Assembly: GCA_023245765.1 (NCBI GenBank)
Contig: JAHFJP010000001.1
Location: 1-64,000 of the forward strand
Length of the DNA stretch: 64,000 nucleotides
Direction: 5' to 3'
From: Candidatus Peribacteria bacterium
GTDB lineage: Bacteria > Patescibacteriota > Gracilibacteria > Peribacterales > Peribacteraceae
The position numbers and the translations under genes are program-made. Positions 1 to 64,000 of this stretch are shown one piece after another (positions within the stretch are counted from its first letter, which is position 1; the number at the start of each line of letters is the position of its first letter). Under the pieces are notes generated by a model. That model had not been told where the DNA came from. It saw nothing but the letters and a program-made list of their open reading frames with translations, and did not search any database.

Positions 1-177
1 CGCGAAGAGCGCCCGGTCGAACTCCTCTTCTTTTTCGGGCTTCAGGAACGGGGGAGCGGGAATCGTCAGCGTCTCGGTAAAGCTGACCTCATCATCGAGC
101 GAATAGGTGAGCTCAATCGCCCCCGCGTGGGGCTTCCACGCGTAGGAGTCGAAGATGAAGGTTCCGTACTGCTTCAT
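1..177 (-). CDS. Partial CDS (N-terminus only, runs off the left edge); MKQYGTFIFDSYAWKPHAGAIELTYSLDDEVSFTETLTIP..., possibly MurL-like
   Basis: Reverse complement is open from ATG at 177 to the window edge; the resemblance to MurL N-termini is weak. Confidence 0.5.
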   Translation of the reverse strand, partial: MKQYGTFIFDSYAWKPHAGAIELTYSLDDEVSFTETLTIPAPPFLKPEKEEEFDRALFA

Positions 178-282
178 AGAGAGAACAGTGTAGCAGCCCG
201 GCTTTCCGTCTCGGCGCGGCCGAGCCGCGACGGACGTCTGCGGACTACGCCGCGGTTAACGGCTAGGGTATGCTTGATGTAT

Positions 283-366
283 GCCGAAGTGGCGGAATGG
301 TAGACGCGCACGACTCAAAATCGTGTACCGCAAGGTGTGAGGGTTCGACTCCCTCCTTCGGCACCA
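283..366 (+). tRNA. tRNA-Leu (anticodon CAA)
   Basis: Acceptor stem gccgaag/cttcggc, anticodon stem-loop cacga-ctcaaaa-tcgtg, variable arm, ggttcgact T-loop, encoded CCA. Confidence 0.95.
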
Positions 367-411
367 CCCCCCCCATGCAGAGGGTCACGAAATCCTGTAT
401 ACTAGGATGAA

Positions 412-1131
412 ATGAAGAAGCACCGCATTCGCATCTACCGCAGCAAACGGCACCTCTGGATCACGCTCCTCACGGTGATCGCGCCGTTCGTGTACCTGCT
501 GCTCTTCTCGCAGATCGCGCACATCGCATCGGCACAGCTGTTCGCCGATCTCCTCGTCTCGTGCTGGCGGCTGCTTGTTGCCTACATCCTAGCAGTCATC
601 CTCGGGTGGCTGATGGCCGTGTGCTTCTACCATGGCAAGCGTGCGATCGTGATGCTGCCGTTCTTCGATGTCCTCCAGAGCTTTCCGACCTTTGCCGCAC
701 TGCCGATCGCCGTCTACTTCTGGGGCCAGACGAACTTCACGACGATTGTCTTCCTCGTGCTCACGGTGATCTGGCCGATCTTCTTCTCCATTCTCAGTTC
801 GATGAAGCTGATCAAGCATGACTGGGAGGAAGCCGTGGAGATCGCCGGGCTGCGCGGGTGGGATTACCTGCGACTCTTCCTCTTCCCACTGAGTATTCCC
901 GGACTCATCACGGGCTCGATTGTCGGACTCGGCGAGGGATGGGAAGCGCTGGTAGCCACGGAGATGATCGTCGGGATGCAGACGGGTCTTGGCCAATTCT
1001 TCCAGAGCAACGCCACCAGTACGGGCGTGACGGTCTTCGGCATCCTCGGCTTTTTGATCCTGATCTTCGTCATCAACAAGCTCCTCTGGATTCCGCTCCT
1101 CGACTGGAGCCACCACACGATGGAAGAGTAA
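412..1131 (+). CDS. ABC transporter permease, NitT/TauT (SsuC/TauC) family
   Basis: Multi-TM protein with binding-protein-dependent permease EAA-like loop (EEAVEIAGLRGWDYLRLFLFPLSIPGLITG); followed by an ATPase gene. Confidence 0.85.
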   Translation: MKKHRIRIYRSKRHLWITLLTVIAPFVYLLLFSQIAHIASAQLFADLLVSCWRLLVAYILAVILGWLMAVCFYHGKRAIVMLPFFDVLQSFPTFAALPIAVYFWGQTNFTTIVFLVLTVIWPIFFSILSSMKLIKHDWEEAVEIAGLRGWDYLRLFLFPLSIPGLITGSIVGLGEGWEALVATEMIVGMQTGLGQFFQSNATSTGVTVFGILGFLILIFVINKLLWIPLLDWSHHTMEE

Positions 1132-1136
1132 TCCGT

Positions 1137-1877
1137 ATGCGACCCGCTATCACCCTCACCGGCATCAGCAAATCCTTCCGCGGCCCGCACGGGACCAGCG
1201 TGCAGGCGGTGCAGAACGTTTCGCTGCAGATCGAGGAGGGAGAGTTTTTCGTCTTCGTCGGCGCATCGGGATGCGGCAAGTCGACGCTGCTGAGGATCAT
1301 GAGTGGCCTCGAGAAAAACTTTGAAGGACAAGTCGACTACGCCGACGGTATCTTCCATGCCGATCGTAGCTTCGTCTTCCAGCAGTTCGCGCTGTTGCCG
1401 TGGCTCACGGTCTTCGGCAACGTCGAGATGCCGCTCGTCGCGCGCGGCATCGGTGAGCAGGAACGCCGTCACGCGGTGACGGCCGAGCTGAAGCGGTTCG
1501 GTTTGGAGAAATTCGCCGGATCGGTCCCGCATGAACTCAGTGGAGGGATGCGTCAGCGCGTTGGGCTCGCCCGTGCTCTCGTCACCAATCCCAAGATCTT
1601 GTTCCTGGATGAGCCGTTCTCTGAGCTCGATTCCTTCACCGCGACGGCGCTGCGCAAAGATCTGCTCCAAATCTGGGCCGAGCGCAAAATGACGGTCGTC
1701 ATGGTCAGCCACATCGTTCCCGAGGCACTCGAACTCTCCGATCGCATCGCGGTGCTGAGCCCGCGTCCGGGGCAGCTGGAGAAAATCATTATCAACACAC
1801 TGCCGCGCCCGCGGCAGCAGCGGAGTCCAGATTTCTTCAGACTAGAGGATGAGATGTATGGCTTGATCAAGGCGTAA
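1137..1877 (+). CDS. ABC transporter ATP-binding protein, NitT/TauT (SsuB/TauB) family
   Basis: Walker A GASGCGKST, signature LSGGMRQRVGLARAL, Walker B ILFLDEPFSELD. Start trimmed to ATG 1137. Confidence 0.92.
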   Translation: MRPAITLTGISKSFRGPHGTSVQAVQNVSLQIEEGEFFVFVGASGCGKSTLLRIMSGLEKNFEGQVDYADGIFHADRSFVFQQFALLPWLTVFGNVEMPLVARGIGEQERRHAVTAELKRFGLEKFAGSVPHELSGGMRQRVGLARALVTNPKILFLDEPFSELDSFTATALRKDLLQIWAERKMTVVMVSHIVPEALELSDRIAVLSPRPGQLEKIIINTLPRPRQQRSPDFFRLEDEMYGLIKA

Positions 1878-1916
1878 TTTCTCAGAAGTGATGAGGGTCT
1901 AAGCGGATGCGCAATG

Positions 1917-2372
1917 TCACGCCGCTGTCACGTTTCCGCCGTCGCCGGGCTTGGATGATGTTTGATCCGACTCATCAATCTCTTGCACTTCATCCGTGTA
2001 GGTCGCAAGGGGAATGGCCACAGCGTCCGAGCCCGATGACGGGCTGACGACGGGCACGGGGCTGAAGGGCGGACCTCCGCGGTCGCCCTCATCATCACCA
2101 CGATTCTCCCCGCCCGATTGATTGCTCCGGAGGCAACTCTGCATCTGTTTTTTCAGCTTTCCGAGTTGGACATATATTCTCAGCGCAATGTTGACGTCAG
2201 CCATCGTTTCCACCAGACGATTTCCTTCCGTCAGCACCCCACAGATGACCTGCATGATTCTTTTAACCTCCTCCTGCTCGTTCCCCTGAACAGCCTGTTG
2301 CAGATTCGGGAGAAGCAATTCTGCTTGTCGGCTTCGCTCGAACCAGAGGCCGGATCCTTGGGAGGAATCCAT
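1917..2372 (-). CDS. Hypothetical protein
   Basis: 151-aa ORF, no recognised domain. Confidence 0.5.
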   Translation of the reverse strand: MDSSQGSGLWFERSRQAELLLPNLQQAVQGNEQEEVKRIMQVICGVLTEGNRLVETMADVNIALRIYVQLGKLKKQMQSCLRSNQSGGENRGDDEGDRGGPPFSPVPVVSPSSGSDAVAIPLATYTDEVQEIDESDQTSSKPGDGGNVTAA

Positions 2373-2501
2373 AGAAGAAAAAGGCTACTACACCTGTGTT
2401 CTGCCGTCCATATACGCGCACGTTTTTACTGGAGCAGAACGCCATGTGCGCCTCTTGAAGCGGAAATTTCATGGCGGTAGAAAGTGCCATAGACTGTTGC
2501 C

Positions 2502-2583
2502 GTGCGCATCGCATCTCTCTCCCGCGGCTACCGAAATCCTCTTCAGCCTCGGCCTCAGTCAGGACATCGTCTGCGTCGATTAC
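2502..2583 (+). pseudogene. Frameshifted fragment homologous to the N-terminus of the BtuF-like gene at 3248
   Basis: cgcatcgc..ctctctcccgcggc.acGAAAT.CTCTTC..CATCGTCTG matches 3251-3330, but with a 2-nt deletion after cgcatcgc; truncated by unrelated sequence. Confidence 0.65.
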
Positions 2584-2646
2584 TGCTGCTCATCTGCATG
2601 TGCTATTTGACTGGTGAAAAGCCAAGGTGGAGGTGGGGCAAATGAA

Positions 2647-2678
2647 AACCGCCTCCCCACGATGGGAAAGAGGCGGTT
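2647..2678 (-). terminator. Hairpin downstream of the minus-strand GRDP-like gene
   Basis: AACCGCCTC...GAGGCGGTT 9-bp arms followed on the minus strand by a short T run. Confidence 0.5.
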
Positions 2679-2716
2679 ATACAGTTCCTTGGCATCGGAA
2701 CGAACGACTCCCGAGT

Positions 2717-3091
2717 TCAGTCGCACTCGGCACCGCAGGGCGGAGTCTCCGGCAGACACTTGCCGTCGTTACACGGCTCATCGTCGCACCCCTGGTCTTT
2801 CGGGGTGTGATGGAGGAAGTAGCCGAAGACCGTTTGACAATCGGCAGCGTACTTCTTCGTGTGAAGAATGTGCGCGTGCCATGCTTTGTCGGCTGTCCGT
2901 GACGGACGTCCAATCTGGTGAGGGTTGTCCAGACGATCCTGCAGAAACTGCCGGTACGCCTGGATAGACTCACCTGCTTCTGCTGCCGTCAGGCAGTATT
3001 CGCCTTGGGGATCCGTCAACTTGTGACAAACGCATTCCAAGTCGAGTTCTGCGATTGTCGACGACAGTGTCGCTGTCGCGAAGGCGCTCAC
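2717..3091 (-). CDS. Glycine-rich domain-containing protein-like (GRDP-like) protein with Cys-rich tail
   Basis: Motif DKAWHAHILHTKKYAADCQTVFGYFLHHTP resembles the WHxHIL-T--Y--DC--F---F-HH-P signature of the GRDP-like family. Confidence 0.65.
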   Translation of the reverse strand: MSAFATATLSSTIAELDLECVCHKLTDPQGEYCLTAAEAGESIQAYRQFLQDRLDNPHQIGRPSRTADKAWHAHILHTKKYAADCQTVFGYFLHHTPKDQGCDDEPCNDGKCLPETPPCGAECD

Positions 3092-3247
3092 GCGAGGCTC
3101 CTTTCAAGGAACGAGAATAGGCTCATTGCTGAGCCACATACCCGCCGAGCACGTGCTCAGCAGGGGCGGAAATGGTACTCCAGTCATGTTCGCGTGCAAG
3201 ATATGTTTTGCTGAGCAATGAAGGGCTTCCTATAGTGTAGGTGACAT

Positions 3248-4012
3248 ATTCGCATCGCCTGCCTCTCTCCCGCGGCAACAGAAATTCTCTTCGCCCTTGG
3301 ACTGGAGAACGACATCGTCTGTGTTGATCAGTTCAGCAATTTTCCTGATGGTGCGAAGAACATTCCTCACCTCAAGGGACATCGGGAGATCGATAGTGAT
3401 GCGCTCAGGAAAATCGCTCCGGAGCTCGTGATCACGGGAACCGTCATTCAGGAGAGGCTCGCACATGAACTCAAAACTGCTGGTTTCGGCGTCGTTCATC
3501 AGGATCCGCGGACGATCAATGAGATCTACGAGAGCATTCGGCAGCTCGGTACGATTCTTGAGCGTCCACAGGAGGCGGAAGCTCTCGTCTTGAAGATGCA
3601 GCAGGGGTTTAACAGTGTGAAAAAGAAATCCGTTCTTCTGGAGCCAGATCCTCGCATTTATGTTGAAGAATGGCACCTGCCTCCAATGGTATCGGGCAAT
3701 TGGGTGCCGGAAGTGGTGAGGATCGCCGGCGGTCTGCCGTTTCCGATCAGAGACGGCGAGCTGAGTCGTGAAGTTTCGCTTGAGGACGTTGCACGATTCG
3801 ATCCCGATCTCATCGTCATCAGCTGGTGCGGGGCGGGGAGTCTTGCAGATAAGAAGATTCTCATGAAACGCGAGGGGTGGGAGAGCGTGCGTGCAGTTGC
3901 GTCAGGTCATGTCCGCGTCATCGATGATTCGCTCCTCAACAGGCCCGGTCCGCGGCTTGTGGAAGGGGCGCAGCGGATCTACGGGTGGTTATTTGAGTTG
4001 CTGCATTCGTGA
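3248..4012 (+). CDS. ABC transporter substrate-binding protein, BtuF/FepB-like
   Basis: Frame open from 3245; IRIACLSPAATEILFALGLENDIVCVDQFSNFP... is the canonical N-terminus of this family, then periplasmic-binding fold to 4012. The conserved Met position is ATT. Confidence 0.75.
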   Translation: MRIACLSPAATEILFALGLENDIVCVDQFSNFPDGAKNIPHLKGHREIDSDALRKIAPELVITGTVIQERLAHELKTAGFGVVHQDPRTINEIYESIRQLGTILERPQEAEALVLKMQQGFNSVKKKSVLLEPDPRIYVEEWHLPPMVSGNWVPEVVRIAGGLPFPIRDGELSREVSLEDVARFDPDLIVISWCGAGSLADKKILMKREGWESVRAVASGHVRVIDDSLLNRPGPRLVEGAQRIYGWLFELLHS

Positions 4013-4045
4013 CGGTACGCTGTGGGCACCTTCCCCATTTGCTCC

Positions 4046-4681
4046 ATGCAACTCTCCGTTCTTGATTCTCTGATTGCTTCCAAGAGTCTCCTCAAACATC
4101 CCTTCTACGTCGCTTGGTCCAAGGGGGAACTGACGCTCGATCATCTTCGCACATACGCCAAAGAATATTTTCACCTCGTGGAGCGTGTCCCGGGCATTGT
4201 GGCGAGGGTCTCTGTCCGCGTGACCGATCAGAATCTCAAAAATCGCATCCGAGAGAATATGGTCGAGGAAGCGGAGCACGTGGAACTCTGGAAGCGCTTC
4301 GCGAGCAGTCTCGGTATCTCGGAGGACGAGTTGCTCAATCACCAGGCATCGGAAAAAGTTCAGAACGCAGTCAAAGCTATGGAGTCGCTCGCCGAGCAGG
4401 GAACGGAGGAGGGGATCGTCGGCATGTATGCGATGGAGGCGGAGCTCCCCGCCATCGCGACAACGAAGAAGGATGGTCTCTGCAAGTTCTACGGTTTGAA
4501 TTCCGATGATGCTCATGTCTACTTTAATGAACATCTGAAAGAAGAAGAACATTTGAAGGTCTGGCGCGCGTTTGATGTTGATGCCAAGCGTGCCGAGGCA
4601 GCGGCGCAGACATCGCTCACCGCGCAGAATCAGGTTCTGGATGCGGTGTGTGAAGAGTGCGGCATTTCGATGGTCTGCTGA
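4046..4681 (+). CDS. CADD-family / PqqC-TenA-like haem-oxygenase-fold protein (putative folate/pABA metabolism)
   Basis: HPFYVAWSKGELTLDHLRTYAKEYFHLVERVPGIVARV...EEAEHVELWKRFA...HVYFNEHLKEEEHLKVW; matches the di-iron CADD-like pattern. Confidence 0.8.
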   Translation: MQLSVLDSLIASKSLLKHPFYVAWSKGELTLDHLRTYAKEYFHLVERVPGIVARVSVRVTDQNLKNRIRENMVEEAEHVELWKRFASSLGISEDELLNHQASEKVQNAVKAMESLAEQGTEEGIVGMYAMEAELPAIATTKKDGLCKFYGLNSDDAHVYFNEHLKEEEHLKVWRAFDVDAKRAEAAAQTSLTAQNQVLDAVCEECGISMVC

Positions 4682-4721
4682 TGATTGTAAGACAGAGACG
4701 TGTTGCGTAGTCTTACGGCAT

Positions 4722-6017
4722 ATGGCCACCAAGACTCCGTACCAGCGTTTTATCAAAAACCTCAAAGATGCGATGGAGGTGCTCAAACTCTCTCCGATGG
4801 AGAAGAAGCTGTTGCTTGAGCCGCAGCACAATCTTAAAAAATCACTCAGCATCAAGCGAGATGACGGTAAGAACGCCTCGTTCCCCGCATTTCGGATTCA
4901 ATACAACAACGCGCGCGGGCCGTACAAGGGCGGCATCCGCTACCACCCGGAGGCGGACGAAGATGAGGTGAAGGCGCTTGCGGCACTGATGGCGGTCAAG
5001 ACGGCGGTCGTCGGGATTCCCTTCGGGGGTGCCAAGGGCGGCATTCAGTGCGATCCCAAGACTCTCAGTGCGCGTGAATTGCAGGAGCTCAGCCGTGCGT
5101 ACGTCCGCGCGTTCAAAGAGCACCTGGGTCCGGATATCGATATTCCTGCACCGGATGTGAATACGACGCCGGCGATCATGGCCTGGATGCGCGATGAGTA
5201 CGAAAAGCTGACGCGCAGCTATGCCCCCGCGATGATCACGGGCAAACCGCTCAGTTATGATGGCTCACGGGGTCGTGATACCGCGACCGCGCGCGGCGGA
5301 TTCTTCATCCTCCAGGAGCTGATCGAAGGCGAGGCGCTCGACTCCAAGAATCTGCGCGTTGTCGTGCAGGGCTTTGGCAACGCAGGTGCGACGATGGCCA
5401 ACCTCCTCCATGGAGCAGGCTATACCGTTGTTGCGGTCTCCGACTCGCACGGCGGCATCTACAGCGAGGACGGCATCGATCCGGTCAGCATCGAAAAGTA
5501 CAAGAAGAAAACGGGCTCCGTCACAGGTCAGTATTGCAAAGGATCGGTGTGTGATACGGAGAAGATGAAGCTCGATCGTGTCCGCCAAGTCAGCAATGAG
5601 CAGCTCCTCGAACTCCCGTGTGACATCCTCGTCCCCGCGGCGCTCGATAACGTGATCACGGGGAAGAATGCTAGCAAGATCAAAGCGAAAATCATCTTGG
5701 AACTCGCCAACGGTCCGACGACACCGGAAGCCGATGACATCCTCCAGAAGCGCAAAATCAAAGTGATCCCCGACGTGCTCGCCAACGCCGGTGGCGTCAC
5801 CGTCAGTTACTTCGAATGGACGCAGGGTCGGAGTGGCGAGCAGTGGACCGACGATCAGGTCGACCGCGACCTCAAGCGCGTGATCCTCACCGCATACAAG
5901 GATGTCCGGCGCGAGGTTCATCGCAGGAAGATTCCGTACCGGCAAGCAGCGTTCATTCTTGGCGTAAAGAGGATTGTGGAGGCGATGCGGGTGAGGGGGT
6001 GGGTTTCAAACGGCTGA
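4722..6017 (+). CDS. Glu/Leu/Phe/Val dehydrogenase (glutamate dehydrogenase-like)
   Basis: GPYKGGIRYHPEADEDEVKALAALMAVKTAVVGIPFGGAKGGI, PAPDVNTTPAIMAWMRDEY, VVVQGFGNAGATMA, NAGGVTVSYFEW. Confidence 0.93.
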   Translation: MATKTPYQRFIKNLKDAMEVLKLSPMEKKLLLEPQHNLKKSLSIKRDDGKNASFPAFRIQYNNARGPYKGGIRYHPEADEDEVKALAALMAVKTAVVGIPFGGAKGGIQCDPKTLSARELQELSRAYVRAFKEHLGPDIDIPAPDVNTTPAIMAWMRDEYEKLTRSYAPAMITGKPLSYDGSRGRDTATARGGFFILQELIEGEALDSKNLRVVVQGFGNAGATMANLLHGAGYTVVAVSDSHGGIYSEDGIDPVSIEKYKKKTGSVTGQYCKGSVCDTEKMKLDRVRQVSNEQLLELPCDILVPAALDNVITGKNASKIKAKIILELANGPTTPEADDILQKRKIKVIPDVLANAGGVTVSYFEWTQGRSGEQWTDDQVDRDLKRVILTAYKDVRREVHRRKIPYRQAAFILGVKRIVEAMRVRGWVSNG

Positions 6018-6024
6018 TCATGGC

Positions 6025-6046
6025 GCGGCGCAGCATGCTGCGCCGC
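6025..6046. repeat. Perfect 22-bp palindrome GCGGCGCAGCATGCTGCGCCGC
   Basis: Self-complementary on inspection; intergenic. Confidence 0.9.
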
Positions 6047-6066
6047 TACAAATACCATGCGCACCC

Positions 6067-6094
6067 GTAGGGGCTTTGCATGCAAAGCCCCTAC
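6067..6094. repeat. Perfect 28-bp palindrome GTAGGGGCTTTGCATGCAAAGCCCCTAC
   Basis: Self-complementary on inspection; intergenic, upstream of trxB. Confidence 0.92.
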
Positions 6095-6136
6095 ATTCCC
6101 CTTGAAGGATAACCATCAATCATTGATCATTGTCCT

Positions 6137-7144
6137 ATGTTCGACGTCATCATCATCGGCCTCGGTTGCGCCGGCTACACCGCCGCGATTTACTGCGCCC
6201 GCTACAAGCTCAAGACATTGCTCATTGGTGAGGTGGAGGGTGGCATGGGCATCACAGCCGCCGAAGTGGGAAACTGGCCGGGGGAAATAGAAATTCGGGG
6301 CCCGGATCTGATGGAGAAATTCGCGAAGCATGCGAAAAGTTTCGAAGAGGTGACGTCCAAGAGTGGGAGAGTCGTAAAAATCGAGAAAATCAGCGCAGGC
6401 ATTCTGCCTGCGAACGGCGCCGGAGGCGCCGCCAAGGGGGCAACCGGGTTCCCGGGGTTCCGGTTGACCTTCCAAAACGGTGACACCGTCGAAGGCAAAA
6501 CCGTCATCCTTGCAACAGGCTCTGCCAAGCGTCACCTCGGCGTCAAAGGCGAAGAGGAATTCTCCGGCAAGGGAGTCACGTACTGCGCGACGTGCGATGC
6601 CTTCTTCTATAAGAACAAAGACGTTGCTGTGATCGGAGGAGGGGACAGTGCTGTGGAAGGCGCGGCGATCGCTGCTCAAGTCGCGAAGACGGTCTACCTC
6701 GTCCATCGGAGGAAAGACTTCCGCGCGGAACCGTTCTGGGTCGAGAAGGTCAAAGAACGGAAGAACGTCGTGATGGTCCTCGAGAATCAGCTGAAGGAAA
6801 TTCACGGGGATACGAAGGTGAGATCAATCACACTGCAGAATCCTTTCAACGGATCAACGACGTTGAACGTCGACGGCGTGTTCATTGAAGTCGGCTCCAA
6901 TCCCTCGACGGAGCTGGGGAAGCAACTGGGAGCGGAGGTCGATGCGAAGGGGTACCTGAAAGTCGATGCCGCGATGAAAACGTCTGTCCCCGGATTCTTC
7001 GGCGCCGGTGACGTCACCAATGCCAGCAACTACTTCGCCCAGTTCGTGACGGCGGCGGGGGAGGGGAGTGTGGCGGCGAACAGTGCGTTTCAGTTCCTCA
7101 GTACCGCGGGGGCGGGCAAAGAGGGGTATATGGGGGGAGGGTGA
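6137..7144 (+). CDS. trxB: Thioredoxin-disulfide reductase
   Basis: GLGCAGYTAAIYCARY, ILATGSAKRHLGVKGEEEFSGKGVTYCATCDAFFYKNKDVAVIGGGDSAVEGA; CATC redox motif. Confidence 0.93.
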   Translation: MFDVIIIGLGCAGYTAAIYCARYKLKTLLIGEVEGGMGITAAEVGNWPGEIEIRGPDLMEKFAKHAKSFEEVTSKSGRVVKIEKISAGILPANGAGGAAKGATGFPGFRLTFQNGDTVEGKTVILATGSAKRHLGVKGEEEFSGKGVTYCATCDAFFYKNKDVAVIGGGDSAVEGAAIAAQVAKTVYLVHRRKDFRAEPFWVEKVKERKNVVMVLENQLKEIHGDTKVRSITLQNPFNGSTTLNVDGVFIEVGSNPSTELGKQLGAEVDAKGYLKVDAAMKTSVPGFFGAGDVTNASNYFAQFVTAAGEGSVAANSAFQFLSTAGAGKEGYMGGG

Positions 7145-7158
7145 GCTATACTCAACCA

Positions 7159-8055
7159 ATGTGGTTCCCCGTGCAGCTCCTCTCGTCATTCTTTCGTGGA
7201 GGAGAGAATGTCTTCAACTCGGTGCTCGTCGCGCATTACGACAAGCGTCCGTACGTGCTGCAGTGGTACCAGAGTCTCTTCACGCTGCCGGCGCTCGCGC
7301 TCCTCGCGCTCATCCACGGACACATCTCGTCGGAGTGGGCGCTGCTCCTGTTTGCCGCCGGCGTGATCTCGTACGTCGGCGACGCGCTTTTTTTCGTCTC
7401 CCTGCGATACATTGACGTTTCGCTGGTGAACATCGCGTGGGCGTTGCAGTCGCTGCTGCTCAGTGTGCTGGGATATTTCCTCTTTCACGAGGTCTGGACC
7501 GGATCGCAGACGATCGGCGCCGTTCTTGTGCTGAGCGGCATCGCATCCCTCTCGTGCTGGCATCGCTCAGTGGGCAATCCGCGGGCGCTACTTCTGCTTC
7601 CCGTCATCGCCGTGCTCTTCGCGCCGTTCCTCCTCGCCGAGAAGGCGGCGATCCAGAGCGGGGAGACGGTCTTCGTCACATTCTTCTGGGCGGCGCTCGG
7701 CCGGGAGCTTTTCTGCGGAATATTGCCGCTCTGCATTCCCCGGATGCTGAGAGCGATCGTGCACTCGCCATCGGCGCGGTTACCGTCGTTCCATCTGCTC
7801 AACGGGACGGTCATCGGGCTCTTTTACGTGAGTGCCTTCCTGACAACAGTCGCCCTGTCACTCGGGCCAGTATCGCTCGTGTCGATCGTCGGCAACGTCC
7901 ATCCGTTCTTCGTGTTGCTGCTCGCGTGGATTCTCTGGAAGGTGTTCCCTGCGATTTCCTCACGCGAAATCTTCAGTGCTCGGGCCGTTCGCATCAAGAT
8001 TCTGAGCTTCCTGCTCGTCTTCTCAGGCCTTGCGCTCCTGGCCCCGGCTCAGTAA
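7159..8055 (+). CDS. DMT/EamA-family transporter-like membrane protein
   Basis: About 10 predicted hydrophobic segments with EamA-like repeats; GTG 7141 is an alternative start, but TATACT at 7147 favours 7159. Confidence 0.75.
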   Translation: MWFPVQLLSSFFRGGENVFNSVLVAHYDKRPYVLQWYQSLFTLPALALLALIHGHISSEWALLLFAAGVISYVGDALFFVSLRYIDVSLVNIAWALQSLLLSVLGYFLFHEVWTGSQTIGAVLVLSGIASLSCWHRSVGNPRALLLLPVIAVLFAPFLLAEKAAIQSGETVFVTFFWAALGRELFCGILPLCIPRMLRAIVHSPSARLPSFHLLNGTVIGLFYVSAFLTTVALSLGPVSLVSIVGNVHPFFVLLLAWILWKVFPAISSREIFSARAVRIKILSFLLVFSGLALLAPAQ

Positions 8056-8067
8056 CATCTCCGGGCT

Positions 8068-8253
8068 ATGCCACGAGGAAAGCGCACCGTCTTCGGCATG
8101 TTCTGCACCAACTGCAATATGCGGGTGGGCACTGTCCGTTTGCACAAGCAGAAGGAGGGGAAGACGTGGAAGGACTTCAAAGTGACGAAGTTCTGCAGCA
8201 CGTGCAGGGTCAAGAAGCCGACGAAACAGAAGGAGGAGAGACATTCGAAGTAA
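8068..8253 (+). CDS. rpmG: Ribosomal protein bL33-like small zinc-ribbon protein
   Basis: 61 aa, FCTNC...KFCSTCRVKKPTKQKEE resembles bL33 CxxC...KYCxxCrkHt--KE. Confidence 0.6.
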   Translation: MPRGKRTVFGMFCTNCNMRVGTVRLHKQKEGKTWKDFKVTKFCSTCRVKKPTKQKEERHSK

Positions 8254-8391
8254 GCGCTTAGGCAGGTGGAGTTTTTCGATCTCCTGGATCCCCCCACCCC
8301 TGCCCCTCCCCCTATCGATACGCTCGCAGCTTCGCCGCGAGCTACTCGGGACAGGCTCAGGAGGGAAGATTTTTCTGTATGATGTCTGTGT

Positions 8392-9252
8392 ATGTCTCGG
8401 GAAGAACGTGTTGGGCAGAGGTTTGTTCTCGTTTCGATGATGATCGAGGGTATTTATCCGGCGTTAGTCCATGTGGGTTCATTGGCGTTCCCACCTATCT
8501 GGTTTGCGGCGATGTGCACGATGCTATCCGCTATCGTTCATTGCGCATTGGTAATCTACCGCGGTCGTTGGAATTTTACGTGGAAGTTATTCTGGCCGTG
8601 GGTTGGCATGACACTCTTCGTTCCTGTCATTCCTGCCATTTTCATTTTCTTAGGTACGCGATTGAGCACAGGAATCAATACGACGCTGCTCCTTCAGACT
8701 GAGTTACTCGCAGCCATCATCGTCTTCAGTTTCATTATTCGGGAGAAGTTGCCACTGCGGCAGTACGTTGGGGCAGCATTCGTTCTCATTGGAACGTTGC
8801 TGGTGCTCTTCCAGGGAACCTTGGAACTTCGCACCGGCGATCTCCTGATTCTTTTGGGAGTTTCTTTCTATCCCTGGGGGAACATTTGCGCGAAAAAGTT
8901 GCTCAAAACACTCGATCCGTTCCAGACGATGTTCCTGAGGGCATCACTCGGTGGAATTCTGCTGCTCCTGGTTAGCTGTATCGTTGAAGGATCTCCGTTC
9001 GTTCCATTGTCTATGCAGGGACCGTTCTGGATTATTCCGACGTACGCCTTGGTGGTCCTCGTCGGTTCAAAACTTCTTTGGTACGCAGGATTGCGGTATT
9101 TGCCGATTCTCAAAGCGACGTCGATGATTGTGGCGTTTCCGATCGTTGGATTCTTCGTTGCTGCTGTTTTCCTTCACGAGATTCCCACGATGTTTCAGAT
9201 CGCAGGATTTGTCAGCACCGTGTGCGGGCTCTTCCTGCTGACCCGGGTATAG
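8392..9252 (+). CDS. DMT/EamA-family transporter
   Basis: Hydrophobic 10-TM profile; ATSMIVAFPIVGFFVAAVFLHEIPTMFQIAGFVSTVCGLFLL. Confidence 0.8.
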   Translation: MSREERVGQRFVLVSMMIEGIYPALVHVGSLAFPPIWFAAMCTMLSAIVHCALVIYRGRWNFTWKLFWPWVGMTLFVPVIPAIFIFLGTRLSTGINTTLLLQTELLAAIIVFSFIIREKLPLRQYVGAAFVLIGTLLVLFQGTLELRTGDLLILLGVSFYPWGNICAKKLLKTLDPFQTMFLRASLGGILLLLVSCIVEGSPFVPLSMQGPFWIIPTYALVVLVGSKLLWYAGLRYLPILKATSMIVAFPIVGFFVAAVFLHEIPTMFQIAGFVSTVCGLFLLTRV

Positions 9253-9261
9253 TATCGGTGT

Positions 9262-9720
9262 ATGGAAGACGTCTACCGTCGCGCTGCCTCGATCCTCGTT
9301 CTCCGACCTGTTGAGAGGGGTTATCACATCCTTCTGCTCCACAAGCCGCGCAAGCGCGACGCCTGGCAGCTGCCACAGGGGGGAGTCGAAGACGGCGAGA
9401 GCGTCACGGAAGCGGCGTTGCGGGAACTCAACGAAGAAGCCTCACTCACCGGTTGCCGGGTGCTCGGAGTCAGTGAGCGGGTCTATCAGTACGACTTCCC
9501 CGCGTCGTTCCGCCGGTTTCGTCCCGATAACGTGAAAGGCCAGCGCATCGAGTATGTGTTCGCGCTCGCGCCGCATGATGCGACCGTCACAGTGGACGGC
9601 AAAGAAGTGGATAATCATGCGTGGATTGAACTCTCGCAGTTGCCGCAGTATGTGAAAAGGAGTGAGTATGTGGAGATTGTGACGGGTCTCTATGATGAAG
9701 CTCTCCAGCAACTCGCATGA
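9262..9720 (+). CDS. NUDIX hydrolase (RppH-like)
   Basis: Nudix box GGVEDGESVTEAALRELNEEASL, preceded by AWQLPQ. Confidence 0.9.
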   Translation: MEDVYRRAASILVLRPVERGYHILLLHKPRKRDAWQLPQGGVEDGESVTEAALRELNEEASLTGCRVLGVSERVYQYDFPASFRRFRPDNVKGQRIEYVFALAPHDATVTVDGKEVDNHAWIELSQLPQYVKRSEYVEIVTGLYDEALQQLA

Positions 9721-10835
9721 GATTACTGTCTCTCTCCCTCGAGCAATACCGCAATTACGGCGCTCTGACCGTCGATTTTCCAGAGAATGATCTTCATTTG
9801 TTCGTGGGGCCCAATGGCAGCGGCAAGACCAATATTCTGGAGTCGATCGCGCTACTCTCGCTCACCAAATCGTTCCTCGGTCTCGAAGAAGAAGATCTGC
9901 GGCAGTGGGGGAAAGAACACTACCGGGTCCGAGCCCGGATGAAGACGGACGGCGGAGCCACCGAGGAATTGGAGATCGTCAGCCAGGTTCTCCCTCGGAA
10001 ACAGAAAGTTTGCTTCCATAATGGCGTGAAGATTTCGCTGTCGCAGATGGTGGGTCGTCTCCCCGTCGTCACCTTCCTGCCACAGGAGCTTGCACTCTTC
10101 GCCGGTCCTCCATCGGAGCGCCGGCGGTTTTTTGATCAGATTCTTTCGCAGGTGTCGCCGGGCTATTTTTCGTCGCTGATGGATTATCAGAAGGTTCTCA
10201 AGCAGCGCAATGCGCTGCTCAAGAGCATCGCCGAGCGCACTGCCGATGCGTCATTCCTCGCGCCGTGGGATGAAGAGATTGCTCTACTCGGGAGCGCGCT
10301 CACGCTCCTGCGCCTGGAGCTCGTCGAGACGTTCAATCTGGCCCTGCGCGAGGAAACGCAGGCGCTTGGAGAGTCGTGGAACGACGTCGTCGTGTCGTAC
10401 CGGCGAACCGGAGACTCGCGGGTACAGGAAGAGCTGCGGCAGGAGATACTGGAGCAGTTGAAGAAGTCCGTCGAGCGTGACGTGATTCTGCGCTCGACGA
10501 CGGTCGGTCCGCATCGTGACGATTGGGAGATTCATGCGGACGGCCGTTCGCTCATTTCGTTTGCATCGCGCGGGCAGCAGCGCGTCGCCGTCCTTGCGCT
10601 CCTGCTCCTGCAGGCGTCGTACCTGGAAGTGCGCCGGGGCGAGAAGCCGGTGATTCTCCTCGATGATATTTTCTCCGAACTCGACTCTGAACATCGCGAA
10701 AAACTCCTCGGTGCGTTCTCTGCGCATCAGGTGATCCTCACGGCGACAGATATTCCCGGCAGCGCGGAGTTTCCCGGAAGCGTGTTCCAGGTGGAGCAGG
10801 GGAGGGTTGCCCCCTATACTGCGCTCCATGCATGA
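9717..10835 (+). CDS. recF: DNA replication and repair protein RecF
   Basis: Walker A GPNGSGKTNILESIALLSLTKSF; SFASRGQQRVAVLALLL; ILLDDIFSELD. Confidence 0.93.
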   Translation: MRLLSLSLEQYRNYGALTVDFPENDLHLFVGPNGSGKTNILESIALLSLTKSFLGLEEEDLRQWGKEHYRVRARMKTDGGATEELEIVSQVLPRKQKVCFHNGVKISLSQMVGRLPVVTFLPQELALFAGPPSERRRFFDQILSQVSPGYFSSLMDYQKVLKQRNALLKSIAERTADASFLAPWDEEIALLGSALTLLRLELVETFNLALREETQALGESWNDVVVSYRRTGDSRVQEELRQEILEQLKKSVERDVILRSTTVGPHRDDWEIHADGRSLISFASRGQQRVAVLALLLLQASYLEVRRGEKPVILLDDIFSELDSEHREKLLGAFSAHQVILTATDIPGSAEFPGSVFQVEQGRVAPYTALHA

Positions 10836-11409
10836 CCGCTACCTCCACGAAGGCGAGACTCTGCTCTGCGACCGCCGGTCATCCGCAGCCGTTTTGATCA
10901 TTGCGTTGCTGCGTGGCGTCGTGGAGACGCTGATCGTGGGTTCCATCCTGAGTGTGCTTGCTGCGCTGAGTTTGATCCTCGCCTTCGAGACCACGTTGGC
11001 GGTCTGGATGTACGCCGCGATATTCCTCATCTGTCTGGCTGTGATCGTGTTCCAGCGCGTGCACATCTGGCGGGAGGCGACGTTTCGCGTGACGACGGAG
11101 CGCATTCTGCTCGCCAATCCCACGGCCTTCTTCCACGCACCGCTCGTCACGGTGAAATGGCCGCAGTATCAGGAGTGTGAGGTGGACCACCGCGGGGTGC
11201 TCGACGTCTTCTTTTTCGCCCGCCCGCTCAAGATCCGCTACGGCACGGCCGATGCCCGGTACGAAGCGAAGTTCCCGTCACTGCGGTACGCCGAAGACCT
11301 CAAGCACTATCTCGACAAAGTCGACGCGGCTGTGCGGCGTAATGATCTTCAGTCACTCAAGCCTTTCGTGGCGAAGCCCAGGGGGAAGCGGGATGCAGAA
11401 AATGTCTAA
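10828..11409 (+). CDS. Membrane protein with PH-like domain (hypothetical)
   Basis: Two TM segments then FRVTTERILLANP...; start trimmed to ATG 10828. Confidence 0.6.
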   Translation: MHDRYLHEGETLLCDRRSSAAVLIIALLRGVVETLIVGSILSVLAALSLILAFETTLAVWMYAAIFLICLAVIVFQRVHIWREATFRVTTERILLANPTAFFHAPLVTVKWPQYQECEVDHRGVLDVFFFARPLKIRYGTADARYEAKFPSLRYAEDLKHYLDKVDAAVRRNDLQSLKPFVAKPRGKRDAENV

Positions 11410-11479
11410 TGATAAATCACTAAGAAATTTGTGAACTTCGTAACTTTCAAAATTTCTTAATGATTAAACATTAATCATT
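11401..11479. repeat. Inverted pair of 7-nt-period degenerate repeat arms
   Basis: Left AATGTCT|AATGATA|AATCACT|AAGAAAT; right ATTTCTT|AATGATT|AAACATT|AATCATT; arms are complementary. Confidence 0.8.
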
Positions 11480-11949
11480 TCTTTCGATAAGGCTCCATAC
11501 ACCGCGAGAGCCAGTGCATCAGCGGCATCATCCGGCGTAGGAACAGCCGTCAGATTCAGCATCCGCATCAGCATATCCTGCATCTGGCGCTTGTCGGCCC
11601 TTCCATCGCCGGTGATCGCCGATTTGAGCTGCAGCGGGGTGGGCTCGAGAACTTCTATACCGTGCTCCGCCAGCGTCAGTAGAATCACACCGCGCGCTTC
11701 GGCAACACCCATGGCCGTCTGGACATTGGTTTCGAAGAAGAGCCGTTCCACGACCGCGCAATCGGGTTGGACATCATCAAGGAGCGCGGACAGGTCATCG
11801 TGAATCTCCCGCAGACGCTCCGGTGTCGGAACGCCCGCCTTCGTTTCAATCGTCAGCCATTCAACGGGAATGATCCGGTGGACCGAGTCGGCCTGCACAA
11901 TGCCGATGCCGATCGTCGCCAGGCCAGGATCGATTCCGAGGATGCGCAT
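11464..11949 (-). CDS. ruvC: Holliday junction resolvase RuvC
   Basis: MRILGIDPGLATIGIGIV, VVERLFFETNVQTAMGVAEARGVILL, DDAADALALAVYG. Confidence 0.95.
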   Translation of the reverse strand: MRILGIDPGLATIGIGIVQADSVHRIIPVEWLTIETKAGVPTPERLREIHDDLSALLDDVQPDCAVVERLFFETNVQTAMGVAEARGVILLTLAEHGIEVLEPTPLQLKSAITGDGRADKRQMQDMLMRMLNLTAVPTPDDAADALALAVYGALSKEMINV

Positions 11950-11968
11950 GTGGCGGCATGATAGCAGA

Positions 11969-11997
11969 TTGCAAAAACGGTCTTTTTCTGCTATGAT
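11969..11997 (+). promoter_or_regulatory. Sigma70-like promoter for the 12020 gene
   Basis: TTGCAA-N17-TATGAT. Confidence 0.6.
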
Positions 11998-12019
11998 ATG
12001 AGGAAAACATCATATCCAC

Positions 12020-13474
12020 ATGTTGCATAAACACCGCCACTTTCTGGCCGCTCCGCTCTTCGCGCTTTCGCTCCTTGTGACAGTCGCAGGGGTCAGCGTG
12101 ACGAGTCGGGCGCAGGTGACTTCGGAAACCGGAACCGTCGCACTGGGCGACATCACCGCCGTGCATGCAGACAAGACATTCACCCTCCCGCGCGGCGTGC
12201 GTGGTCTCCTGCGGGAAGATGGCGTGCTGCACGATGACGGCGACGTTCTCTCGCTGCGGCAGGGAACACTTCTCGTTGCATCCGAGGCAATGACAGAGGT
12301 GCAAATCGACGATGTGTTCCTCTCGGCATTCCATGGGGGATTTTTGGTGACGCGCAACGGCACGACATTCTCCGTCCATGCACTGACGAGCCCCGTTCTG
12401 ATCGCTCGCGGTTCCTTTCGCTTGATCATCCCCGCGGGCATGCAGGGGTCGTGGGCAGCGGCCGGGAAACTGCCGTCACAGTTTGATCTTGCTGCTACTC
12501 TGGCCGATCGGCAGCGGTTACAGATGATCCCGGAGGGTTCTCTGCGCGATGAGCTCAATGCGCTTGCCGCTCTGCCTCCATCCCCGTCCCTCCAGCCTGG
12601 TGACACGTCTTCCGTGCCTGAGCTCTCGACGGAAGCTCTTTCGATTCTCTTGGCTGACACCGCAGAGCGTCCCAGTGCGTCACAGGAACTGCTGCAGTAC
12701 CTCCGGGATGATGACCTGTGGCTCCTGCTATCGTTTCATCATAACTATCAGGCTGCGGCCTGGGAAACCTCCGGCTCGCTCGGCATCTCTGCCGATGCCC
12801 GTGTTCTGCGCTGGCTCCAGTTGCCTTCTTCCGATGTTGGTGGAGATGCCGTCACCGCTCTTGCCATGGACCGGTGGACGGAGCAGACGGAAAAATATGT
12901 GAATAGTCTCATAGAGCCCCAGTCGTTCCTTGAGCCGCTCCTGCAGTCACTGCGCGGACACAGAGCCTTCGCAGAGCAGAGGGGCTTCCCCGAACGTCTG
13001 GAGCGCATGGCGCATGCACTGCACACCGTCATCGAGCCGTTCAAAGACCGTCTCTCCAACGATGCAAAAAGCCTCTATGCCGGGTGGCAGGAGCTCGATG
13101 CCATCGCCCCGTACACCGAGCCCGCGCCGCTACCTGCGCCCGTCATTGAGCCCGCTCGCCCCGCGAAGCTCGCCGAAGGCGAGCGAAGTGGGGAGATCAT
13201 CCCCGAGCCGTTCGATGCAACTGCGGTCGAAGCGCGCGCAAAACAGATGCTCCTCGATGCCGGAGCGCTCTTCACGACGCAGACCGTTTTGCATGCCGAG
13301 AGTGCCGACAAGGTGACGGTACAGCATCTTCTGTTCGCCTCTGCCGATGGTGAGCACCAGTATGAATGTGTTCTCGATCTGACTGCCCGGCAGCTCAAGA
13401 GCATTCACCGTGACGGCCAGCTGATGCCGTATCCGCTCAGCGTGGAGGGGTTTGGGGCATGGGCAGGACGTTGA
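12020..13474 (+). CDS. Secreted/anchored hypothetical protein with FecR-like segment
   Basis: N-terminal signal-like hydrophobic segment; TFTLPRGVRGLLREDGVL...GTLLVASEAMTEVQIDDVFLSAFHGGFLV resembles FecR-type beta repeats. Confidence 0.6.
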   Translation: MLHKHRHFLAAPLFALSLLVTVAGVSVTSRAQVTSETGTVALGDITAVHADKTFTLPRGVRGLLREDGVLHDDGDVLSLRQGTLLVASEAMTEVQIDDVFLSAFHGGFLVTRNGTTFSVHALTSPVLIARGSFRLIIPAGMQGSWAAAGKLPSQFDLAATLADRQRLQMIPEGSLRDELNALAALPPSPSLQPGDTSSVPELSTEALSILLADTAERPSASQELLQYLRDDDLWLLLSFHHNYQAAAWETSGSLGISADARVLRWLQLPSSDVGGDAVTALAMDRWTEQTEKYVNSLIEPQSFLEPLLQSLRGHRAFAEQRGFPERLERMAHALHTVIEPFKDRLSNDAKSLYAGWQELDAIAPYTEPAPLPAPVIEPARPAKLAEGERSGEIIPEPFDATAVEARAKQMLLDAGALFTTQTVLHAESADKVTVQHLLFASADGEHQYECVLDLTARQLKSIHRDGQLMPYPLSVEGFGAWAGR

Positions 13475-13477
13475 CCC

Positions 13478-13744
13478 CTATGCAACAGTAGTTTTCTTCA
13501 CGGGTTTTTTTGACGCGGCAATTTTCGTGATTTTGTATTTCATTGTGCTGCCGTCATTCCAATCAAGGTCTTGCCTGATTGCGACCTTCAGACCATTACC
13601 GGCAAACACCTCCCGGAGAACTTCGATAGCCGAGCGCGTTATCAAATCAACGCATGTCACATTGCCCTTTTTCAGTTCATCAATTGCGTCGGAAACGGTG
13701 CGGAATTCCATGGGGGCATTTTCATGAGGTAGTGGCTGCGCCAC
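13478..13744 (-). CDS. Hypothetical protein, 88 aa or shorter
   Basis: ORF MEFRTVSDAIDELKKGNVTCVDLITRSAIEVLREVFAGN...; basic tail. Confidence 0.5.
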   Translation of the reverse strand: MAQPLPHENAPMEFRTVSDAIDELKKGNVTCVDLITRSAIEVLREVFAGNGLKVAIRQDLDWNDGSTMKYKITKIAASKKPVKKTTVA

Positions 13745-13766
13745 GTGGCGCCGAAGGCGCTTTACG

Positions 13767-13842
13767 TGGTGGGCGATGATGGATTTGAACCATCGACCTC
13801 GACATTATCAGTGTCGCGCTCTAACCCCTGAGCTAATCGCCC
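13767..13842 (-). tRNA. tRNA-Ile (anticodon GAT)
   Basis: Reverse complement gggcgattagctcagg...cgaca-ctgataa-tgtcg...ggttcaaatcc...atcgcccacca. Confidence 0.95.
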
Positions 13843-13904
13843 GAAAACAACGTCAAACGCCGAGAAAGGGTACGGAGGAACCAAGGGATGGTCAAGAAGC
13901 CCCC

Positions 13905-15893
13905 TCACGCCGCTGATTCCACGCGGTTCTTCCGGAACACCTTCTTGACAGCATTTTTCACACCCTTGAATGAGTCGAGGATCTTCTGGACCGGTCCTCG
14001 TATGGAGGCTTTATCCTGGCGTCGTAGCAGTTCGTCGCCGGTTTCGTGCGCCGCTGTTCCCATCATCAGATACCCCTGTTCGCCGTGTTTTCCCTTGGAG
14101 TTCCCGGTCAAGTTTGCCGATCCCCCGAGAGTGATTTGCTTTGGCCATCCCATGTCGGAGACGATGCACTTGGAGTGGAGCGTGTGTTTGGCTTTATAGA
14201 CGCGAATCATCGGTGACAACTTCTTGAAGATTGCATCGTCCATGTTGTTCTCTCCTTTCAAATTTTTCCAATGTTCGTGCTTTCTTTTTCCATCAAGAAA
14301 ATGTTCGTACTCTTTCAAAAATGCCTTCGTTTGTCTGTAGGTGAATCCAAATTCATTCTCCAATGTTGCGCGGTTTTTCTCCTTCATTTTTTCGTTGAAC
14401 TCATCGATTTTCCGGAAACTGTCTTCTTCCATTTCCGCGAATTCCGCCCCTTCGGGAGTACCATGCAGTATGTAAATACGTAGCCCGCTTTTCGCCTTGT
14501 CGATCAACAGATTCGTCAGCTCTTCGTCGTGGATAAAGGCATGTTCGATATGCAGGGTATGCTTTGCGCCGCGGATAATCTCCTTCATGGCATACGTGAT
14601 CTGCTTTTTTTCCGGTTCCTCGCCGCTGTCATTGCTGTTACTGAGCACCTGGAAGACATCGCTGGACGTGCGTTTGGGAAGGAGAACAGGATCGGTGGAT
14701 TTGCGCGGTGCTGCGAGCAGATCGTCGGTTTCGGCATCGTCACCCTGCAGAAGCACTTCGTGGGAATAATCGTGATACATGTCCGGACCACCCGACCATC
14801 GCTCCCGAGGATCCTTTTTTTGCGGATCGCAATTCCCCGAATATCGAATGCCGATGTTTCTGCCCCCCAAAAACTTTCGCACGGTTTTCTTGCCACTTGC
14901 ATCAGTGCTGGTGAACCGGATGATCTTGGAGTGATCCATGTTTTCAATGCCGCGCTGCACGATCTTGAGAGACGACCCCAATGTGGTCTGCAATGTCTGT
15001 AATGGGTCGTTCATGGACAACAGATATTTGTCATCGAATGCCTTTCTCAAACGGGCATCAAACGCCTGTATTTCTTCGGGCGGCAGCTGCTCAATGACTT
15101 TTGAATTTCCCCGTACCATACCCAGCAGCCGGTGCCATCGCCGCCAATTGACGGAACCGAGAAAGGCGAGTGCTGCACTGAACATCGTTTTGCACTTCTC
15201 CCACCAGCGCATCTTTTTTTTGCTTCCAAACAGCAGACAACCGGCCAGATCCACCGTCACGTGCACCTGTACGCCTCTCGTGTGCGCCTCCACCAGCTGC
15301 TCAGCCAGATAGTTACCGGTTGCATCGTCATTCCATTCGAAAATATGGATGTCGATGCTGTCCCCGCTCTTTGCCTTTCGTATCCGTTCATCGAGCACGC
15401 GAAAATACTCGTCGCCACTGAAGTGCGGAGTGACAATGCTCGACGTACTGGCATTGGCACCCGTCCGTGCCACGATGCGTTCGATCGTGTTAAGCCGGAT
15501 CAATCCGTACAACGGGGGGTTCTTCTGCTTCAGGACCGGCCAGAGATCCTCCCGAGCGACCTTCAGGACAGCGGATACCGGAACGTCGCTCCATACTCCG
15601 TTCTCATCCATCCAACTGACACGTTGTTGCGTGAGGAGAGAATCGAGAATTTCCTGTTTTTTCATCGGAGGAGCACCGATCATACCGGTCTCCATCTTTG
15701 TGCTGTCGGCGGCGTTTCGAATTTGTCCCCGTCGTTGGACGTTCCTGTTCATACGGGAATCAACAGGTGCACGGTGAAAGAGCTGATCGATGCGAGAACG
15801 ATTCTGCCGAACATGCGTGTTGATCGTGCGTACGGCAATCTGCTTTTCGGCAGATTGTAAGCCCTCCATATCTTCTGTTTGTATTTCAGCCAT
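13905..15893 (-). CDS. Phospholipase D-like domain protein
   Basis: Two HxK-type motifs: MDHSKIIRF...GGRNIG and LHSKCIVSDMGWPKQITLGGSANLTGNS. TATAAT 8 nt before the start codon. Confidence 0.8.
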   Translation of the reverse strand: MAEIQTEDMEGLQSAEKQIAVRTINTHVRQNRSRIDQLFHRAPVDSRMNRNVQRRGQIRNAADSTKMETGMIGAPPMKKQEILDSLLTQQRVSWMDENGVWSDVPVSAVLKVAREDLWPVLKQKNPPLYGLIRLNTIERIVARTGANASTSSIVTPHFSGDEYFRVLDERIRKAKSGDSIDIHIFEWNDDATGNYLAEQLVEAHTRGVQVHVTVDLAGCLLFGSKKKMRWWEKCKTMFSAALAFLGSVNWRRWHRLLGMVRGNSKVIEQLPPEEIQAFDARLRKAFDDKYLLSMNDPLQTLQTTLGSSLKIVQRGIENMDHSKIIRFTSTDASGKKTVRKFLGGRNIGIRYSGNCDPQKKDPRERWSGGPDMYHDYSHEVLLQGDDAETDDLLAAPRKSTDPVLLPKRTSSDVFQVLSNSNDSGEEPEKKQITYAMKEIIRGAKHTLHIEHAFIHDEELTNLLIDKAKSGLRIYILHGTPEGAEFAEMEEDSFRKIDEFNEKMKEKNRATLENEFGFTYRQTKAFLKEYEHFLDGKRKHEHWKNLKGENNMDDAIFKKLSPMIRVYKAKHTLHSKCIVSDMGWPKQITLGGSANLTGNSKGKHGEQGYLMMGTAAHETGDELLRRQDKASIRGPVQKILDSFKGVKNAVKKVFRKNRVESAA

Positions 15894-15968
15894 TTCCCCC
15901 CATTATACCAGATTTTTGCATTCTTGGGCAGATCGGCTTTGAGGCACTACGGCAGTGACGTTGCACAA

Positions 15969-15997
15969 AAAAACGGAGAGCAATGCTCTCCGTTTTT
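15969..15997. terminator. Bidirectional rho-independent terminator
   Basis: AAAAACGGAGAGC-AAT-GCTCTCCGTTTTT, 13-bp arms with flanking A/T tracts. Confidence 0.9.
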
Positions 15998-16017
15998 GAA
16001 TCGTCTCTGAAAGCCTC

Positions 16018-16620
16018 TCAGTGCGAGGACGTCGATGCGCTTGCGGAGGACGCACTCGATGTCGACGACGTCGATGCCGCGGAACTCGAGGATGTTGCCG
16101 AACTCATCGACGCGCTCTTGGCGGAGGCGGACGCGCTTGCAGCGGCAGCCGATGCAGATGCAGCGGCAGCCGACTTGCTGCTCTGCATCCACATGTACAT
16201 GTTCTGGCGGTCGCGCTCCTTGTCCTTGATTTCCCGTATGCGGTAATGCTTCATCTTCTCCATCATATTCGTCTCGACCTTCATCATTTTGTTCTCCATT
16301 TTTTCCATTTTGTTCTCCATTTTTGCTTCGAGCTTCTCGCCTTTCATTGCGCTTTTGATGCGATCCAGGGCGGCTTTGAATCCTCCCGAAGCGCAGCGGC
16401 TGCGTGCCGGACCGCGCAGATCCTCACAGCTCGTGCCTCCCATCTTGGGAAGCGAAAACGTCCACTTTGAGCTCGTGGAAGATGAGGACATCATGGAACT
16501 GGAGGACGAGGACATCACGGAAGAACTGGAGGAGGTCGACGATGAGCTGTCGGCCAGTGCGGTGCCAGCCAGGCTGAATGCCAGCGACCCGGCGACCAGG
16601 ACATTGACGAATTTCTTCAT
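16018..16620 (-). CDS. Secreted low-complexity Ser/Ala-rich protein
   Basis: MKKFVNVLVAGSLAFSLAGTALADSSSSTSSSSS... signal peptide, Ser tracts, MEKMENKM repeats, Ala/Ser tail. Confidence 0.75.
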   Translation of the reverse strand: MKKFVNVLVAGSLAFSLAGTALADSSSSTSSSSSVMSSSSSSMMSSSSTSSKWTFSLPKMGGTSCEDLRGPARSRCASGGFKAALDRIKSAMKGEKLEAKMENKMEKMENKMMKVETNMMEKMKHYRIREIKDKERDRQNMYMWMQSSKSAAAASASAAAASASASAKSASMSSATSSSSAASTSSTSSASSASASTSSH

Positions 16621-16692
16621 AAAAATTTGCTAAAGAAATAAAGGACGCGGGCATGCTACAAAGTCTTGGGTGGAAGAGGAATTGCCAAAAGT

Positions 16693-16782
16693 CAGCTTTT
16701 TAGCTTGTTAGCTAATTAGCTTTTTAGCTTTCTCCCCAAAAGTGTATGAAAAGCTAACCAGCTAAAAAGCTAAACAGCTAAT
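16693..16782. repeat. Inverted pair of 8-nt-period arms (TAGCTNNN)n / (AGCTAANN)n
   Basis: agcttttTAGCTTGTTAGCTAATTAGCTTTTTAGCT ... AGCTAACCAGCTAAAAAGCTAAACAGCTAA. Confidence 0.85.
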
Positions 16783-16793
16783 ACGCTCGCGAA

Positions 16794-17720
<927 letters not shown>

Positions 17721-17742
17721 GTGTACGCTACTATTCTACCAT

Positions 17743-18273
17743 ATGCGCGCGCGCTTTTCGAGGTCACGGGGCCTCCCCGTTCTCGACGAGGAAACAGGGG
17801 AGACCATCGGCACGATCAGCGGGATGGTCCTCAACCCCGACACCGGAGTCGTGGAAGGATTCTTTGTGCGTGCCGCGGGCTTCTTCCATCGCGAGAATCT
17901 CTTTCTCCACAGTCTCGATATTCTCCACTGGGGGCTGCGGCTTACTGTGCGGCACCAGGATGTTCTCTCGCCGATGGAGGACCTCGTGCGACTGCAGTCG
18001 CTCATCGCATCACAGCGCCCCATCCTTGGTCAGCGCATGGTCACCGAGAGCGGCAGAGTGCTTGGCCGCTGCAGTGACGTCCAGTTCTCCACCCGGGATT
18101 TCCGGCTTGAGTGGCTCTTTCCACGACGATTCTTCCGGTTGGGAATCCCCGTTCCCGCGTCGCAAATTCTCGAGGTGCGGCGGGAGGCGATTGTGTCGCG
18201 AGACACCGTTCTTCCGTCCAAAGAAAAACAAGAGAATGTTTCTCTTCTCCCGCAGATGCCGGAGGCCGTTTAA
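17743..18273 (+). CDS. PRC-barrel domain protein
   Basis: GLPVLDEETGETIGTISGMVLNPDTGVVEGFFV; GQRMVTESGRVLGRCSDVQFS. Confidence 0.7.
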   Translation: MRARFSRSRGLPVLDEETGETIGTISGMVLNPDTGVVEGFFVRAAGFFHRENLFLHSLDILHWGLRLTVRHQDVLSPMEDLVRLQSLIASQRPILGQRMVTESGRVLGRCSDVQFSTRDFRLEWLFPRRFFRLGIPVPASQILEVRREAIVSRDTVLPSKEKQENVSLLPQMPEAV

Positions 18274-18392
18274 AAAAGATTTCCTTATCTCCCTCTCCCT
18301 TCGCAAAGGGAGAGGGCGGGGTGAGGGTTTTTGAGCTCTACAAAAACCCCCGCGATGAGCAGGGGTTTTGAACTCTACAGAATCCGTCGCGA

Positions 18393-18776
18393 TCAGCACC
18401 CGCTACCACCCACACAGTTGCCGACGGTGTCGGTGAAGAATCCGACGATCACGCGGGCGAAGAGGATGACGAGGAGACCGATGATCACGAAGAGAATCGT
18501 CTTCTTCGCTTTGTCCTTCTGTTCGTCACCACCCTGCGAGACGATCAGACGGATACCGGCGATGACGATAAAGACCACCGCGGCCAGCGCGAGAAAGTCG
18601 AGGACGAACGTGAGAGCATTGAGGATGATCTGGCGGACACCCTGCTTGTCGACAGCCGAGGGCGTGCCCGGAATCGCGGGAATTTGCCCGCCGAACTGGG
18701 CAAAAGCGGATGCGGGGGCAATGATGCCCGTCGCAAGGAGCCACGTGCGGCAGGAGACTTTCTGGAAAAGGGACAT
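18393..18776 (-). CDS. VirB2/TrbC-like small membrane protein (pilin-like)
   Basis: Signal peptide plus two TMs: IILNALTFVLDFLALAAVVFIVIAGIRLIVSQGGDEQKDKAKKTILFVIIGLLVILFARVIVGFF; start trimmed to ATG 18776. Confidence 0.65.
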   Translation of the reverse strand: MSLFQKVSCRTWLLATGIIAPASAFAQFGGQIPAIPGTPSAVDKQGVRQIILNALTFVLDFLALAAVVFIVIAGIRLIVSQGGDEQKDKAKKTILFVIIGLLVILFARVIVGFFTDTVGNCVGGSGC

Positions 18777-18889
18777 AGGGAAAAGTGGGGAATTACCGCA
18801 ATATGTACTCCAGAGCTCCGCTCTCCGCAAGCGTAGGCACACATACAGAAGTGAATGAACTTGACTGGTTGTCAGTTTACTCTTTTTAT

Positions 18890-19450
18890 TTACTGATTGT
18901 GCAGTACACCTGTCGTGATGAGCACGGCGGCAGGCAGCGTAAACCACAGATCGAGATTCTGGATCATCAGACTCATGAGCATGCTTTGCTTCAGGATCGC
19001 GTCGAGCCCGGGTGTGGCGGTGACGTGCATATCGAGCAGCGACGTGCCGGCGATAAAGCTCAGCAGGGTCGCGAGCAGCAGGCCCGCCGTTGCAAACCCG
19101 CACAGCCCGGTCATGAGGACGTTCATCACCGTGCCGCCGTCTTTGGCGTACTGTACATGCAGGCCGCCGCGAACGGTCAGAAAGACGACGACCGTGATGA
19201 AGAGCGTTAATTTGATGATCGACATCACCGACGAGTCGAGCGGGATGCCGACCGAGCTGAGCATCGATTGTGTTTCGGCAAATCCGATGATGCGCTGCCC
19301 AAAATTGCCGATTCCCTGAATGGCGACGATCGCGATGTAGCTGCTGAGGATGATCTTCACCGATTCCTTCTTTCCGATGATGAAACTGTAGGTGACGACG
19401 AGAGCGAAGAAGACGATGATGAAGAGGTCCCAGGACAGCGTGAGGTTCAT
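18890..19450 (-). CDS. Integral membrane hypothetical protein
   Basis: 186 aa, several TM segments. Confidence 0.6.
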   Translation of the reverse strand: MNLTLSWDLFIIVFFALVVTYSFIIGKKESVKIILSSYIAIVAIQGIGNFGQRIIGFAETQSMLSSVGIPLDSSVMSIIKLTLFITVVVFLTVRGGLHVQYAKDGGTVMNVLMTGLCGFATAGLLLATLLSFIAGTSLLDMHVTATPGLDAILKQSMLMSLMIQNLDLWFTLPAAVLITTGVLHNQ

Positions 19451-19465
19451 GGAGACGAGTATACG

Positions 19466-19542
19466 GCAACCTAGGCAACCGACGAAACCGACGTAACCGA
19501 GGATCCTCGGTTTCTTTGGTTGCTTCGGTTTCCTCGGTTACT
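19466..19542. repeat. Inverted pair of 9-nt-period arms (GNAACCGAN)n / (TCGGTTNCN)n
   Basis: GCAACCTAG|GCAACCGAC|GAAACCGAC|GTAACCGAG - GATCC - TCGGTTTCT|TTGGTTGCT|TCGGTTTCC|TCGGTTACT. Confidence 0.9.
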
Positions 19543-19550
19543 CTGCACCC

Positions 19551-20405
19551 ATGCGGCATGGATTCCTGTTGATCGATAAACCTCTCGGCCCCACCTCGCA
19601 CGACGCCGTCGCGATCGTGCGGCGGTCGTTGCCCGAGCGCTCCGTGGGTCACCTCGGTACGCTCGATCCGGCCGCCACGGGACTCCTGGTCCTCGCGGTT
19701 GGGAAGAAGGCGCTCAAAGTTGTCCAACTCTTTACCGACCTCACCAAGGAGTACGAAGCCGACGTGAAGTTTGGGCAGATCAGCACCACCTACGATCGCG
19801 AGGGCATGCTCCAGCAGTACGATATCGGTATGGGGTGGACGCCGCCAGAGCAGGGCATGCTCCAGCGCATCATCAAGGATCGCTTCACCGGCAAAATCTC
19901 CCAGGTGCCTCCCTCCTACTCTGCCGTCAGCATTGGTGGAGAACGTGCCTACCGCAAAGCGCGCCAGGGCCGCCCGGTCGATCTGCCCGCGCGTGAGGTC
20001 GAAATCGAGAAGTGCGAGATCCTCTCGTACGACTATCCGAACCTGCGCCTGCGCGTCGCCTGCGGCTCGGGGACCTACATCCGTTCCCTCGCGCATGATC
20101 TGGGGCAGGTGCTCAAGTGCGGCGCGTACCTCAGTGGTCTCAAGCGAACGAAGGTGGGGGAGTGGTCCGTGGCGAACGCGAAGGCGCCGGATGCGATCAA
20201 ATGGACGGATGTGATTCCTCTCAAAGAAGTCCTCAAAAATTTTCCTCGTCGCGAACTCACCGAAAGCGACATGGAAGAACTGCGCTATGGGAGGAATATC
20301 GAAGCGGAAGTCGAGCCCGATACCATCGCCTGGTACGACGACCTGCCCGTGGCGATCCTCATTCCCGCGCCCGACGGGACAGCGCATGCGAGGAAGGTGT
20401 TCTAA
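19551..20405 (+). CDS. truB: tRNA pseudouridine(55) synthase TruB
   Basis: GFLLIDKPLGPTSHDAVAIVRR, GHLGTLDPAATGLLVLAVGKKALK, SGTYIRSLAHDLG. Confidence 0.95.
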   Translation: MRHGFLLIDKPLGPTSHDAVAIVRRSLPERSVGHLGTLDPAATGLLVLAVGKKALKVVQLFTDLTKEYEADVKFGQISTTYDREGMLQQYDIGMGWTPPEQGMLQRIIKDRFTGKISQVPPSYSAVSIGGERAYRKARQGRPVDLPAREVEIEKCEILSYDYPNLRLRVACGSGTYIRSLAHDLGQVLKCGAYLSGLKRTKVGEWSVANAKAPDAIKWTDVIPLKEVLKNFPRRELTESDMEELRYGRNIEAEVEPDTIAWYDDLPVAILIPAPDGTAHARKVF

Positions 20406-20444
20406 GGAATTGCATAAAATACAAAAATTGTTATAGTTACATTT

Positions 20445-21770
20445 GTGAATCTTGCCGCTCTCCAAGAAGCGTTCGCCACCCACGCACTTCTGCTTCACGA
20501 AGAAGCAAGCAAAGTGGGAATTCCCGTATCCATTGAAGATGCAAAAGTCCTCCTGCTCTTTGCACAGGCCAAAGAAATTTCTCAGAAGATTGCTCTGCTT
20601 CTGAAGATCAACACTCCGGCTCTCGAGGCAATTACGGAGATCGTGACCCATGTGCACAAAAAATTTCTTGAGGGGACTCGATTGCACGAAAGAAAGGAAA
20701 TAGTCTTCCTTTCCGAGGGGTTAGAAACGGTTGGACTGAGAAAAGCTGTTCATGATTTCATTGAACGTCGCTTCAACGATTCTGAGGAAGCACTTGATGA
20801 ATCAGCATTGAATGGAATACCGGGCTTGGAAAAGCACGGCAGAATTCGCGGGGAGGCGGCTGCAATCATGAAGCGTGCACAGAATCTCCGTGCACTCATT
20901 CGTGGATTCGAGAATGCGACAATGTTGTTCACTGCTCTCGCGGGCGAAGCGCCAAGTGGTCCGATAGAATGGGACGTTCGGTCGTATGGTATATGTCTGG
21001 TTGTATCTCGCAATGACGGTCTGAAATTGTGCAAGAGGAGCGGGGCATGGCTGACCGCAGGGCATGCAGGAGATTGCAGCACGAATATTCCTGCACTCGA
21101 TAAGTACCTCTCTCTCGTATACAACGAGGAAGTAATTGGGAAAGAACGCAGTGTCGACGAAAAGCATGGAACTGTGAATCATGAACAGATGCACATGTAT
21201 TTTCACGCAATTGATCTTGATGATGATCTGGAAAATACCAGAGAAGAAACCAGTACCCTCGCGACACTGTTCAATCCGCTTGATGGAGATGTTCGATTGC
21301 TGTGTCAACGCTCTGCGCTTCTTCATGCCAACTTCCATTTGCGTCAGGAAATGATTTGTCAGCTGCTGTATCCCGGAACCGAAGGTCTTGAGAATATCTA
21401 CCAGAAGTATGACCCTCGCTTTCCGTATGTCGCCCTCTGGGATCCTTGGTTTGGAGATAAGGAGATCGATGGACTTGTCGAAGGGGTACATACGGCACTA
21501 GGTGTGCCTGCATTTACGTCCTTGATTCCGCGCTCACAGAAAGAGCTCATCCCGGAATGGTGGTCTTCTCTCAAAAAACGCCTTAAGGATACGATGGAAG
21601 AAGAAGTTACTCCCTACAAACATGCAACTGAAGAGATCACTGCTCTGCTCAAGGAAGGGCGCTCTCTCGGCATCCCTGTCTGGGACTTCGTGGATATCTT
21701 TGTGGGAAACGAATTTCTCCGTATCCCCGAGATGCTTCGAATATTCATCGCATCGAAAAAGGCGGTGTAA
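20445..21770 (+). CDS. Hypothetical protein with HExxH motif (HEQMH)
   Basis: 441 aa, TVNHEQMHMYFHAIDLDDDLENTREE. GTG start with TTGCAT-N16-TATAGT directly upstream. Confidence 0.65.
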   Translation: MNLAALQEAFATHALLLHEEASKVGIPVSIEDAKVLLLFAQAKEISQKIALLLKINTPALEAITEIVTHVHKKFLEGTRLHERKEIVFLSEGLETVGLRKAVHDFIERRFNDSEEALDESALNGIPGLEKHGRIRGEAAAIMKRAQNLRALIRGFENATMLFTALAGEAPSGPIEWDVRSYGICLVVSRNDGLKLCKRSGAWLTAGHAGDCSTNIPALDKYLSLVYNEEVIGKERSVDEKHGTVNHEQMHMYFHAIDLDDDLENTREETSTLATLFNPLDGDVRLLCQRSALLHANFHLRQEMICQLLYPGTEGLENIYQKYDPRFPYVALWDPWFGDKEIDGLVEGVHTALGVPAFTSLIPRSQKELIPEWWSSLKKRLKDTMEEEVTPYKHATEEITALLKEGRSLGIPVWDFVDIFVGNEFLRIPEMLRIFIASKKAV

Positions 21771-21771
21771 G

Positions 21772-22446
21772 ATGTCTCGCGTGGAATATCGTCGCCTTGT
21801 CATCGTCCTTTCCACCGTCGCCATCAGCATCGTCGGCGTGACCCTGCTGGGACTCGTGCCGCAGTATTCCGACTGGAAGACGGGACTGCTACTCAATCTG
21901 ATCGAGAATACCGTGCTGCTGATCTATGTCCTGCGCACCCGGGATACGTTCATTCTGCATCTGATGCTCTTCGGCCTCTTCGTCGGGCTTGCGGAGCTCA
22001 TCGCCGATGCGTGGCTCGTCGATGCCACGCGCACGCTGGATTACGCATGGGGCGGCGGCCCGATGCTCTGGCGCTCGCCGATCTGGATGCCGCTTGCGTG
22101 GGAGATGGTCTCCGTCCAGTTCGGTTACCTCGGCATGCGGCTGATCGAGTGGCGTCGCGCGCTCGGCGTGTTCCTCATCGGTCTCCTCGGCGCGATCAAC
22201 ATTCCGTACTACGAAGAGATGGCATTGCGCATCCACTGGTGGCGCTACGTCGATACTCGAATGCTCCTCCACACGCCGTACTACATCATCGTCGGCGAGT
22301 TCCTCATTGCGATCTGTTTGGCCCTCACGGCACTGCCGCTGCGACGTCAGAGCATCTCAAAAACGATGCTCATGGGGATCTTGGGAGGGGTGCTGATCTT
22401 CCCGTGTTACGTGGTGGGGTTTTGGGCGACGGAGAAACTGTTTTAA
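21772..22446 (+). CDS. Polytopic membrane hypothetical protein
   Basis: About 7 hydrophobic segments; start trimmed to ATG 21772. Confidence 0.6.
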   Translation: MSRVEYRRLVIVLSTVAISIVGVTLLGLVPQYSDWKTGLLLNLIENTVLLIYVLRTRDTFILHLMLFGLFVGLAELIADAWLVDATRTLDYAWGGGPMLWRSPIWMPLAWEMVSVQFGYLGMRLIEWRRALGVFLIGLLGAINIPYYEEMALRIHWWRYVDTRMLLHTPYYIIVGEFLIAICLALTALPLRRQSISKTMLMGILGGVLIFPCYVVGFWATEKLF

Positions 22447-22489
22447 TTTTGCATTGCACGGAACGGCGCATGCGTGGAAGGTGTTTTCG

Positions 22490-22915
22490 CTAGTCCTGGG
22501 AAGTCGATACTTCCGCAAGTTCATTTGCGTCGATGCCAAGGTCTTCGGGAGTGAGCCCTGTTGCTGATAACCATGTATACATGTCTGCCAGAGGTTCCCG
22601 TACGTACATCCTGGTTCCTGACAACGCCCTCTTGTTCATGTGGAAATTACTTTTCGCCCGAGTCCAGTTTCGCATGGCCATCCCGATACGATTGGCCTGG
22701 AGGATGGCTGCGACGGTTCTGCCATCCGATTGTTCCTCTTCCTGGTGTTTCTCCATAAAATGTCGAACATCACCGCTGCCGCCATCCAAAACATATTTCA
22801 GAGCGTTTTTATACCAATACTGAGTATCACCCGTGCTCACTCCTTCGATGACGGTCGATGTCTCAATACCCACTGCCTGGAGAACTTCTGCTGCTTTTGG
22901 ATGGAGAGTGCCCAT
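22490..22915 (-). CDS. Hypothetical protein
   Basis: 141-aa ORF with TTGACA-N16-TATTAT promoter (plus coordinates 22929-22956) directly upstream. Confidence 0.6.
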   Translation of the reverse strand: MGTLHPKAAEVLQAVGIETSTVIEGVSTGDTQYWYKNALKYVLDGGSGDVRHFMEKHQEEEQSDGRTVAAILQANRIGMAMRNWTRAKSNFHMNKRALSGTRMYVREPLADMYTWLSATGLTPEDLGIDANELAEVSTSQD

Positions 22916-23050
22916 AGTCGATACGGTTATAATAGCTTTTTGTTGTATTCTGTCAAGATGGTGGTTGGAAGTGGAGCACGAACGGAGATGCTTAGATCAG
23001 GGAGGGGTTTTCGTTGGACTTTGCCGGAGTGCAGACATACAGTTTTCTCC

Positions 23051-23302
23051 ATGATCAATCGCATCTTCGCCTCCATAGCGGTTCTCGTCATCATCTTTCC
23101 TCATTGTGCGTACGCAGCGAGCACCGGCCACGTGCCACCCGATGTGCGTGATCGATTGATCGATGCGATCGATGATGCGTTTGGGAAGGCGGACGATGTC
23201 ACGGACCAATTGCCGATCGATGACGGACAGAAGGGGACCATTTCCAACGTCCTCAAAACCCGGCACGACACTGTAAAGAACAGTATCGGGAATATACGGT
23301 GA
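23051..23302 (+). CDS. Small secreted hypothetical protein
   Basis: Signal peptide MINRIFASIAVLVIIFPHCAYAAS. Confidence 0.5.
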   Translation: MINRIFASIAVLVIIFPHCAYAASTGHVPPDVRDRLIDAIDDAFGKADDVTDQLPIDDGQKGTISNVLKTRHDTVKNSIGNIR

Positions 23303-23308
23303 GAAAAC

Positions 23309-23986
23309 CTACTGATTTTTACAACACACAGCGTAGGCGGTTGGAGGCTCTGCTAGTTGAACATCCGCACCCGGAACCCCGCTTGCATCATGCGATGAAA
23401 AGCAACTCCACCCATGAGGAGTGCCATCTTGGGCGCTGATGGGATTCTGCGAAAAACTCTGTGGCCGATGAATCGAATACAGGATCGATCCCGTAGAGAA
23501 TTGTTTTTCGACCTGATAATCAGGTCTGTAATAGCATCCTCCTCCTGTTGCGAATTCTCCGGATTCGCACGTCACAATCGTTGTACATGAAGACTGCCTG
23601 TCGAATATAGAATGAGTATTGTAACAGTTAGCGAATACAGCGTTGCTTTGCTTAAATTGACGGACAACGCATGATGTCACTCCTGGAGCACCTGTGTCGC
23701 CTTTTAACCCCTGCAGTCCCGTTGCCCCCGTTCCACCCTTCGGTCCTACCGGCCCCTGCTGACCTTGAGGTCCCTGTGGTCCTTGCGGTCCTGGTATGAG
23801 TTGAATGCTATCGATGCGTTCCCGAAGATCGCAGACGAATGCGGTGATTCCTATCTGCTTTTTCTTCGTGCAGTTCTGGTCAAAAAACTTTTGCGCATCA
23901 GATGCATAGTGATTCGCGAGCGCGACTCCTGAAACGAGAAACAGACAGATTCCCACGCCCCATGAAACGTACGTACGCGTTGTCAT
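23309..23986 (-). CDS. Collagen-like (Gly-X-Y) secreted protein
   Basis: Signal-like N-terminus, then GPQGPQGPQGQQGPVGPKGGTGATGLQGLKGDTGAPG and a Cys-containing C-terminal domain. Start 23986 preferred over 24031 because TTGACA lies at the right distance. Confidence 0.75.
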   Translation of the reverse strand: MTTRTYVSWGVGICLFLVSGVALANHYASDAQKFFDQNCTKKKQIGITAFVCDLRERIDSIQLIPGPQGPQGPQGQQGPVGPKGGTGATGLQGLKGDTGAPGVTSCVVRQFKQSNAVFANCYNTHSIFDRQSSCTTIVTCESGEFATGGGCYYRPDYQVEKQFSTGSILYSIHRPQSFSQNPISAQDGTPHGWSCFSSHDASGVPGADVQLAEPPTAYAVCCKNQ

Positions 23987-24071
23987 GACAACTAGACTGG
24001 ACGTGGACAATATGGATGTCAATTGTCTCATTGAGAGACCTGCACAAAGTTGCTACCGTATGCGGGTTCTC

Positions 24072-24148
24072 GGGTCAGTAGCTCAGTCTGGTAGAGCAGT
24101 TGCCTCTTAAGCAATTGGCCGTGGGTTCAAATCCCACCTGACCCACCA
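24072..24148 (+). tRNA. tRNA-Lys (anticodon CTT)
   Basis: gggtcag...gttgc-ctcttaa-gcaat...ggttcaaatcc...ctgacccacca. Confidence 0.95.
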
Positions 24149-24204
24149 TCCGGCTTCGCCCTGCGGGGCTACGCCGAGATAGGTGAAGATTCCAGGCTAG
24201 CCAT

Positions 24205-24714
24205 ATGAAACGTCTGTCATTACTTTTCATCGCACTGACGATCTGCGCCTGCGTTCCATCGAAGGAAGTACATCAGATGGAATATGGCTCAGGAATCGCT
24301 GTTGTTGATTCGTCGAATGTGTGGACGTACAAGATTGATGGAGTATCGACGGGCGTCCATCCGTATCCATTCGATAATGGTCCTGACTATTTTGAAGAAG
24401 GACTTGCTCGTTTTGTGAAGAACAACAAATTCGGATTCTTTGATACGAAGGCAAGAATTGTCGTTCCGGCAACGTACGACTTTGCTACACCATTCAAAGA
24501 AGGCCGTGCAGTAGTATGCAATGGATGCAAGCCATACACAGAAGGAGAATATATTTTGTACAAGGGTGGCAAGTGGGGCTTTATTGATACCGCAGGCAAG
24601 GTCATCATTCCTCTACAATACGACAGCGCAGAAATGTTTCAGGGTGGTCGAGCGGTGGTCGTCCTTGATGGGAAAACGATGACGATTGATACGCGAGGAG
24701 TTGTCCAGAAATAA
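24205..24714 (+). CDS. WG-repeat lipoprotein-like protein
   Basis: Lipobox-like LTICAC; repeats KFGFFDTKARIVVPATYDFATPFKEGRAVV and KWGFIDTAGKVIIPLQYDSAEMFQGGRAVV. Confidence 0.8.
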   Translation: MKRLSLLFIALTICACVPSKEVHQMEYGSGIAVVDSSNVWTYKIDGVSTGVHPYPFDNGPDYFEEGLARFVKNNKFGFFDTKARIVVPATYDFATPFKEGRAVVCNGCKPYTEGEYILYKGGKWGFIDTAGKVIIPLQYDSAEMFQGGRAVVVLDGKTMTIDTRGVVQK

Positions 24715-24946
24715 GACCAGAGCCGATTTGGCGTGTATATACGCAATTGTCGAAATTTTGACAGAAAAAGCAGCAGACGTTCGGCAGAAAATAGAAGGAC
24801 TCGGTTTGAAGATTACTGAGGAGCAGGACAGTGATTATTAGTTCAAAGAGTTACGCCGCATGTACGTCCTGATGACAGGAGTGCCAAGTCGCACTCATTT
24901 CGCTGAACGCGGAGAAGCGCGAGCGTGGGCCCGTGCACCCGACCCA

Positions 24947-25213
24947 CTATTCGTCCGATTGGTCATTCACCACTTTGTTCACAATCTCCAAGCCGTAGTG
25001 TTTTTTTAGGACATCTTCGACAAGAGTGGAGAAGCTTTCACTCATGACTCTCACTTCCCAGGTGCCATCGTCACGTTGAATCGGTGTTCCTTCGGGTGCG
25101 CAGAACATTGCGCCAAGCCGATTGACGTGCTGATCCACTCGTTTCATTGCCTCGGGAGTCGTGTAGCCGTTTCCTTCGGGCGCCTTCACATAGAGTTGAA
25201 CCCATTTATCCAT
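24947..25213 (-). CDS. Hypothetical protein
   Basis: 88-aa ORF. Confidence 0.45.
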   Translation of the reverse strand: MDKWVQLYVKAPEGNGYTTPEAMKRVDQHVNRLGAMFCAPEGTPIQRDDGTWEVRVMSESFSTLVEDVLKKHYGLEIVNKVVNDQSDE

Positions 25214-25238
25214 AAGAAATTTGTGGAAATTGTATACG

Positions 25239-25778
25239 TTATCTGCTTTTTTTAAAATGCCCTATTCTCACTGCTTCCCGAACTGAAAATAAGGCAAAGA
25301 ACACATTGAGCCAGAAGAAGATCCAGGTCGCGCTCAGGTAGCTGAAGGCGGCGATCAGGATGCTCCCGGCAATCAGGGCAATCTCACGCTTGACCGTGCC
25401 GCCTTTGAGTTCGTAGCCCAGCGCAATCCCGACGAGGCCGAGGATGAAGATCAGCGTCTCGGATCCTTGGGAGAGAGAGAAGGACCAGATGATCAAGCCG
25501 AGTGCGGCAACAATCGTCACCGTCGAGTCGATCCGGTCGTCGATGTCGAGCATCATGAAGACACTGCTGAGGATCACCAGCGCCTGCAGGAAGATGAAGA
25601 AGATCGGCCCGCCGGCGAGGTAGTTGAGGGTCGAATACGCGGCCATGAAGGCCGCTCCTATTGCAAAACACCAGTTCTTCGTTGACTGGTAGGGATGCTT
25701 TGCGCGGTGGTCCGGGAGGGCGGATCCGGTGACGAGGATCAATGAGCCGACGAGACCGAGGAGGAACGTTGGTGTCAT
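25239..25778 (-). CDS. Membrane hypothetical protein
   Basis: 179 aa, 5-6 TM segments; overlaps the upstream gene by 4 nt. Confidence 0.6.
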   Translation of the reverse strand: MTPTFLLGLVGSLILVTGSALPDHRAKHPYQSTKNWCFAIGAAFMAAYSTLNYLAGGPIFFIFLQALVILSSVFMMLDIDDRIDSTVTIVAALGLIIWSFSLSQGSETLIFILGLVGIALGYELKGGTVKREIALIAGSILIAAFSYLSATWIFFWLNVFFALFSVREAVRIGHFKKSR

Positions 25779-26365
25779 GAGAGGGCTTCCATGCCGTTGC
25801 GCTGTATCGTCTTCCAGTCAAACGGCAGTTTGTAGGTTTCCATGGACCGGACGAGTGCGGCAAAGCACTGCCAGGCGTTTGGGCTCTCATAGAGGAATGC
25901 GTTGCCCGACTCCTGCACCGGGTCGTAGTTTTCGAGCAGCGGACAGGGGAGCGAGACGGGGACGATGCCTGCGCTCAGACAGAGCGCCAGTTCCTTCATG
26001 GTGCGCGGGTCGCTCAAAAAAAGCGCCACATCGCAGGCGGTGTACATCGAGCGCAGGCCGTCATCGGTATCGGGCATAATGTGGACGCGGTGACGGTGTT
26101 CTTTGCTGAGCTTGGTAAAGAGCGATCCGTACGACGCCGAGCCTTTGCCGACGACGAGCAGTTCCAGAGGGAGTGTGAGCAGACCGGGGAGGAGTTCCTC
26201 GAACACCGTGCCGCCGAGCTTTTCGCTCATCCCCGCGGGGAGGCAGACCATCGGCCGCTTGGGTTCTGCCGGCCAGCCAAAACTCTCCTGCAATTGTGCT
26301 TTGCTTTGCTGCTTCAGATCGAGCATTCCCGATGGTCGTTTTTGGCTCTGCATAGGCAGTTGCAT
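25775..26365 (-). CDS. Stand-alone degenerate GT5 (glycogen synthase GlgA) C-terminal domain protein
   Basis: LQESFGWPAEPKRPMVCLPAGMSEKLGGTVFEELLPGLL.LPLELLVVGKGS...MYTACDVALFLSDPRTMKELALCLSAGIVPV aligns by eye to the GlgA C-domain. Confidence 0.6.
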   Translation of the reverse strand: MQLPMQSQKRPSGMLDLKQQSKAQLQESFGWPAEPKRPMVCLPAGMSEKLGGTVFEELLPGLLTLPLELLVVGKGSASYGSLFTKLSKEHRHRVHIMPDTDDGLRSMYTACDVALFLSDPRTMKELALCLSAGIVPVSLPCPLLENYDPVQESGNAFLYESPNAWQCFAALVRSMETYKLPFDWKTIQRNGMEALS

Positions 26366-26465
26366 GATGTTTGTGGTATCTCGTCAGTATAGCGGAAAAG
26401 CGTGTTTTTTGGGAGGGGGATGATGTTGATTATTCTTTACATTGGGATCTGATAGTCTGCTCACC

Positions 26466-27425
26466 ATGGATCACTTGGTATTGGTCGATGGGCATCACCT
26501 TATGTACCGCGCATTCTATGCGATTCCTGCGACCCTGAAGACCTCAAAAGGGGAGCAGACGAACGCCGTGTATGGGGTGGCGTCGATGCTGCTGGCGCTC
26601 CTCAAGGCCGAAGAACCGAGCCATCTTCTCTTCTGTTTCGATGCGGGGGAGGAGACCTTCCGGCATCAGGAGAACGCGACATATAAGGAGGGGAGAGCCG
26701 AGACGCCGGATGAGTTCTACCTCCAGATTCCGCGGATTCTGGAACTGATCGAAAGCTTCCCGGTCCAGCATCTCTCGGATCCCAAGTATGAGGCCGATGA
26801 CCTGCTCTGTGCCTATGCGAAGGCCGGCGAAGCTGTAGGGATGCGTGTCACGATCGTCACAGGAGACCGGGATGCGTTTCAGCTGGCGACGGATAAGATC
26901 CGTATTGCCATTCCCCACAAGGGCTACCAGGCCCCCGAATATCTTGGTCCACAGCAGATTTTGGCCAAGTACGGCGTTCGGCCCGACCAGATTGCTGCGT
27001 ATAAAGGGATCAGCGGCGATGCGTCGGATAACCTCCCCGGGGTCAAAGGAATCGGCCCCAAAGGTGCCGCGACCCTCCTCCAAAAGTACGACACACTCCA
27101 GGGAGTCTATGAGCATCTGGAGGAGATCAAAGGGTCCATGAAGGAGAAGTTGGCGCGTGACCGCGATCAGGCATTCTTCTGCGAGCGCATGGCCACACTC
27201 GTGTGCGACTTTCCGCTCGCGATCCCTCTTGAGACATTGGTGCTGCGTACGATTGCGACTGGTCGTGCCCAGACGTTCCTCCGGGATCTCGAATTCAATT
27301 CCCTCGGCAAGCGTCTGCAGGCGCTCTGCGAGACACCCTACGGCCGGGAGCATTTCGTGTGGGAAGGGGAGATGACGTCACAGAAAAAAATTGTAAAAGC
27401 GGAGGATCAGATGGCACTCTTTTAA
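26466..27425 (+). CDS. 5'-3' exonuclease (PolA N-terminal/Xni-like), stand-alone
   Basis: LVLVDGHHLMYRAFYAIP, YEADDLLCAYA, TGDRDAFQL, ISGDASDNLPGVKGIGPKGAATLL. Confidence 0.9.
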   Translation: MDHLVLVDGHHLMYRAFYAIPATLKTSKGEQTNAVYGVASMLLALLKAEEPSHLLFCFDAGEETFRHQENATYKEGRAETPDEFYLQIPRILELIESFPVQHLSDPKYEADDLLCAYAKAGEAVGMRVTIVTGDRDAFQLATDKIRIAIPHKGYQAPEYLGPQQILAKYGVRPDQIAAYKGISGDASDNLPGVKGIGPKGAATLLQKYDTLQGVYEHLEEIKGSMKEKLARDRDQAFFCERMATLVCDFPLAIPLETLVLRTIATGRAQTFLRDLEFNSLGKRLQALCETPYGREHFVWEGEMTSQKKIVKAEDQMALF

Positions 27426-27436
27426 AACCCTCACCC

Positions 27437-27495
27437 GCCCCGCACCCTTGCGAAGCAAGGTGCGGGGCACCCTCTCCCACTGCGGTGGGAGAGGG
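27437..27495. repeat. Two adjacent strong hairpins
   Basis: GCCCCGCACCcTTGC-GAA-GCAAGGTGCGGGGC and CCCTCTCCCAC-TGCG-GTGGGAGAGGG. Confidence 0.85.
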
Positions 27496-27750
27496 AGTGA
27501 ATCCATGAGTGATTTTTTTCGATGAATGAAGACGAAAGAATGAGTACAATCTGTATTCAGCATATTTTAGTCATTTTTAGCATGAACTAATTTTTTATAC
27601 TTTCATGTCCTCTAGCGGAAAAACATAGGTAAATTTTGTATTCACTTCATCAATGTCTGAATACCAAAGGTAGTCGGTTTGAGGTTGCACACGGTCTTTC
27701 CGGCACATTAGACTGATCTCCGTTCTCCTGATTGTAAGGAGATGCGTGCC

Positions 27751-29040
27751 ATGGATTTCCCCTTCGGTACGCCACAATTTTCATCTCCTTCATCTGTCCT
27801 GTTTATGCCGAAAGAACGTGTCGTCGCCAGTCTAGATATCGGATCTGCCAAGATCCGCACTGTTATCGCCGTGGTCGATGGTGGCGACGGAGAGAGACGG
27901 ACACCGAACGTCATCGGGGTCGGCATCAGTCCGTCACTCGGTATGCGCAAGGGGCATGTGATCGACGTGGAGGAACTCATCCATAACATCATTTCATCAT
28001 TGGAAGATGCCGAGCGGATGGCGGGCGTACCGGTCAATCATGTCTTCGTCGGCATGAGCGGCAGCCACATTGAGGCGTTCGACAGCAGGGGCGTGATCGC
28101 GATCTCCGGATCCGAAATCACGATGGAGGATATCGGCCGCGTGCTCGATGCCGCCCAGGCCGTCTCGATCCCCCAGAACCGCCGCATCCTTCATATTGAA
28201 CCAAAGGCATATGCCGTCGACGAGCAGAAGGGCATCAAGAACCCGCTCGGCATGACCGGCATCCGGCTCGAAGTCGAAGCGCACATCATCACCGGCCAGG
28301 TGCAGCATGTGAAGAATGTGGAAAAATGCATCGACCAGGCGGGCGTCGATATCGACGCGCTCGTCCCGGCAACCATTGCCGCTGCGGAGGCGACCCTCAC
28401 CAAGCGTCAGAAGGAACTCGGCGTTGTCGTCATCGATATCGGCGCGGGCTGCACGAGCATCGCCGTCTTCGAGGAGGGGACGATCCTCCACTCCGTCTGC
28501 TTGCCTATTGCCGGCGAGAGCGTCACGAGCGATGTCGCGATCGGGCTGCGCACCTCCATTGATACCGCTGAGAAGATTAAGATCGAGTACGGATCGGTGC
28601 TGCCGGGAGAAATGAGCGAGCGCGAGATGATCGATCTCTCGTCGGTCAGCAAGGTCGACACCCAGACTGTCTCCAAGAAATACATGGCCGAGATCATGCA
28701 GGCGCGGTACTTCGAGATCTTCTCCCTTATTAAGGCGGAGCTCACCCGCATCGGCCGCAGCGGCATGCTCCCGGCTGGAGCGATCCTCACCGGTGGCGCC
28801 GTCAAAGCACCCGGTGTGCTCGATCTCGCGCGCGATGTCCTCGGACTGCCCGTGCAGATGGGCTTCCCGGTGGATATCGGCGGCGTCATCGAGAAGGTCG
28901 ATGATCCCGCCTACGCCACGGCACTCGGCACCCTCGTCTGGGGCGTCCGGGAAGATGAGCAGGGCGGGTTCCGTGCCAACTTCCAAATGAAACGCGCTCT
29001 TGCCAGTGCTGGGTCCTGGATTCGTAGTCTCTTCCCCTGA
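27751..29040 (+). CDS. ftsA: Cell division protein FtsA
   Basis: VVASLDIGSAKIRTVIAVV, SGSHIEAFDSRGVIAISG, VVIDIGAGCTSIAVFEEG, ILTGGAVKAPGVLDLAR; AAGGAG SD before ATG 27751. Confidence 0.93.
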   Translation: MDFPFGTPQFSSPSSVLFMPKERVVASLDIGSAKIRTVIAVVDGGDGERRTPNVIGVGISPSLGMRKGHVIDVEELIHNIISSLEDAERMAGVPVNHVFVGMSGSHIEAFDSRGVIAISGSEITMEDIGRVLDAAQAVSIPQNRRILHIEPKAYAVDEQKGIKNPLGMTGIRLEVEAHIITGQVQHVKNVEKCIDQAGVDIDALVPATIAAAEATLTKRQKELGVVVIDIGAGCTSIAVFEEGTILHSVCLPIAGESVTSDVAIGLRTSIDTAEKIKIEYGSVLPGEMSEREMIDLSSVSKVDTQTVSKKYMAEIMQARYFEIFSLIKAELTRIGRSGMLPAGAILTGGAVKAPGVLDLARDVLGLPVQMGFPVDIGGVIEKVDDPAYATALGTLVWGVREDEQGGFRANFQMKRALASAGSWIRSLFP

Positions 29041-29115
29041 ACCACTCGCTTCGCTCGGGTTCAGGGCAAGCCATTCGGTTTCCTTCCTCTCCTCTAGCGT
29101 TTTCCCCTCCATTCT

Positions 29116-30372
29116 ATGTCTGATACATTCCGTTCTATTTTCTCCCGCGGCGGTACTGGTGCATCCGGTTCCGGAACCGGTGGGACGCAGGGCGACGACA
29201 CGACGGGTGGCCGCGAGGTTCGCCCCGACATGATCCCCGGAGCCACGATCCGCGTGCTCGGCGCGGGTGGCGGCGGCGGCAACGCCGTCAAGCGCATGGT
29301 GGAGGGCAAGCTCCAGGGCGTGGAGTTCATTGCCGTCAATACCGACGCGCAGGCGCTCTACCATAACCCTGCGGCAAAGAAGATCACGATCGGCCGCGGC
29401 ACGACGCGCGGTCTCGGTGCAGGCTCGAACCCCGAAATGGGTAAGCGCGCTGCGGAGGAGAGTTTGGAGGAGATCAAAGCCGCACTCGAAGGCACCGACA
29501 TGCTCTTCATCACCGCCGGGCTCGGCGGAGGCACCGGCACGGGCGGTATCGTCCCCATTGCCGAGGCGGCCCGCAGCATGGGCATCCTGACGGTCGCGGT
29601 CGTCACCCGGCCGTTCAGCTTTGAAGGCTTCAAGCGGAAGAAGCAGGCCGACGAGGCGCTTGAGGCGCTCAAGGGCAAGGTGGATACGCTGATTACGATC
29701 CCGAACGACAAGATTCTTTCACTGATCGACAAAACCACGCCGCTCACCGAGGCCTTCCAGGTGGTCGACGAAGTGCTCAAGCACGCGATCGAGGGCATCT
29801 CTTCGCTCATCACTGTGCACGGACTTGTGAACGTCGACTTCGCGGACGTCAAAACGATCATGCAGGACGCCGGTACGGCTCTGATGGGCATCGGCTACGG
29901 TACGGGCGATAGCCGCGCCTCAGAGGCCGCGCGCGCCGCTGTGGATAGCCCATTGCTCGAGGCGAGCATCCACGGAGCGCAGGGCATTCTCTTCAACATC
30001 ACCGGTGGCAACGACCTCAGCATGTTCGAAGTCGACGAAGCCGCCCGCATCATCACGGAGGCTGCCGCGCCGGAAGCCAACATCATCTTTGGCGCCGTCA
30101 TCGACGAGCAGTTCACCGGTCAGGTCAAAGTGACCGTCATCGCGACGGGCTTCGACGACCAGACGACCTCTGCCGCGCAGATGGCCAGCCCTGCCGCGCG
30201 CATCCTCAAGAGCAACTTCGGCCGCACGATCCTGCCTTCCGCCGCAACGACCGAGAAGACCGACGGCCGCCGCGAGGCGGTCACGGACGCGACGCTCAAG
30301 TCCACCGCGATGGATCTGAACATGGAAGAGCTCGAAGTACCGGCGTTTATGCGGAAGCCGTTGTCGAAATGA
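29116..30372 (+). CDS. ftsZ: Cell division protein FtsZ
   Basis: IRVLGAGGGGGNAVKRMV, FIAVNTDAQAL, LFITAGLGGGTGTGGIVPIAEAA. Confidence 0.97.
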   Translation: MSDTFRSIFSRGGTGASGSGTGGTQGDDTTGGREVRPDMIPGATIRVLGAGGGGGNAVKRMVEGKLQGVEFIAVNTDAQALYHNPAAKKITIGRGTTRGLGAGSNPEMGKRAAEESLEEIKAALEGTDMLFITAGLGGGTGTGGIVPIAEAARSMGILTVAVVTRPFSFEGFKRKKQADEALEALKGKVDTLITIPNDKILSLIDKTTPLTEAFQVVDEVLKHAIEGISSLITVHGLVNVDFADVKTIMQDAGTALMGIGYGTGDSRASEAARAAVDSPLLEASIHGAQGILFNITGGNDLSMFEVDEAARIITEAAAPEANIIFGAVIDEQFTGQVKVTVIATGFDDQTTSAAQMASPAARILKSNFGRTILPSAATTEKTDGRREAVTDATLKSTAMDLNMEELEVPAFMRKPLSK

Positions 30373-30376
30373 GGAG

Positions 30377-30514
30377 GGGACCGATGGGATCGACGTGACC
30401 GAGGGGACCAACGTGCATCAGCGAGAAACCGGGACCGGGGATCCCGGCTTCTCTGTAGGGAAAATTCGGGAGATACCTCGGTCCCGTCGGTTCCCTCGGT
30501 GCCTTCGGTCCCTT
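30377..30514. repeat. Inverted pair of 9-nt-period arms (GGGACCGAN)n / (TCGGTNCCN)n
   Basis: GGGACCGAT|GGGATCGAC|GTGACCGAG|GGGACCAAC ... TCGGTCCCG|TCGGTTCCC|TCGGTGCCT|TCGGTCCCT. Confidence 0.85.
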
Positions 30515-30954
30515 TAATGCGTCCCCGTACTCCCAAACCCCCCCCTTGTCTCCTTTCCATGATCATCCACTTCGCTCCACTGCGCCTTCTCCACCTTCAC
30601 GAATACCCCCTGCGCGATGCGTTCCCCGCGTTCGACGGTGACCGGCGCATCGCTGATGTTCTGGACCTGCACGAGCAGTTCATCCTTTGCTCCGTGGTAG
30701 TCGCAGTCGATGACGCCGATCGAATGCGGACAGACGAGCGCCTTTTTCCGCGGGAGCGACGAGCGGGGGATGATGAGCAGCGCGTAGCCCTCCGGGACCT
30801 TCACGATCACGTTTCCGGGCACCAGAGCGATCTTTCCAGGCTCGATGACGGTGGTCTCCCGCGTGATCAGGTCAAAGCCGACCGCTCCCGCTGATTCATA
30901 TTTGGGGAGGGGCAGTGACGGGTCGACGCGTTGAAGAGAGACAAGCATCGTCAC
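30514..30954 (-). CDS. dut: Deoxyuridine 5'-triphosphate nucleotidohydrolase
   Basis: SAGAVGFDLI, IIPRSSLPRKK, GVIDCDYHGAKDELLVQV, GERIAQGVF, RGGFGSTG. Confidence 0.93.
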   Translation of the reverse strand: MTMLVSLQRVDPSLPLPKYESAGAVGFDLITRETTVIEPGKIALVPGNVIVKVPEGYALLIIPRSSLPRKKALVCPHSIGVIDCDYHGAKDELLVQVQNISDAPVTVERGERIAQGVFVKVEKAQWSEVDDHGKETRGGFGSTGTH

Positions 30955-30982
30955 AGAGGATGCACGCCTGAGCCTCTACCGT

Positions 30983-33900
30983 CTAGTGGTGCCCTCCCGA
31001 GGGTACCACCATGAGTTCTCTGCGAGCGACGTCGCGGGCTTCGACCGCTGCTTTCACGTTCTCCAAACTGACTTGCCCGCTGCTGCCGCCTTCATCGAAG
31101 AATCCGTTCGCGTAGTCCGGATTATCTGCACCACTCGACAGTTTGTAATCTTTTGTAAAGTCCATGAGCACTTCCTTGAGCACGTGAAGATTCTGCGGGA
31201 GCACTTCTTTGAGCGCCTGGACGAACGCTGGTGTGCCGTCGAACAGCTTGCGTCCGACAGTTGCATCTTTCTTGTCGATCTTCTTGCCTGCTACCACATC
31301 TTTGTCGGTTGCAATGTAGTCGCCGAGCAATCTGATCGGTTGCTCCTTCTCGTAATAATCCTGTGGCTCCCCGTTCGGGCCTTCTCTGGTTTTCTTGCCG
31401 CCGTCTTTCATCTTGTTCTGGCTGAGGTAGGTCTGCCAGTGGGATGATTGCTCGATTTTGTCCTTCAATCTCGTGACGAGCTTGATGACGAACTTGTTCA
31501 TGTTCTCGCGGTACTTGGCGATCGTGTGCACCCCATCGCTGGAAGGGGAGTGGCTTGCAAGCTGGCTCAAACTCAGGGTCGGACGCGTTTCCGTGTTGTA
31601 CCCGCGTCGGGCGAGAATGTTATCGACGTCGACGTATGCACCGAGTGCATCGGCGAGAATGCTCGCGTCTTCGGGTGTAAAGCGCTCTTCGCCGTTTTCT
31701 TCCAGCTGCGCCAGACGGCCGAAGATCTTGAACTTGGAACTGTAGCCGCAGTAGAGGTTTTTGAGCCCTTCCGGCGACATCTTCTGGCGGCTTCCACTGA
31801 TGACGTCGGCCATGCCGCGGACGGCGTTGAAGTCGAGTTGCGGGAGGAAGAGCGGCACGTCTTCGTGGTCGATCGTCTCGGAACTCGTCCGTGACGTGCC
31901 CTTGCTCAGACGTTCCTGGACGCCTTTGTTGCGGACGAGGTCGAGCTGGATCCAGAGCGTGGTCTTGGCGCCGGGCCGGAACGTGTCGACTCCATCTTTC
32001 GTTTCCCGCAGACGGTTGCGGAGGGCCTGCACTTCCGGCAGGGTGTTGTTCTTCTTGTAGAAGTAGTCGATGAAGGGGAACTGGTTGAGCACGCCGCCTT
32101 CCTCACCGGCGAGCGTGCGCAGGCGATCGATACTCAGGAGGCCGTCGGCGACGCCGCGGATGAGGTAGTAGAACTTCTGCTCCATGGTCATTTTACCGTT
32201 CTCAATGGCGTAGTGAATGATCTTTTCGAAGAGATGTGGCTTGATGTCCTCGGGCGGTGTGGTTCCGGTGTGGTGTTTTTCTTCGTACGTTTTCCATTCG
32301 TTCCAGAGGCGCAACTGCTTGTTGAGTTCGCCCTCCATGCCGCCGCGGAGGTTACTGAGCTGGTCGACCCACGGCGTGAAGTGCTCTTTGCCGCTCTTGG
32401 TCTGACTGTCGTTCTCGGAGCGCCAGTGGTAGTAGAGTTCTTTGTCGTTCCAGATGTAACTGATGATTTTTCTCAGCCACGTATCGCGCAGCACATCACT
32501 GCGGAGGCACGGCCGTTCCGGCATGTTGTAGCCCGAAATCGCATTGAGCGTTGTCCATGTGCCGGTGTCGTTCCAGTCCATTTCGCCACGACTGCAGAGG
32601 AGAGCGATGATACCGCGAACGGCGTCTTTGTTCTTCGTGGAGTGCAAAAAATGCTGCAGCGTGTGGCTGTCCTCGTTCTTCATGCCGTCTTTCCATTTGT
32701 TGGCCGCCTCTTCCTCCGTGCCCGAGTAGCGCCGCTGATGGTACGCGTGGAGCCCCGTCAGGTACTTGCCTGCGCCGGGAATCTGTTTGAGCAGACTGCT
32801 ATCTTGTAATGGCTTGGTGATGGCGTAGCCGATGTCTTTGAGAACGGCATCCTGGCGGCGTTTGTAGATGTCCTTGATGTCTTCCCACGTGTCGTTCCAC
32901 AGCCGCACGACGTCATTGATGCTCGCAAGCCGCACGCCGCCCGTGAGGGCTTCCCAGATGCCCACATCGCGGGCCTGCTTGGTGGTATCGAGTCTCTGAT
33001 TGTCGTAGTTGACCACCACTGTTTCGAGCTTCTCAGCATAGGCGATGAGCTTTTTGCAGCGCTCCTGTTGCTCGTGATCATCTTCCGGTGGTGTCTGAGG
33101 ATCACGCCACTGAGACTTCTCGCGGAATATTTTTTCGAGTTCGTTGAATTCGTCTTCGCCGTCCTGGTACTTGTCCTTGAGTTCCACAAACAGATCCGGC
33201 GGAAAATCTGGCGGTTCGGTGTAGGCGTAGATGAACTGCTTCACATTGCGCAGCGCACGGTCGGTATCGTTGAGCATTTCGCGCATGTTGAAGATTTCTT
33301 TCTGCTTTGGTGCCGCATCGGCATCGACCGTCATGCGTCTGCGGGTCGCGCGGCGAATGGGTTGGTCCTGCACCCGTCCCACCCGGTTGAGCCGTCGTCT
33401 GAAATCTTTTTCGATCGGACCGCTCTTCATCGGTGCACGGGGCTTGCGTTCCATCAGATCGAACAGTGACTGTTCTGCATCCGAGAATGGCCGAGCGATT
33501 CTGCCCGCTTTGTAATCGGCAAAGCGGATAAGCAGCTCTTCCATGAGTTCCTCCCGTTCGATGTTTGGTTCGAGGTGTTCTTCTCTGATCGCTTTGTACG
33601 AACCCCAGTCGAGAAGAGAAAGTGCCTGGTCAAACGTCTGTCCGCTTGGTGTCGATCGCGTGCTGAACTCGTCGAGGGTCCCCTGGATGAGCCTGGGGAA
33701 CAGTCCGGTTCTTGTCCGGAGAATATCGAGAATGGCATGCGCACGCTCATGTTCGACTTCGGGTCCGTTGCGGTCGACGCCCGGACGAATGGCGATGATC
33801 GGTCGTGGCTGATGATTTGGGCGATACTCCGCGGGAACGTTTTCCGGCAGATCATTGACTTCCTGGATGTTGTTGCGGACGTCATTGAGCATTCGCACGC

Positions 33901-36157
33901 ACTGTTCGATCTTCTCGACCTCTGTCCGCTCTGCGTAGAGCGACCGAAGTTTGCCGATCCCACTCTTGTTCTTGTCCTGCACCGCGGCATCCATCCTCTG
34001 CTCGATTTCCCGCTGTCTGCCGAGGAAAAAGTATCCGAGGTTCAGGTACTCGCTGATGCTGTGGCGCAGCGGCGGGTAGAGGCCGTTGCGCTCCGTGCGC
34101 TTGGGATCACCGGTTGTATCCGTATTCGCGCGCTCGGGGATGAGAATGCCGATGGCGGTCCGCAGGCGCCCGCGCGTCTGCTCGCGAATGTTAATGATTG
34201 CACTGTCCGTATCCAGATCCTTCGTTTCTGCATCGATCTGTGCGTCGATGGTTTTTACGTGTGCGACGGCACGTTCGAGCCGCGACGGATCGCGGAGGTA
34301 TTCGAGACATTGGGAGATCCGTGTTTGCGTGTGGATCGGGAACCGCGTGGGCGTGACGCACTTGTTCAGTTGCGCGCGCAGCTGCTGCGGAGATTCCCCA
34401 CCTGCGTAATTGCGGAGTCGCGCAAAGTAGTCTTTGAAGTCCGCAATGAACGCGTTTTTCTCCCCCTCGGGAATCGGCAGCAGCGACCGAATCATCTCGA
34501 GGCGCTCCGTCCAGGATTTTTGCGGAGCGGGCAGATTCTCGATCTCCCGGATTTTTTTCGCCATCTCATGCGCCCACGTCTCGGTGGCGATCTGTTCATC
34601 GCGCAGCGCGATGATGTCGGGTTCCGCCTCGAGCATTGTGCCGTCGCCCGCTTCGCGGTTGAGATCGTTCTCGCGCCTGTTCCAGACGGCGATGTCTTCT
34701 TTCGCGGAGATCAGGAAGTCCTGTTCGTCGTCTTTTTTCCGGTCCGGTGCGGGTGGCAACGTGTAGAACGGCTTGCCTTGTTCGTCCGTGTGGGCCGCTT
34801 CTCTGCACTGTCGCAGCGCCTGGGTCTGGACTTGTCCGTAGTCGTCGAGCAGGGGAATGATGCTGAAGCCGTGTTTGCCCAGGAACCGGCTTTCCAGATC
34901 TTGCGCTGCATGTTCCTCCTGCCGTGCGCGGCTCGGCGTCCAAGCGGGATTCCCGGACCGCGTGCGCGTGAGAAGAATCACCTCAGCCTTCTCGATTGTC
35001 AGTGCGGGGTCGACTGCGAGCAGCAGCTTCTCCAGCCGCGCCTTGTGCATCTTGAGCACCTCTTTGGCTCGTTCCTGCAGTTGTGCGTCGAGGACCAAAC
35101 GCAATGCAAAGCTTTCGCCCTGCAGACGCTCCATCACGGCGTCGGGCTTCTCCACATCCTGAGACTCTTTCGATGTCTGACTGCCGCCGAAGTTCCTCGC
35201 CTTGCGAATCTGCTTACGGACGTTTCCCATCATTCCCCGTCTGGCGTCGATACGGATATTGAGCTTTTCGTCCTTCGTCAGTTTCAATTCTTCAAAGTTC
35301 CCAGTGTAGGACTGAGATCTGATCGCGTCCGCTCTGCGTTGCCGGAAGATCTCGTCGAAGTATCGCTCAAAGAGCGTGTCGAGGTCCGAGCTCGCGACCG
35401 TTGTTTTTGCGGCGTCTTTTGCACGATCTTCGATCGCATCGGCAATCTTTTTTTCTAGGTCATCCTTGAGTTGCTCTTTCGTGTTCGCGTCCAGATTCTG
35501 CCGCTCAATCATGATGAACTGGTCTTCCAGTTCCGGAATACTTGGATCGATCTTCAAGGTGGCTCTGATCTTTTCCTGCAGATTCGCATACTGCGCGGCG
35601 CGATTTTCCATTTCGTGCGCGCAACGCAGCGTGATGGACGGATTTGCGCTGAGTTGTTCCATCACGAGTGGACGCAGACGCGTGTTGAGCTCATCACGCT
35701 TGTCCGCACCTGTCTTGTCGATCAGTTGATCGAAGTACGATTTCCGCTTTTTTGCGTTAATGACTTCTCTCGTGAATGACGGATCAATGGCCGGCTCCTC
35801 CAGGGTGATGCCAACAGACCGTGCGATCTCTTCCAGGGTTCTGTGACTGATTTGATTATCAATCACGAGGTATCCTGCAGTCAGCATCGACCTGTACGCG
35901 TCGAAGAGATTTTGAGATTCCAGATAGTCCATCCCACTGAGCTCCCGGAGAACCGAATGTTGGACGGATTTGATGGCGGAACCAACGCTGGCCACCGTTT
36001 CCGAATCTTTCGGAGTGCCTGCTTTCTCCGCATCTTTATCGGAGTCCGGCGCCGAACCTGGTGGCGGTGTCGGATTCGCAAACCGCGCCTCCCGCCGCTC
36101 CCGGGTGGGAGAGTGGTGAGGGGCAAGGTGGCCGGTGAGGAACCGGTCCAACTGCAT
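30983..36157 (-). CDS. Giant (1724 aa) hypothetical protein
   Basis: Single uninterrupted ORF, mostly hydrophilic/helical, no signal peptide; HERAH (HExxH-like) motif; coupled TAATG to the upstream membrane gene. Confidence 0.8.
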   Translation of the reverse strand: MQLDRFLTGHLAPHHSPTRERREARFANPTPPPGSAPDSDKDAEKAGTPKDSETVASVGSAIKSVQHSVLRELSGMDYLESQNLFDAYRSMLTAGYLVIDNQISHRTLEEIARSVGITLEEPAIDPSFTREVINAKKRKSYFDQLIDKTGADKRDELNTRLRPLVMEQLSANPSITLRCAHEMENRAAQYANLQEKIRATLKIDPSIPELEDQFIMIERQNLDANTKEQLKDDLEKKIADAIEDRAKDAAKTTVASSDLDTLFERYFDEIFRQRRADAIRSQSYTGNFEELKLTKDEKLNIRIDARRGMMGNVRKQIRKARNFGGSQTSKESQDVEKPDAVMERLQGESFALRLVLDAQLQERAKEVLKMHKARLEKLLLAVDPALTIEKAEVILLTRTRSGNPAWTPSRARQEEHAAQDLESRFLGKHGFSIIPLLDDYGQVQTQALRQCREAAHTDEQGKPFYTLPPAPDRKKDDEQDFLISAKEDIAVWNRRENDLNREAGDGTMLEAEPDIIALRDEQIATETWAHEMAKKIREIENLPAPQKSWTERLEMIRSLLPIPEGEKNAFIADFKDYFARLRNYAGGESPQQLRAQLNKCVTPTRFPIHTQTRISQCLEYLRDPSRLERAVAHVKTIDAQIDAETKDLDTDSAIINIREQTRGRLRTAIGILIPERANTDTTGDPKRTERNGLYPPLRHSISEYLNLGYFFLGRQREIEQRMDAAVQDKNKSGIGKLRSLYAERTEVEKIEQCVRMLNDVRNNIQEVNDLPENVPAEYRPNHQPRPIIAIRPGVDRNGPEVEHERAHAILDILRTRTGLFPRLIQGTLDEFSTRSTPSGQTFDQALSLLDWGSYKAIREEHLEPNIEREELMEELLIRFADYKAGRIARPFSDAEQSLFDLMERKPRAPMKSGPIEKDFRRRLNRVGRVQDQPIRRATRRRMTVDADAAPKQKEIFNMREMLNDTDRALRNVKQFIYAYTEPPDFPPDLFVELKDKYQDGEDEFNELEKIFREKSQWRDPQTPPEDDHEQQERCKKLIAYAEKLETVVVNYDNQRLDTTKQARDVGIWEALTGGVRLASINDVVRLWNDTWEDIKDIYKRRQDAVLKDIGYAITKPLQDSSLLKQIPGAGKYLTGLHAYHQRRYSGTEEEAANKWKDGMKNEDSHTLQHFLHSTKNKDAVRGIIALLCSRGEMDWNDTGTWTTLNAISGYNMPERPCLRSDVLRDTWLRKIISYIWNDKELYYHWRSENDSQTKSGKEHFTPWVDQLSNLRGGMEGELNKQLRLWNEWKTYEEKHHTGTTPPEDIKPHLFEKIIHYAIENGKMTMEQKFYYLIRGVADGLLSIDRLRTLAGEEGGVLNQFPFIDYFYKKNNTLPEVQALRNRLRETKDGVDTFRPGAKTTLWIQLDLVRNKGVQERLSKGTSRTSSETIDHEDVPLFLPQLDFNAVRGMADVISGSRQKMSPEGLKNLYCGYSSKFKIFGRLAQLEENGEERFTPEDASILADALGAYVDVDNILARRGYNTETRPTLSLSQLASHSPSSDGVHTIAKYRENMNKFVIKLVTRLKDKIEQSSHWQTYLSQNKMKDGGKKTREGPNGEPQDYYEKEQPIRLLGDYIATDKDVVAGKKIDKKDATVGRKLFDGTPAFVQALKEVLPQNLHVLKEVLMDFTKDYKLSSGADNPDYANGFFDEGGSSGQVSLENVKAAVEARDVARRELMVVPSGGHH

Positions 36158-36699
36158 TAGAGCTTACAGAGGCGGATAATGACGTCGAGGAAGTGTTCTT
36201 TTTGATCCGGCCGGAGGGGGATAAATTGGCTTAGGGTAGTGCGAATCAGGGTGGGGTCGATCTCGCCGGTCTGGATCCGGATATCACTCTGGAAGCGGGA
36301 TTTTCGGATAATCTTGAGTTCCGTGAAGAGCGGCGTCTGCACCAGCCAGAAGTCTTTGCACTGGTCCCAGGGCGTGAACGAATCTTCAAATTGCACGCCG
36401 TCGATCTCGATCTGAATGCTCCGAAGCGGCGTCTTTTCGTTGCGGACCAGGAAGTACACACCGCCGAGCAGCAGCGACACGAGCGTCAGTGTCCATGCTC
36501 CACTGAGGATTCCGTAGGCCGCGACAATCAGCACGATTGCGCCGCCGGTCATGTACCAGCGCGGCGTGTGTTCGTGGTTAAAATGCGTCGCGGCGCTCCA
36601 GGCGAGGAGCACTTTTGGCACCCGCAGACCGGGTGTAGCGGTCGTCGAATTCTGCGCAGTATTCATGGCCGGAGGAGTGGTGGGTGTTTGTGTGTCCAA
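36157..36699 (-). CDS. Membrane hypothetical protein (two TMs), TTG start
   Basis: YMTGGAIVLIVAAYGILSGAWTLTLVSLLLGGVYFLV; TATAAT 8 nt upstream of TTG. Confidence 0.65.
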   Translation of the reverse strand: MDTQTPTTPPAMNTAQNSTTATPGLRVPKVLLAWSAATHFNHEHTPRWYMTGGAIVLIVAAYGILSGAWTLTLVSLLLGGVYFLVRNEKTPLRSIQIEIDGVQFEDSFTPWDQCKDFWLVQTPLFTELKIIRKSRFQSDIRIQTGEIDPTLIRTTLSQFIPLRPDQKEHFLDVIIRLCKL

Positions 36700-36792
36700 A
36701 TCCTTATATTATAGCGGAAAAGTCGTGTTTTTAGTACGGGCGGATTCTTGATTATTGATAAAAGTATGGTTTTCTATATACTATAGAGAAAT

Positions 36793-37425
36793 ATGCATCA
36801 GGTAGATATTCTTGGCCCCGAGCAGACCAGACAGGAGTTCACGGATGACAGAGTCCGCTGCTTCGCGGAAACAATCATCGCGTACTACGAAAGGAAACAG
36901 GCGGAGGATCTCGCAGCGTCGCAATCACGGATAGAGCGGCATGCCGGTCGAATTCTGTCGGCAGCAACGCGACTCTTCAAAGGAAAAAAGAAGCGAGAGG
37001 GGGAAATTACAGAGATGCAGTCATTGCTGGCTGGTTCCCGTGATAATGGCCAGCTCTTCACTGCGAGGGTCGGAGAAAAAATTGTTGCTACGACCGGATA
37101 CAGGCTCATCGGCAGCGATTCCAAAACACACAAGCCGGTGTGGGAAATCGTTCAGGTGTTTGTGTCCGATGAGCACCGTGGAAACAAACTGTCGTGGACG
37201 TTGATGGACGCCGCTGAGAATGCCATCAGAAAAGCTGATCCCATTGCAAATATCGTGATCGTATCGGACCACAAAACCGTCCAAAATTGGGCGAAAGCCA
37301 GGCAATACGGAAACATTACTCTCAAGGACCACTGGGAGATCGAACATCCGTCGGAGACACTTCCGAATCAGAAGAAGGCTGAATTTCAGGGGAAGGCGAA
37401 CACGCTACTGGCGTTCCGGAAGTGA
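36793..37425 (+). CDS. GNAT-like N-acetyltransferase
   Basis: VGEKIVATTGYRL...WEIVQVFVSDEHRGNKLSWTLMDAAENAIRK. Confidence 0.65.
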   Translation: MHQVDILGPEQTRQEFTDDRVRCFAETIIAYYERKQAEDLAASQSRIERHAGRILSAATRLFKGKKKREGEITEMQSLLAGSRDNGQLFTARVGEKIVATTGYRLIGSDSKTHKPVWEIVQVFVSDEHRGNKLSWTLMDAAENAIRKADPIANIVIVSDHKTVQNWAKARQYGNITLKDHWEIEHPSETLPNQKKAEFQGKANTLLAFRK

Positions 37426-37426
37426 G

Positions 37427-38443
37427 TCATGTCATCGGAGAATTCTCGTCAGCAACCTGTCCGATCTGGAACGCTGGCATTCTGCCGAGGTCCCGCGGCA
37501 GAGAGCGAATCCGCTCTGCATGGCGGAACAGAGAATGCTTTGCCGCTTCCAGACAACACTCAAAGACCACCGGGAATAATTCTGTTCCGGCGCAGCCCAC
37601 ATGAGGCTGGTGCAACTTGAGCGCAGGATCGCTCAGTCGATCCATGACGATTTCGCGGATGAGTGCGACGCTGTCTTCGCTCAGCAGCAGCGTGGATCCA
37701 TCGAGCGCGAAATCTTCCGCATGGAAAGGCTGCCAGAAGAAGCGCACTTTCTGTTGCCCGTCATTCTTTTCGTCATTTTCGGCATCCTGCGGCGTCCCGC
37801 GTCGAAGCACTCCATCGATCATGCGGAAGATTCCGTCGTGGGTCATAGCGGTTTCGAGCATTGTTGAGAGAACTGTTCTCGCGATCGTCAGATATTCCTC
37901 GGGCGTGGCATCCCGCCCGAACTCTGAATGGAATGCTTCCGGAATGACGTCGAAATATGAATAACTCACTATCGCGACGTTCTCGATGCCGAAGTTGATG
38001 ACTCCTTCGAGAATTCTCAATGCCTTCTCGTCATCATTCTCCCCCTCTGGGATAATGTTGGGACGAATCGTGAGGATCCGATCTGCAAATTTCCGAAGTG
38101 CGGCGCGTGTTTGCTCTCCGACGGCATCCCGTGCAGCGGCAGCCCGGCGTACTGCACCTCTATGGGCCTTCCGGACTTCGCTGAACGATGCGACGGTGAT
38201 TCTCCGCAAGCAGTCGATGATGTCTCTGCGCGACGGCGCGTTGAGAATGACGGTATTCATGAGCTGTAGCGAGTGCTCTGGCACGCTGACGTCGTGTTCG
38301 CCGCAGAGCTTCACCAGAGCCTTTGCGTGCGGATGGAACCAGGTGATCGCCTTCGGCGTTTTGCCGTCATGTTTCTGCAGCCCTGGTACGTCTGCATGCA
38401 GCGCATCGATCCACTCTTTCGTCGGGATACCGCGTTTGGGCAT
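37427..38443 (-). CDS. Hypothetical protein
   Basis: Long ORF; start trimmed to ATG 38443. Confidence 0.6.
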   Translation of the reverse strand: MPKRGIPTKEWIDALHADVPGLQKHDGKTPKAITWFHPHAKALVKLCGEHDVSVPEHSLQLMNTVILNAPSRRDIIDCLRRITVASFSEVRKAHRGAVRRAAAARDAVGEQTRAALRKFADRILTIRPNIIPEGENDDEKALRILEGVINFGIENVAIVSYSYFDVIPEAFHSEFGRDATPEEYLTIARTVLSTMLETAMTHDGIFRMIDGVLRRGTPQDAENDEKNDGQQKVRFFWQPFHAEDFALDGSTLLLSEDSVALIREIVMDRLSDPALKLHQPHVGCAGTELFPVVFECCLEAAKHSLFRHAERIRSLPRDLGRMPAFQIGQVADENSPMT

Positions 38444-38506
38444 AGGAAATAGGATGAGGTGGATTTCTGTGTGCGTCAAACTTCTGCTACGCTGCCCCGG
38501 CTCTTT

Positions 38507-38583
38507 GGGCAATTAGCTCAGCTGGTTAGAGCGCCACATTGACATTGTGGAGGTCACTGGTTCGAATCCAGTATTGCCCACCA
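38507..38583 (+). tRNA. tRNA-Val (anticodon GAC)
   Basis: gggcaat...ccaca-ttgacat-tgtgg...ggttcgaatcc...attgcccacca. Confidence 0.95.
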
Positions 38584-38592
38584 GCTCAATTT

Positions 38593-38856
38593 TTATTCAT
38601 AGTGCGTCCACATCCGGAGAACTTTGACGATGTGCTGTTTCTGCAAAACCTGATACACCAAGCGATGCTGAATGTTGATTCGGCGTGAATACGCTCCATA
38701 CAAATCTCCTATCAGTTTTTCAAAAGGAGGGGGATTCTGAAAAGGATTTTCTTCAAGGATTGCCAAGAGTTCCTTCGCTTTTGCGGCAAGAGGGGTGCCT
38801 TTGAGTTTCTTCGCATCTTTCTGTGCCTGCTTCATATAGACCAGGCGATATCTCAC
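38593..38856 (-). CDS. Txe/YoeB-family toxin
   Basis: KKLKGTPLAAKAKELLAILEENPFQNPPPFEKLIGDLYGAYSRRINIQHRLVYQVLQKQHIVKVLRMWTHYE. Confidence 0.88.
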   Translation of the reverse strand: MRYRLVYMKQAQKDAKKLKGTPLAAKAKELLAILEENPFQNPPPFEKLIGDLYGAYSRRINIQHRLVYQVLQKQHIVKVLRMWTHYE

Positions 38857-39092
38857 AGGTCGATATGGCGGGAACCACGGGAAGCCGGTTCTTTCATCCC
38901 GCTCCGGATGGAATCGCGCATGCCGGGAATGGAGAGCAGATAGAGCGTTTCCTCGACGGCGCGCCAGTCATCTTCGGAAATGAGGACGGCATTCCCTTGC
39001 TTGCCGGTGATCACGATCGGTTCATTTCCGTCCTGCACGTTGGCGATCAGACGATAGAGCGTTGCGCGGGCTTTGGTGGCGGTCACTGTCAT
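38853..39092 (-). CDS. YefM/Phd-family antitoxin
   Basis: ATKARATLYRLIANVQDGNEPIVITGKQGNAVLISEDDWRAVEETLYLLS; overlaps the toxin by 4 nt. Confidence 0.9.
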   Translation of the reverse strand: MTVTATKARATLYRLIANVQDGNEPIVITGKQGNAVLISEDDWRAVEETLYLLSIPGMRDSIRSGMKEPASRGSRHIDL

Positions 39093-39129
39093 ATGTACAT
39101 ATCGTACGCTTTTGCGTACGGTATTGCAA
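39093..39129 (-). promoter_or_regulatory. Promoter/operator of the yefM-yoeB-like operon
   Basis: Minus strand: TTGCAA-N17-TACGAT-8 nt-ATG, overlapped by palindromes CGTACGC-N4-GCGTACG and ATATGTACATAT. Confidence 0.75.
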
Positions 39130-39270
39130 CCTCTTTTTCTGCATCTTCAAAACGTTCCACACCCCCATGGAACGTCTTTTAGGCCTTCTGGAAGCCAAGA
39201 TAGACGACAGTCAAAAAGAATCTTTTCACAGAGGTCTTCCGTGATTTCTTGAAGAGCACAGGATGGTTTC

Positions 39271-39909
39271 ATGTTTCTCACTCTCCTAGATTTCCTCTTC
39301 CCGCGCCGGTCGCTGACCGGTGAAGGCAGCGCGTGGGTCACGGATGACGAGCTGCGGCAGTTGCAGTCACGCCCAGTGATTCTGGAGACGGCGCAGTTGC
39401 GCGCGCAAGGGCTGGAGTGTGTGGATCGGATTGTTGCTGTGGCGGATTATGATTCTGTGCCGATGCTGCATCAGGCAGTTCATCTGTTGAAGTATAAGAA
39501 GGTGCGGGGGGTATCTGAGGTGTTGGGAGGTTTGCTTGTGAGAGCTTCAGGAGAAGGAACTCGTTGCCCCACTCTCTGCCCGGTCCCACTTCATTGGATC
39601 CGGAGATTTTCGCGCGGATTCAATCAAGCAGAACTTCTTGCAGGCGTCGTCGGCCGCGAGAGGGGATGGGAGGTGCAGAATCTTTTGAAGAGAACTCGCT
39701 GGACCGGCTCGCAGGTGGGGCGGCATCGGAGAGAACGATTGATCGGCGTCAAAGATGCGTTCGCGATCCGGTCACGAATGCACATTCCGGCGCGCGTGAT
39801 TCTCGTCGATGATTTGTCGACGACCGGAGCGACGTTGAACGAGTGCGCGCGAGCGTTGAAAAAAGCCGGAGTGAAAAACGTCGAGGGATTAGTGCTTGCG
39901 CTCGGATAA
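39271..39909 (+). CDS. comF: ComF-family phosphoribosyltransferase
   Basis: LKYKKVRGVSEVLG, CPVPLHWIRRFSRGFNQAELLA, VILVDDLSTTGATLNECARALKKAG. Confidence 0.9.
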   Translation: MFLTLLDFLFPRRSLTGEGSAWVTDDELRQLQSRPVILETAQLRAQGLECVDRIVAVADYDSVPMLHQAVHLLKYKKVRGVSEVLGGLLVRASGEGTRCPTLCPVPLHWIRRFSRGFNQAELLAGVVGRERGWEVQNLLKRTRWTGSQVGRHRRERLIGVKDAFAIRSRMHIPARVILVDDLSTTGATLNECARALKKAGVKNVEGLVLALG

Positions 39910-39974
39910 TCGTGAGCAGTTTTTGAGTTCATCGCATGGCAAAATTTTCCCTTCCAGAAGGCAAGACGAAGTGG

Positions 39975-40000
39975 TGTGGAAAACCTTTTTGTTTTCCACA
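39975..40000. repeat. Hairpin TGTGGAAAA-N8-TTTTCCACA
   Basis: Perfect 9-bp arms between comF and the S2P gene; role unknown. Confidence 0.7.
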
Positions 40001-40023
40001 GCAGCCCGTACCATCGGCTTCCA

Positions 40024-41130
40024 ATGACTGTGCTGATTTCTGCACTGGCGTTTCTGTTGTTGCTGAGCTTCCTCGTGCTTATTCACGAGTGCGGACACTT
40101 TTTTGCCGCGCGATGGGCGGGTGTTGTCGTCGAAGAATTCGGATTCGGCCTCCCTCCTCGCGCCAAAACTCTTTTCCGTCGTGGCGGCACGCGGTTCTCG
40201 CTCAACTGGATTCCTTTCGGAGGGTTTGTCCGCCTGCAGGGCGAAAATGCGGCGTCCGAGCGCGAGCGCCGGACGACAGGGAGCTTTGCGCACGCGAGCA
40301 TCCCCGCGCGCGTCGTGATTCTGGTCGCGGGAGTCTTTATGAACCTGCTCTTCGCGCTTGTCGTCTTCACCGTCGGATTCTCCGTCTGGCAGTGGGTTCC
40401 GACATACCTCTCTCTTGAGGAGATGAAGAGCGCATCGATGAGCGGCGAGATCACACTCAGTCCGGGCGTGCGGGTCGGGAGCGTGCAGGCGGGGGGCACG
40501 GCGGCGGGGGCAAAGGTGCCTTCTCCCAGCACGCTGCTCAAAGTCGACGATATTCCCGTGTACGTTCCCGCCGATGTGGTGGAAGCGCAAAAGGGGAAGC
40601 AGTTCGTGAAGTACACGCTCATCAAAGAGGGTGCAGAGAAAGAATCCATCTACACCGTTCCCGTCCGCGATGGGAAGACCGGCATCGAGATCTCTTTTTC
40701 CCCGCACGTGTACTCCCCGCCGCGGTCGGTCCCCGCGGGATTCGTTCTGTCTCTGCGGGAAGTGAAGGTGACGACCGTGCAGACGATCATCGGAATTTCG
40801 CACCTGGTGCGGTCACTCGCGTGGCACGGGAGTGTGCCCGAGGGCATCACGGGCATCGTTGGCATCGCCCAACTTACGCACAATTCCGTGCAGGAAGGTT
40901 GGGGTGCATACATTCGCCTGATGGCCGTTCTGAGTCTCAGTTTGGCGATTTTGAATATCCTCCCGTTCCCGTCCCTCGATGGCGGCCGGCTGATCTTCGT
41001 TCTCGTCGAAGGCATCGCGCAACGGCCTGCGCCGCGACGGTTTGAATTGATCACGAACACTGTCGGATTCCTCATCCTCATTTTGCTCATCGTGCTTGTG
41101 ACATTTAACGACATCTGGAAGTTATTCTAG
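40024..41130 (+). CDS. Site-2 protease (M50/RseP-like) with PDZ
   Basis: LIHECGHFFAARWAGVVVEEFGFGLPPR; NILPFPSLDGGRLIFVLVEG. Confidence 0.93.
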   Translation: MTVLISALAFLLLLSFLVLIHECGHFFAARWAGVVVEEFGFGLPPRAKTLFRRGGTRFSLNWIPFGGFVRLQGENAASERERRTTGSFAHASIPARVVILVAGVFMNLLFALVVFTVGFSVWQWVPTYLSLEEMKSASMSGEITLSPGVRVGSVQAGGTAAGAKVPSPSTLLKVDDIPVYVPADVVEAQKGKQFVKYTLIKEGAEKESIYTVPVRDGKTGIEISFSPHVYSPPRSVPAGFVLSLREVKVTTVQTIIGISHLVRSLAWHGSVPEGITGIVGIAQLTHNSVQEGWGAYIRLMAVLSLSLAILNILPFPSLDGGRLIFVLVEGIAQRPAPRRFELITNTVGFLILILLIVLVTFNDIWKLF

Positions 41131-41144
41131 TTTTTCGCCGCAAT

Positions 41145-41172
41145 TTTTCACTTTTCACTTTTCATTTTTCAC
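41145..41172. repeat. 7-nt tandem repeat (TTTTCAC)4 abutting the dnaA start
   Basis: TTTTCAC|TTTTCAC|TTTTCAT|TTTTCAC|TTG(start). Confidence 0.85.
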
Positions 41173-42633
41173 TTGAATCCCACCGCCACTCTTTCCCCGG
41201 CTCCCACTTCTCCCGCTGTTTCGACGTCCGATCTGTGGCTGCGCATCCTCAAGATCATCGAATCCAAGATCCAGCGCGGACAGTTCATCACGTGGTTTAA
41301 AGATACTGCCGTGCTCGGTTTGGAAGAGGGGAATCTCGTCGTCGGATTGCCGCTGCCGATGTTCCTCACCTGGCACATGCAGCACTACCGCACGATGACG
41401 CTCGAGGCGGCGCAGGAGATCGATCCCAGCATCCGGGAGATCGTCTACACGGTCGACGTCGGGCTCAAGGACAACCGCGAGCGCAGCACCGACCTGCTTG
41501 AGCATTTTCCCGAACTGAAGAAGCGCAAGGTGGCGGGGCGCCAGGAGGTGAAACTTGCTGAGGGCATCGTCAGTAAAATCCTCAGCCCCAAGTACATGAT
41601 CGAGAACTTTATCGTGGGGACTAATAACCGCCTCGCGCATGCCGCCTGCATGGCCGTCGCCCGCGAACCGGGGGGCAAATACAATCCACTCTTCCTCTAC
41701 GGCGGCGTCGGGCTTGGCAAAACGCATCTGCTGCAGGCGACGGGCAATGCGATCCTCAAAGCACATCCGCGTTCGACCGTCGTCTACACCACGAGCGAGG
41801 ACTTCACGAACCAGGTGGTCGAGGCGATCCAGCATCAGAAGATGGATCAGTTCAACCGCCGGTACCGCACGGTCGATGTGCTGATCATCGACGATATCCA
41901 GTTCATTGCGAACAAGGACCGCACGCAGGAGATCTTCTTCCACACGTTCAATGCCCTCTACGAGGAGCGCAAGCAGGTGATCATCTCCGCCGACCGGCCG
42001 CCGCAGGAGCTTCAGTTGGAAGACCGTCTCATCTCCCGCTTCGCCCGCGGCATGATCGCCGACGTCTCGCAGCCCGACTACGAAACACGCCTCGCGATCC
42101 TCAGTGAAAAAGCTGCCGAATACGAAATCTTCCTCGACCGCGCGGTGCTCGAATTCATCGCGCAGCATGTGACCAAAAACGTCCGCGAACTCGAAGGCAT
42201 CCTGATGCAGGCGGTCGCGCTCTATGAGCTTGAGCAGCGGATGCCGACGGTGCGGTCCATTTCCGAAATCATGAGCAAGCTCAGCATGGATCCGCTCAAG
42301 GATGAGGAAACGGTTGGCTTCACGAAGGCCCCCAAGCGCAAGCCGACGTTTCAGGAAATCATGGAAGCGGTGAGCCGCTACTACTCGGTCAGTATTCAGG
42401 ACATGGTCGGTGCCAGCCGCGTTCGCGAAGTGCTCCACCCGCGACAGGTTGCGATGCTCCTCGGCAAAAAACATCTCGACATGAGTTACGTCCGCCTCGG
42501 TGAAGTCTTCGGTGGGCGCGACCACACGACGGTGATGAACGCGCTTAAAAAAGTCGACGGACGGCAGCATAATGATCCGCAGTTGCTCAGGGAAATCCGG
42601 GCCGTGGAGGTGGAGTTGGGATTGGTGCAGTGA
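41173..42633 (+). CDS. dnaA: Chromosomal replication initiator protein DnaA (TTG start)
   Basis: NPLFLYGGVGLGKTHLLQATGNAIL, VLIIDDIQFIANKDRTQEIFFHTFNAL, DNA-binding DHTTVMNALKKV. Confidence 0.96.
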   Translation: MNPTATLSPAPTSPAVSTSDLWLRILKIIESKIQRGQFITWFKDTAVLGLEEGNLVVGLPLPMFLTWHMQHYRTMTLEAAQEIDPSIREIVYTVDVGLKDNRERSTDLLEHFPELKKRKVAGRQEVKLAEGIVSKILSPKYMIENFIVGTNNRLAHAACMAVAREPGGKYNPLFLYGGVGLGKTHLLQATGNAILKAHPRSTVVYTTSEDFTNQVVEAIQHQKMDQFNRRYRTVDVLIIDDIQFIANKDRTQEIFFHTFNALYEERKQVIISADRPPQELQLEDRLISRFARGMIADVSQPDYETRLAILSEKAAEYEIFLDRAVLEFIAQHVTKNVRELEGILMQAVALYELEQRMPTVRSISEIMSKLSMDPLKDEETVGFTKAPKRKPTFQEIMEAVSRYYSVSIQDMVGASRVREVLHPRQVAMLLGKKHLDMSYVRLGEVFGGRDHTTVMNALKKVDGRQHNDPQLLREIRAVEVELGLVQ

Positions 42634-42683
42634 GTAGAGCGGAGAATATTGACTTCTTGTGAAAAACAGTATAAAAAGATATA

Positions 42684-43394
42684 GTGAATCAGGAGCCAAT
42701 TCTCATCGAGCCTCTGTCGCCACTCAAGCCGATTTATCTGATGTCCGAACAAGGAGTGACCGACGACCAGATGCGGGCTATTACCGAGGGTATTCATGCG
42801 GTGCTCAATGTGGCGCAACAGAAAATGCCAATTTATGACTTTGGTCATTGGCGTCATACGCAGTGGCGTGACAATGGACAATTGCGGCCGTTCCACAGTG
42901 TTGATTGGTATCTTGAACGAGCACAAGAAGAGAGCGATCGTGCAGAGCAACTAAACGCAGACACCCTGCTCAATCTGCTCGCCATGGAACCCTGGCGCAA
43001 TCCCGATGAGGGCGGTCAACGTCATTATGACGTCGTTGTTCTCCAGAGTGATCTGTATTCCGGAAGCGACAACAACCGTTTCATTATTGGAGGAGCGTAT
43101 CCCGATCTGGGAGCGGCGATCTCCGTGAACAGATTTCAAGGATTGGAACCATCGTTGCAATTTGATTGCATCGTGACGGAGACCATCCACGAGATGGGCC
43201 ATGTTTTCGGACTCATACCTCCTGGGCGTCAAAGGAATGTTGAAGAATCGTTGGGAAAGCACTGCACAAACGTCTGTAGTATGCGACAGGGGGTGAATGT
43301 GCCGATGGATTGGATTCGGTTTACCCGCGATCGTCTTCAGCAAGGACCATTCTGCACTGACTGTGAACAGGACCTGCGAGGGTTCTTTGCATAA
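42684..43394 (+). CDS. Archaemetzincin-like (peptidase M54-type) zinc metalloprotease
   Basis: HEMGHVFGL ... HCTNVCSM ... FCTDCEQDL; matches the HExxHxxG / HC..C.M / FCxxC pattern. Confidence 0.75.
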   Translation: MNQEPILIEPLSPLKPIYLMSEQGVTDDQMRAITEGIHAVLNVAQQKMPIYDFGHWRHTQWRDNGQLRPFHSVDWYLERAQEESDRAEQLNADTLLNLLAMEPWRNPDEGGQRHYDVVVLQSDLYSGSDNNRFIIGGAYPDLGAAISVNRFQGLEPSLQFDCIVTETIHEMGHVFGLIPPGRQRNVEESLGKHCTNVCSMRQGVNVPMDWIRFTRDRLQQGPFCTDCEQDLRGFFA

Positions 43395-43561
43395 ATGATG
43401 CATTCTTTTTAAGCATGCTGTACACTCCGAGCGTGATCCGCTTCATCACCACGACCGCGACGACCACGACCCTCCTGTAGGGATGGCTCTCGCGTGCGGT
43501 GAATCCCAGAGCCTCCCCCTACCGAGGTTCTTTTTTTTCCTGTACGTTTCCCCGTACCACC

Positions 43562-45898
43562 ATGCCGCTCGATACCTATTCCAAGCTGATTGAACTGCTC
43601 GATCAGCATAAAGCGAAGTACCGCCTGATCGATCACGAGCCCGAGGGCCGGACCGAAATCGTGAGCAAGATGCGCGGCAACAACGTCTCGCAGGCGGCGA
43701 ACTGCATTGTCATGATGTTGAAGATTGGGAAGAAAGAGACGAAGTACGTCCTCGCTGTCTATCCCGCGGATAGGAAGCTTGATTTCAATGCAGTGAAAGC
43801 ATTGTTCAATGGAACCTACGCGTCGTTCGCGACCAAGGAGAAAGCGGAAGAACTTGCGGGCAGCGTTCTTGGGACGGTGCTGCCGTTTTCCTTCAATGAC
43901 GATCTCGAACTCATTGTCGATCCTCTTCTTCTGGAGAATGAGGAGATCTTCTTCAATGCCGCACGGTTGGATCGTTCCATGGCGCTGAAAACGAAAGACT
44001 ATGTCGCGATCACGAAACCGCGGCTCGAATCCATCGCGCAGTCAGCATCATCCGCATCAACCGGAGTCGCGGTTTCACCGGGCAAAAAGAAAGAAGGACC
44101 TGTCGTCGATGATCTCTACAAACTGCGCCACTCGCTCGCACACGTGCTCGCGCAGGCGGTGACTAAACTCTGGCCCGCGACCAAGATCACGATTGGGCCG
44201 CCAATTGAGTACGGCTGTTACTACGATTTCCTCTTCGAGAAGCCAATTTCCGAGGAGCACTTCCCCGCGATCGAGAAGGAGATGAAGAAGATCATTCAAC
44301 AAGGTCAGACCTTCCGATGCGATGAACTTTCCGCAGCCGATGCCAAGAAATTTTGGAAGGGTCGCAAGCAGCAGTTCAAAGTCGAACTCATTGAAGATCT
44401 GGAGAAGAACGACAAGGTCACGACCGTGACCAACTACGCCAACCTCGGTCCGAAAGGGGAGGAGACGTTCGTCGATCTCTGTCGTGGCGGCCATGTGGAG
44501 AATCTGAAGGAAATTCCCGTCGACGCATTCAAGATCATGACATTGGCCGGTGCCTACTGGAGAGGGGATGAGAAGCGCGAGCAGCTCACCCGGATTTATG
44601 TCGCCGCGTTCCCATCGAAAGCCGAACTCGATCAATATCTGCTGATTCTCGAAGAGGCCCGCAAGCGCGACCACCGCAAGCTTGGCAAGGAACTTGATCT
44701 CTTCACGTTCAGCGAACTCGTCGGGCCCGGACTTCCTTTATGGACTCCGCGGGGAACACTGCTGCGGAATTTATTGGATGGCTATGTGTGGGAACTGCGC
44801 AGCGCGAAAGGCTACGAGCGCGTGACGATCCCGCACATCACCAAAAAAGAACTCTACGAGACGTCCGGGCACTGGCAGAAATTCCAGAACGATCTGTTCC
44901 ATGTGCGGACGCGTGAGGGGCATGACTTCTGCATGAAGCCGATGAACTGCCCGCACCACACGCAGATCTTCGCGAGCAATCAACGGAGTTACCGCGATAT
45001 GCCGCAGCGGTACGCCGAAACCACGACCTGCTACCGCGACGAGCAGACGGGTGAACTGCACGGGCTCTCGCGCGTTCGGGCCTTTACGCAAGATGACGCG
45101 CACGTCTTCTGTCGTCCAAGTCAGGCGAAAGACGAGATCCTGAAGATCTGGGAGATCGTCGATACGTTCTACCAGACGGTCGGATTTGGAAAGCTCCGCG
45201 TACGTCTCTCACTGCACGATCCTGCTGCGTTTGAAAAATATCTCGGCACGCCCGCGATGTGGAAGAATGCGGAAGGGGAGCTCCGGAGTATCGCGGTCGA
45301 TCGCAAGGCGGACTTCTTTGAAGCACCCGGTGAGGCGGCATTCTACGGTCCCAAAGTCGACTTCATTGCAAAAGATTCCATCGGACGCGAGTGGCAGGTG
45401 GCGACGATCCAGCTCGATATCAACATGCCCGAGCGGTTTGACCTCTTCTGCATCGATGAGAAGGGCAACCACGAACGCTGCGTGATGATCCATGCGGCGA
45501 TCATGGGATCGCTCGAGCGCTTCCTCTCGATCTTCATCGAACATCATGCGGGCCTCTTCCCGCTCTGGGTCGCGCCTGTACAGGTGGGCCTCATCCCCGT
45601 TGCGGGAAGTCATGAAGATGCCGCCCGCGCGCTCGAGGCACAGCTCAAACAACACGGCATCCGGACGCAGTTCTTCGGTCATGAAGACTCACTGGGGAAG
45701 AGAATCCGTGATGGAGAGATGTGGAAGATTCCCTATCTGCTCGTGATGGGGGATAAGGAGGTGGAAGCGAAGAGTGTGACGGTCCGCAACGTCAAAACCA
45801 AGAAGCAGGTAACGGCGTCGATCCATGAGTTCCTCACCAAGACGATGGAGGACGTTCGGGACAGACGGTTGGAAGCGTCGATTGGAATACTAGAGTAA
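43562..45898 (+). CDS. thrS: Threonine--tRNA ligase with N-terminal YbaK/EbsC (INS) editing-like domain
   Basis: Residues 1 to ~165 YbaK-like (YVLAVYPADRKLDFNAVKALFNG...GSVLGTVLPFSFNDDLELIVDPLLLENEEIFFNAARLDRSM); then ThrRS N2 HSLAHVLAQAV/DLCRGGHV and the class II catalytic core. Confidence 0.9.
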   Translation: MPLDTYSKLIELLDQHKAKYRLIDHEPEGRTEIVSKMRGNNVSQAANCIVMMLKIGKKETKYVLAVYPADRKLDFNAVKALFNGTYASFATKEKAEELAGSVLGTVLPFSFNDDLELIVDPLLLENEEIFFNAARLDRSMALKTKDYVAITKPRLESIAQSASSASTGVAVSPGKKKEGPVVDDLYKLRHSLAHVLAQAVTKLWPATKITIGPPIEYGCYYDFLFEKPISEEHFPAIEKEMKKIIQQGQTFRCDELSAADAKKFWKGRKQQFKVELIEDLEKNDKVTTVTNYANLGPKGEETFVDLCRGGHVENLKEIPVDAFKIMTLAGAYWRGDEKREQLTRIYVAAFPSKAELDQYLLILEEARKRDHRKLGKELDLFTFSELVGPGLPLWTPRGTLLRNLLDGYVWELRSAKGYERVTIPHITKKELYETSGHWQKFQNDLFHVRTREGHDFCMKPMNCPHHTQIFASNQRSYRDMPQRYAETTTCYRDEQTGELHGLSRVRAFTQDDAHVFCRPSQAKDEILKIWEIVDTFYQTVGFGKLRVRLSLHDPAAFEKYLGTPAMWKNAEGELRSIAVDRKADFFEAPGEAAFYGPKVDFIAKDSIGREWQVATIQLDINMPERFDLFCIDEKGNHERCVMIHAAIMGSLERFLSIFIEHHAGLFPLWVAPVQVGLIPVAGSHEDAARALEAQLKQHGIRTQFFGHEDSLGKRIRDGEMWKIPYLLVMGDKEVEAKSVTVRNVKTKKQVTASIHEFLTKTMEDVRDRRLEASIGILE

Positions 45899-45979
45899 TA
45901 GAATATTAGGGCTTCGCAGTAAACGAGGTCAGCGCCCCCGGACGTCCCTAGTAGTCTAGTATTCTAGTACTCTACTATT
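45885..45979. repeat. Inverted pair of 8-nt-period arms (GANTANTA)n / (CTAGTANT)n
   Basis: GAATACTA|GAGTAATA|GAATATTA ... CTAGTAGT|CTAGTATT|CTAGTACT|CTACTATT. Confidence 0.9.
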
Positions 45980-45984
45980 CCCGC

Positions 45985-46908
45985 ATGTTTCAAGCCTTCG
46001 AAATCGGCCCCTTCCTGATCTGGACCCGCCTCATCTTCATCCTTGTCGGTATCTGGCTCAGTACGGAGTTCTTTTTGCGCATTGCCGAGAGCGCCAATCT
46101 CAGCCTCCAGCATTTTCGCGATCACAGTCTGTGGTACGTGGTCGCGTTCGTGACCGGAGGCAGATTTGTGGCCATCCTCGCCGATTACAAGGCGTACCTG
46201 CGCGAACCGCTGAGGACGTTCTTCCTGCACGACGGGAACTTCAGCTTCCTCGGCGGTGCAATCGGCATTGGCGTGGTTCTCTACATCGTCACACGCGGGC
46301 AGCGCACGACGTTCCTCCAGTGGCTGGATGCACTGCTGCCGGCTGCTACGCTCGGTCTTGTCTTCTCCTGGCTTGGATCCTTCTTCGCGGGGGATGCCTA
46401 CGGCAAGCCGACCGACATGTTTTGGGGCGTCATCTACGACGCGAGCAATGTCCGTTACACGATTCCGCTGCATCCCGTGCAGATGTACTACGCACTCTTT
46501 TACTTCCTGCTCACATTTCTGCTCCTGATTATCCGAAAGCGCAGTAAGCGCGTGGGGGCCGAGACGCTCTTTGGCATCGTCGTGGCCTGCCTTGGAACGT
46601 TCCTGCTCGAAACGTATCGCGGGGACTTCAGCATTCCGGTCTTCGCCACGCTGTTCGATTTCATCTTGCTGACGTTCCTCTTCGTGAGCCTTGGCGTGTT
46701 CGCGCTCATCGAAAATCGCATCAGCAAATCCGTCTCGCTCGGGTACGAAGCGGCGCTCTTCACTGCCACGATTGCCTACATGTTCGCGCGTCCGTGGCTC
46801 GACTTCGAAACATATGAACTGCGCATCAGTCAGCTTCTCGCCGTACTGGCGCTGCTCGTGACCGTTGTGTATGTTGTGGTGGAACGACGGAGGTATCCGT
46901 ACTTTTGA
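45985..46908 (+). CDS. lgt: Prolipoprotein diacylglyceryl transferase
   Basis: GGRFVAILADY, FSFLGGAIG, AGDAYGKPTDMFWGVIY, HPVQMYYALFYFLLTFLLL. Confidence 0.85.
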   Translation: MFQAFEIGPFLIWTRLIFILVGIWLSTEFFLRIAESANLSLQHFRDHSLWYVVAFVTGGRFVAILADYKAYLREPLRTFFLHDGNFSFLGGAIGIGVVLYIVTRGQRTTFLQWLDALLPAATLGLVFSWLGSFFAGDAYGKPTDMFWGVIYDASNVRYTIPLHPVQMYYALFYFLLTFLLLIIRKRSKRVGAETLFGIVVACLGTFLLETYRGDFSIPVFATLFDFILLTFLFVSLGVFALIENRISKSVSLGYEAALFTATIAYMFARPWLDFETYELRISQLLAVLALLVTVVYVVVERRRYPYF

Positions 46909-46969
46909 TTTTTTCGCGGCCTGCGGCCGCGTGCGCAGGTAGGAATACCTGTGCTGGGAACTTCATTCT

Positions 46970-47278
46970 ATGTCCTTCTTCTTTTCCCTCCTCACCGACA
47001 ATCCTGCGATCAGGATGCTGCAGCTGTCGCTCCTGGGTGCGGCGGTCGTGGCGATTTATCTGGTCTTTTACACGACGCGCGATATCCTTTTGCGCACGCG
47101 GTCGTTTGTGTATCAACTCCTCTGCATTCTTCTCGTCGCCGTGCTTCCGGTCCTCGGCTTCTTCCTCTATCTTCTGATCCGGCCTGCGTCGACGGTGCGT
47201 GAGCGGGAAACGGAGAAGATGCTGAGAAAAATTCTGAAGAAAGAACTTTCCTCTTCACCTTCACCACCCACCCCATGA
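46970..47278 (+). CDS. Small membrane hypothetical protein
   Basis: 102 aa with two TM segments. Confidence 0.55.
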   Translation: MSFFFSLLTDNPAIRMLQLSLLGAAVVAIYLVFYTTRDILLRTRSFVYQLLCILLVAVLPVLGFFLYLLIRPASTVRERETEKMLRKILKKELSSSPSPPTP

Positions 47279-47682
47279 TGAACATCCTCACGTACCTCTT
47301 CTATCCGAACCCGGGACACCTCACGTACGACAGCACTCAAACACTGATCGCGTTCGCCGTCTGCGGCGGACTTCTGCTCGTTGCGCTGCTGATCCGTTTC
47401 TGGCGGGCGCGACAGATCAATGCGATCACCAAAAAGCTCAGCCGCTCCTGGTCGGCCGTCAGTTTCTGGTTCGGCGTGATCGGGCTGGTGCTGATCGTGT
47501 CCCGCGTCGAGAAGATCCAGTTTGTCGCGATGCGCTTCCTCTGGGTGATCTGGGCGGTTTTGCTCGTTGCTCTCGTGCTGCTCCAATACAGGATCTACCG
47601 CATGCGACACTACGAGCTCATGCCCCGGAAGGTGGCACCCGACGATCCGCGCGCGAAATACCTGCCGGGAAAGAAGAAATAG
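47275..47682 (+). CDS. Membrane hypothetical protein
   Basis: 135 aa, 3 TM segments; 4-nt overlap with the previous gene. Confidence 0.6.
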   Translation: MMNILTYLFYPNPGHLTYDSTQTLIAFAVCGGLLLVALLIRFWRARQINAITKKLSRSWSAVSFWFGVIGLVLIVSRVEKIQFVAMRFLWVIWAVLLVALVLLQYRIYRMRHYELMPRKVAPDDPRAKYLPGKKK

Positions 47683-47743
47683 ACATTCGGCTACCCAATA
47701 ATGAATTGACTTCGCCGCAAGGTACGACGAAAATGCTCCTCCT

Positions 47744-48583
47744 ATGCCGTTAAAGCATTTGACGGAGACCGTTCTCGTCGTGCTGCTTGCGCTCGTGACG
47801 ATCGTCACGGGTGTCGTCGTATCAACCCTCCCGCATATTCCCGAGGGCTTCTTCCCGTGGACCATCATCTTCGTCGCGACGGTGCTCTTCCCCGCACTCG
47901 TGTACCCGCTTCTCAAGAACAACCGTGCCGATTACGCATTCCGCGCGCTGCATTTTGCGCCGGTGGCGATTACGATTGTCTGGATGTTCGTTGAGATTGC
48001 GATTCTCAAGCAGCCGCGCCTGGAAATCCTGCACCGGATCTACACCTGGGGCTGGAGCGCTCCGGCCGTCGCGCTCACGTTTCTGCTCCTTGCGGTCTTC
48101 TGCTTGCAGGTCATCCGCCGCCGCGTGCCGCGCATCACACTCCTGATTCTCTTCTTTGTGCCATTCATCGCCAGCGCGTATGCCAGTGAGAACTACACGC
48201 ACTGGAACACGCAGCTTGCGGCACTGCTGTGGGAAGCGAAGGAGCCCGTCATCATCGCGCAGAACTCTTCGTCGAGCATGAGCTCGATGCTCTCGCAGAG
48301 CGCAAAGGGTGAAAAGAACCTGGCATCGTCCTCGGTGCCCGAAGAGGAAGCCTGGCGGCAGAAGCTCCGCGAGGTGGAAGAAGGCAAAACACATTCTTCC
48401 GTGACGGCCAAGGGTCCGCTCCAGGGCATTGAGGCTGCGGCGAGTCTCTCCGAGGGAAAGAAGATCGTCGCCCACAAACGCACGAAACTCCCCAAATCCG
48501 GAGGGGAGATGGAGGCGATGGCAATTTTCATCATTGCTGCGTATGCAGCGGTGCTCCACAAGAGAGCAATGAACGTTGCGTAG
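47744..48583 (+). CDS. Membrane hypothetical protein
   Basis: 279 aa, several TM segments. Confidence 0.6.
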   Translation: MPLKHLTETVLVVLLALVTIVTGVVVSTLPHIPEGFFPWTIIFVATVLFPALVYPLLKNNRADYAFRALHFAPVAITIVWMFVEIAILKQPRLEILHRIYTWGWSAPAVALTFLLLAVFCLQVIRRRVPRITLLILFFVPFIASAYASENYTHWNTQLAALLWEAKEPVIIAQNSSSSMSSMLSQSAKGEKNLASSSVPEEEAWRQKLREVEEGKTHSSVTAKGPLQGIEAAASLSEGKKIVAHKRTKLPKSGGEMEAMAIFIIAAYAAVLHKRAMNVA

Positions 48584-48617
48584 TGAAAAGTTGAAAGTGG
48601 AAAGTGAAAAGTGAACC
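48583..48617. repeat. 7-nt tandem repeat (GTGAAAA)n
   Basis: GTGAAAA|GTTGAAA|GTGGAAA|GTGAAAA|GTGAACC. Confidence 0.85.
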
Positions 48618-48631
48618 TGTATGATCTTGCC

Positions 48632-49909
48632 ATGTCTGCAATCAAGACTCTTCATGCGCGTCAGATATTAGATTCGCGGGGCACACCGACGGTTGAGGTG
48701 GATTGCCTGCTTGATGACGGCTCCTTCGGGCGTGCCGCAGTTCCGTCGGGTGCATCCACCGGCAGTCATGAGGCGCTGGAACTGCGGGACGGCAACAAGA
48801 AGGTCTACAACGGCAAGTCGGTGAGTAAGGCTGTTTCCAACGTCAATGACATCATCGCCAAGAAATTGAAAGGAACGCCGGTGTCGGATCAACGCACGCT
48901 GGATCAGATCATGATCGATCTCGACGGTGCGCCGAACAAATCCAGGCTGGGTGCAAATGCTATTCTCGCAGTCTCGATGGCGGTCTGTCGTGCCCGGGCG
49001 GTGTCGGAGAAGGCACCGCTCTGGAAGTCGCTCGCAGATCAATTCGATGTGAAGCTCGAGAAGGACGTGAAGCTGCCCGTTCCGCTCATGAACGTGCTCA
49101 ACGGTGGCGCCCATGCGGATTCGGGCCTCAGCTTCCAGGAATTCATGATCGTTCCAGTTGATTTTCCGTCATTTGCCGAAGCCCTCCGTGCCGGTGCCGA
49201 GGTGTTCTACGCGCTCAAGGACATGCTCAAGAAGTTCCAGTACGTGATCGCCGTGGGGGACGAAGGGGGATTCGCTCCGCACGTGGCCGATGCCGATCAT
49301 GCGTTCTCGATCCTCACACACGCGATCGAGGATGCCGGTTACGCAGGCAAGGTCAAACTCGCGATCGACTGCGCCGCGTCGGAGTTCTACAACGATGGAA
49401 AATACATCGCGGACCGCAAAACATTCACCTCTGCACAGCTGACGGACTATTACGCGCATCTGGCCGAGAAGTATCCGATCGTCAGCATTGAAGACAGCCA
49501 TGCGGAAGATGACTGGGACGGTTTCATTCTGATGCAGAAAAAGATGGGGAAGGGGATGCAGCTTGTCGGCGACGATCTCTTTGTGACCAACACGCAGCGC
49601 ATCACCGATGGCATCAAGAAGAACGCGGCCAATGCCGTCCTCATCAAGCTGAACCAGATCGGCACGGTCAGTGAAACGGCCGATGCGATCCAAATGTCGC
49701 AGAAGAACGGCTGGAACAGCATCGCGAGCCACCGCAGCGGCGAAACCGAAGACACCTTCATCGCCCACCTCGCGGTCGGCCTCCAGACCGGACAGATTAA
49801 GACCGGCTCCCTGAGCCGCACCGACCGGATCTGCAAATACAACGAGCTGCTCAGGATTGAAGAAGAACTCGGTAAAAAGGCTGTCTACAAGAGTCCTTTC
49901 GGAGTATGA
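48632..49909 (+). CDS. eno: Enolase
   Basis: ARQILDSRGTPTVEVD, VPSGASTGSHEALELRD, VGDDLFVTN, ASHRSGETEDTFIAHLAV. Confidence 0.97.
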   Translation: MSAIKTLHARQILDSRGTPTVEVDCLLDDGSFGRAAVPSGASTGSHEALELRDGNKKVYNGKSVSKAVSNVNDIIAKKLKGTPVSDQRTLDQIMIDLDGAPNKSRLGANAILAVSMAVCRARAVSEKAPLWKSLADQFDVKLEKDVKLPVPLMNVLNGGAHADSGLSFQEFMIVPVDFPSFAEALRAGAEVFYALKDMLKKFQYVIAVGDEGGFAPHVADADHAFSILTHAIEDAGYAGKVKLAIDCAASEFYNDGKYIADRKTFTSAQLTDYYAHLAEKYPIVSIEDSHAEDDWDGFILMQKKMGKGMQLVGDDLFVTNTQRITDGIKKNAANAVLIKLNQIGTVSETADAIQMSQKNGWNSIASHRSGETEDTFIAHLAVGLQTGQIKTGSLSRTDRICKYNELLRIEEELGKKAVYKSPFGV

Positions 49910-49916
49910 TGTGGAT

Positions 49917-50174
49917 ATGAAGAAGAAGCGCTTCGTTAGCAGGAAGAACCAGCCAGCACGCTCTCTGCCCGTTCTTATCGAACGAGACGAGGGAGGGATG
50001 TACATCGTTGAATGTCCCATTCTCTCAGGGTGTTATTCGCAGGGAAAAACACTTGATGACGCACTGAAGAATATCCAGGAAGTCATTGCACTTGTGAGCG
50101 AAGAAGAGCCGAATCGGGCTATTCTCCGCGATTACCTGCCACGTGAAATCAGCTTCCATACGATCACGATCTGA
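49917..50174 (+). CDS. HicB-family antitoxin
   Basis: LPVLIERDEGGMYIVECPILSGCYSQGKTLDDALKNIQEVIAL. Confidence 0.87.
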   Translation: MKKKRFVSRKNQPARSLPVLIERDEGGMYIVECPILSGCYSQGKTLDDALKNIQEVIALVSEEEPNRAILRDYLPREISFHTITI

Positions 50175-50176
50175 GA

Positions 50177-50404
50177 ATGACAATCTTTCCCATCGTTTCC
50201 GGACGGGAAGCGGTGAAGTGTTTTCTGCGTCTCGGATATGTTCTTGTGAGGCAACGCGGGAGTCACATGCGTTTAACTCATCCTTCGGATAGGAACAGGA
50301 AGTCTCTCACTATTCCCGATCACCGAGAGTTGGGAAAAGGACTGCTCAGAAAGTTGCTGCGTGACGCTCAGATCACTGTCGATGATTTTTTGAAGTTGCT
50401 GTAA
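50177..50404 (+). CDS. HicA-family toxin
   Basis: IVSGREAVKCFLRLGYVLVRQRGSHMRLTHP...LTIPDHRELGKGLLRKLLRDAQITVDDFLKLL. Confidence 0.88.
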   Translation: MTIFPIVSGREAVKCFLRLGYVLVRQRGSHMRLTHPSDRNRKSLTIPDHRELGKGLLRKLLRDAQITVDDFLKLL

Positions 50405-50642
50405 TCCAGAACCGTTTCAACCACGGCAGCGTCAGCGTCGAGAAGACGTACGAGATCGTTGGAATGAGTGAGAGCAACAGAAAACGTTCTTCACCAATCA
50501 GCCAGAGCAGGAGTACTGCGGTGAGGTACGTCAGCAGAGCGAGAAAAGCCCGCCGCGTGAAACTGACCTCCCACGCTTTCTCCGCTTCGACGCGACGATT
50601 TCGTTCAAGAATCAATTCCAGTGACCGTTCAAGATTTGTCAT
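50373..50642 (-). CDS. Small membrane hypothetical protein
   Basis: About 89 aa, two TMs; 3' end overlaps hicA. Confidence 0.45.
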   Translation of the reverse strand: MTNLERSLELILERNRRVEAEKAWEVSFTRRAFLALLTYLTAVLLLWLIGEERFLLLSLIPTISYVFSTLTLPWLKRFWITATSKNHRQ

Positions 50643-50664
50643 ACAAGTTATGAATGAATTTCGT

Positions 50665-50700
50665 GGCCCCGCACAACTCGCTGCGCTCGTATGCGGGGCC
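50665..50700. repeat. Hairpin GGCCCCGCA...TGCGGGGCC
   Basis: 9-bp perfect arms around CAACTCGCTGCGCTCGTA. Confidence 0.85.
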
Positions 50701-50757
50701 AAAGATCTTCGGCTTCACGCTTCGCCCTTCGGGCTCGCGTTCAGCTCGAATTCACTT

Positions 50758-50834
50758 TGGTCGGGACGACAGGACTTGAACCTGCGACCTCATGCACCCC
50801 ATGCATGCGCTCTAGCCAACTGAGCTACGTCCCG
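50758..50834 (-). tRNA. tRNA-Pro (anticodon GGG)
   Basis: Reverse complement cgggacgtagctcag...catgc-atggggt-gcatg...ggttcaagtcc...cgtcccgacca. Confidence 0.95.
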
Positions 50835-50954
50835 ATTGTGAAGGATCCTACAGCATGCATGAACGGCGTGACAGCCGCTCCCGTTTGTCAAAATATCCAG
50901 CTTTAGACCATTGAATTCCGAGGGTCGCGAGACTAGACTGGGCCATCAAAATTT

Positions 50955-52523
50955 ATGGGGAAACCCCCTCCATCCACATCTTCCATTGAATCAACGCTCC
51001 AGGCTCTCCGCGAAGCCATCTGGTCGCGGCGACCGATCCTGGGGGATATCATGCGTAAGCACGGCGACATGCAGCTGTTTGAGTACGCGCAGGACTTCAT
51101 GGACGTCAACGACGCGCCCGTTCTTGACCCGTACAAGCCTGAGATCATCGATACGCTGTGTGATTTGATCGGTCAGCGTTTGGGGCCGGATGTGGCAACT
51201 CGCGCCCGAAAGCAGCTCAAGAAATTCGCCCTCGTCTCCACCGCCGATCACCATTCCACGATCGATCATCCGTTCTGGGTGAACGCCAACATTATTTCGG
51301 GTCTGCCGTTCCTCGAGAAGCCCGATCCCGATGTGTTCTCGCTCGTCGTGCTGTCGTTTGCCAGTGTCTCGCTAAACAATGCGTCGGGATTCGCACGGGG
51401 AATTCTCTTCCATGGCGGCATGGGCAATTCCAGCAATCTCATCCGCCTGCCGGTGCTGCCGGATAAGGAGAAGATGGGAATCGTGTACAGCAGCCGTGCA
51501 TTCACGCGTGAGGATCTTGACCGCGCGCAGCAGTCACTGCACGAAAAGGAGAGGGCAGGGGAGATCACGCCGCAACGTCGCGCGGGGATCGCGGGATTTC
51601 TGGAGGACTATTACGGAGCCAAAGACGTCCTCGATTCTCCCGATCTTTCCACGCAGATCACCAAGATCAACTTCCGTTTCTGGCCCAAGCTCTTCCATCC
51701 GGCTAAAGGCGAAGAGCCCGGACGGCGCATGCTCGATCTGATTTACTTCGAGATCGAGACGCTCGTGACCGAACTGCTGCTGCGTCGTCACCTGACGGAG
51801 AATACACTGATCAACCGGCTGCTGTTCCGCGATGACTACCGCAAGCTTGTCCTGGAGTGTTTCGACGGCATCGCCGGCGCGTTTTCTCACAAGAAAGGAT
51901 GGGGGACCTACATGTTCTGGGCGATCGATGCCAATCACCACCGTGTGCGTTTGGAGCTCGACGGAAACAGGCTGGTCTCCAAAACCCAGCCGGATCTCTC
52001 GGTCGACTTTACCCCGGATGCGATTGCGCAGGCGCTCAAAGACCGTCGCATCTATCCGAGCATGCTCCTCTGCTACATCATGGTGTCGCTCTACTACGGC
52101 ATGAAGTGCCTGGGCGGGTTTTGCCAGGTGCATGATCTGACAGTGACGAAGGAGGCGTGGGGCAAGATGCTCCGAGCGGTCGGCGAGAGCAAAGAAGCCG
52201 ATGCGCTGACGCCGATCCAGACCAAAGAGCTCGGCGGCGACGGTATGGTGCTCGCGTACTCGCGCTCGGCATCGGGCACGGAAATGTTCCCCGCGACGGG
52301 CATCGACATGTACCTGAGCGAAAAAGATACGGGTGTGGAGAAGTACCTCAACCGGTCAAAGGAAGTGACGATGCAGGAGATGATGAATCCGATGCTGCCC
52401 GAGATGTATACGGTGCTCTTTACCGCCGATGAGCGCGATCCCGAACTTCTCAAAATCTCCCCGGAGGCGATCCTGCGGGAAACGGGTCTGCAGGAGAAAC
52501 TCGCTGCGGAGGCGAGGAAGTGA
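50955..52523 (+). CDS. Conserved-looking hypothetical protein
   Basis: 522 aa; TADHHSTIDHPFWVNANI, HHGGMGN-like motif; no family recognised. Confidence 0.7.
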   Translation: MGKPPPSTSSIESTLQALREAIWSRRPILGDIMRKHGDMQLFEYAQDFMDVNDAPVLDPYKPEIIDTLCDLIGQRLGPDVATRARKQLKKFALVSTADHHSTIDHPFWVNANIISGLPFLEKPDPDVFSLVVLSFASVSLNNASGFARGILFHGGMGNSSNLIRLPVLPDKEKMGIVYSSRAFTREDLDRAQQSLHEKERAGEITPQRRAGIAGFLEDYYGAKDVLDSPDLSTQITKINFRFWPKLFHPAKGEEPGRRMLDLIYFEIETLVTELLLRRHLTENTLINRLLFRDDYRKLVLECFDGIAGAFSHKKGWGTYMFWAIDANHHRVRLELDGNRLVSKTQPDLSVDFTPDAIAQALKDRRIYPSMLLCYIMVSLYYGMKCLGGFCQVHDLTVTKEAWGKMLRAVGESKEADALTPIQTKELGGDGMVLAYSRSASGTEMFPATGIDMYLSEKDTGVEKYLNRSKEVTMQEMMNPMLPEMYTVLFTADERDPELLKISPEAILRETGLQEKLAAEARK

Positions 52524-52532
52524 TGACGGTGT

Positions 52533-52811
52533 CTATCCCACGAGTTCCTCCGTATCCGGATAGATTGTTGACCGGTGGCCGAACAATTCAATACGAACGA
52601 CGTTTTCCATGATTCTGTACACGACGCGGTATTCACCAACCCGCAGACTCCATAGTCCGTGCAGAGGATGGCGCAGGGGTTTTCCGAATAGAGATGGCTC
52701 TCTTGTGAGTTTCTCTTCAATCATGAGGCGAATGCGCTCTTTCACATTGTTCGGCAAACGCCGGAATTTTTTCCAGTCGATGTTCGGCCCGTATTCAATG
52801 TGATAGGTCAT
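52533..52811 (-). CDS. RelE/ParE-superfamily toxin
   Basis: FRRLPNNVKERIRLMIEEKLTREPSLFGKPLRHPLHGLWSLRVGEYRVVYRIMENVVRIELFGHR. Confidence 0.88.
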   Translation of the reverse strand: MTYHIEYGPNIDWKKFRRLPNNVKERIRLMIEEKLTREPSLFGKPLRHPLHGLWSLRVGEYRVVYRIMENVVRIELFGHRSTIYPDTEELVG

Positions 52812-53038
52812 GAAACCTTCTTCCAGAACTCCTCATGAGATATATATTTTCCTCCTTTCGCTATGCGCTCAGCGGCTATAGTTGCGAAGTAATCGTCCTC
52901 CGCGAGTTCCAGAGCGTTCTCGATCAATTGAAGGGCTTTTTCCGATTGAGACATCTCATCCCGAACGGCGATCTTCTGGAGATAGACCGCGATGTGTTTC
53001 GGCAATGTGAGATTGAGCCTCTTCTTCTTTGTCGGCAT
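52808..53038 (-). CDS. RHH-type antitoxin
   Basis: RLNLTLPKHIAVYLQKIAVRDEMSQSEKALQLIENALELAEDD; overlaps the toxin by 4 nt. Confidence 0.8.
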   Translation of the reverse strand: MPTKKKRLNLTLPKHIAVYLQKIAVRDEMSQSEKALQLIENALELAEDDYFATIAAERIAKGGKYISHEEFWKKVS

Positions 53039-53045
53039 GTATTTA

Positions 53046-53074
53046 GTGTAACACTGGTGTTACACCTTGCGCAA
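53046..53074 (-). promoter_or_regulatory. Antitoxin promoter with overlapping operator palindrome
   Basis: GTGTAACAC-TG-GTGTTACAC at 53046-53065 overlapping TTGCGC-N18-TACACT; start codon 6 nt after the -10. Confidence 0.7.
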
Positions 53075-53147
53075 GGCGGATGCTATCAAAATCTTCCTTG
53101 TCCTTTGGCTAAGATTCTGCTTCCATAATCGCTATTTGGCATGGTAC

Positions 53148-53176
53148 TTGCATATTTAATTAAATTATGTTATAGT
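53148..53176 (+). promoter_or_regulatory. Sigma70-like promoter for DHH phosphoesterase (and perhaps infB)
   Basis: TTGCAT-N17-TATAGT. Confidence 0.65.
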
Positions 53177-53223
53177 ATTCAGTTCGCTAACGCTCACTGC
53201 TAACCGTCCTTCCTATCTAGTCC

Positions 53224-54576
53224 ATGAGCCTCAATCCCAAAGATCTATCGGCCGCAACGGGTGCGATCAATGAGCATCAGCGTCTGCTCGTGATCCCCCA
53301 CGCGAACGTCGACCCCGACGGGCTGAGTTCGGCGCTTTCGTGCTACCAGATGTTCAAAAGCATCGGGAAAGACGTCACCGTGATCTGCCCCGATACGCCG
53401 CCGGAGTCACTGCGGTTCCTCCCCGGCTTCGAAAAGCTCGAAGGCGAGATCGCCGAGAGCCAGAACTTCGTCGTGACGATCAATCTGGAGGACGGCGTGG
53501 AGGTCGATAAGCTCCGCTACACCGTCGAAGATCACAAGGTGAACATCATCGTGGTGCCGAAGAAAGGGAAGATCGGCAGTCGCGCCGTCACGTTTGCCGA
53601 AGGACCGCGTCACTACGATCTCATCGTCATGGTCGATACCGCCGATCTCGCGTTGCTTGGGAGCCTCCACACCGATCACATGGATCTCTTTTCACAGGTC
53701 CCCATCCTCAATATTGATCATCACATCAGCAACATGCGCTACGGTCAGCTGCATTTGATCGACCCCACCGCGGCCTCGGCCACCGAAGTCCTCTACAACT
53801 GGTTCCTCCAGGTGCCCGACTGGGCCGGGAAGATCACGCCGGATATCGCCACGCTGCTACTCACCGGGCTTATCACGGATACAAGAAGTTTCCAGAACCC
53901 CAATACCACGCCGCGGTCACTGGAAGTCGCCGCCGAACTCCTGGAGCGCGGTGCCCGTCAGCAGGAAATCATCCAGCACATCTACAAAACGAAGCCGCTC
54001 AGTACTCTCAAGATCTGGGGCCGTGCTCTCAACCGCATCCAGATGGACGCCCAGGCGGGCATCGTGTGGTCGAGCATCAGCCGCGAAGATCTGCAGGAGA
54101 TGGAAGCATCGTCCAAGGAAACCCATGGCATTCTCGACGAACTGATCTCGACGATTCCGAATGCCGATATCCATGTGCTCTTCACGGAGGTCGAAGAGGG
54201 CGGGCTCAAAGCGAGCATGCGCAGTTCCGCGATGATCGACTGTTCACGCCTCGCTGCCGAAACGTACGGGGGCGGCGGACACCCGAGAGCGTCGGGATTC
54301 CGCGTCAAGAACTACGACAACTTCCAGCTGCAGGTCCTGGAGTCGGTCAAGAAACTGAAGGAGGGGATGGTGAGGCAGCGGAGGGAGGGAGATGAGCCAC
54401 GAGTGGTGCGGGCGGTCGTGACTCCTCAGGCGACGAAAGGAACCAAGGCAACCGAGGGGACCAAGGTGTCCGAGGCGCCCAAAAAGAAGCACAAAGGAAA
54501 AGATGTTGTTCGCGGTCTTCAGAATGGCAAAGACAACGGAGGTGGAACGGATATCGTTGGAAAAATCACGCAATAA
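53224..54576 (+). CDS. DHH-family phosphoesterase (NrnA-like)
   Basis: VIPHANVDPDGLSSALS, VMVDTADLALLG, NIDHHISNMRYGQL, GLITDTRSFQN, GGGGHPRASGFRV. Confidence 0.92.
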   Translation: MSLNPKDLSAATGAINEHQRLLVIPHANVDPDGLSSALSCYQMFKSIGKDVTVICPDTPPESLRFLPGFEKLEGEIAESQNFVVTINLEDGVEVDKLRYTVEDHKVNIIVVPKKGKIGSRAVTFAEGPRHYDLIVMVDTADLALLGSLHTDHMDLFSQVPILNIDHHISNMRYGQLHLIDPTAASATEVLYNWFLQVPDWAGKITPDIATLLLTGLITDTRSFQNPNTTPRSLEVAAELLERGARQQEIIQHIYKTKPLSTLKIWGRALNRIQMDAQAGIVWSSISREDLQEMEASSKETHGILDELISTIPNADIHVLFTEVEEGGLKASMRSSAMIDCSRLAAETYGGGGHPRASGFRVKNYDNFQLQVLESVKKLKEGMVRQRREGDEPRVVRAVVTPQATKGTKATEGTKVSEAPKKKHKGKDVVRGLQNGKDNGGGTDIVGKITQ

Positions 54577-54645
54577 CCTCGGCCCGCCCATATCGAACAA
54601 CGTTCGGTCAGGTCACCTCGGCACCGTCGGTCCCCTCGGTGCCCT
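54439..54645. repeat. 9-nt-period arms, left arm inside the DHH CDS, right arm intergenic
   Basis: GGAACCAAG|GCAACCGAG|GGGACCAAG|GTGTCCGAG (54439-54474) and TCGGCACCG|TCGGTCCCC|TCGGTGCCC (54618-54645). Confidence 0.8.
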
Positions 54646-54703
54646 TTCATGCGCCCGGAATACCTGATAGAGTTCTTCCGGTCATTATCTCAATCCGTAT
54701 CCC

Positions 54704-56986
54704 ATGCGCCTCGTCCAAGTCGCAAAAATCTTAGGCATGACAGGACAGGAACTCCGCCACGAGCTCACGCAGGTGAACTTCGGCGTCAAGCCGACGGACC
54801 GTGAGGTGCCCGAGTCGCTCGCCAAGGGCATCATCCGGTTTGTCGCACAGAAGAAGGGCCTCACGATTGATCTGGAGAATATCGGTCTGATGAAGGATGA
54901 CGGTGAGGAGGAATCGTCCGATGAATCGTCCGCGTCCGCCCAGGAGGCTGCGCCAGCCCAGGCGGCAGCAGCTCAGCCCGCGGCGCCCACCGGTGTTGCT
55001 CCCCGCACGGGAGGCGGTGACAGCTTCACCGTCATGCGCAAGCTGACGCTGGAAGACGTTCCCAAGGAAGCGATTGCGCGGCAGGAGCAGCAGCTGAAGA
55101 AGCTCACCAAAGAGGAGCGCGAAGAGCAGGCACGTGAGCAGCGCAAGACGGCCGCGCTCGCACGATCAAAAACCTCTGCGGCGCAGCGCGACCAGGAACA
55201 GATCAAGAGCAAGGAAGGTCCGGTGACGATTCCCGACATGATCACGGTAAAGGAGCTCAGCGAAAAAATGGGCGTTCAAGTTCCCAAGGTCATCGCGGCG
55301 CTCATGAAGAACGGCGTGATGGCGACGATCACGCAATCGATCGATTTCGATACGGCGGCGATTGTCGCAACCGAGCTCGGCGTCACGTTGGAGCGTGAGG
55401 AGCGCAGCGCCACGGCCGAGCAATTGATTGCGCGCAACCTCAAGGAACTCATCAAGGATGACCAGGAGAACTTGAGCCCACGCCCGCCCATCGTCGTGGT
55501 GATGGGCCATGTCGATCACGGAAAAACCGCGCTCCTCGATGCCATCCGCTCAACCGACGTCGTCTCGCAGGAGGCCGGCGGCATCACCCAGCACATCGGC
55601 GCGTATCAGGTGGAGCACGAATCGTCCCTCGTCGGCCGCCGCGCGATCACGTTCCTCGATACGCCGGGCCACGAAGCGTTTACCGCAATGCGCGCACGGG
55701 GGGCCCAGGTGACCGACATCGTCATTCTGGTTGTTTCCGCGGAGGAAGGCGTCAAGCCGACGACGATCGAAGCCATCGACCATGCCAAGGACGCCGGCGT
55801 GCCGATCCTCGTCGCGCTCACAAAGATCGACAAGGAACGGGCCGATCTCGATCGTGTCAAAGGCGAACTGGCCGCGCACGAGCTCCAGCCGGAGGAATGG
55901 GGCGGCAAGACGCCGATGGTGCCGTGTTCGGCGGTCACCAAACAGGGCATTCCCGATCTGCTCGATCATCTGCTGCTCATGGCTGACGAACTCAAGCTCA
56001 CCGCAAATCCCAATCGCTCGGCTATCGCAACCGTCATCGAAAGTCATCTGGATACCTCCATGGGGCCGCTCGCGACGGTGATCGTGAATACCGGGACGCT
56101 GCGTGTGGGTGATATTTGCGTCTGCGGCAAGATCACGGGGAGAGTGAAAGCACTGATCGACGCGCATGGAAAACGGCTCAACGAAGTTCGCCCTTCCGGT
56201 GCCGCGCGGATGTCAGGGCTCGAGAGTGTGCCGACCGTCGGCGATATTCTGCAGATCGTCGCATCCGACCGGGAAGCGCGTGGGCTCCAGGAAGCGTTCA
56301 GCGAGCATGCGGGCCGGGTGCAGAAGCACACCTTCGCCGATCTCGTCTCGCGCCTGAGTGCCGGCAAACTCAAGCAGCTCAAAGTCGTGCTCAAAGTCGA
56401 TACCCAGGGCTCTCTTGAGGCCATCAAAGAAGCGCTCAGCAAGCTCGCCACGCCGGACCGCGATGTCACGGTGAAAGTGATTCACGGAGCGATCGGCGCC
56501 GTCTCCGAGAGTGATGTGATGATGGCCTCGGCGAGCGAAGGCATCGTCCTCTCGTTCCACGTACCCGTGCCGCCGGACGTCAACCGCACCGCCGAACGCG
56601 AGGGCGTCAAAATCCGCCAGTATGAGATCCTCTACGAAATGCTCGACGAGGTCGAAAAACTCCTCAAGGGCCTGGTCGAACCGGTGGAAGAAGAGAAGAT
56701 CCTCGGCCATCTGGAGGTCCGCGGTATCTTCCTCAACAAGAAGAGCGAGCAGATCATCGGCGGCAAGGTGACCGACGGCATCCTCAAGCGCGTGACGTTT
56801 CGGCTCATCAGAGAAGAGGCAGTGGTCGGCACCGGCCGCATCACCTCGCTCAAGCACGTCGACAAAGACATCAAGGAAGCCAAAGAGGGCCAGGAGTGCG
56901 GCATGCGTGTCGAAAGCACCGTCCCCGTGCAGGAGGGGGATAGATTGGAGGCGTACGTGCGAGAGCTCAAGCGCAAAGAGGAGTAA
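54704..56986 (+). CDS. infB: Translation initiation factor IF-2
   Basis: [59 protein letters not shown]. Confidence 0.97.
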
Positions 56987-56990
56987 CCAG

Positions 56991-57009
56991 CGCACGTCTT
57001 CGACGTGCG
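56991..57009. repeat. Hairpin CGCACGTC-TTC-GACGTGCG
   Basis: 8-bp perfect arms, triloop TTC, between infB and the convergent gene. Confidence 0.85.
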
Positions 57010-57026
57010 GTGAATGACATCATTTT

Positions 57027-58202
57027 TCAGACAACCGTCACCCCCGGTCGCGGTACGGGCGCTCCACCCGGCCCCGGCGGTCCCTGAATGTGCCCCAGCA
57101 CTGCGCGCTGGGCAAAGGGCATCGTTGCATGATTGAGTTCATTGGCGAAGTTCCGAAAATCCGTGCCGAGGCCACCGTCGGTATCGAGCATCTCCTGGAT
57201 GCGCGGCTGAATCCTCGACGGTGCGAATCCGAGGATCGCCGCATGCTGGTCTTTGAGCTGCTGTTCATCGCGATTGCGGTGCGTGGGGTTGAGGTGATTG
57301 CTCCCGTTCATGTAGGCGAGCAGGAGCTGATTATTATCTCGGCGTGCCTCGTAGTAGTCACGGACGAAGGCCATCCAGTCGGGTCCACGAATGTTGTAGC
57401 GGTTACGCAGATCGCGAAACGCGGTTCCCCGGAGGAAGTCCAGCTGGGTACCGATGCGGTCTGCTCCGCTCTGCGTGAGCCGGTCGTAGCCCATGATTGC
57501 CGCCGTCGCGACGCCGTAGGCCAATGGAAGCGTCCAGTTCGCTTCCTCGTCCTTCGCAAAGAACGCGAGGAGGCTCGTGCCGATCACGCCGGCCGCTCCG
57601 GCAATAGCAAGGCCCGTCTGGAGGAGCTGCCCCTCGCGCGTGCGGCCCGTGGGCTGGCTCGTTTCGTAGACGGGATCGGGCATAATCAGCGACGGATGTG
57701 GCGGCTCCACTGCCTGTGCGTACGCAGAAAACACGTTTTCAATGTTCGTGACAGCGGTCGCAAACCCCGCATCTTCCGGAGAATTGCGCGACGCGTTTGC
57801 GAGTGTGCGTAGTTGCTGTAGCTCCGGCCGGATGCTCCTGGTGAGTCGTACCATTGCGACGGGATCGCCGGTACTTTCCGTGGGGGGCGTGGTCGAACGA
57901 TCGCGAACCGTGCGCTCCGCGGCGCGCTTGAGTCCACTCAGGTGATTCGTCCATCGCATCTGGACGGTCGGTTCCAGCTGGCCGAGCGTTCCTTCGGCAA
58001 TGGCGAGGCTGGCGGCAAGCTGCGGATTGGCCATGCGCTTCTGTGCGCCGGTGATCCAGTCTCGGAGTGTTTTCTCCATCCGTTGCAGCTCAATCTCGGA
58101 TTGCATGCCTGCAAGCTTGTTGCGGGTCTCGCTGCGGATCGCACGCATTTTGACTCCCTCCTGGAAGTTCTGTTTATCCGGTGATTGTCCAAGACCGCTC
58201 AT
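57027..58202 (-). CDS. Hypothetical protein with TM hairpin
   Basis: 391 aa; LLQTGLAIAGAAGVIGTSLLAFFAKDEEANWTLPLAYGVATAAIMGY. Confidence 0.65.
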   Translation of the reverse strand: MSGLGQSPDKQNFQEGVKMRAIRSETRNKLAGMQSEIELQRMEKTLRDWITGAQKRMANPQLAASLAIAEGTLGQLEPTVQMRWTNHLSGLKRAAERTVRDRSTTPPTESTGDPVAMVRLTRSIRPELQQLRTLANASRNSPEDAGFATAVTNIENVFSAYAQAVEPPHPSLIMPDPVYETSQPTGRTREGQLLQTGLAIAGAAGVIGTSLLAFFAKDEEANWTLPLAYGVATAAIMGYDRLTQSGADRIGTQLDFLRGTAFRDLRNRYNIRGPDWMAFVRDYYEARRDNNQLLLAYMNGSNHLNPTHRNRDEQQLKDQHAAILGFAPSRIQPRIQEMLDTDGGLGTDFRNFANELNHATMPFAQRAVLGHIQGPPGPGGAPVPRPGVTVV

Positions 58203-58235
58203 AGGGGAGATGAATTAGGAAGAATCAAAAGTGCA

Positions 58236-60149
58236 TCAGGGCGGGGGCGGGGGTGCAGGCGGGGTCGGTGCGGGTGCGGGAGGTGTGGCGCCCGGCGTGA
58301 AGTTGCCAATGTTGTTCTGCCGGCGCGTATCGGTGAGGAACTTCTGCAGTTGATCGTGGCGTGCCCGGTCGATTCTTCCCGCATTGAGCAGGTGTGTGAC
58401 GATCTGGCTGTCGGTCTGGTTGTTGAGTGTCGAGAATTGCGATCGTAGTTGCGTAAAGCCCGTGTTGAGCTGTGCGTGGGCATTGGCGTTGTTTGCTCCG
58501 GGGTTGGTGAGCGCCTGCGTAAAGTTCGTTTCGTTGATGTTGGTGACGAACTTCTGATTGTTGTTGATTTGTTTGATCGCCGCGTCGTTTGCCGGCCCTC
58601 CCTGCAGACGCGCTGTTCTGCCGAAGGTACCACGGTCGAGGCGTCCGGTCGCTTCCAGATCCTGACGGATAGCCCGCGGGTCGATGCCGCGGAGTCCCTG
58701 CTGGATCGACATGAATTCCTGTTTGCCTTCGGCGTTTCTGCGGCCCGGCACGGGGATCAGTGGCAAGCTCATCGGCCACTGAGCGGCGATCGAACCAAGA
58801 CTGGAACCAATGCCCTGGATGCGTTCGGTGAAGTGACCCATGAAGCCCGCCTTGTCGGCCTTGAGCGCGTCGAAGCTGTACTTCCAGATGATGAAGAGCG
58901 CGATGCCCATCCACAAAAACTGCCACATGTCGCGAATACCAACAAAAACAGGAAGAATCGGGAAGTTGCCCAGGTTATCCGGTGGCGGCAATTGCGCGCC
59001 GGCGTTGAGCATGATGAAGCCGATGACAAACGGCACGGCGACTTTTGCGGGCAGGAAGACGGCCTGCAAAAAGTGCTCCTGCCATTTCCAGAAGAGATCG
59101 CCGTATTCGCCCTCGCGGAGCTTGGGGAACGCGAATCCCAGCGCCACCAGCGGCATAAAGGCGATACTGACCCAGATCACCGGGATCCGGATGAAGAATG
59201 CCGCCGCCATGGCGAGCAGCGGAAAGACGATCGCGATCTGGATGATCAGCACGAAGACCAGCTTGATCAAGGTCCCGGAGAGCCGCATGAACGTTGTCGT
59301 GAGCCGCTCCCCTGGTCGCTCACTCACTTCAAATGCCGCCGGCTGAATCTGTCCGAGCCACTGCAGCCGCGCGTGGTTCACCACAAGGCCCTGGAAGATC
59401 TTCGTCGGCAGGCGTACCTGTGCGTCGGCCTCGTTGATCGGCACTTTCTGGACGCAGACAAGGCCCCGCATGGGGCAACGCCAACCGGTTGAACCGTCTC
59501 TGGTATCACGGAAGCTCCCGTCTGGTTCGGCGACCGTCCCGATGCGGTCCGCTTCGCTGAGGAAGCGGAACTGTGTCACGATTTCGCACCGTCGTGGCTC
59601 CGTATCACCGGGCTGTGCCGGCATCACGCAGTTATCGGCACCGAGCAGAGAGGGGAGCTGGTAGATGGTGTACGTGAGGACCTGGGACGCATCGAAGATC
59701 ACGCGTGGGATGAACCACGAGAAGTTCACGAGGACGAGTCCGATGACGAACTTAAAGAGATGCTCCTTCATCTTCGTGCCGTCGGCGGTGACAATCATGA
59801 TCACCGCGCCGATGATGAGCGCGAGAGCGAAGCCCAGGTTTACGAGATCGCGCGTAAACTGCCATATTTCACGCAGCATGTTGACGAGGTTCATGTTGAG
59901 CTCGCCGTTACTCTGCATGTTCATGCCGAACATGAACTGCGGGTCCATGAGCAGCTCGAGGACGGAGAGCAAGAACCAGGAGAGGAATTGCAGAACCGAA
60001 AAGAGCACCGCAGCAATCTGCGTCGCACCCGAGACTGTCGATGTCGAGAGGCTCGGCGTCTGGGCAAAAACCGGGTGGGGAAGAATCACACAGAAAACCG
60101 CAATAACGACCAGGGAAAGTAGGCCTCTGAGGAGTTTTCGGGCAGACAT
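58236..60149 (-). CDS. VirB6/TrbL-like polytopic membrane protein, Pro-rich C-terminus
   Basis: Signal peptide, 6 or more TMs, LMDPQFMFGMNMQSNGELNMNLVNMLREIWQFTRDLVNLGFALALIIGAV. Confidence 0.65.
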   Translation of the reverse strand: MSARKLLRGLLSLVVIAVFCVILPHPVFAQTPSLSTSTVSGATQIAAVLFSVLQFLSWFLLSVLELLMDPQFMFGMNMQSNGELNMNLVNMLREIWQFTRDLVNLGFALALIIGAVIMIVTADGTKMKEHLFKFVIGLVLVNFSWFIPRVIFDASQVLTYTIYQLPSLLGADNCVMPAQPGDTEPRRCEIVTQFRFLSEADRIGTVAEPDGSFRDTRDGSTGWRCPMRGLVCVQKVPINEADAQVRLPTKIFQGLVVNHARLQWLGQIQPAAFEVSERPGERLTTTFMRLSGTLIKLVFVLIIQIAIVFPLLAMAAAFFIRIPVIWVSIAFMPLVALGFAFPKLREGEYGDLFWKWQEHFLQAVFLPAKVAVPFVIGFIMLNAGAQLPPPDNLGNFPILPVFVGIRDMWQFLWMGIALFIIWKYSFDALKADKAGFMGHFTERIQGIGSSLGSIAAQWPMSLPLIPVPGRRNAEGKQEFMSIQQGLRGIDPRAIRQDLEATGRLDRGTFGRTARLQGGPANDAAIKQINNNQKFVTNINETNFTQALTNPGANNANAHAQLNTGFTQLRSQFSTLNNQTDSQIVTHLLNAGRIDRARHDQLQKFLTDTRRQNNIGNFTPGATPPAPAPTPPAPPPPP

Positions 60150-60428
60150 AAATCCAAGAAGTATACCAGTTTTTCGTGTTCTTTGCCATCTACAGTTGGA
60201 GCATCAGGATGCGCAAAGATGCAGTTTTTTTCAGAGAAATGCCGATCGTGTGAATAGGGTGGGGAGAGGACTAGTACGGCGCCATAATTAGGAAATTTCG
60301 TGACTCTATTTTGTGTTCAACAATGATGAATAAATTTAACAAAAATGATCATATTAAGCTATTTGAAGCCAAAATATGTGAATAATATATATGTTCATTA
60401 TGTCGTATACTTTTCTTGCGCTATCCAT

Positions 60429-60442
60429 GTACTCATGAGTAC
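60429..60442. promoter_or_regulatory. Perfect 14-bp palindrome GTACTCATGAGTAC, candidate operator
   Basis: Self-complementary, 14 nt before the start of the HTH gene. Confidence 0.6.
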
Positions 60443-60456
60443 TGTTTGTGATCAGC

Positions 60457-61044
60457 ATGTCCTCATCCACTCTCAAAGCACTGTTTTCGTCGCAGACGCG
60501 GGTCAAACTGCTCTCGACGTTCCTGCTCCATCCGGATAGTGAATATTTCATCCGTGAGCTCACACGACTCCTCGGCGAGCAAATTAACTCCATCCGTCGT
60601 GAACTCGAAAATCTCCGCCGCGTGGGACTCGTGAAGGCACGGCATCGCAACCGCAAGAAGTACTACCGCGTCGATACCGAGTTTCCGCTCTACCAGGATC
60701 TGCGCAATCTCTTCAGCAAGGAGGTACAGGCCGAAAGCCCGATCGTTGCGAGTCTCAAGAACATGCCGAATATTGCACTGATCGTCCTCGCGGGATCCTT
60801 TGCAGGGACCGAGAGCAAGGTCGATCTGCTCATCGTCGGTACGGTCAAAAAGGAACTCATCGAAGCGCTGCTGCTCCAGGATCCGGAGATGAAACACGTG
60901 AAGTATTCGATTTTCCCGGAGGCGGACTTCCTCTACCGCCTGAGCCTGAAGGACCGCTTCATTCTCGAGATTCTCAACGATCCCCGGCATATCACGGTGC
61001 TGAATACGATTGGCGAGAAGATCGCAGAGGCGCAGGGAAAATAG
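60457..61044 (+). CDS. Winged-helix regulator fused to nucleotidyltransferase-like domain
   Basis: LKALFSSQTRVKLLSTFLLHPDSEYFIRELTRLLGEQINSIRRELENLRRVGLV; LAGSFAGTESKVDLLIVG. Confidence 0.75.
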   Translation: MSSSTLKALFSSQTRVKLLSTFLLHPDSEYFIRELTRLLGEQINSIRRELENLRRVGLVKARHRNRKKYYRVDTEFPLYQDLRNLFSKEVQAESPIVASLKNMPNIALIVLAGSFAGTESKVDLLIVGTVKKELIEALLLQDPEMKHVKYSIFPEADFLYRLSLKDRFILEILNDPRHITVLNTIGEKIAEAQGK

Positions 61045-61142
61045 GAGGGCTGCGAAGGGTAAAAAGGGTTGAGAGGGTTGAGAGGATTTTGGGTTTTTCC
61101 TTTTCCGCCCTCTTTACCGTCGTAGCCCTCGCTCGCCCTCCT
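61045..61142. repeat. Inverted pair of 9-nt-period arms (AGGGTTGNN-like)
   Basis: GAGGGCTGC|GAAGGGTAA|AAAGGGTTG|AGAGGGTTG|AGAGGATTT ... CGCCCTCTT|TACCGTCGT|AGCCCTCGC|TCGCCCTCC. Confidence 0.8.
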
Positions 61143-61180
61143 CTTGCGGCTACCGAAAACTCGTGTAACCTGTTCCGGCT

Positions 61181-61630
61181 ATGACTTCGCAATTGCTTCA
61201 TACGCAGGCCAAGAAATACCTCCGCAAAGTCCCTGACGTTGCGCCGGGCAACACCGTGCGTGTGCATGAGCGGGTCAAGGAAGGCGAAAAAGAGCGGACC
61301 CAGATCTTCGAAGGACTGATCATCGGCATTCATCGCGGTCACTCGCAAACCGACGCGTCCTTTACCGTGCGCCGGATCGTCTCGGGCGTGGGTGTCGAAA
61401 AGGTCTTCCCGATGCATTCGCCGGTCGTAGAGAAGATCGAGGTGAAGAAAATTGCGAAGGTTCGCCGCGCGCGCCTCAACTTCCTCCGCGGTCGAAAGGG
61501 CAAAGCGGCGAGGATGAGTGAGCGGTTCACGACCTCAGAAGAGTTCGGTCAGGCAGTGGCGGATGAGCCGGTTGTTGCAAAAGAAGAAGTGAAGGCAGAG
61601 GCCGAAGTGGTCGCGGAAAAGAAGGCGTAG
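61181..61630 (+). CDS. rplS: 50S ribosomal protein bL19 with C-terminal extension
   Basis: VPDVAPGNTVRVHERVKEGEKERTQIFEGLIIGIHRGHSQTDASFTVRRIVSGVGVEKVFPMHSPVVEKIEV. Confidence 0.95.
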   Translation: MTSQLLHTQAKKYLRKVPDVAPGNTVRVHERVKEGEKERTQIFEGLIIGIHRGHSQTDASFTVRRIVSGVGVEKVFPMHSPVVEKIEVKKIAKVRRARLNFLRGRKGKAARMSERFTTSEEFGQAVADEPVVAKEEVKAEAEVVAEKKA

Positions 61631-61639
61631 TTTAGCGCT

Positions 61640-62287
61640 TCAGTATCCCAGGATTTCCATCAGATCTTCAATTTTGTCGATCACGAAATCTGCCCCCACA
61701 GTCGCTCCTTCAGGAGTTTCTTTTGTCGTCAGAAGACAGGCGGACATATGAGCGCGTTTCGCCGCCTGAACATCAACATGTTGATCGCCGACATACATGC
61801 ATGCTGTGGGCGCGATGCCGATGCGCTCCGCAAGCAACAAGAGGCCATACGGATCGGGCTTCATCTTCGTTCCCGTGTCATCGCGCGTCACGATGGTCGC
61901 GAAGAGTGATGAGAGGTGGAGTCGTTCGTCCATTGCGTCAACGAAGCGCCGTCGCGATCCCGTCATCATGCCGAGCGGTCCGAGTGCTGCGCAGCGTTGC
62001 AGTGTCTTCTGTGCTCCTCCGGTCCACTGCACGTGTTCACGCAGGAGGCTGGCAAAACGGTTATCACGATCATGATAAAAGTGCTCGTTCTCCTGAGGGT
62101 CGGCTCCGCATTGTTCAAGGATGCCTTCGTAGTGCAGGCCGGCGTGATAGAAGTCCGTGAGGAACCTCTCGGCGTCCATGACGACGCCCAGCGGTGCCAA
62201 TGCCCGGAGATTCGCCTTTATCCACAGCGGCACGCTATCGACCAGCGTTCCATCAAGATCGAAGAGAATCGCTTTCGGTTGGGGCAT
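61640..62287 (-). CDS. HAD-superfamily hydrolase
   Basis: AILFDLDGTLVDSVPLW; MYVGDQHVDVQAAKRAHM. Confidence 0.92.
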   Translation of the reverse strand: MPQPKAILFDLDGTLVDSVPLWIKANLRALAPLGVVMDAERFLTDFYHAGLHYEGILEQCGADPQENEHFYHDRDNRFASLLREHVQWTGGAQKTLQRCAALGPLGMMTGSRRRFVDAMDERLHLSSLFATIVTRDDTGTKMKPDPYGLLLLAERIGIAPTACMYVGDQHVDVQAAKRAHMSACLLTTKETPEGATVGADFVIDKIEDLMEILGY

Positions 62288-62323
62288 GCGGATAGTGTAG
62301 CGCTCTATGCGTATACTCTCTCC

Positions 62324-63310
62324 ATGCGCTGTCTTCTCATCGGCAACTACGGCGTGGGGAACTTGGGCGACGAAGCACTCAAAGACTATTTTCTGACGCG
62401 CTTTCCGGATATTGAATGGACGGTCCTCTCCGCGTCTCCCAGGACGTCGTCAGACGTTCCCCGGCTGCCCTTTGGCCTGCGATCACTCTTCACGCCATGG
62501 TGGAACACGCTCCGCGCGTTTAGAGCCTCTGACGCGGTCGTATTCGGCGGCGGGTCGCTCTTCACGGATGTCGAGTCTGTGTACGCGTGTATGCTCTGGT
62601 GGTGGCATGCACGAATCGCGAGATTATTCGGCAAGCCCGTCATCCTCGCATTCCAGGGTATTGGTCCATTCAAGACGAGCGTGGGGGAGTGGTGCGCGAG
62701 GGACGTCATTTCCCGGGCGGCATTCGTGTCGGTGAGGGATGAAGAGAGCGGGGAGAGAGTGAAGAAGTGGACCCGCCTTCGCCAAGGCTTCGGTGGGCAA
62801 GAAGTGGAAAGTGGAAAGTGGACGGAAGTTTTCCTGACGGCTGATCCGGTGTTGAGTCTTCTTGAAGGCTCGTCGCAGACGTCAGGTCTTGCCATTGCGC
62901 TGATTCCACGGGCGAATTCAGGTGATGACTTTTTGGCGCAGGCAATGAGCGTTGTGGAGCGCGACCCATCATCCGTGGTGATTATCTCCATGCAGGTGGA
63001 CTCGTCTGACGAGCGTTCCTTCTGTCTCTCGCTGAAGGAAGCCATCGGTGTGAGAGCAGCGATTCATGTAGTCCAATCACTCCATGAGCTTTCGGCCCAG
63101 CTCTCGCGGAGCTCACGGGTGGTCACGGCGCGGTACCATGGTGCACTCGCGGCGCTCGCTCTGGGGATCCCTGTCGATATCATTGCCCAGCATCCGGGTG
63201 ACAAGCTCGATGCACTTAGGACGATTCAGGGAACCACGGGTATTGAGGAGCTGCAGCGGCTTGTACAGGATGGTGAGCGGGAATTGCTAAAATATTTAAA
63301 TATGTTATAA
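62324..63310 (+). CDS. Polysaccharide pyruvyl transferase family protein (CsaB-like)
   Basis: CLLIGNYGVGNLGDEALKDYF, VVFGGGSLFTDVES, PVILAFQGIGPFKT, VTARYHGALAALALGIPV. Confidence 0.85.
   Translation: MRCLLIGNYGVGNLGDEALKDYFLTRFPDIEWTVLSASPRTSSDVPRLPFGLRSLFTPWWNTLRAFRASDAVVFGGGSLFTDVESVYACMLWWWHARIARLFGKPVILAFQGIGPFKTSVGEWCARDVISRAAFVSVRDEESGERVKKWTRLRQGFGGQEVESGKWTEVFLTADPVLSLLEGSSQTSGLAIALIPRANSGDDFLAQAMSVVERDPSSVVIISMQVDSSDERSFCLSLKEAIGVRAAIHVVQSLHELSAQLSRSSRVVTARYHGALAALALGIPVDIIAQHPGDKLDALRTIQGTTGIEELQRLVQDGERELLKYLNML
62772..62799. repeat. 28-bp partly palindromic element inside CDS, flanked by 9-bp direct repeats
   Basis: AGAAGTGGA-CCCGCCTTCGCCAAGGCTTCGGTGGGCA-AGAAGTGGA; encodes ...TRLRQGFGGQ. 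Confidence 0.75.
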
Positions 63311-63320
63311 TAGCAACAAC

Positions 63321-63899
63321 ATGCACATCACTCAACGACGACTCAAATCGTTCGCCATCGCGCACGACTCGCTCCCGGCGTTCCATGCGGGCTATCTGGC
63401 CGTGACGGTGCTTATTGCAGCGCTGCTCAATGTCGGCGCATTTGCCCTGCTCATCGCTGCGCACGCTGCGCTCGATTTCGTGAAGTACCGCGAGGTGCAC
63501 GGGCGGTCCTGGCACCAGACACTCCTCTCGACGTTGCGTGAAAGTCTTCTCGATCTCTTCCTGCTCTTCGGGGCACTGGTGCTTGCCGTCTACCTCCATC
63601 ATGGGAGTTCGCTCATCGCGCTGAGCGGCCTCGCGCGTGCGGAAGCCTCGTTTTTCCGTGGGATTATTCTTCTCGCGCCTCGCGTCGAAATCCTCTGGAA
63701 CGGCGTGTGGATTTTTTCGAATTTCAAGCAGCACCTCTTCGTCTCTCTTGAAGCATCGGGACCATGGAAGAGATCCGAGCGGCTCTTTGTGCTGGGAGTT
63801 GCCGTTTCGCTCTTGCTGATTGCACTGTCATTCCAGTTCTTCGATACGGAGGGGGTCGTCAAGATTCTGGATAATCAACTGGTGCCGTGGAGAATCTAA
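63321..63899 (+). CDS. Membrane hypothetical protein
   Basis: 192 aa, 4 TM segments; TTGCTA-N16-TATAAT just upstream. Confidence 0.65.
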   Translation: MHITQRRLKSFAIAHDSLPAFHAGYLAVTVLIAALLNVGAFALLIAAHAALDFVKYREVHGRSWHQTLLSTLRESLLDLFLLFGALVLAVYLHHGSSLIALSGLARAEASFFRGIILLAPRVEILWNGVWIFSNFKQHLFVSLEASGPWKRSERLFVLGVAVSLLLIALSFQFFDTEGVVKILDNQLVPWRI

Positions 63900-64000
63900 A
63901 ACGGCGGTCCATCCGGAAACAGTTGCCTCTCCACGTCCTTCACCTGCGCATACCATCGTTTGTGCTCTTCGCTGATGGTGCCGTTGCCATACCGCTCCGC
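63896..64000 (-). CDS. Partial CDS (C-terminus), ...AERYGNGTISEEHKRWYAQVKDVERQLFPDGPPF*
   Basis: Open frame from the right edge to TAG; hydrophilic coding-like composition. Confidence 0.45.
   Translation of the reverse strand, partial: AERYGNGTISEEHKRWYAQVKDVERQLFPDGPPF

Follow-up and report, generated by a model that had tools for sequence, protein, structure and literature searches.

Why should a threonyl-tRNA synthetase (ThrRS) that already has an editing domain carry another domain of an editing fold at its N-terminus? The N2 domain of bacterial ThrRS and the DTD-like domain of archaeal ThrRS (PF08915) both carry out cis-editing of Ser-tRNA-Thr. In the stretch of DNA analysed here (the window, 64,000 nucleotides, from contig C40 of a Peribacteraceae genome of the Patescibacteria, G000, of 1.45 Mb in 71 contigs), a ThrRS gene with an intact N2 site begins with a domain of the INS superfamily. 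Is the fusion real, where else does such a domain occur, and is it likely to be a deacylase still?

The fused gene and its domains

The gene is laid out as follows, positions being those of the window.

43562..45898, + strand: fused INS-ThrRS gene, a single intact open reading frame of 778 aa and the genome's sole ThrRS
43574..44041, + strand: N-terminal INS-superfamily domain of the subfamily here called Thr-INS, residues 5-160 (PF04073 core 43655-44005)
44042..44110, + strand: linker rich in Ala, Ser and Lys that joins INS to N2; the dN/dS table shows no constraint on it
44114..44656, + strand: N2 editing domain, with His190/His194 and Cys307/His311 intact (PF07973 at 44462-44599)
44897..45547, + strand: class II catalytic core (PF00587)
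45581..45841, + strand: anticodon-binding domain (PF03129)

The first-pass annotation had read the N-terminus as a YbaK/INS domain, and this domain is real: PF04073 matches residues 32-148 of the 778-aa protein with an E value of 1.8e-16 and 60.7 bits, against a cut-off of 25.5. The other Pfam families expected are there as well, PF07973 at residues 301-346, PF00587 at 446-662 and PF03129 at 674-760, and the TGS family, PF02824, finds no match in the fused ThrRS. As a whole the protein is a ThrRS by the NCBIfam equivalog TIGR00418 (640 bits, cut-off 383.65), and it stays below the cut-offs of the YbaK equivalogs TIGR00011 (41.8 versus 153.25 bits) and NF007951 (19.2 versus 243). The start at 43562 is consistent with the starts of homologues (MPLDTY, MPQDIY, MNASLDTY). 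Genome-wide ThrRS matches identify one ThrRS in G000, the fused one; two further PF04073 proteins are encoded, an INS domain internal to ProRS (L001) and a stand-alone protein of 158 aa (L002). An assembly or frameshift artefact, by which two separate genes would have been joined, can be rejected: the reading frame is unbroken, three other genomes of the family also carry the fusion, and the locus is conserved.

The ThrRS body looks complete, and the N2 histidines and full class II core that had been annotated are borne out by alignment with the E. coli and S. aureus enzymes. The four catalytic N2 residues of the E. coli enzyme (1qf6), His73, His77, Cys182 and His186, align with His190, His194, Cys307 and His311, and the zinc residues of the core, Cys334, His385 and His511, are kept as Cys463, His514 and His644. 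The structure prediction suggested at first pass helps less. The AlphaFold models are of low confidence (mean pLDDT 57 for the INS domain and 59.5 at full length), so that the proteins that rank top in a Foldseek search with such a model (ProX, APE2540, YbaK and ProRS-INS) give weak support for the fold.

Distribution and mobility of Thr-INS

A search of nucleotide contigs with the N-terminal domain returned six loci, 66-93% identical: two from Peribacteria/Peregrinibacteria and one each from Gottesmanbacteria, Woesearchaeota, Micrarchaeota and an unclassified archaeon. L064, a named near relative, comes from a MAG of the Peribacteraceae. With profile A2, members of this group score 265-317 bits, the fused domain of the window 314.9, and every other INS domain at most 106. 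Thr-INS is a rare and sharply bounded subfamily of INS domains. Fifteen members were found, five of them stand-alone proteins of DPANN archaea and ten fused to ThrRS: four in Peribacteraceae, two of Microgenomates type and four in Woesearchaeota, in at least five ThrRS body contexts. ThrRS is the sole fusion partner found for Thr-INS, and every fused member has it.

How rare is rare? The survey for the fusion called for in the first-pass annotation found it in 4 of 74 Peribacteraceae genomes (G000, G396, G398 and G420), and relatives of it in Microgenomates-type bacteria and Woesearchaeota; the other 70 Peribacteraceae genomes, including G188 of the same genus, have no INS domain on their ThrRS. 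A single-sequence query of a spread sample of the phylum hit 1 genome in 380, the hit being the gene of the window itself. The class of the Gottesmanbacteria genome has Thr-INS in 2 of 329 genomes, the phylum of the Micrarchaeota genome in 2 of 245, and the class of the Woesearchaeota genome in 3 of 378; the family of the Woesearchaeota genome adds the fused G1419, and its order a further three that stand alone. Contaminating contigs are a poor explanation of the archaeal members: L066 lies beside an archaeal gatD with GatD_N, and L067 and L069 are on multi-gene, archaeal-looking contigs. The stand-alone Thr-INS genes show no linkage to thrS, which counts against a role with ThrRS. Two of them adjoin asparaginase-family genes (L066, 826-2160, - strand; L227, near 4286, + strand), one neighbour being gatD by profile and the other assigned by reading of its sequence.

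The fused enzymes differ in the company that the INS domain keeps. Peribacteraceae have the order INS-N2-core-anticodon domain, with an Asn at the catalytic Lys position of INS and an intact N2. The Microgenomates-type proteins L068 and L167 have the same order and an intact N2, with Lys in INS; a putative translation initiation factor IF-3-like frame follows L068. In the Woesearchaeota proteins L069, L165 and L166, an archaeal editing domain (PF08915 by Pfam on L069, and by blastp to the L069 domain for the other two) precedes a Lys-bearing INS, an N2 remnant without HxxxH or Cys/His, and the core. G1419 has PF08915, INS with Lys and a core of a different kind, and the N2 residues are absent. 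Among genomes with a stand-alone Thr-INS, G439, G1465, G1477 and G1534 have a bacterial-type ThrRS with N2 motifs and, as we read the sequences, an apparent TGS domain, and G438 has an archaeal-type ThrRS. Two observations on ThrRS bodies may be recorded here. In further Woesearchaeota ThrRSs, L197-L212 and others, an archaeal editing domain and a core of bacterial type are connected by a remnant of N2 that has lost most or all of the four catalytic residues. Several of the Microgenomates-type thrS genes L171, L189, L190, L192 and L188 are split into frames or have an insertion in the core, near residue 615 of the query.

What evolutionary steps account for this pattern? The INS domains are 66-73% identical between bacteria and archaea, and the ThrRS bodies are only about 40% identical, so the domain moves independently of the bodies; the INS domain of G000 itself is 66-72% identical to the Gottesmanbacteria and archaeal copies. 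When the fused label is mapped on a tree of 69 ThrRS bodies, seven changes are needed, all of them forced by starred branches, with gains and losses indistinguishable; the body closest to the fused ThrRS of G000 is the unfused one of G188, at 90%. The INS tree has a Peribacteraceae group (98/97), a Woesearchaeota group (90/90) and a Microgenomates-type group (94/89). In Peribacteraceae the neighbours of thrS are the following.

41173..42633, + strand: dnaA (Pfam), which precedes thrS in Peribacteraceae with and without the fusion
45985..46908, + strand: lgt (Pfam), which follows thrS in most of the Peribacteraceae that were compared

The fused gene lies between dnaA and lgt in G000, G398 and G420; G396 has dnaA upstream of its fused thrS, and lgt was not detected there. 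Since thrS lies beside dnaA in both fused and unfused genomes, genomes with and without INS differ by an alteration of the 5' end of a gene that was already resident there. In the window a frame of 236 aa (42684-43394) separates dnaA from thrS; it matches nothing in Pfam, contains HEMGH, a motif resembling HExxH, and was not found at this place in the relatives compared. The rest of the Peribacteraceae ThrRS is itself a mosaic: when 44102-45895 is set against L049, L055, L062, L059 and L060, identity across the family is mostly about 75-90% in the N2 region and falls to about 30-50% between the three types of core, which suggests that the core has been replaced beside a resident N2.

The active site and the role of the domain

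Does the fused domain retain the INS active site? The residues concerned are these.

43667..43669, + strand: Lys36; Lys, Arg or Gln in Peribacteraceae and Pro in all Lys-type members
43700..43702, + strand: Asn47 (codon AAC), at the place of the catalytic Lys of INS domains, which is Lys45 in ProXp-ala; the 11 members from outside Peribacteraceae have Lys
43760..43768, + strand: Tyr67-Pro-Ala69; Val/Ile-Pro-Gly in Lys-type members
43871..43885, + strand: GTVLP, residues 104-108, the GXXXP loop of the INS superfamily, retained in the alignment

The GXXXP loop is a motif of the superfamily (PMC11286415), as is a strictly conserved Lys; in every member tested, deacylation suffers dramatically when this Lys is replaced by Ala (PMC10164551). 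That the fused domain has no such lysine was overlooked at first pass. All 11 Thr-INS members from outside Peribacteraceae have Lys at the position, and all four Peribacteraceae have Asn. Among the 114 distinct INS domains that we read, the Lys is missing from only five, these four and one AspRS-fused domain with Arg; an apparent Glu in L002 was a one-residue misalignment, its Lys being present, and was set aside in this count. Exactly four positions set the Peribacteraceae apart from residues that are otherwise near-invariant: Pro36 is changed to Lys, Arg or (in G396) Gln, Lys47 to Asn, Val/Ile67 to Tyr and Gly69 to Ala. Residue 69 aligns with Gly63 of Caulobacter ProXp-ala, the NMR signal of which shifts in the K45A mutant (PMC10164551), and so two of the four changes, at 47 and 69, are probably neighbours in the active site.

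The domain is nevertheless under strong purifying selection. By the Nei-Gojobori method the comparison of G000 with G398 gives dN/dS values of 0.036 for INS, 0.049 for N2, 0.060 for the core and 0.107 for the anticodon domain, and that with G420 gives 0.062 for INS and 0.100 for N2; INS is the lowest of all the domains in both pairs, and the values are approximate, as dS is above 1 and near saturation (1.2-1.4 across the gene for G000 and G398, INS being like the rest). The low INS values and the consistent order of the domains between the pairs argue against simple decay. INS identity among the Peribacteraceae fusions is 70-93%, with no frameshift or stop in the four genomes. It could still be supposed that the domain was acquired, lost its function in a Peribacteraceae ancestor and is now a neutral remnant being discarded, given that the lysine is gone and that 70 of the 74 genomes, G188 among them, are without the domain. 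A domain held more tightly than the rest of its enzyme (0.036-0.062) largely refutes this idea, and we consider it very improbable.

What, then, might the domain do? That Thr-INS is fused to ThrRS only, on several bodies and in two domains of life, leads us to infer that it serves tRNA-Thr. Thr-INS would be a horizontally mobile subfamily, rare, that works with ThrRS and tRNA-Thr and has here been attached N-terminally to the cell's only ThrRS. The Lys-type members, whether in the Woesearchaeota and Microgenomates-type fusions or as stand-alone archaeal proteins, are likely deacylases. Acting in cis or in trans, they would most likely hydrolyse a mischarged tRNA-Thr and form a sieve additional to N2 or the archaeal editing domain. 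Because these lineages already have one or the other, the INS domain may take a non-Ser error or check for Ser a second time. In Peribacteraceae, with the site remodelled at 47, 69, 67 and 36, ordinary INS deacylation has probably been lost or strongly changed. The Asn-type domain would most likely bind the acceptor end of the tRNA, or hand it over, while itself hydrolysing little or nothing, Ser-tRNA-Thr being cleared by the intact N2 site. To this whole reading, a remodelled domain kept on the sole ThrRS as an acceptor-end module whose Lys-type relatives are a tRNA-Thr sieve, we would give an even chance of being right. Asn47 or a basic residue 36 might, however, still position A76, and Lys to Ala is the only substitution assayed at the INS lysine in the literature that we read (PMC10164551).

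The Asn-type domain probably does without the standard mechanism and is either a non-hydrolytic binder of the acceptor end, our first choice, or a re-tuned hydrolase. In the latter case Asn47, a basic or polar residue 36 and Tyr67 would replace the Lys, and the domain would be an active second site of changed chemistry, clearing tRNA-Thr charged with something other than Ser, such as Ala, Cys, 2-aminobutyrate or a further analogue of threonine. The joint change of four near-invariant positions and the very low dN/dS resemble re-tuning rather than decay, the strong constraint would also suit an enzyme that is active with an altered specificity, and the GXXXP loop is retained. INS enzymes accept Ala, Cys, Abu, Ser and Thr (PMC11295145), and all of the fused members already own a domain that edits Ser-tRNA-Thr, or the lineage's equivalent. 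Loss of the strictly conserved Lys, however, impaired every INS member tested (PMC10164551), and Gln36 in G396 means that a compensating charge is not universal. A re-tuned hydrolase is a serious possibility that we nonetheless rather doubt. The "two-editing-site ThrRS" of the first-pass annotation is accordingly right as to architecture and N2, and unlikely as to the chemistry of INS, with Asn47 in place of Lys in all four Peribacteraceae. The two-site idea fits better the Lys-bearing relatives, the two Microgenomates-type proteins with Lys and an intact N2 and the four of Woesearchaeota with Lys and the archaeal domain. The other early suggestion, INS editing of another tRNA such as Ala/Ser-tRNAPro, is less likely, since only ThrRS has been found as a fusion partner of Thr-INS.

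Might INS simply fill, as a structural part, the place of the TGS/N1 domain that the protein lacks? It has the N-terminal place in a protein without TGS, and the first-pass annotation was correct that TGS is absent. Unfused ThrRSs of the family, which serve as their cells' ThrRS, are also without TGS: L036 has no PF02824 match, and the ThrRS matches in the family begin near residue 180. In Woesearchaeota, moreover, INS is an internal domain, with the archaeal editing domain before it and the N2 remnant or core after it. We therefore reject the idea that INS sits in the stead of TGS; a structural role of that kind seems very improbable.

Known INS systems and significance

INS members outside the ProRS context are described as single-domain proteins, and ProXp-ala-ProRS fusions occur in protists (PMC11295145); the MCP3 domain of trypanosomes is a further ProRS-linked case (PMC11286415). 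The ProXp-ala-ProRS proteins of Plasmodium, Leishmania and Trypanosoma likewise place INS N-terminal to a class II synthetase, in cis (PMC11295145, PMC11286415), whereas here the partner is ThrRS with its own editing domain, the INS subfamily is another, and the catalytic Lys is absent. ProXp-ST1/ST2 (YeaK) and FthB, deacylases of Ser/Thr-tRNA and fluorothreonyl-tRNA, have the INS fold and act on aminoacyl-tRNA-Thr (PMC11295145), but they are single-domain trans factors, and we set Thr-INS beside them by description, not by sequence. YbaK/EbsC, the Cys-tRNAPro deacylase, belongs to the same Pfam family, has the GXXXP loop and can be aligned (E. coli YbaK, 2dxa); the fused domain differs in its 41.8 bits against the TIGR00011 cut-off, in its replaced Lys and in being joined to ThrRS. 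The best PDB sequence match to the Thr-INS profile is Legionella lpg1207 (3op6, E 8e-11), an uncharacterised single-domain protein that keeps the Lys. Both N2 and PF08915 occur beside Thr-INS in relatives; their folds are unrelated to it, and INS is an addition. We found no description of an INS-ThrRS fusion in the open-licence literature, a scope that makes this weak evidence of absence. Both component domains are already known; their joining would be the new part.

ThrRS is not the only synthetase in these lineages to carry an INS domain. AspRS proteins that end in an INS domain (PF04073) are common among Patescibacteria and within the Woesearchaeota class, on bodies of both bacterial and archaeal type. 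We read 23 (L008, L013, L015, L023, L025, L028, L031, L103, L127, L129-L131, L133, L135, L137-L139, L141, L159, L160, L162, L191 and L246), and about 40 INS matches in the class of the Gottesmanbacteria genome sit in frames of AspRS-INS size. We know of no need for editing by AspRS, and no paper on an AspRS-INS fusion was found in the open-licence literature. Their abundance suggests that INS has been recruited to several synthetases in these lineages. L161 (G844:C35) is a LeuRS of 1026 aa with an N-terminal INS besides its own CP1 editing domain. L014 and L022, as we read them, combine INS, a transmembrane segment and a putative D-alanyl-D-alanine carboxypeptidase domain in one frame of 509-540 aa.

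Tentatively, and with a chance somewhat short of even, we regard Thr-INS as a mobile tRNA-Thr editing module of CPR and DPANN that has been joined repeatedly to unrelated ThrRS bodies and has become non-hydrolytic, or Lys-independent, in one lineage. A Lys-less INS domain kept under selection would, if true, be the first such shown. The natural Lys-to-Asn change, together with Lys-bearing homologues 66-73% identical, is a ready test of the role of the catalytic lysine. ThrRS-INS proteins, with up to three editing-type domains in Woesearchaeota, imply either an unrecognised error on tRNA-Thr in the cells of CPR and DPANN or a non-hydrolytic use of the INS fold.
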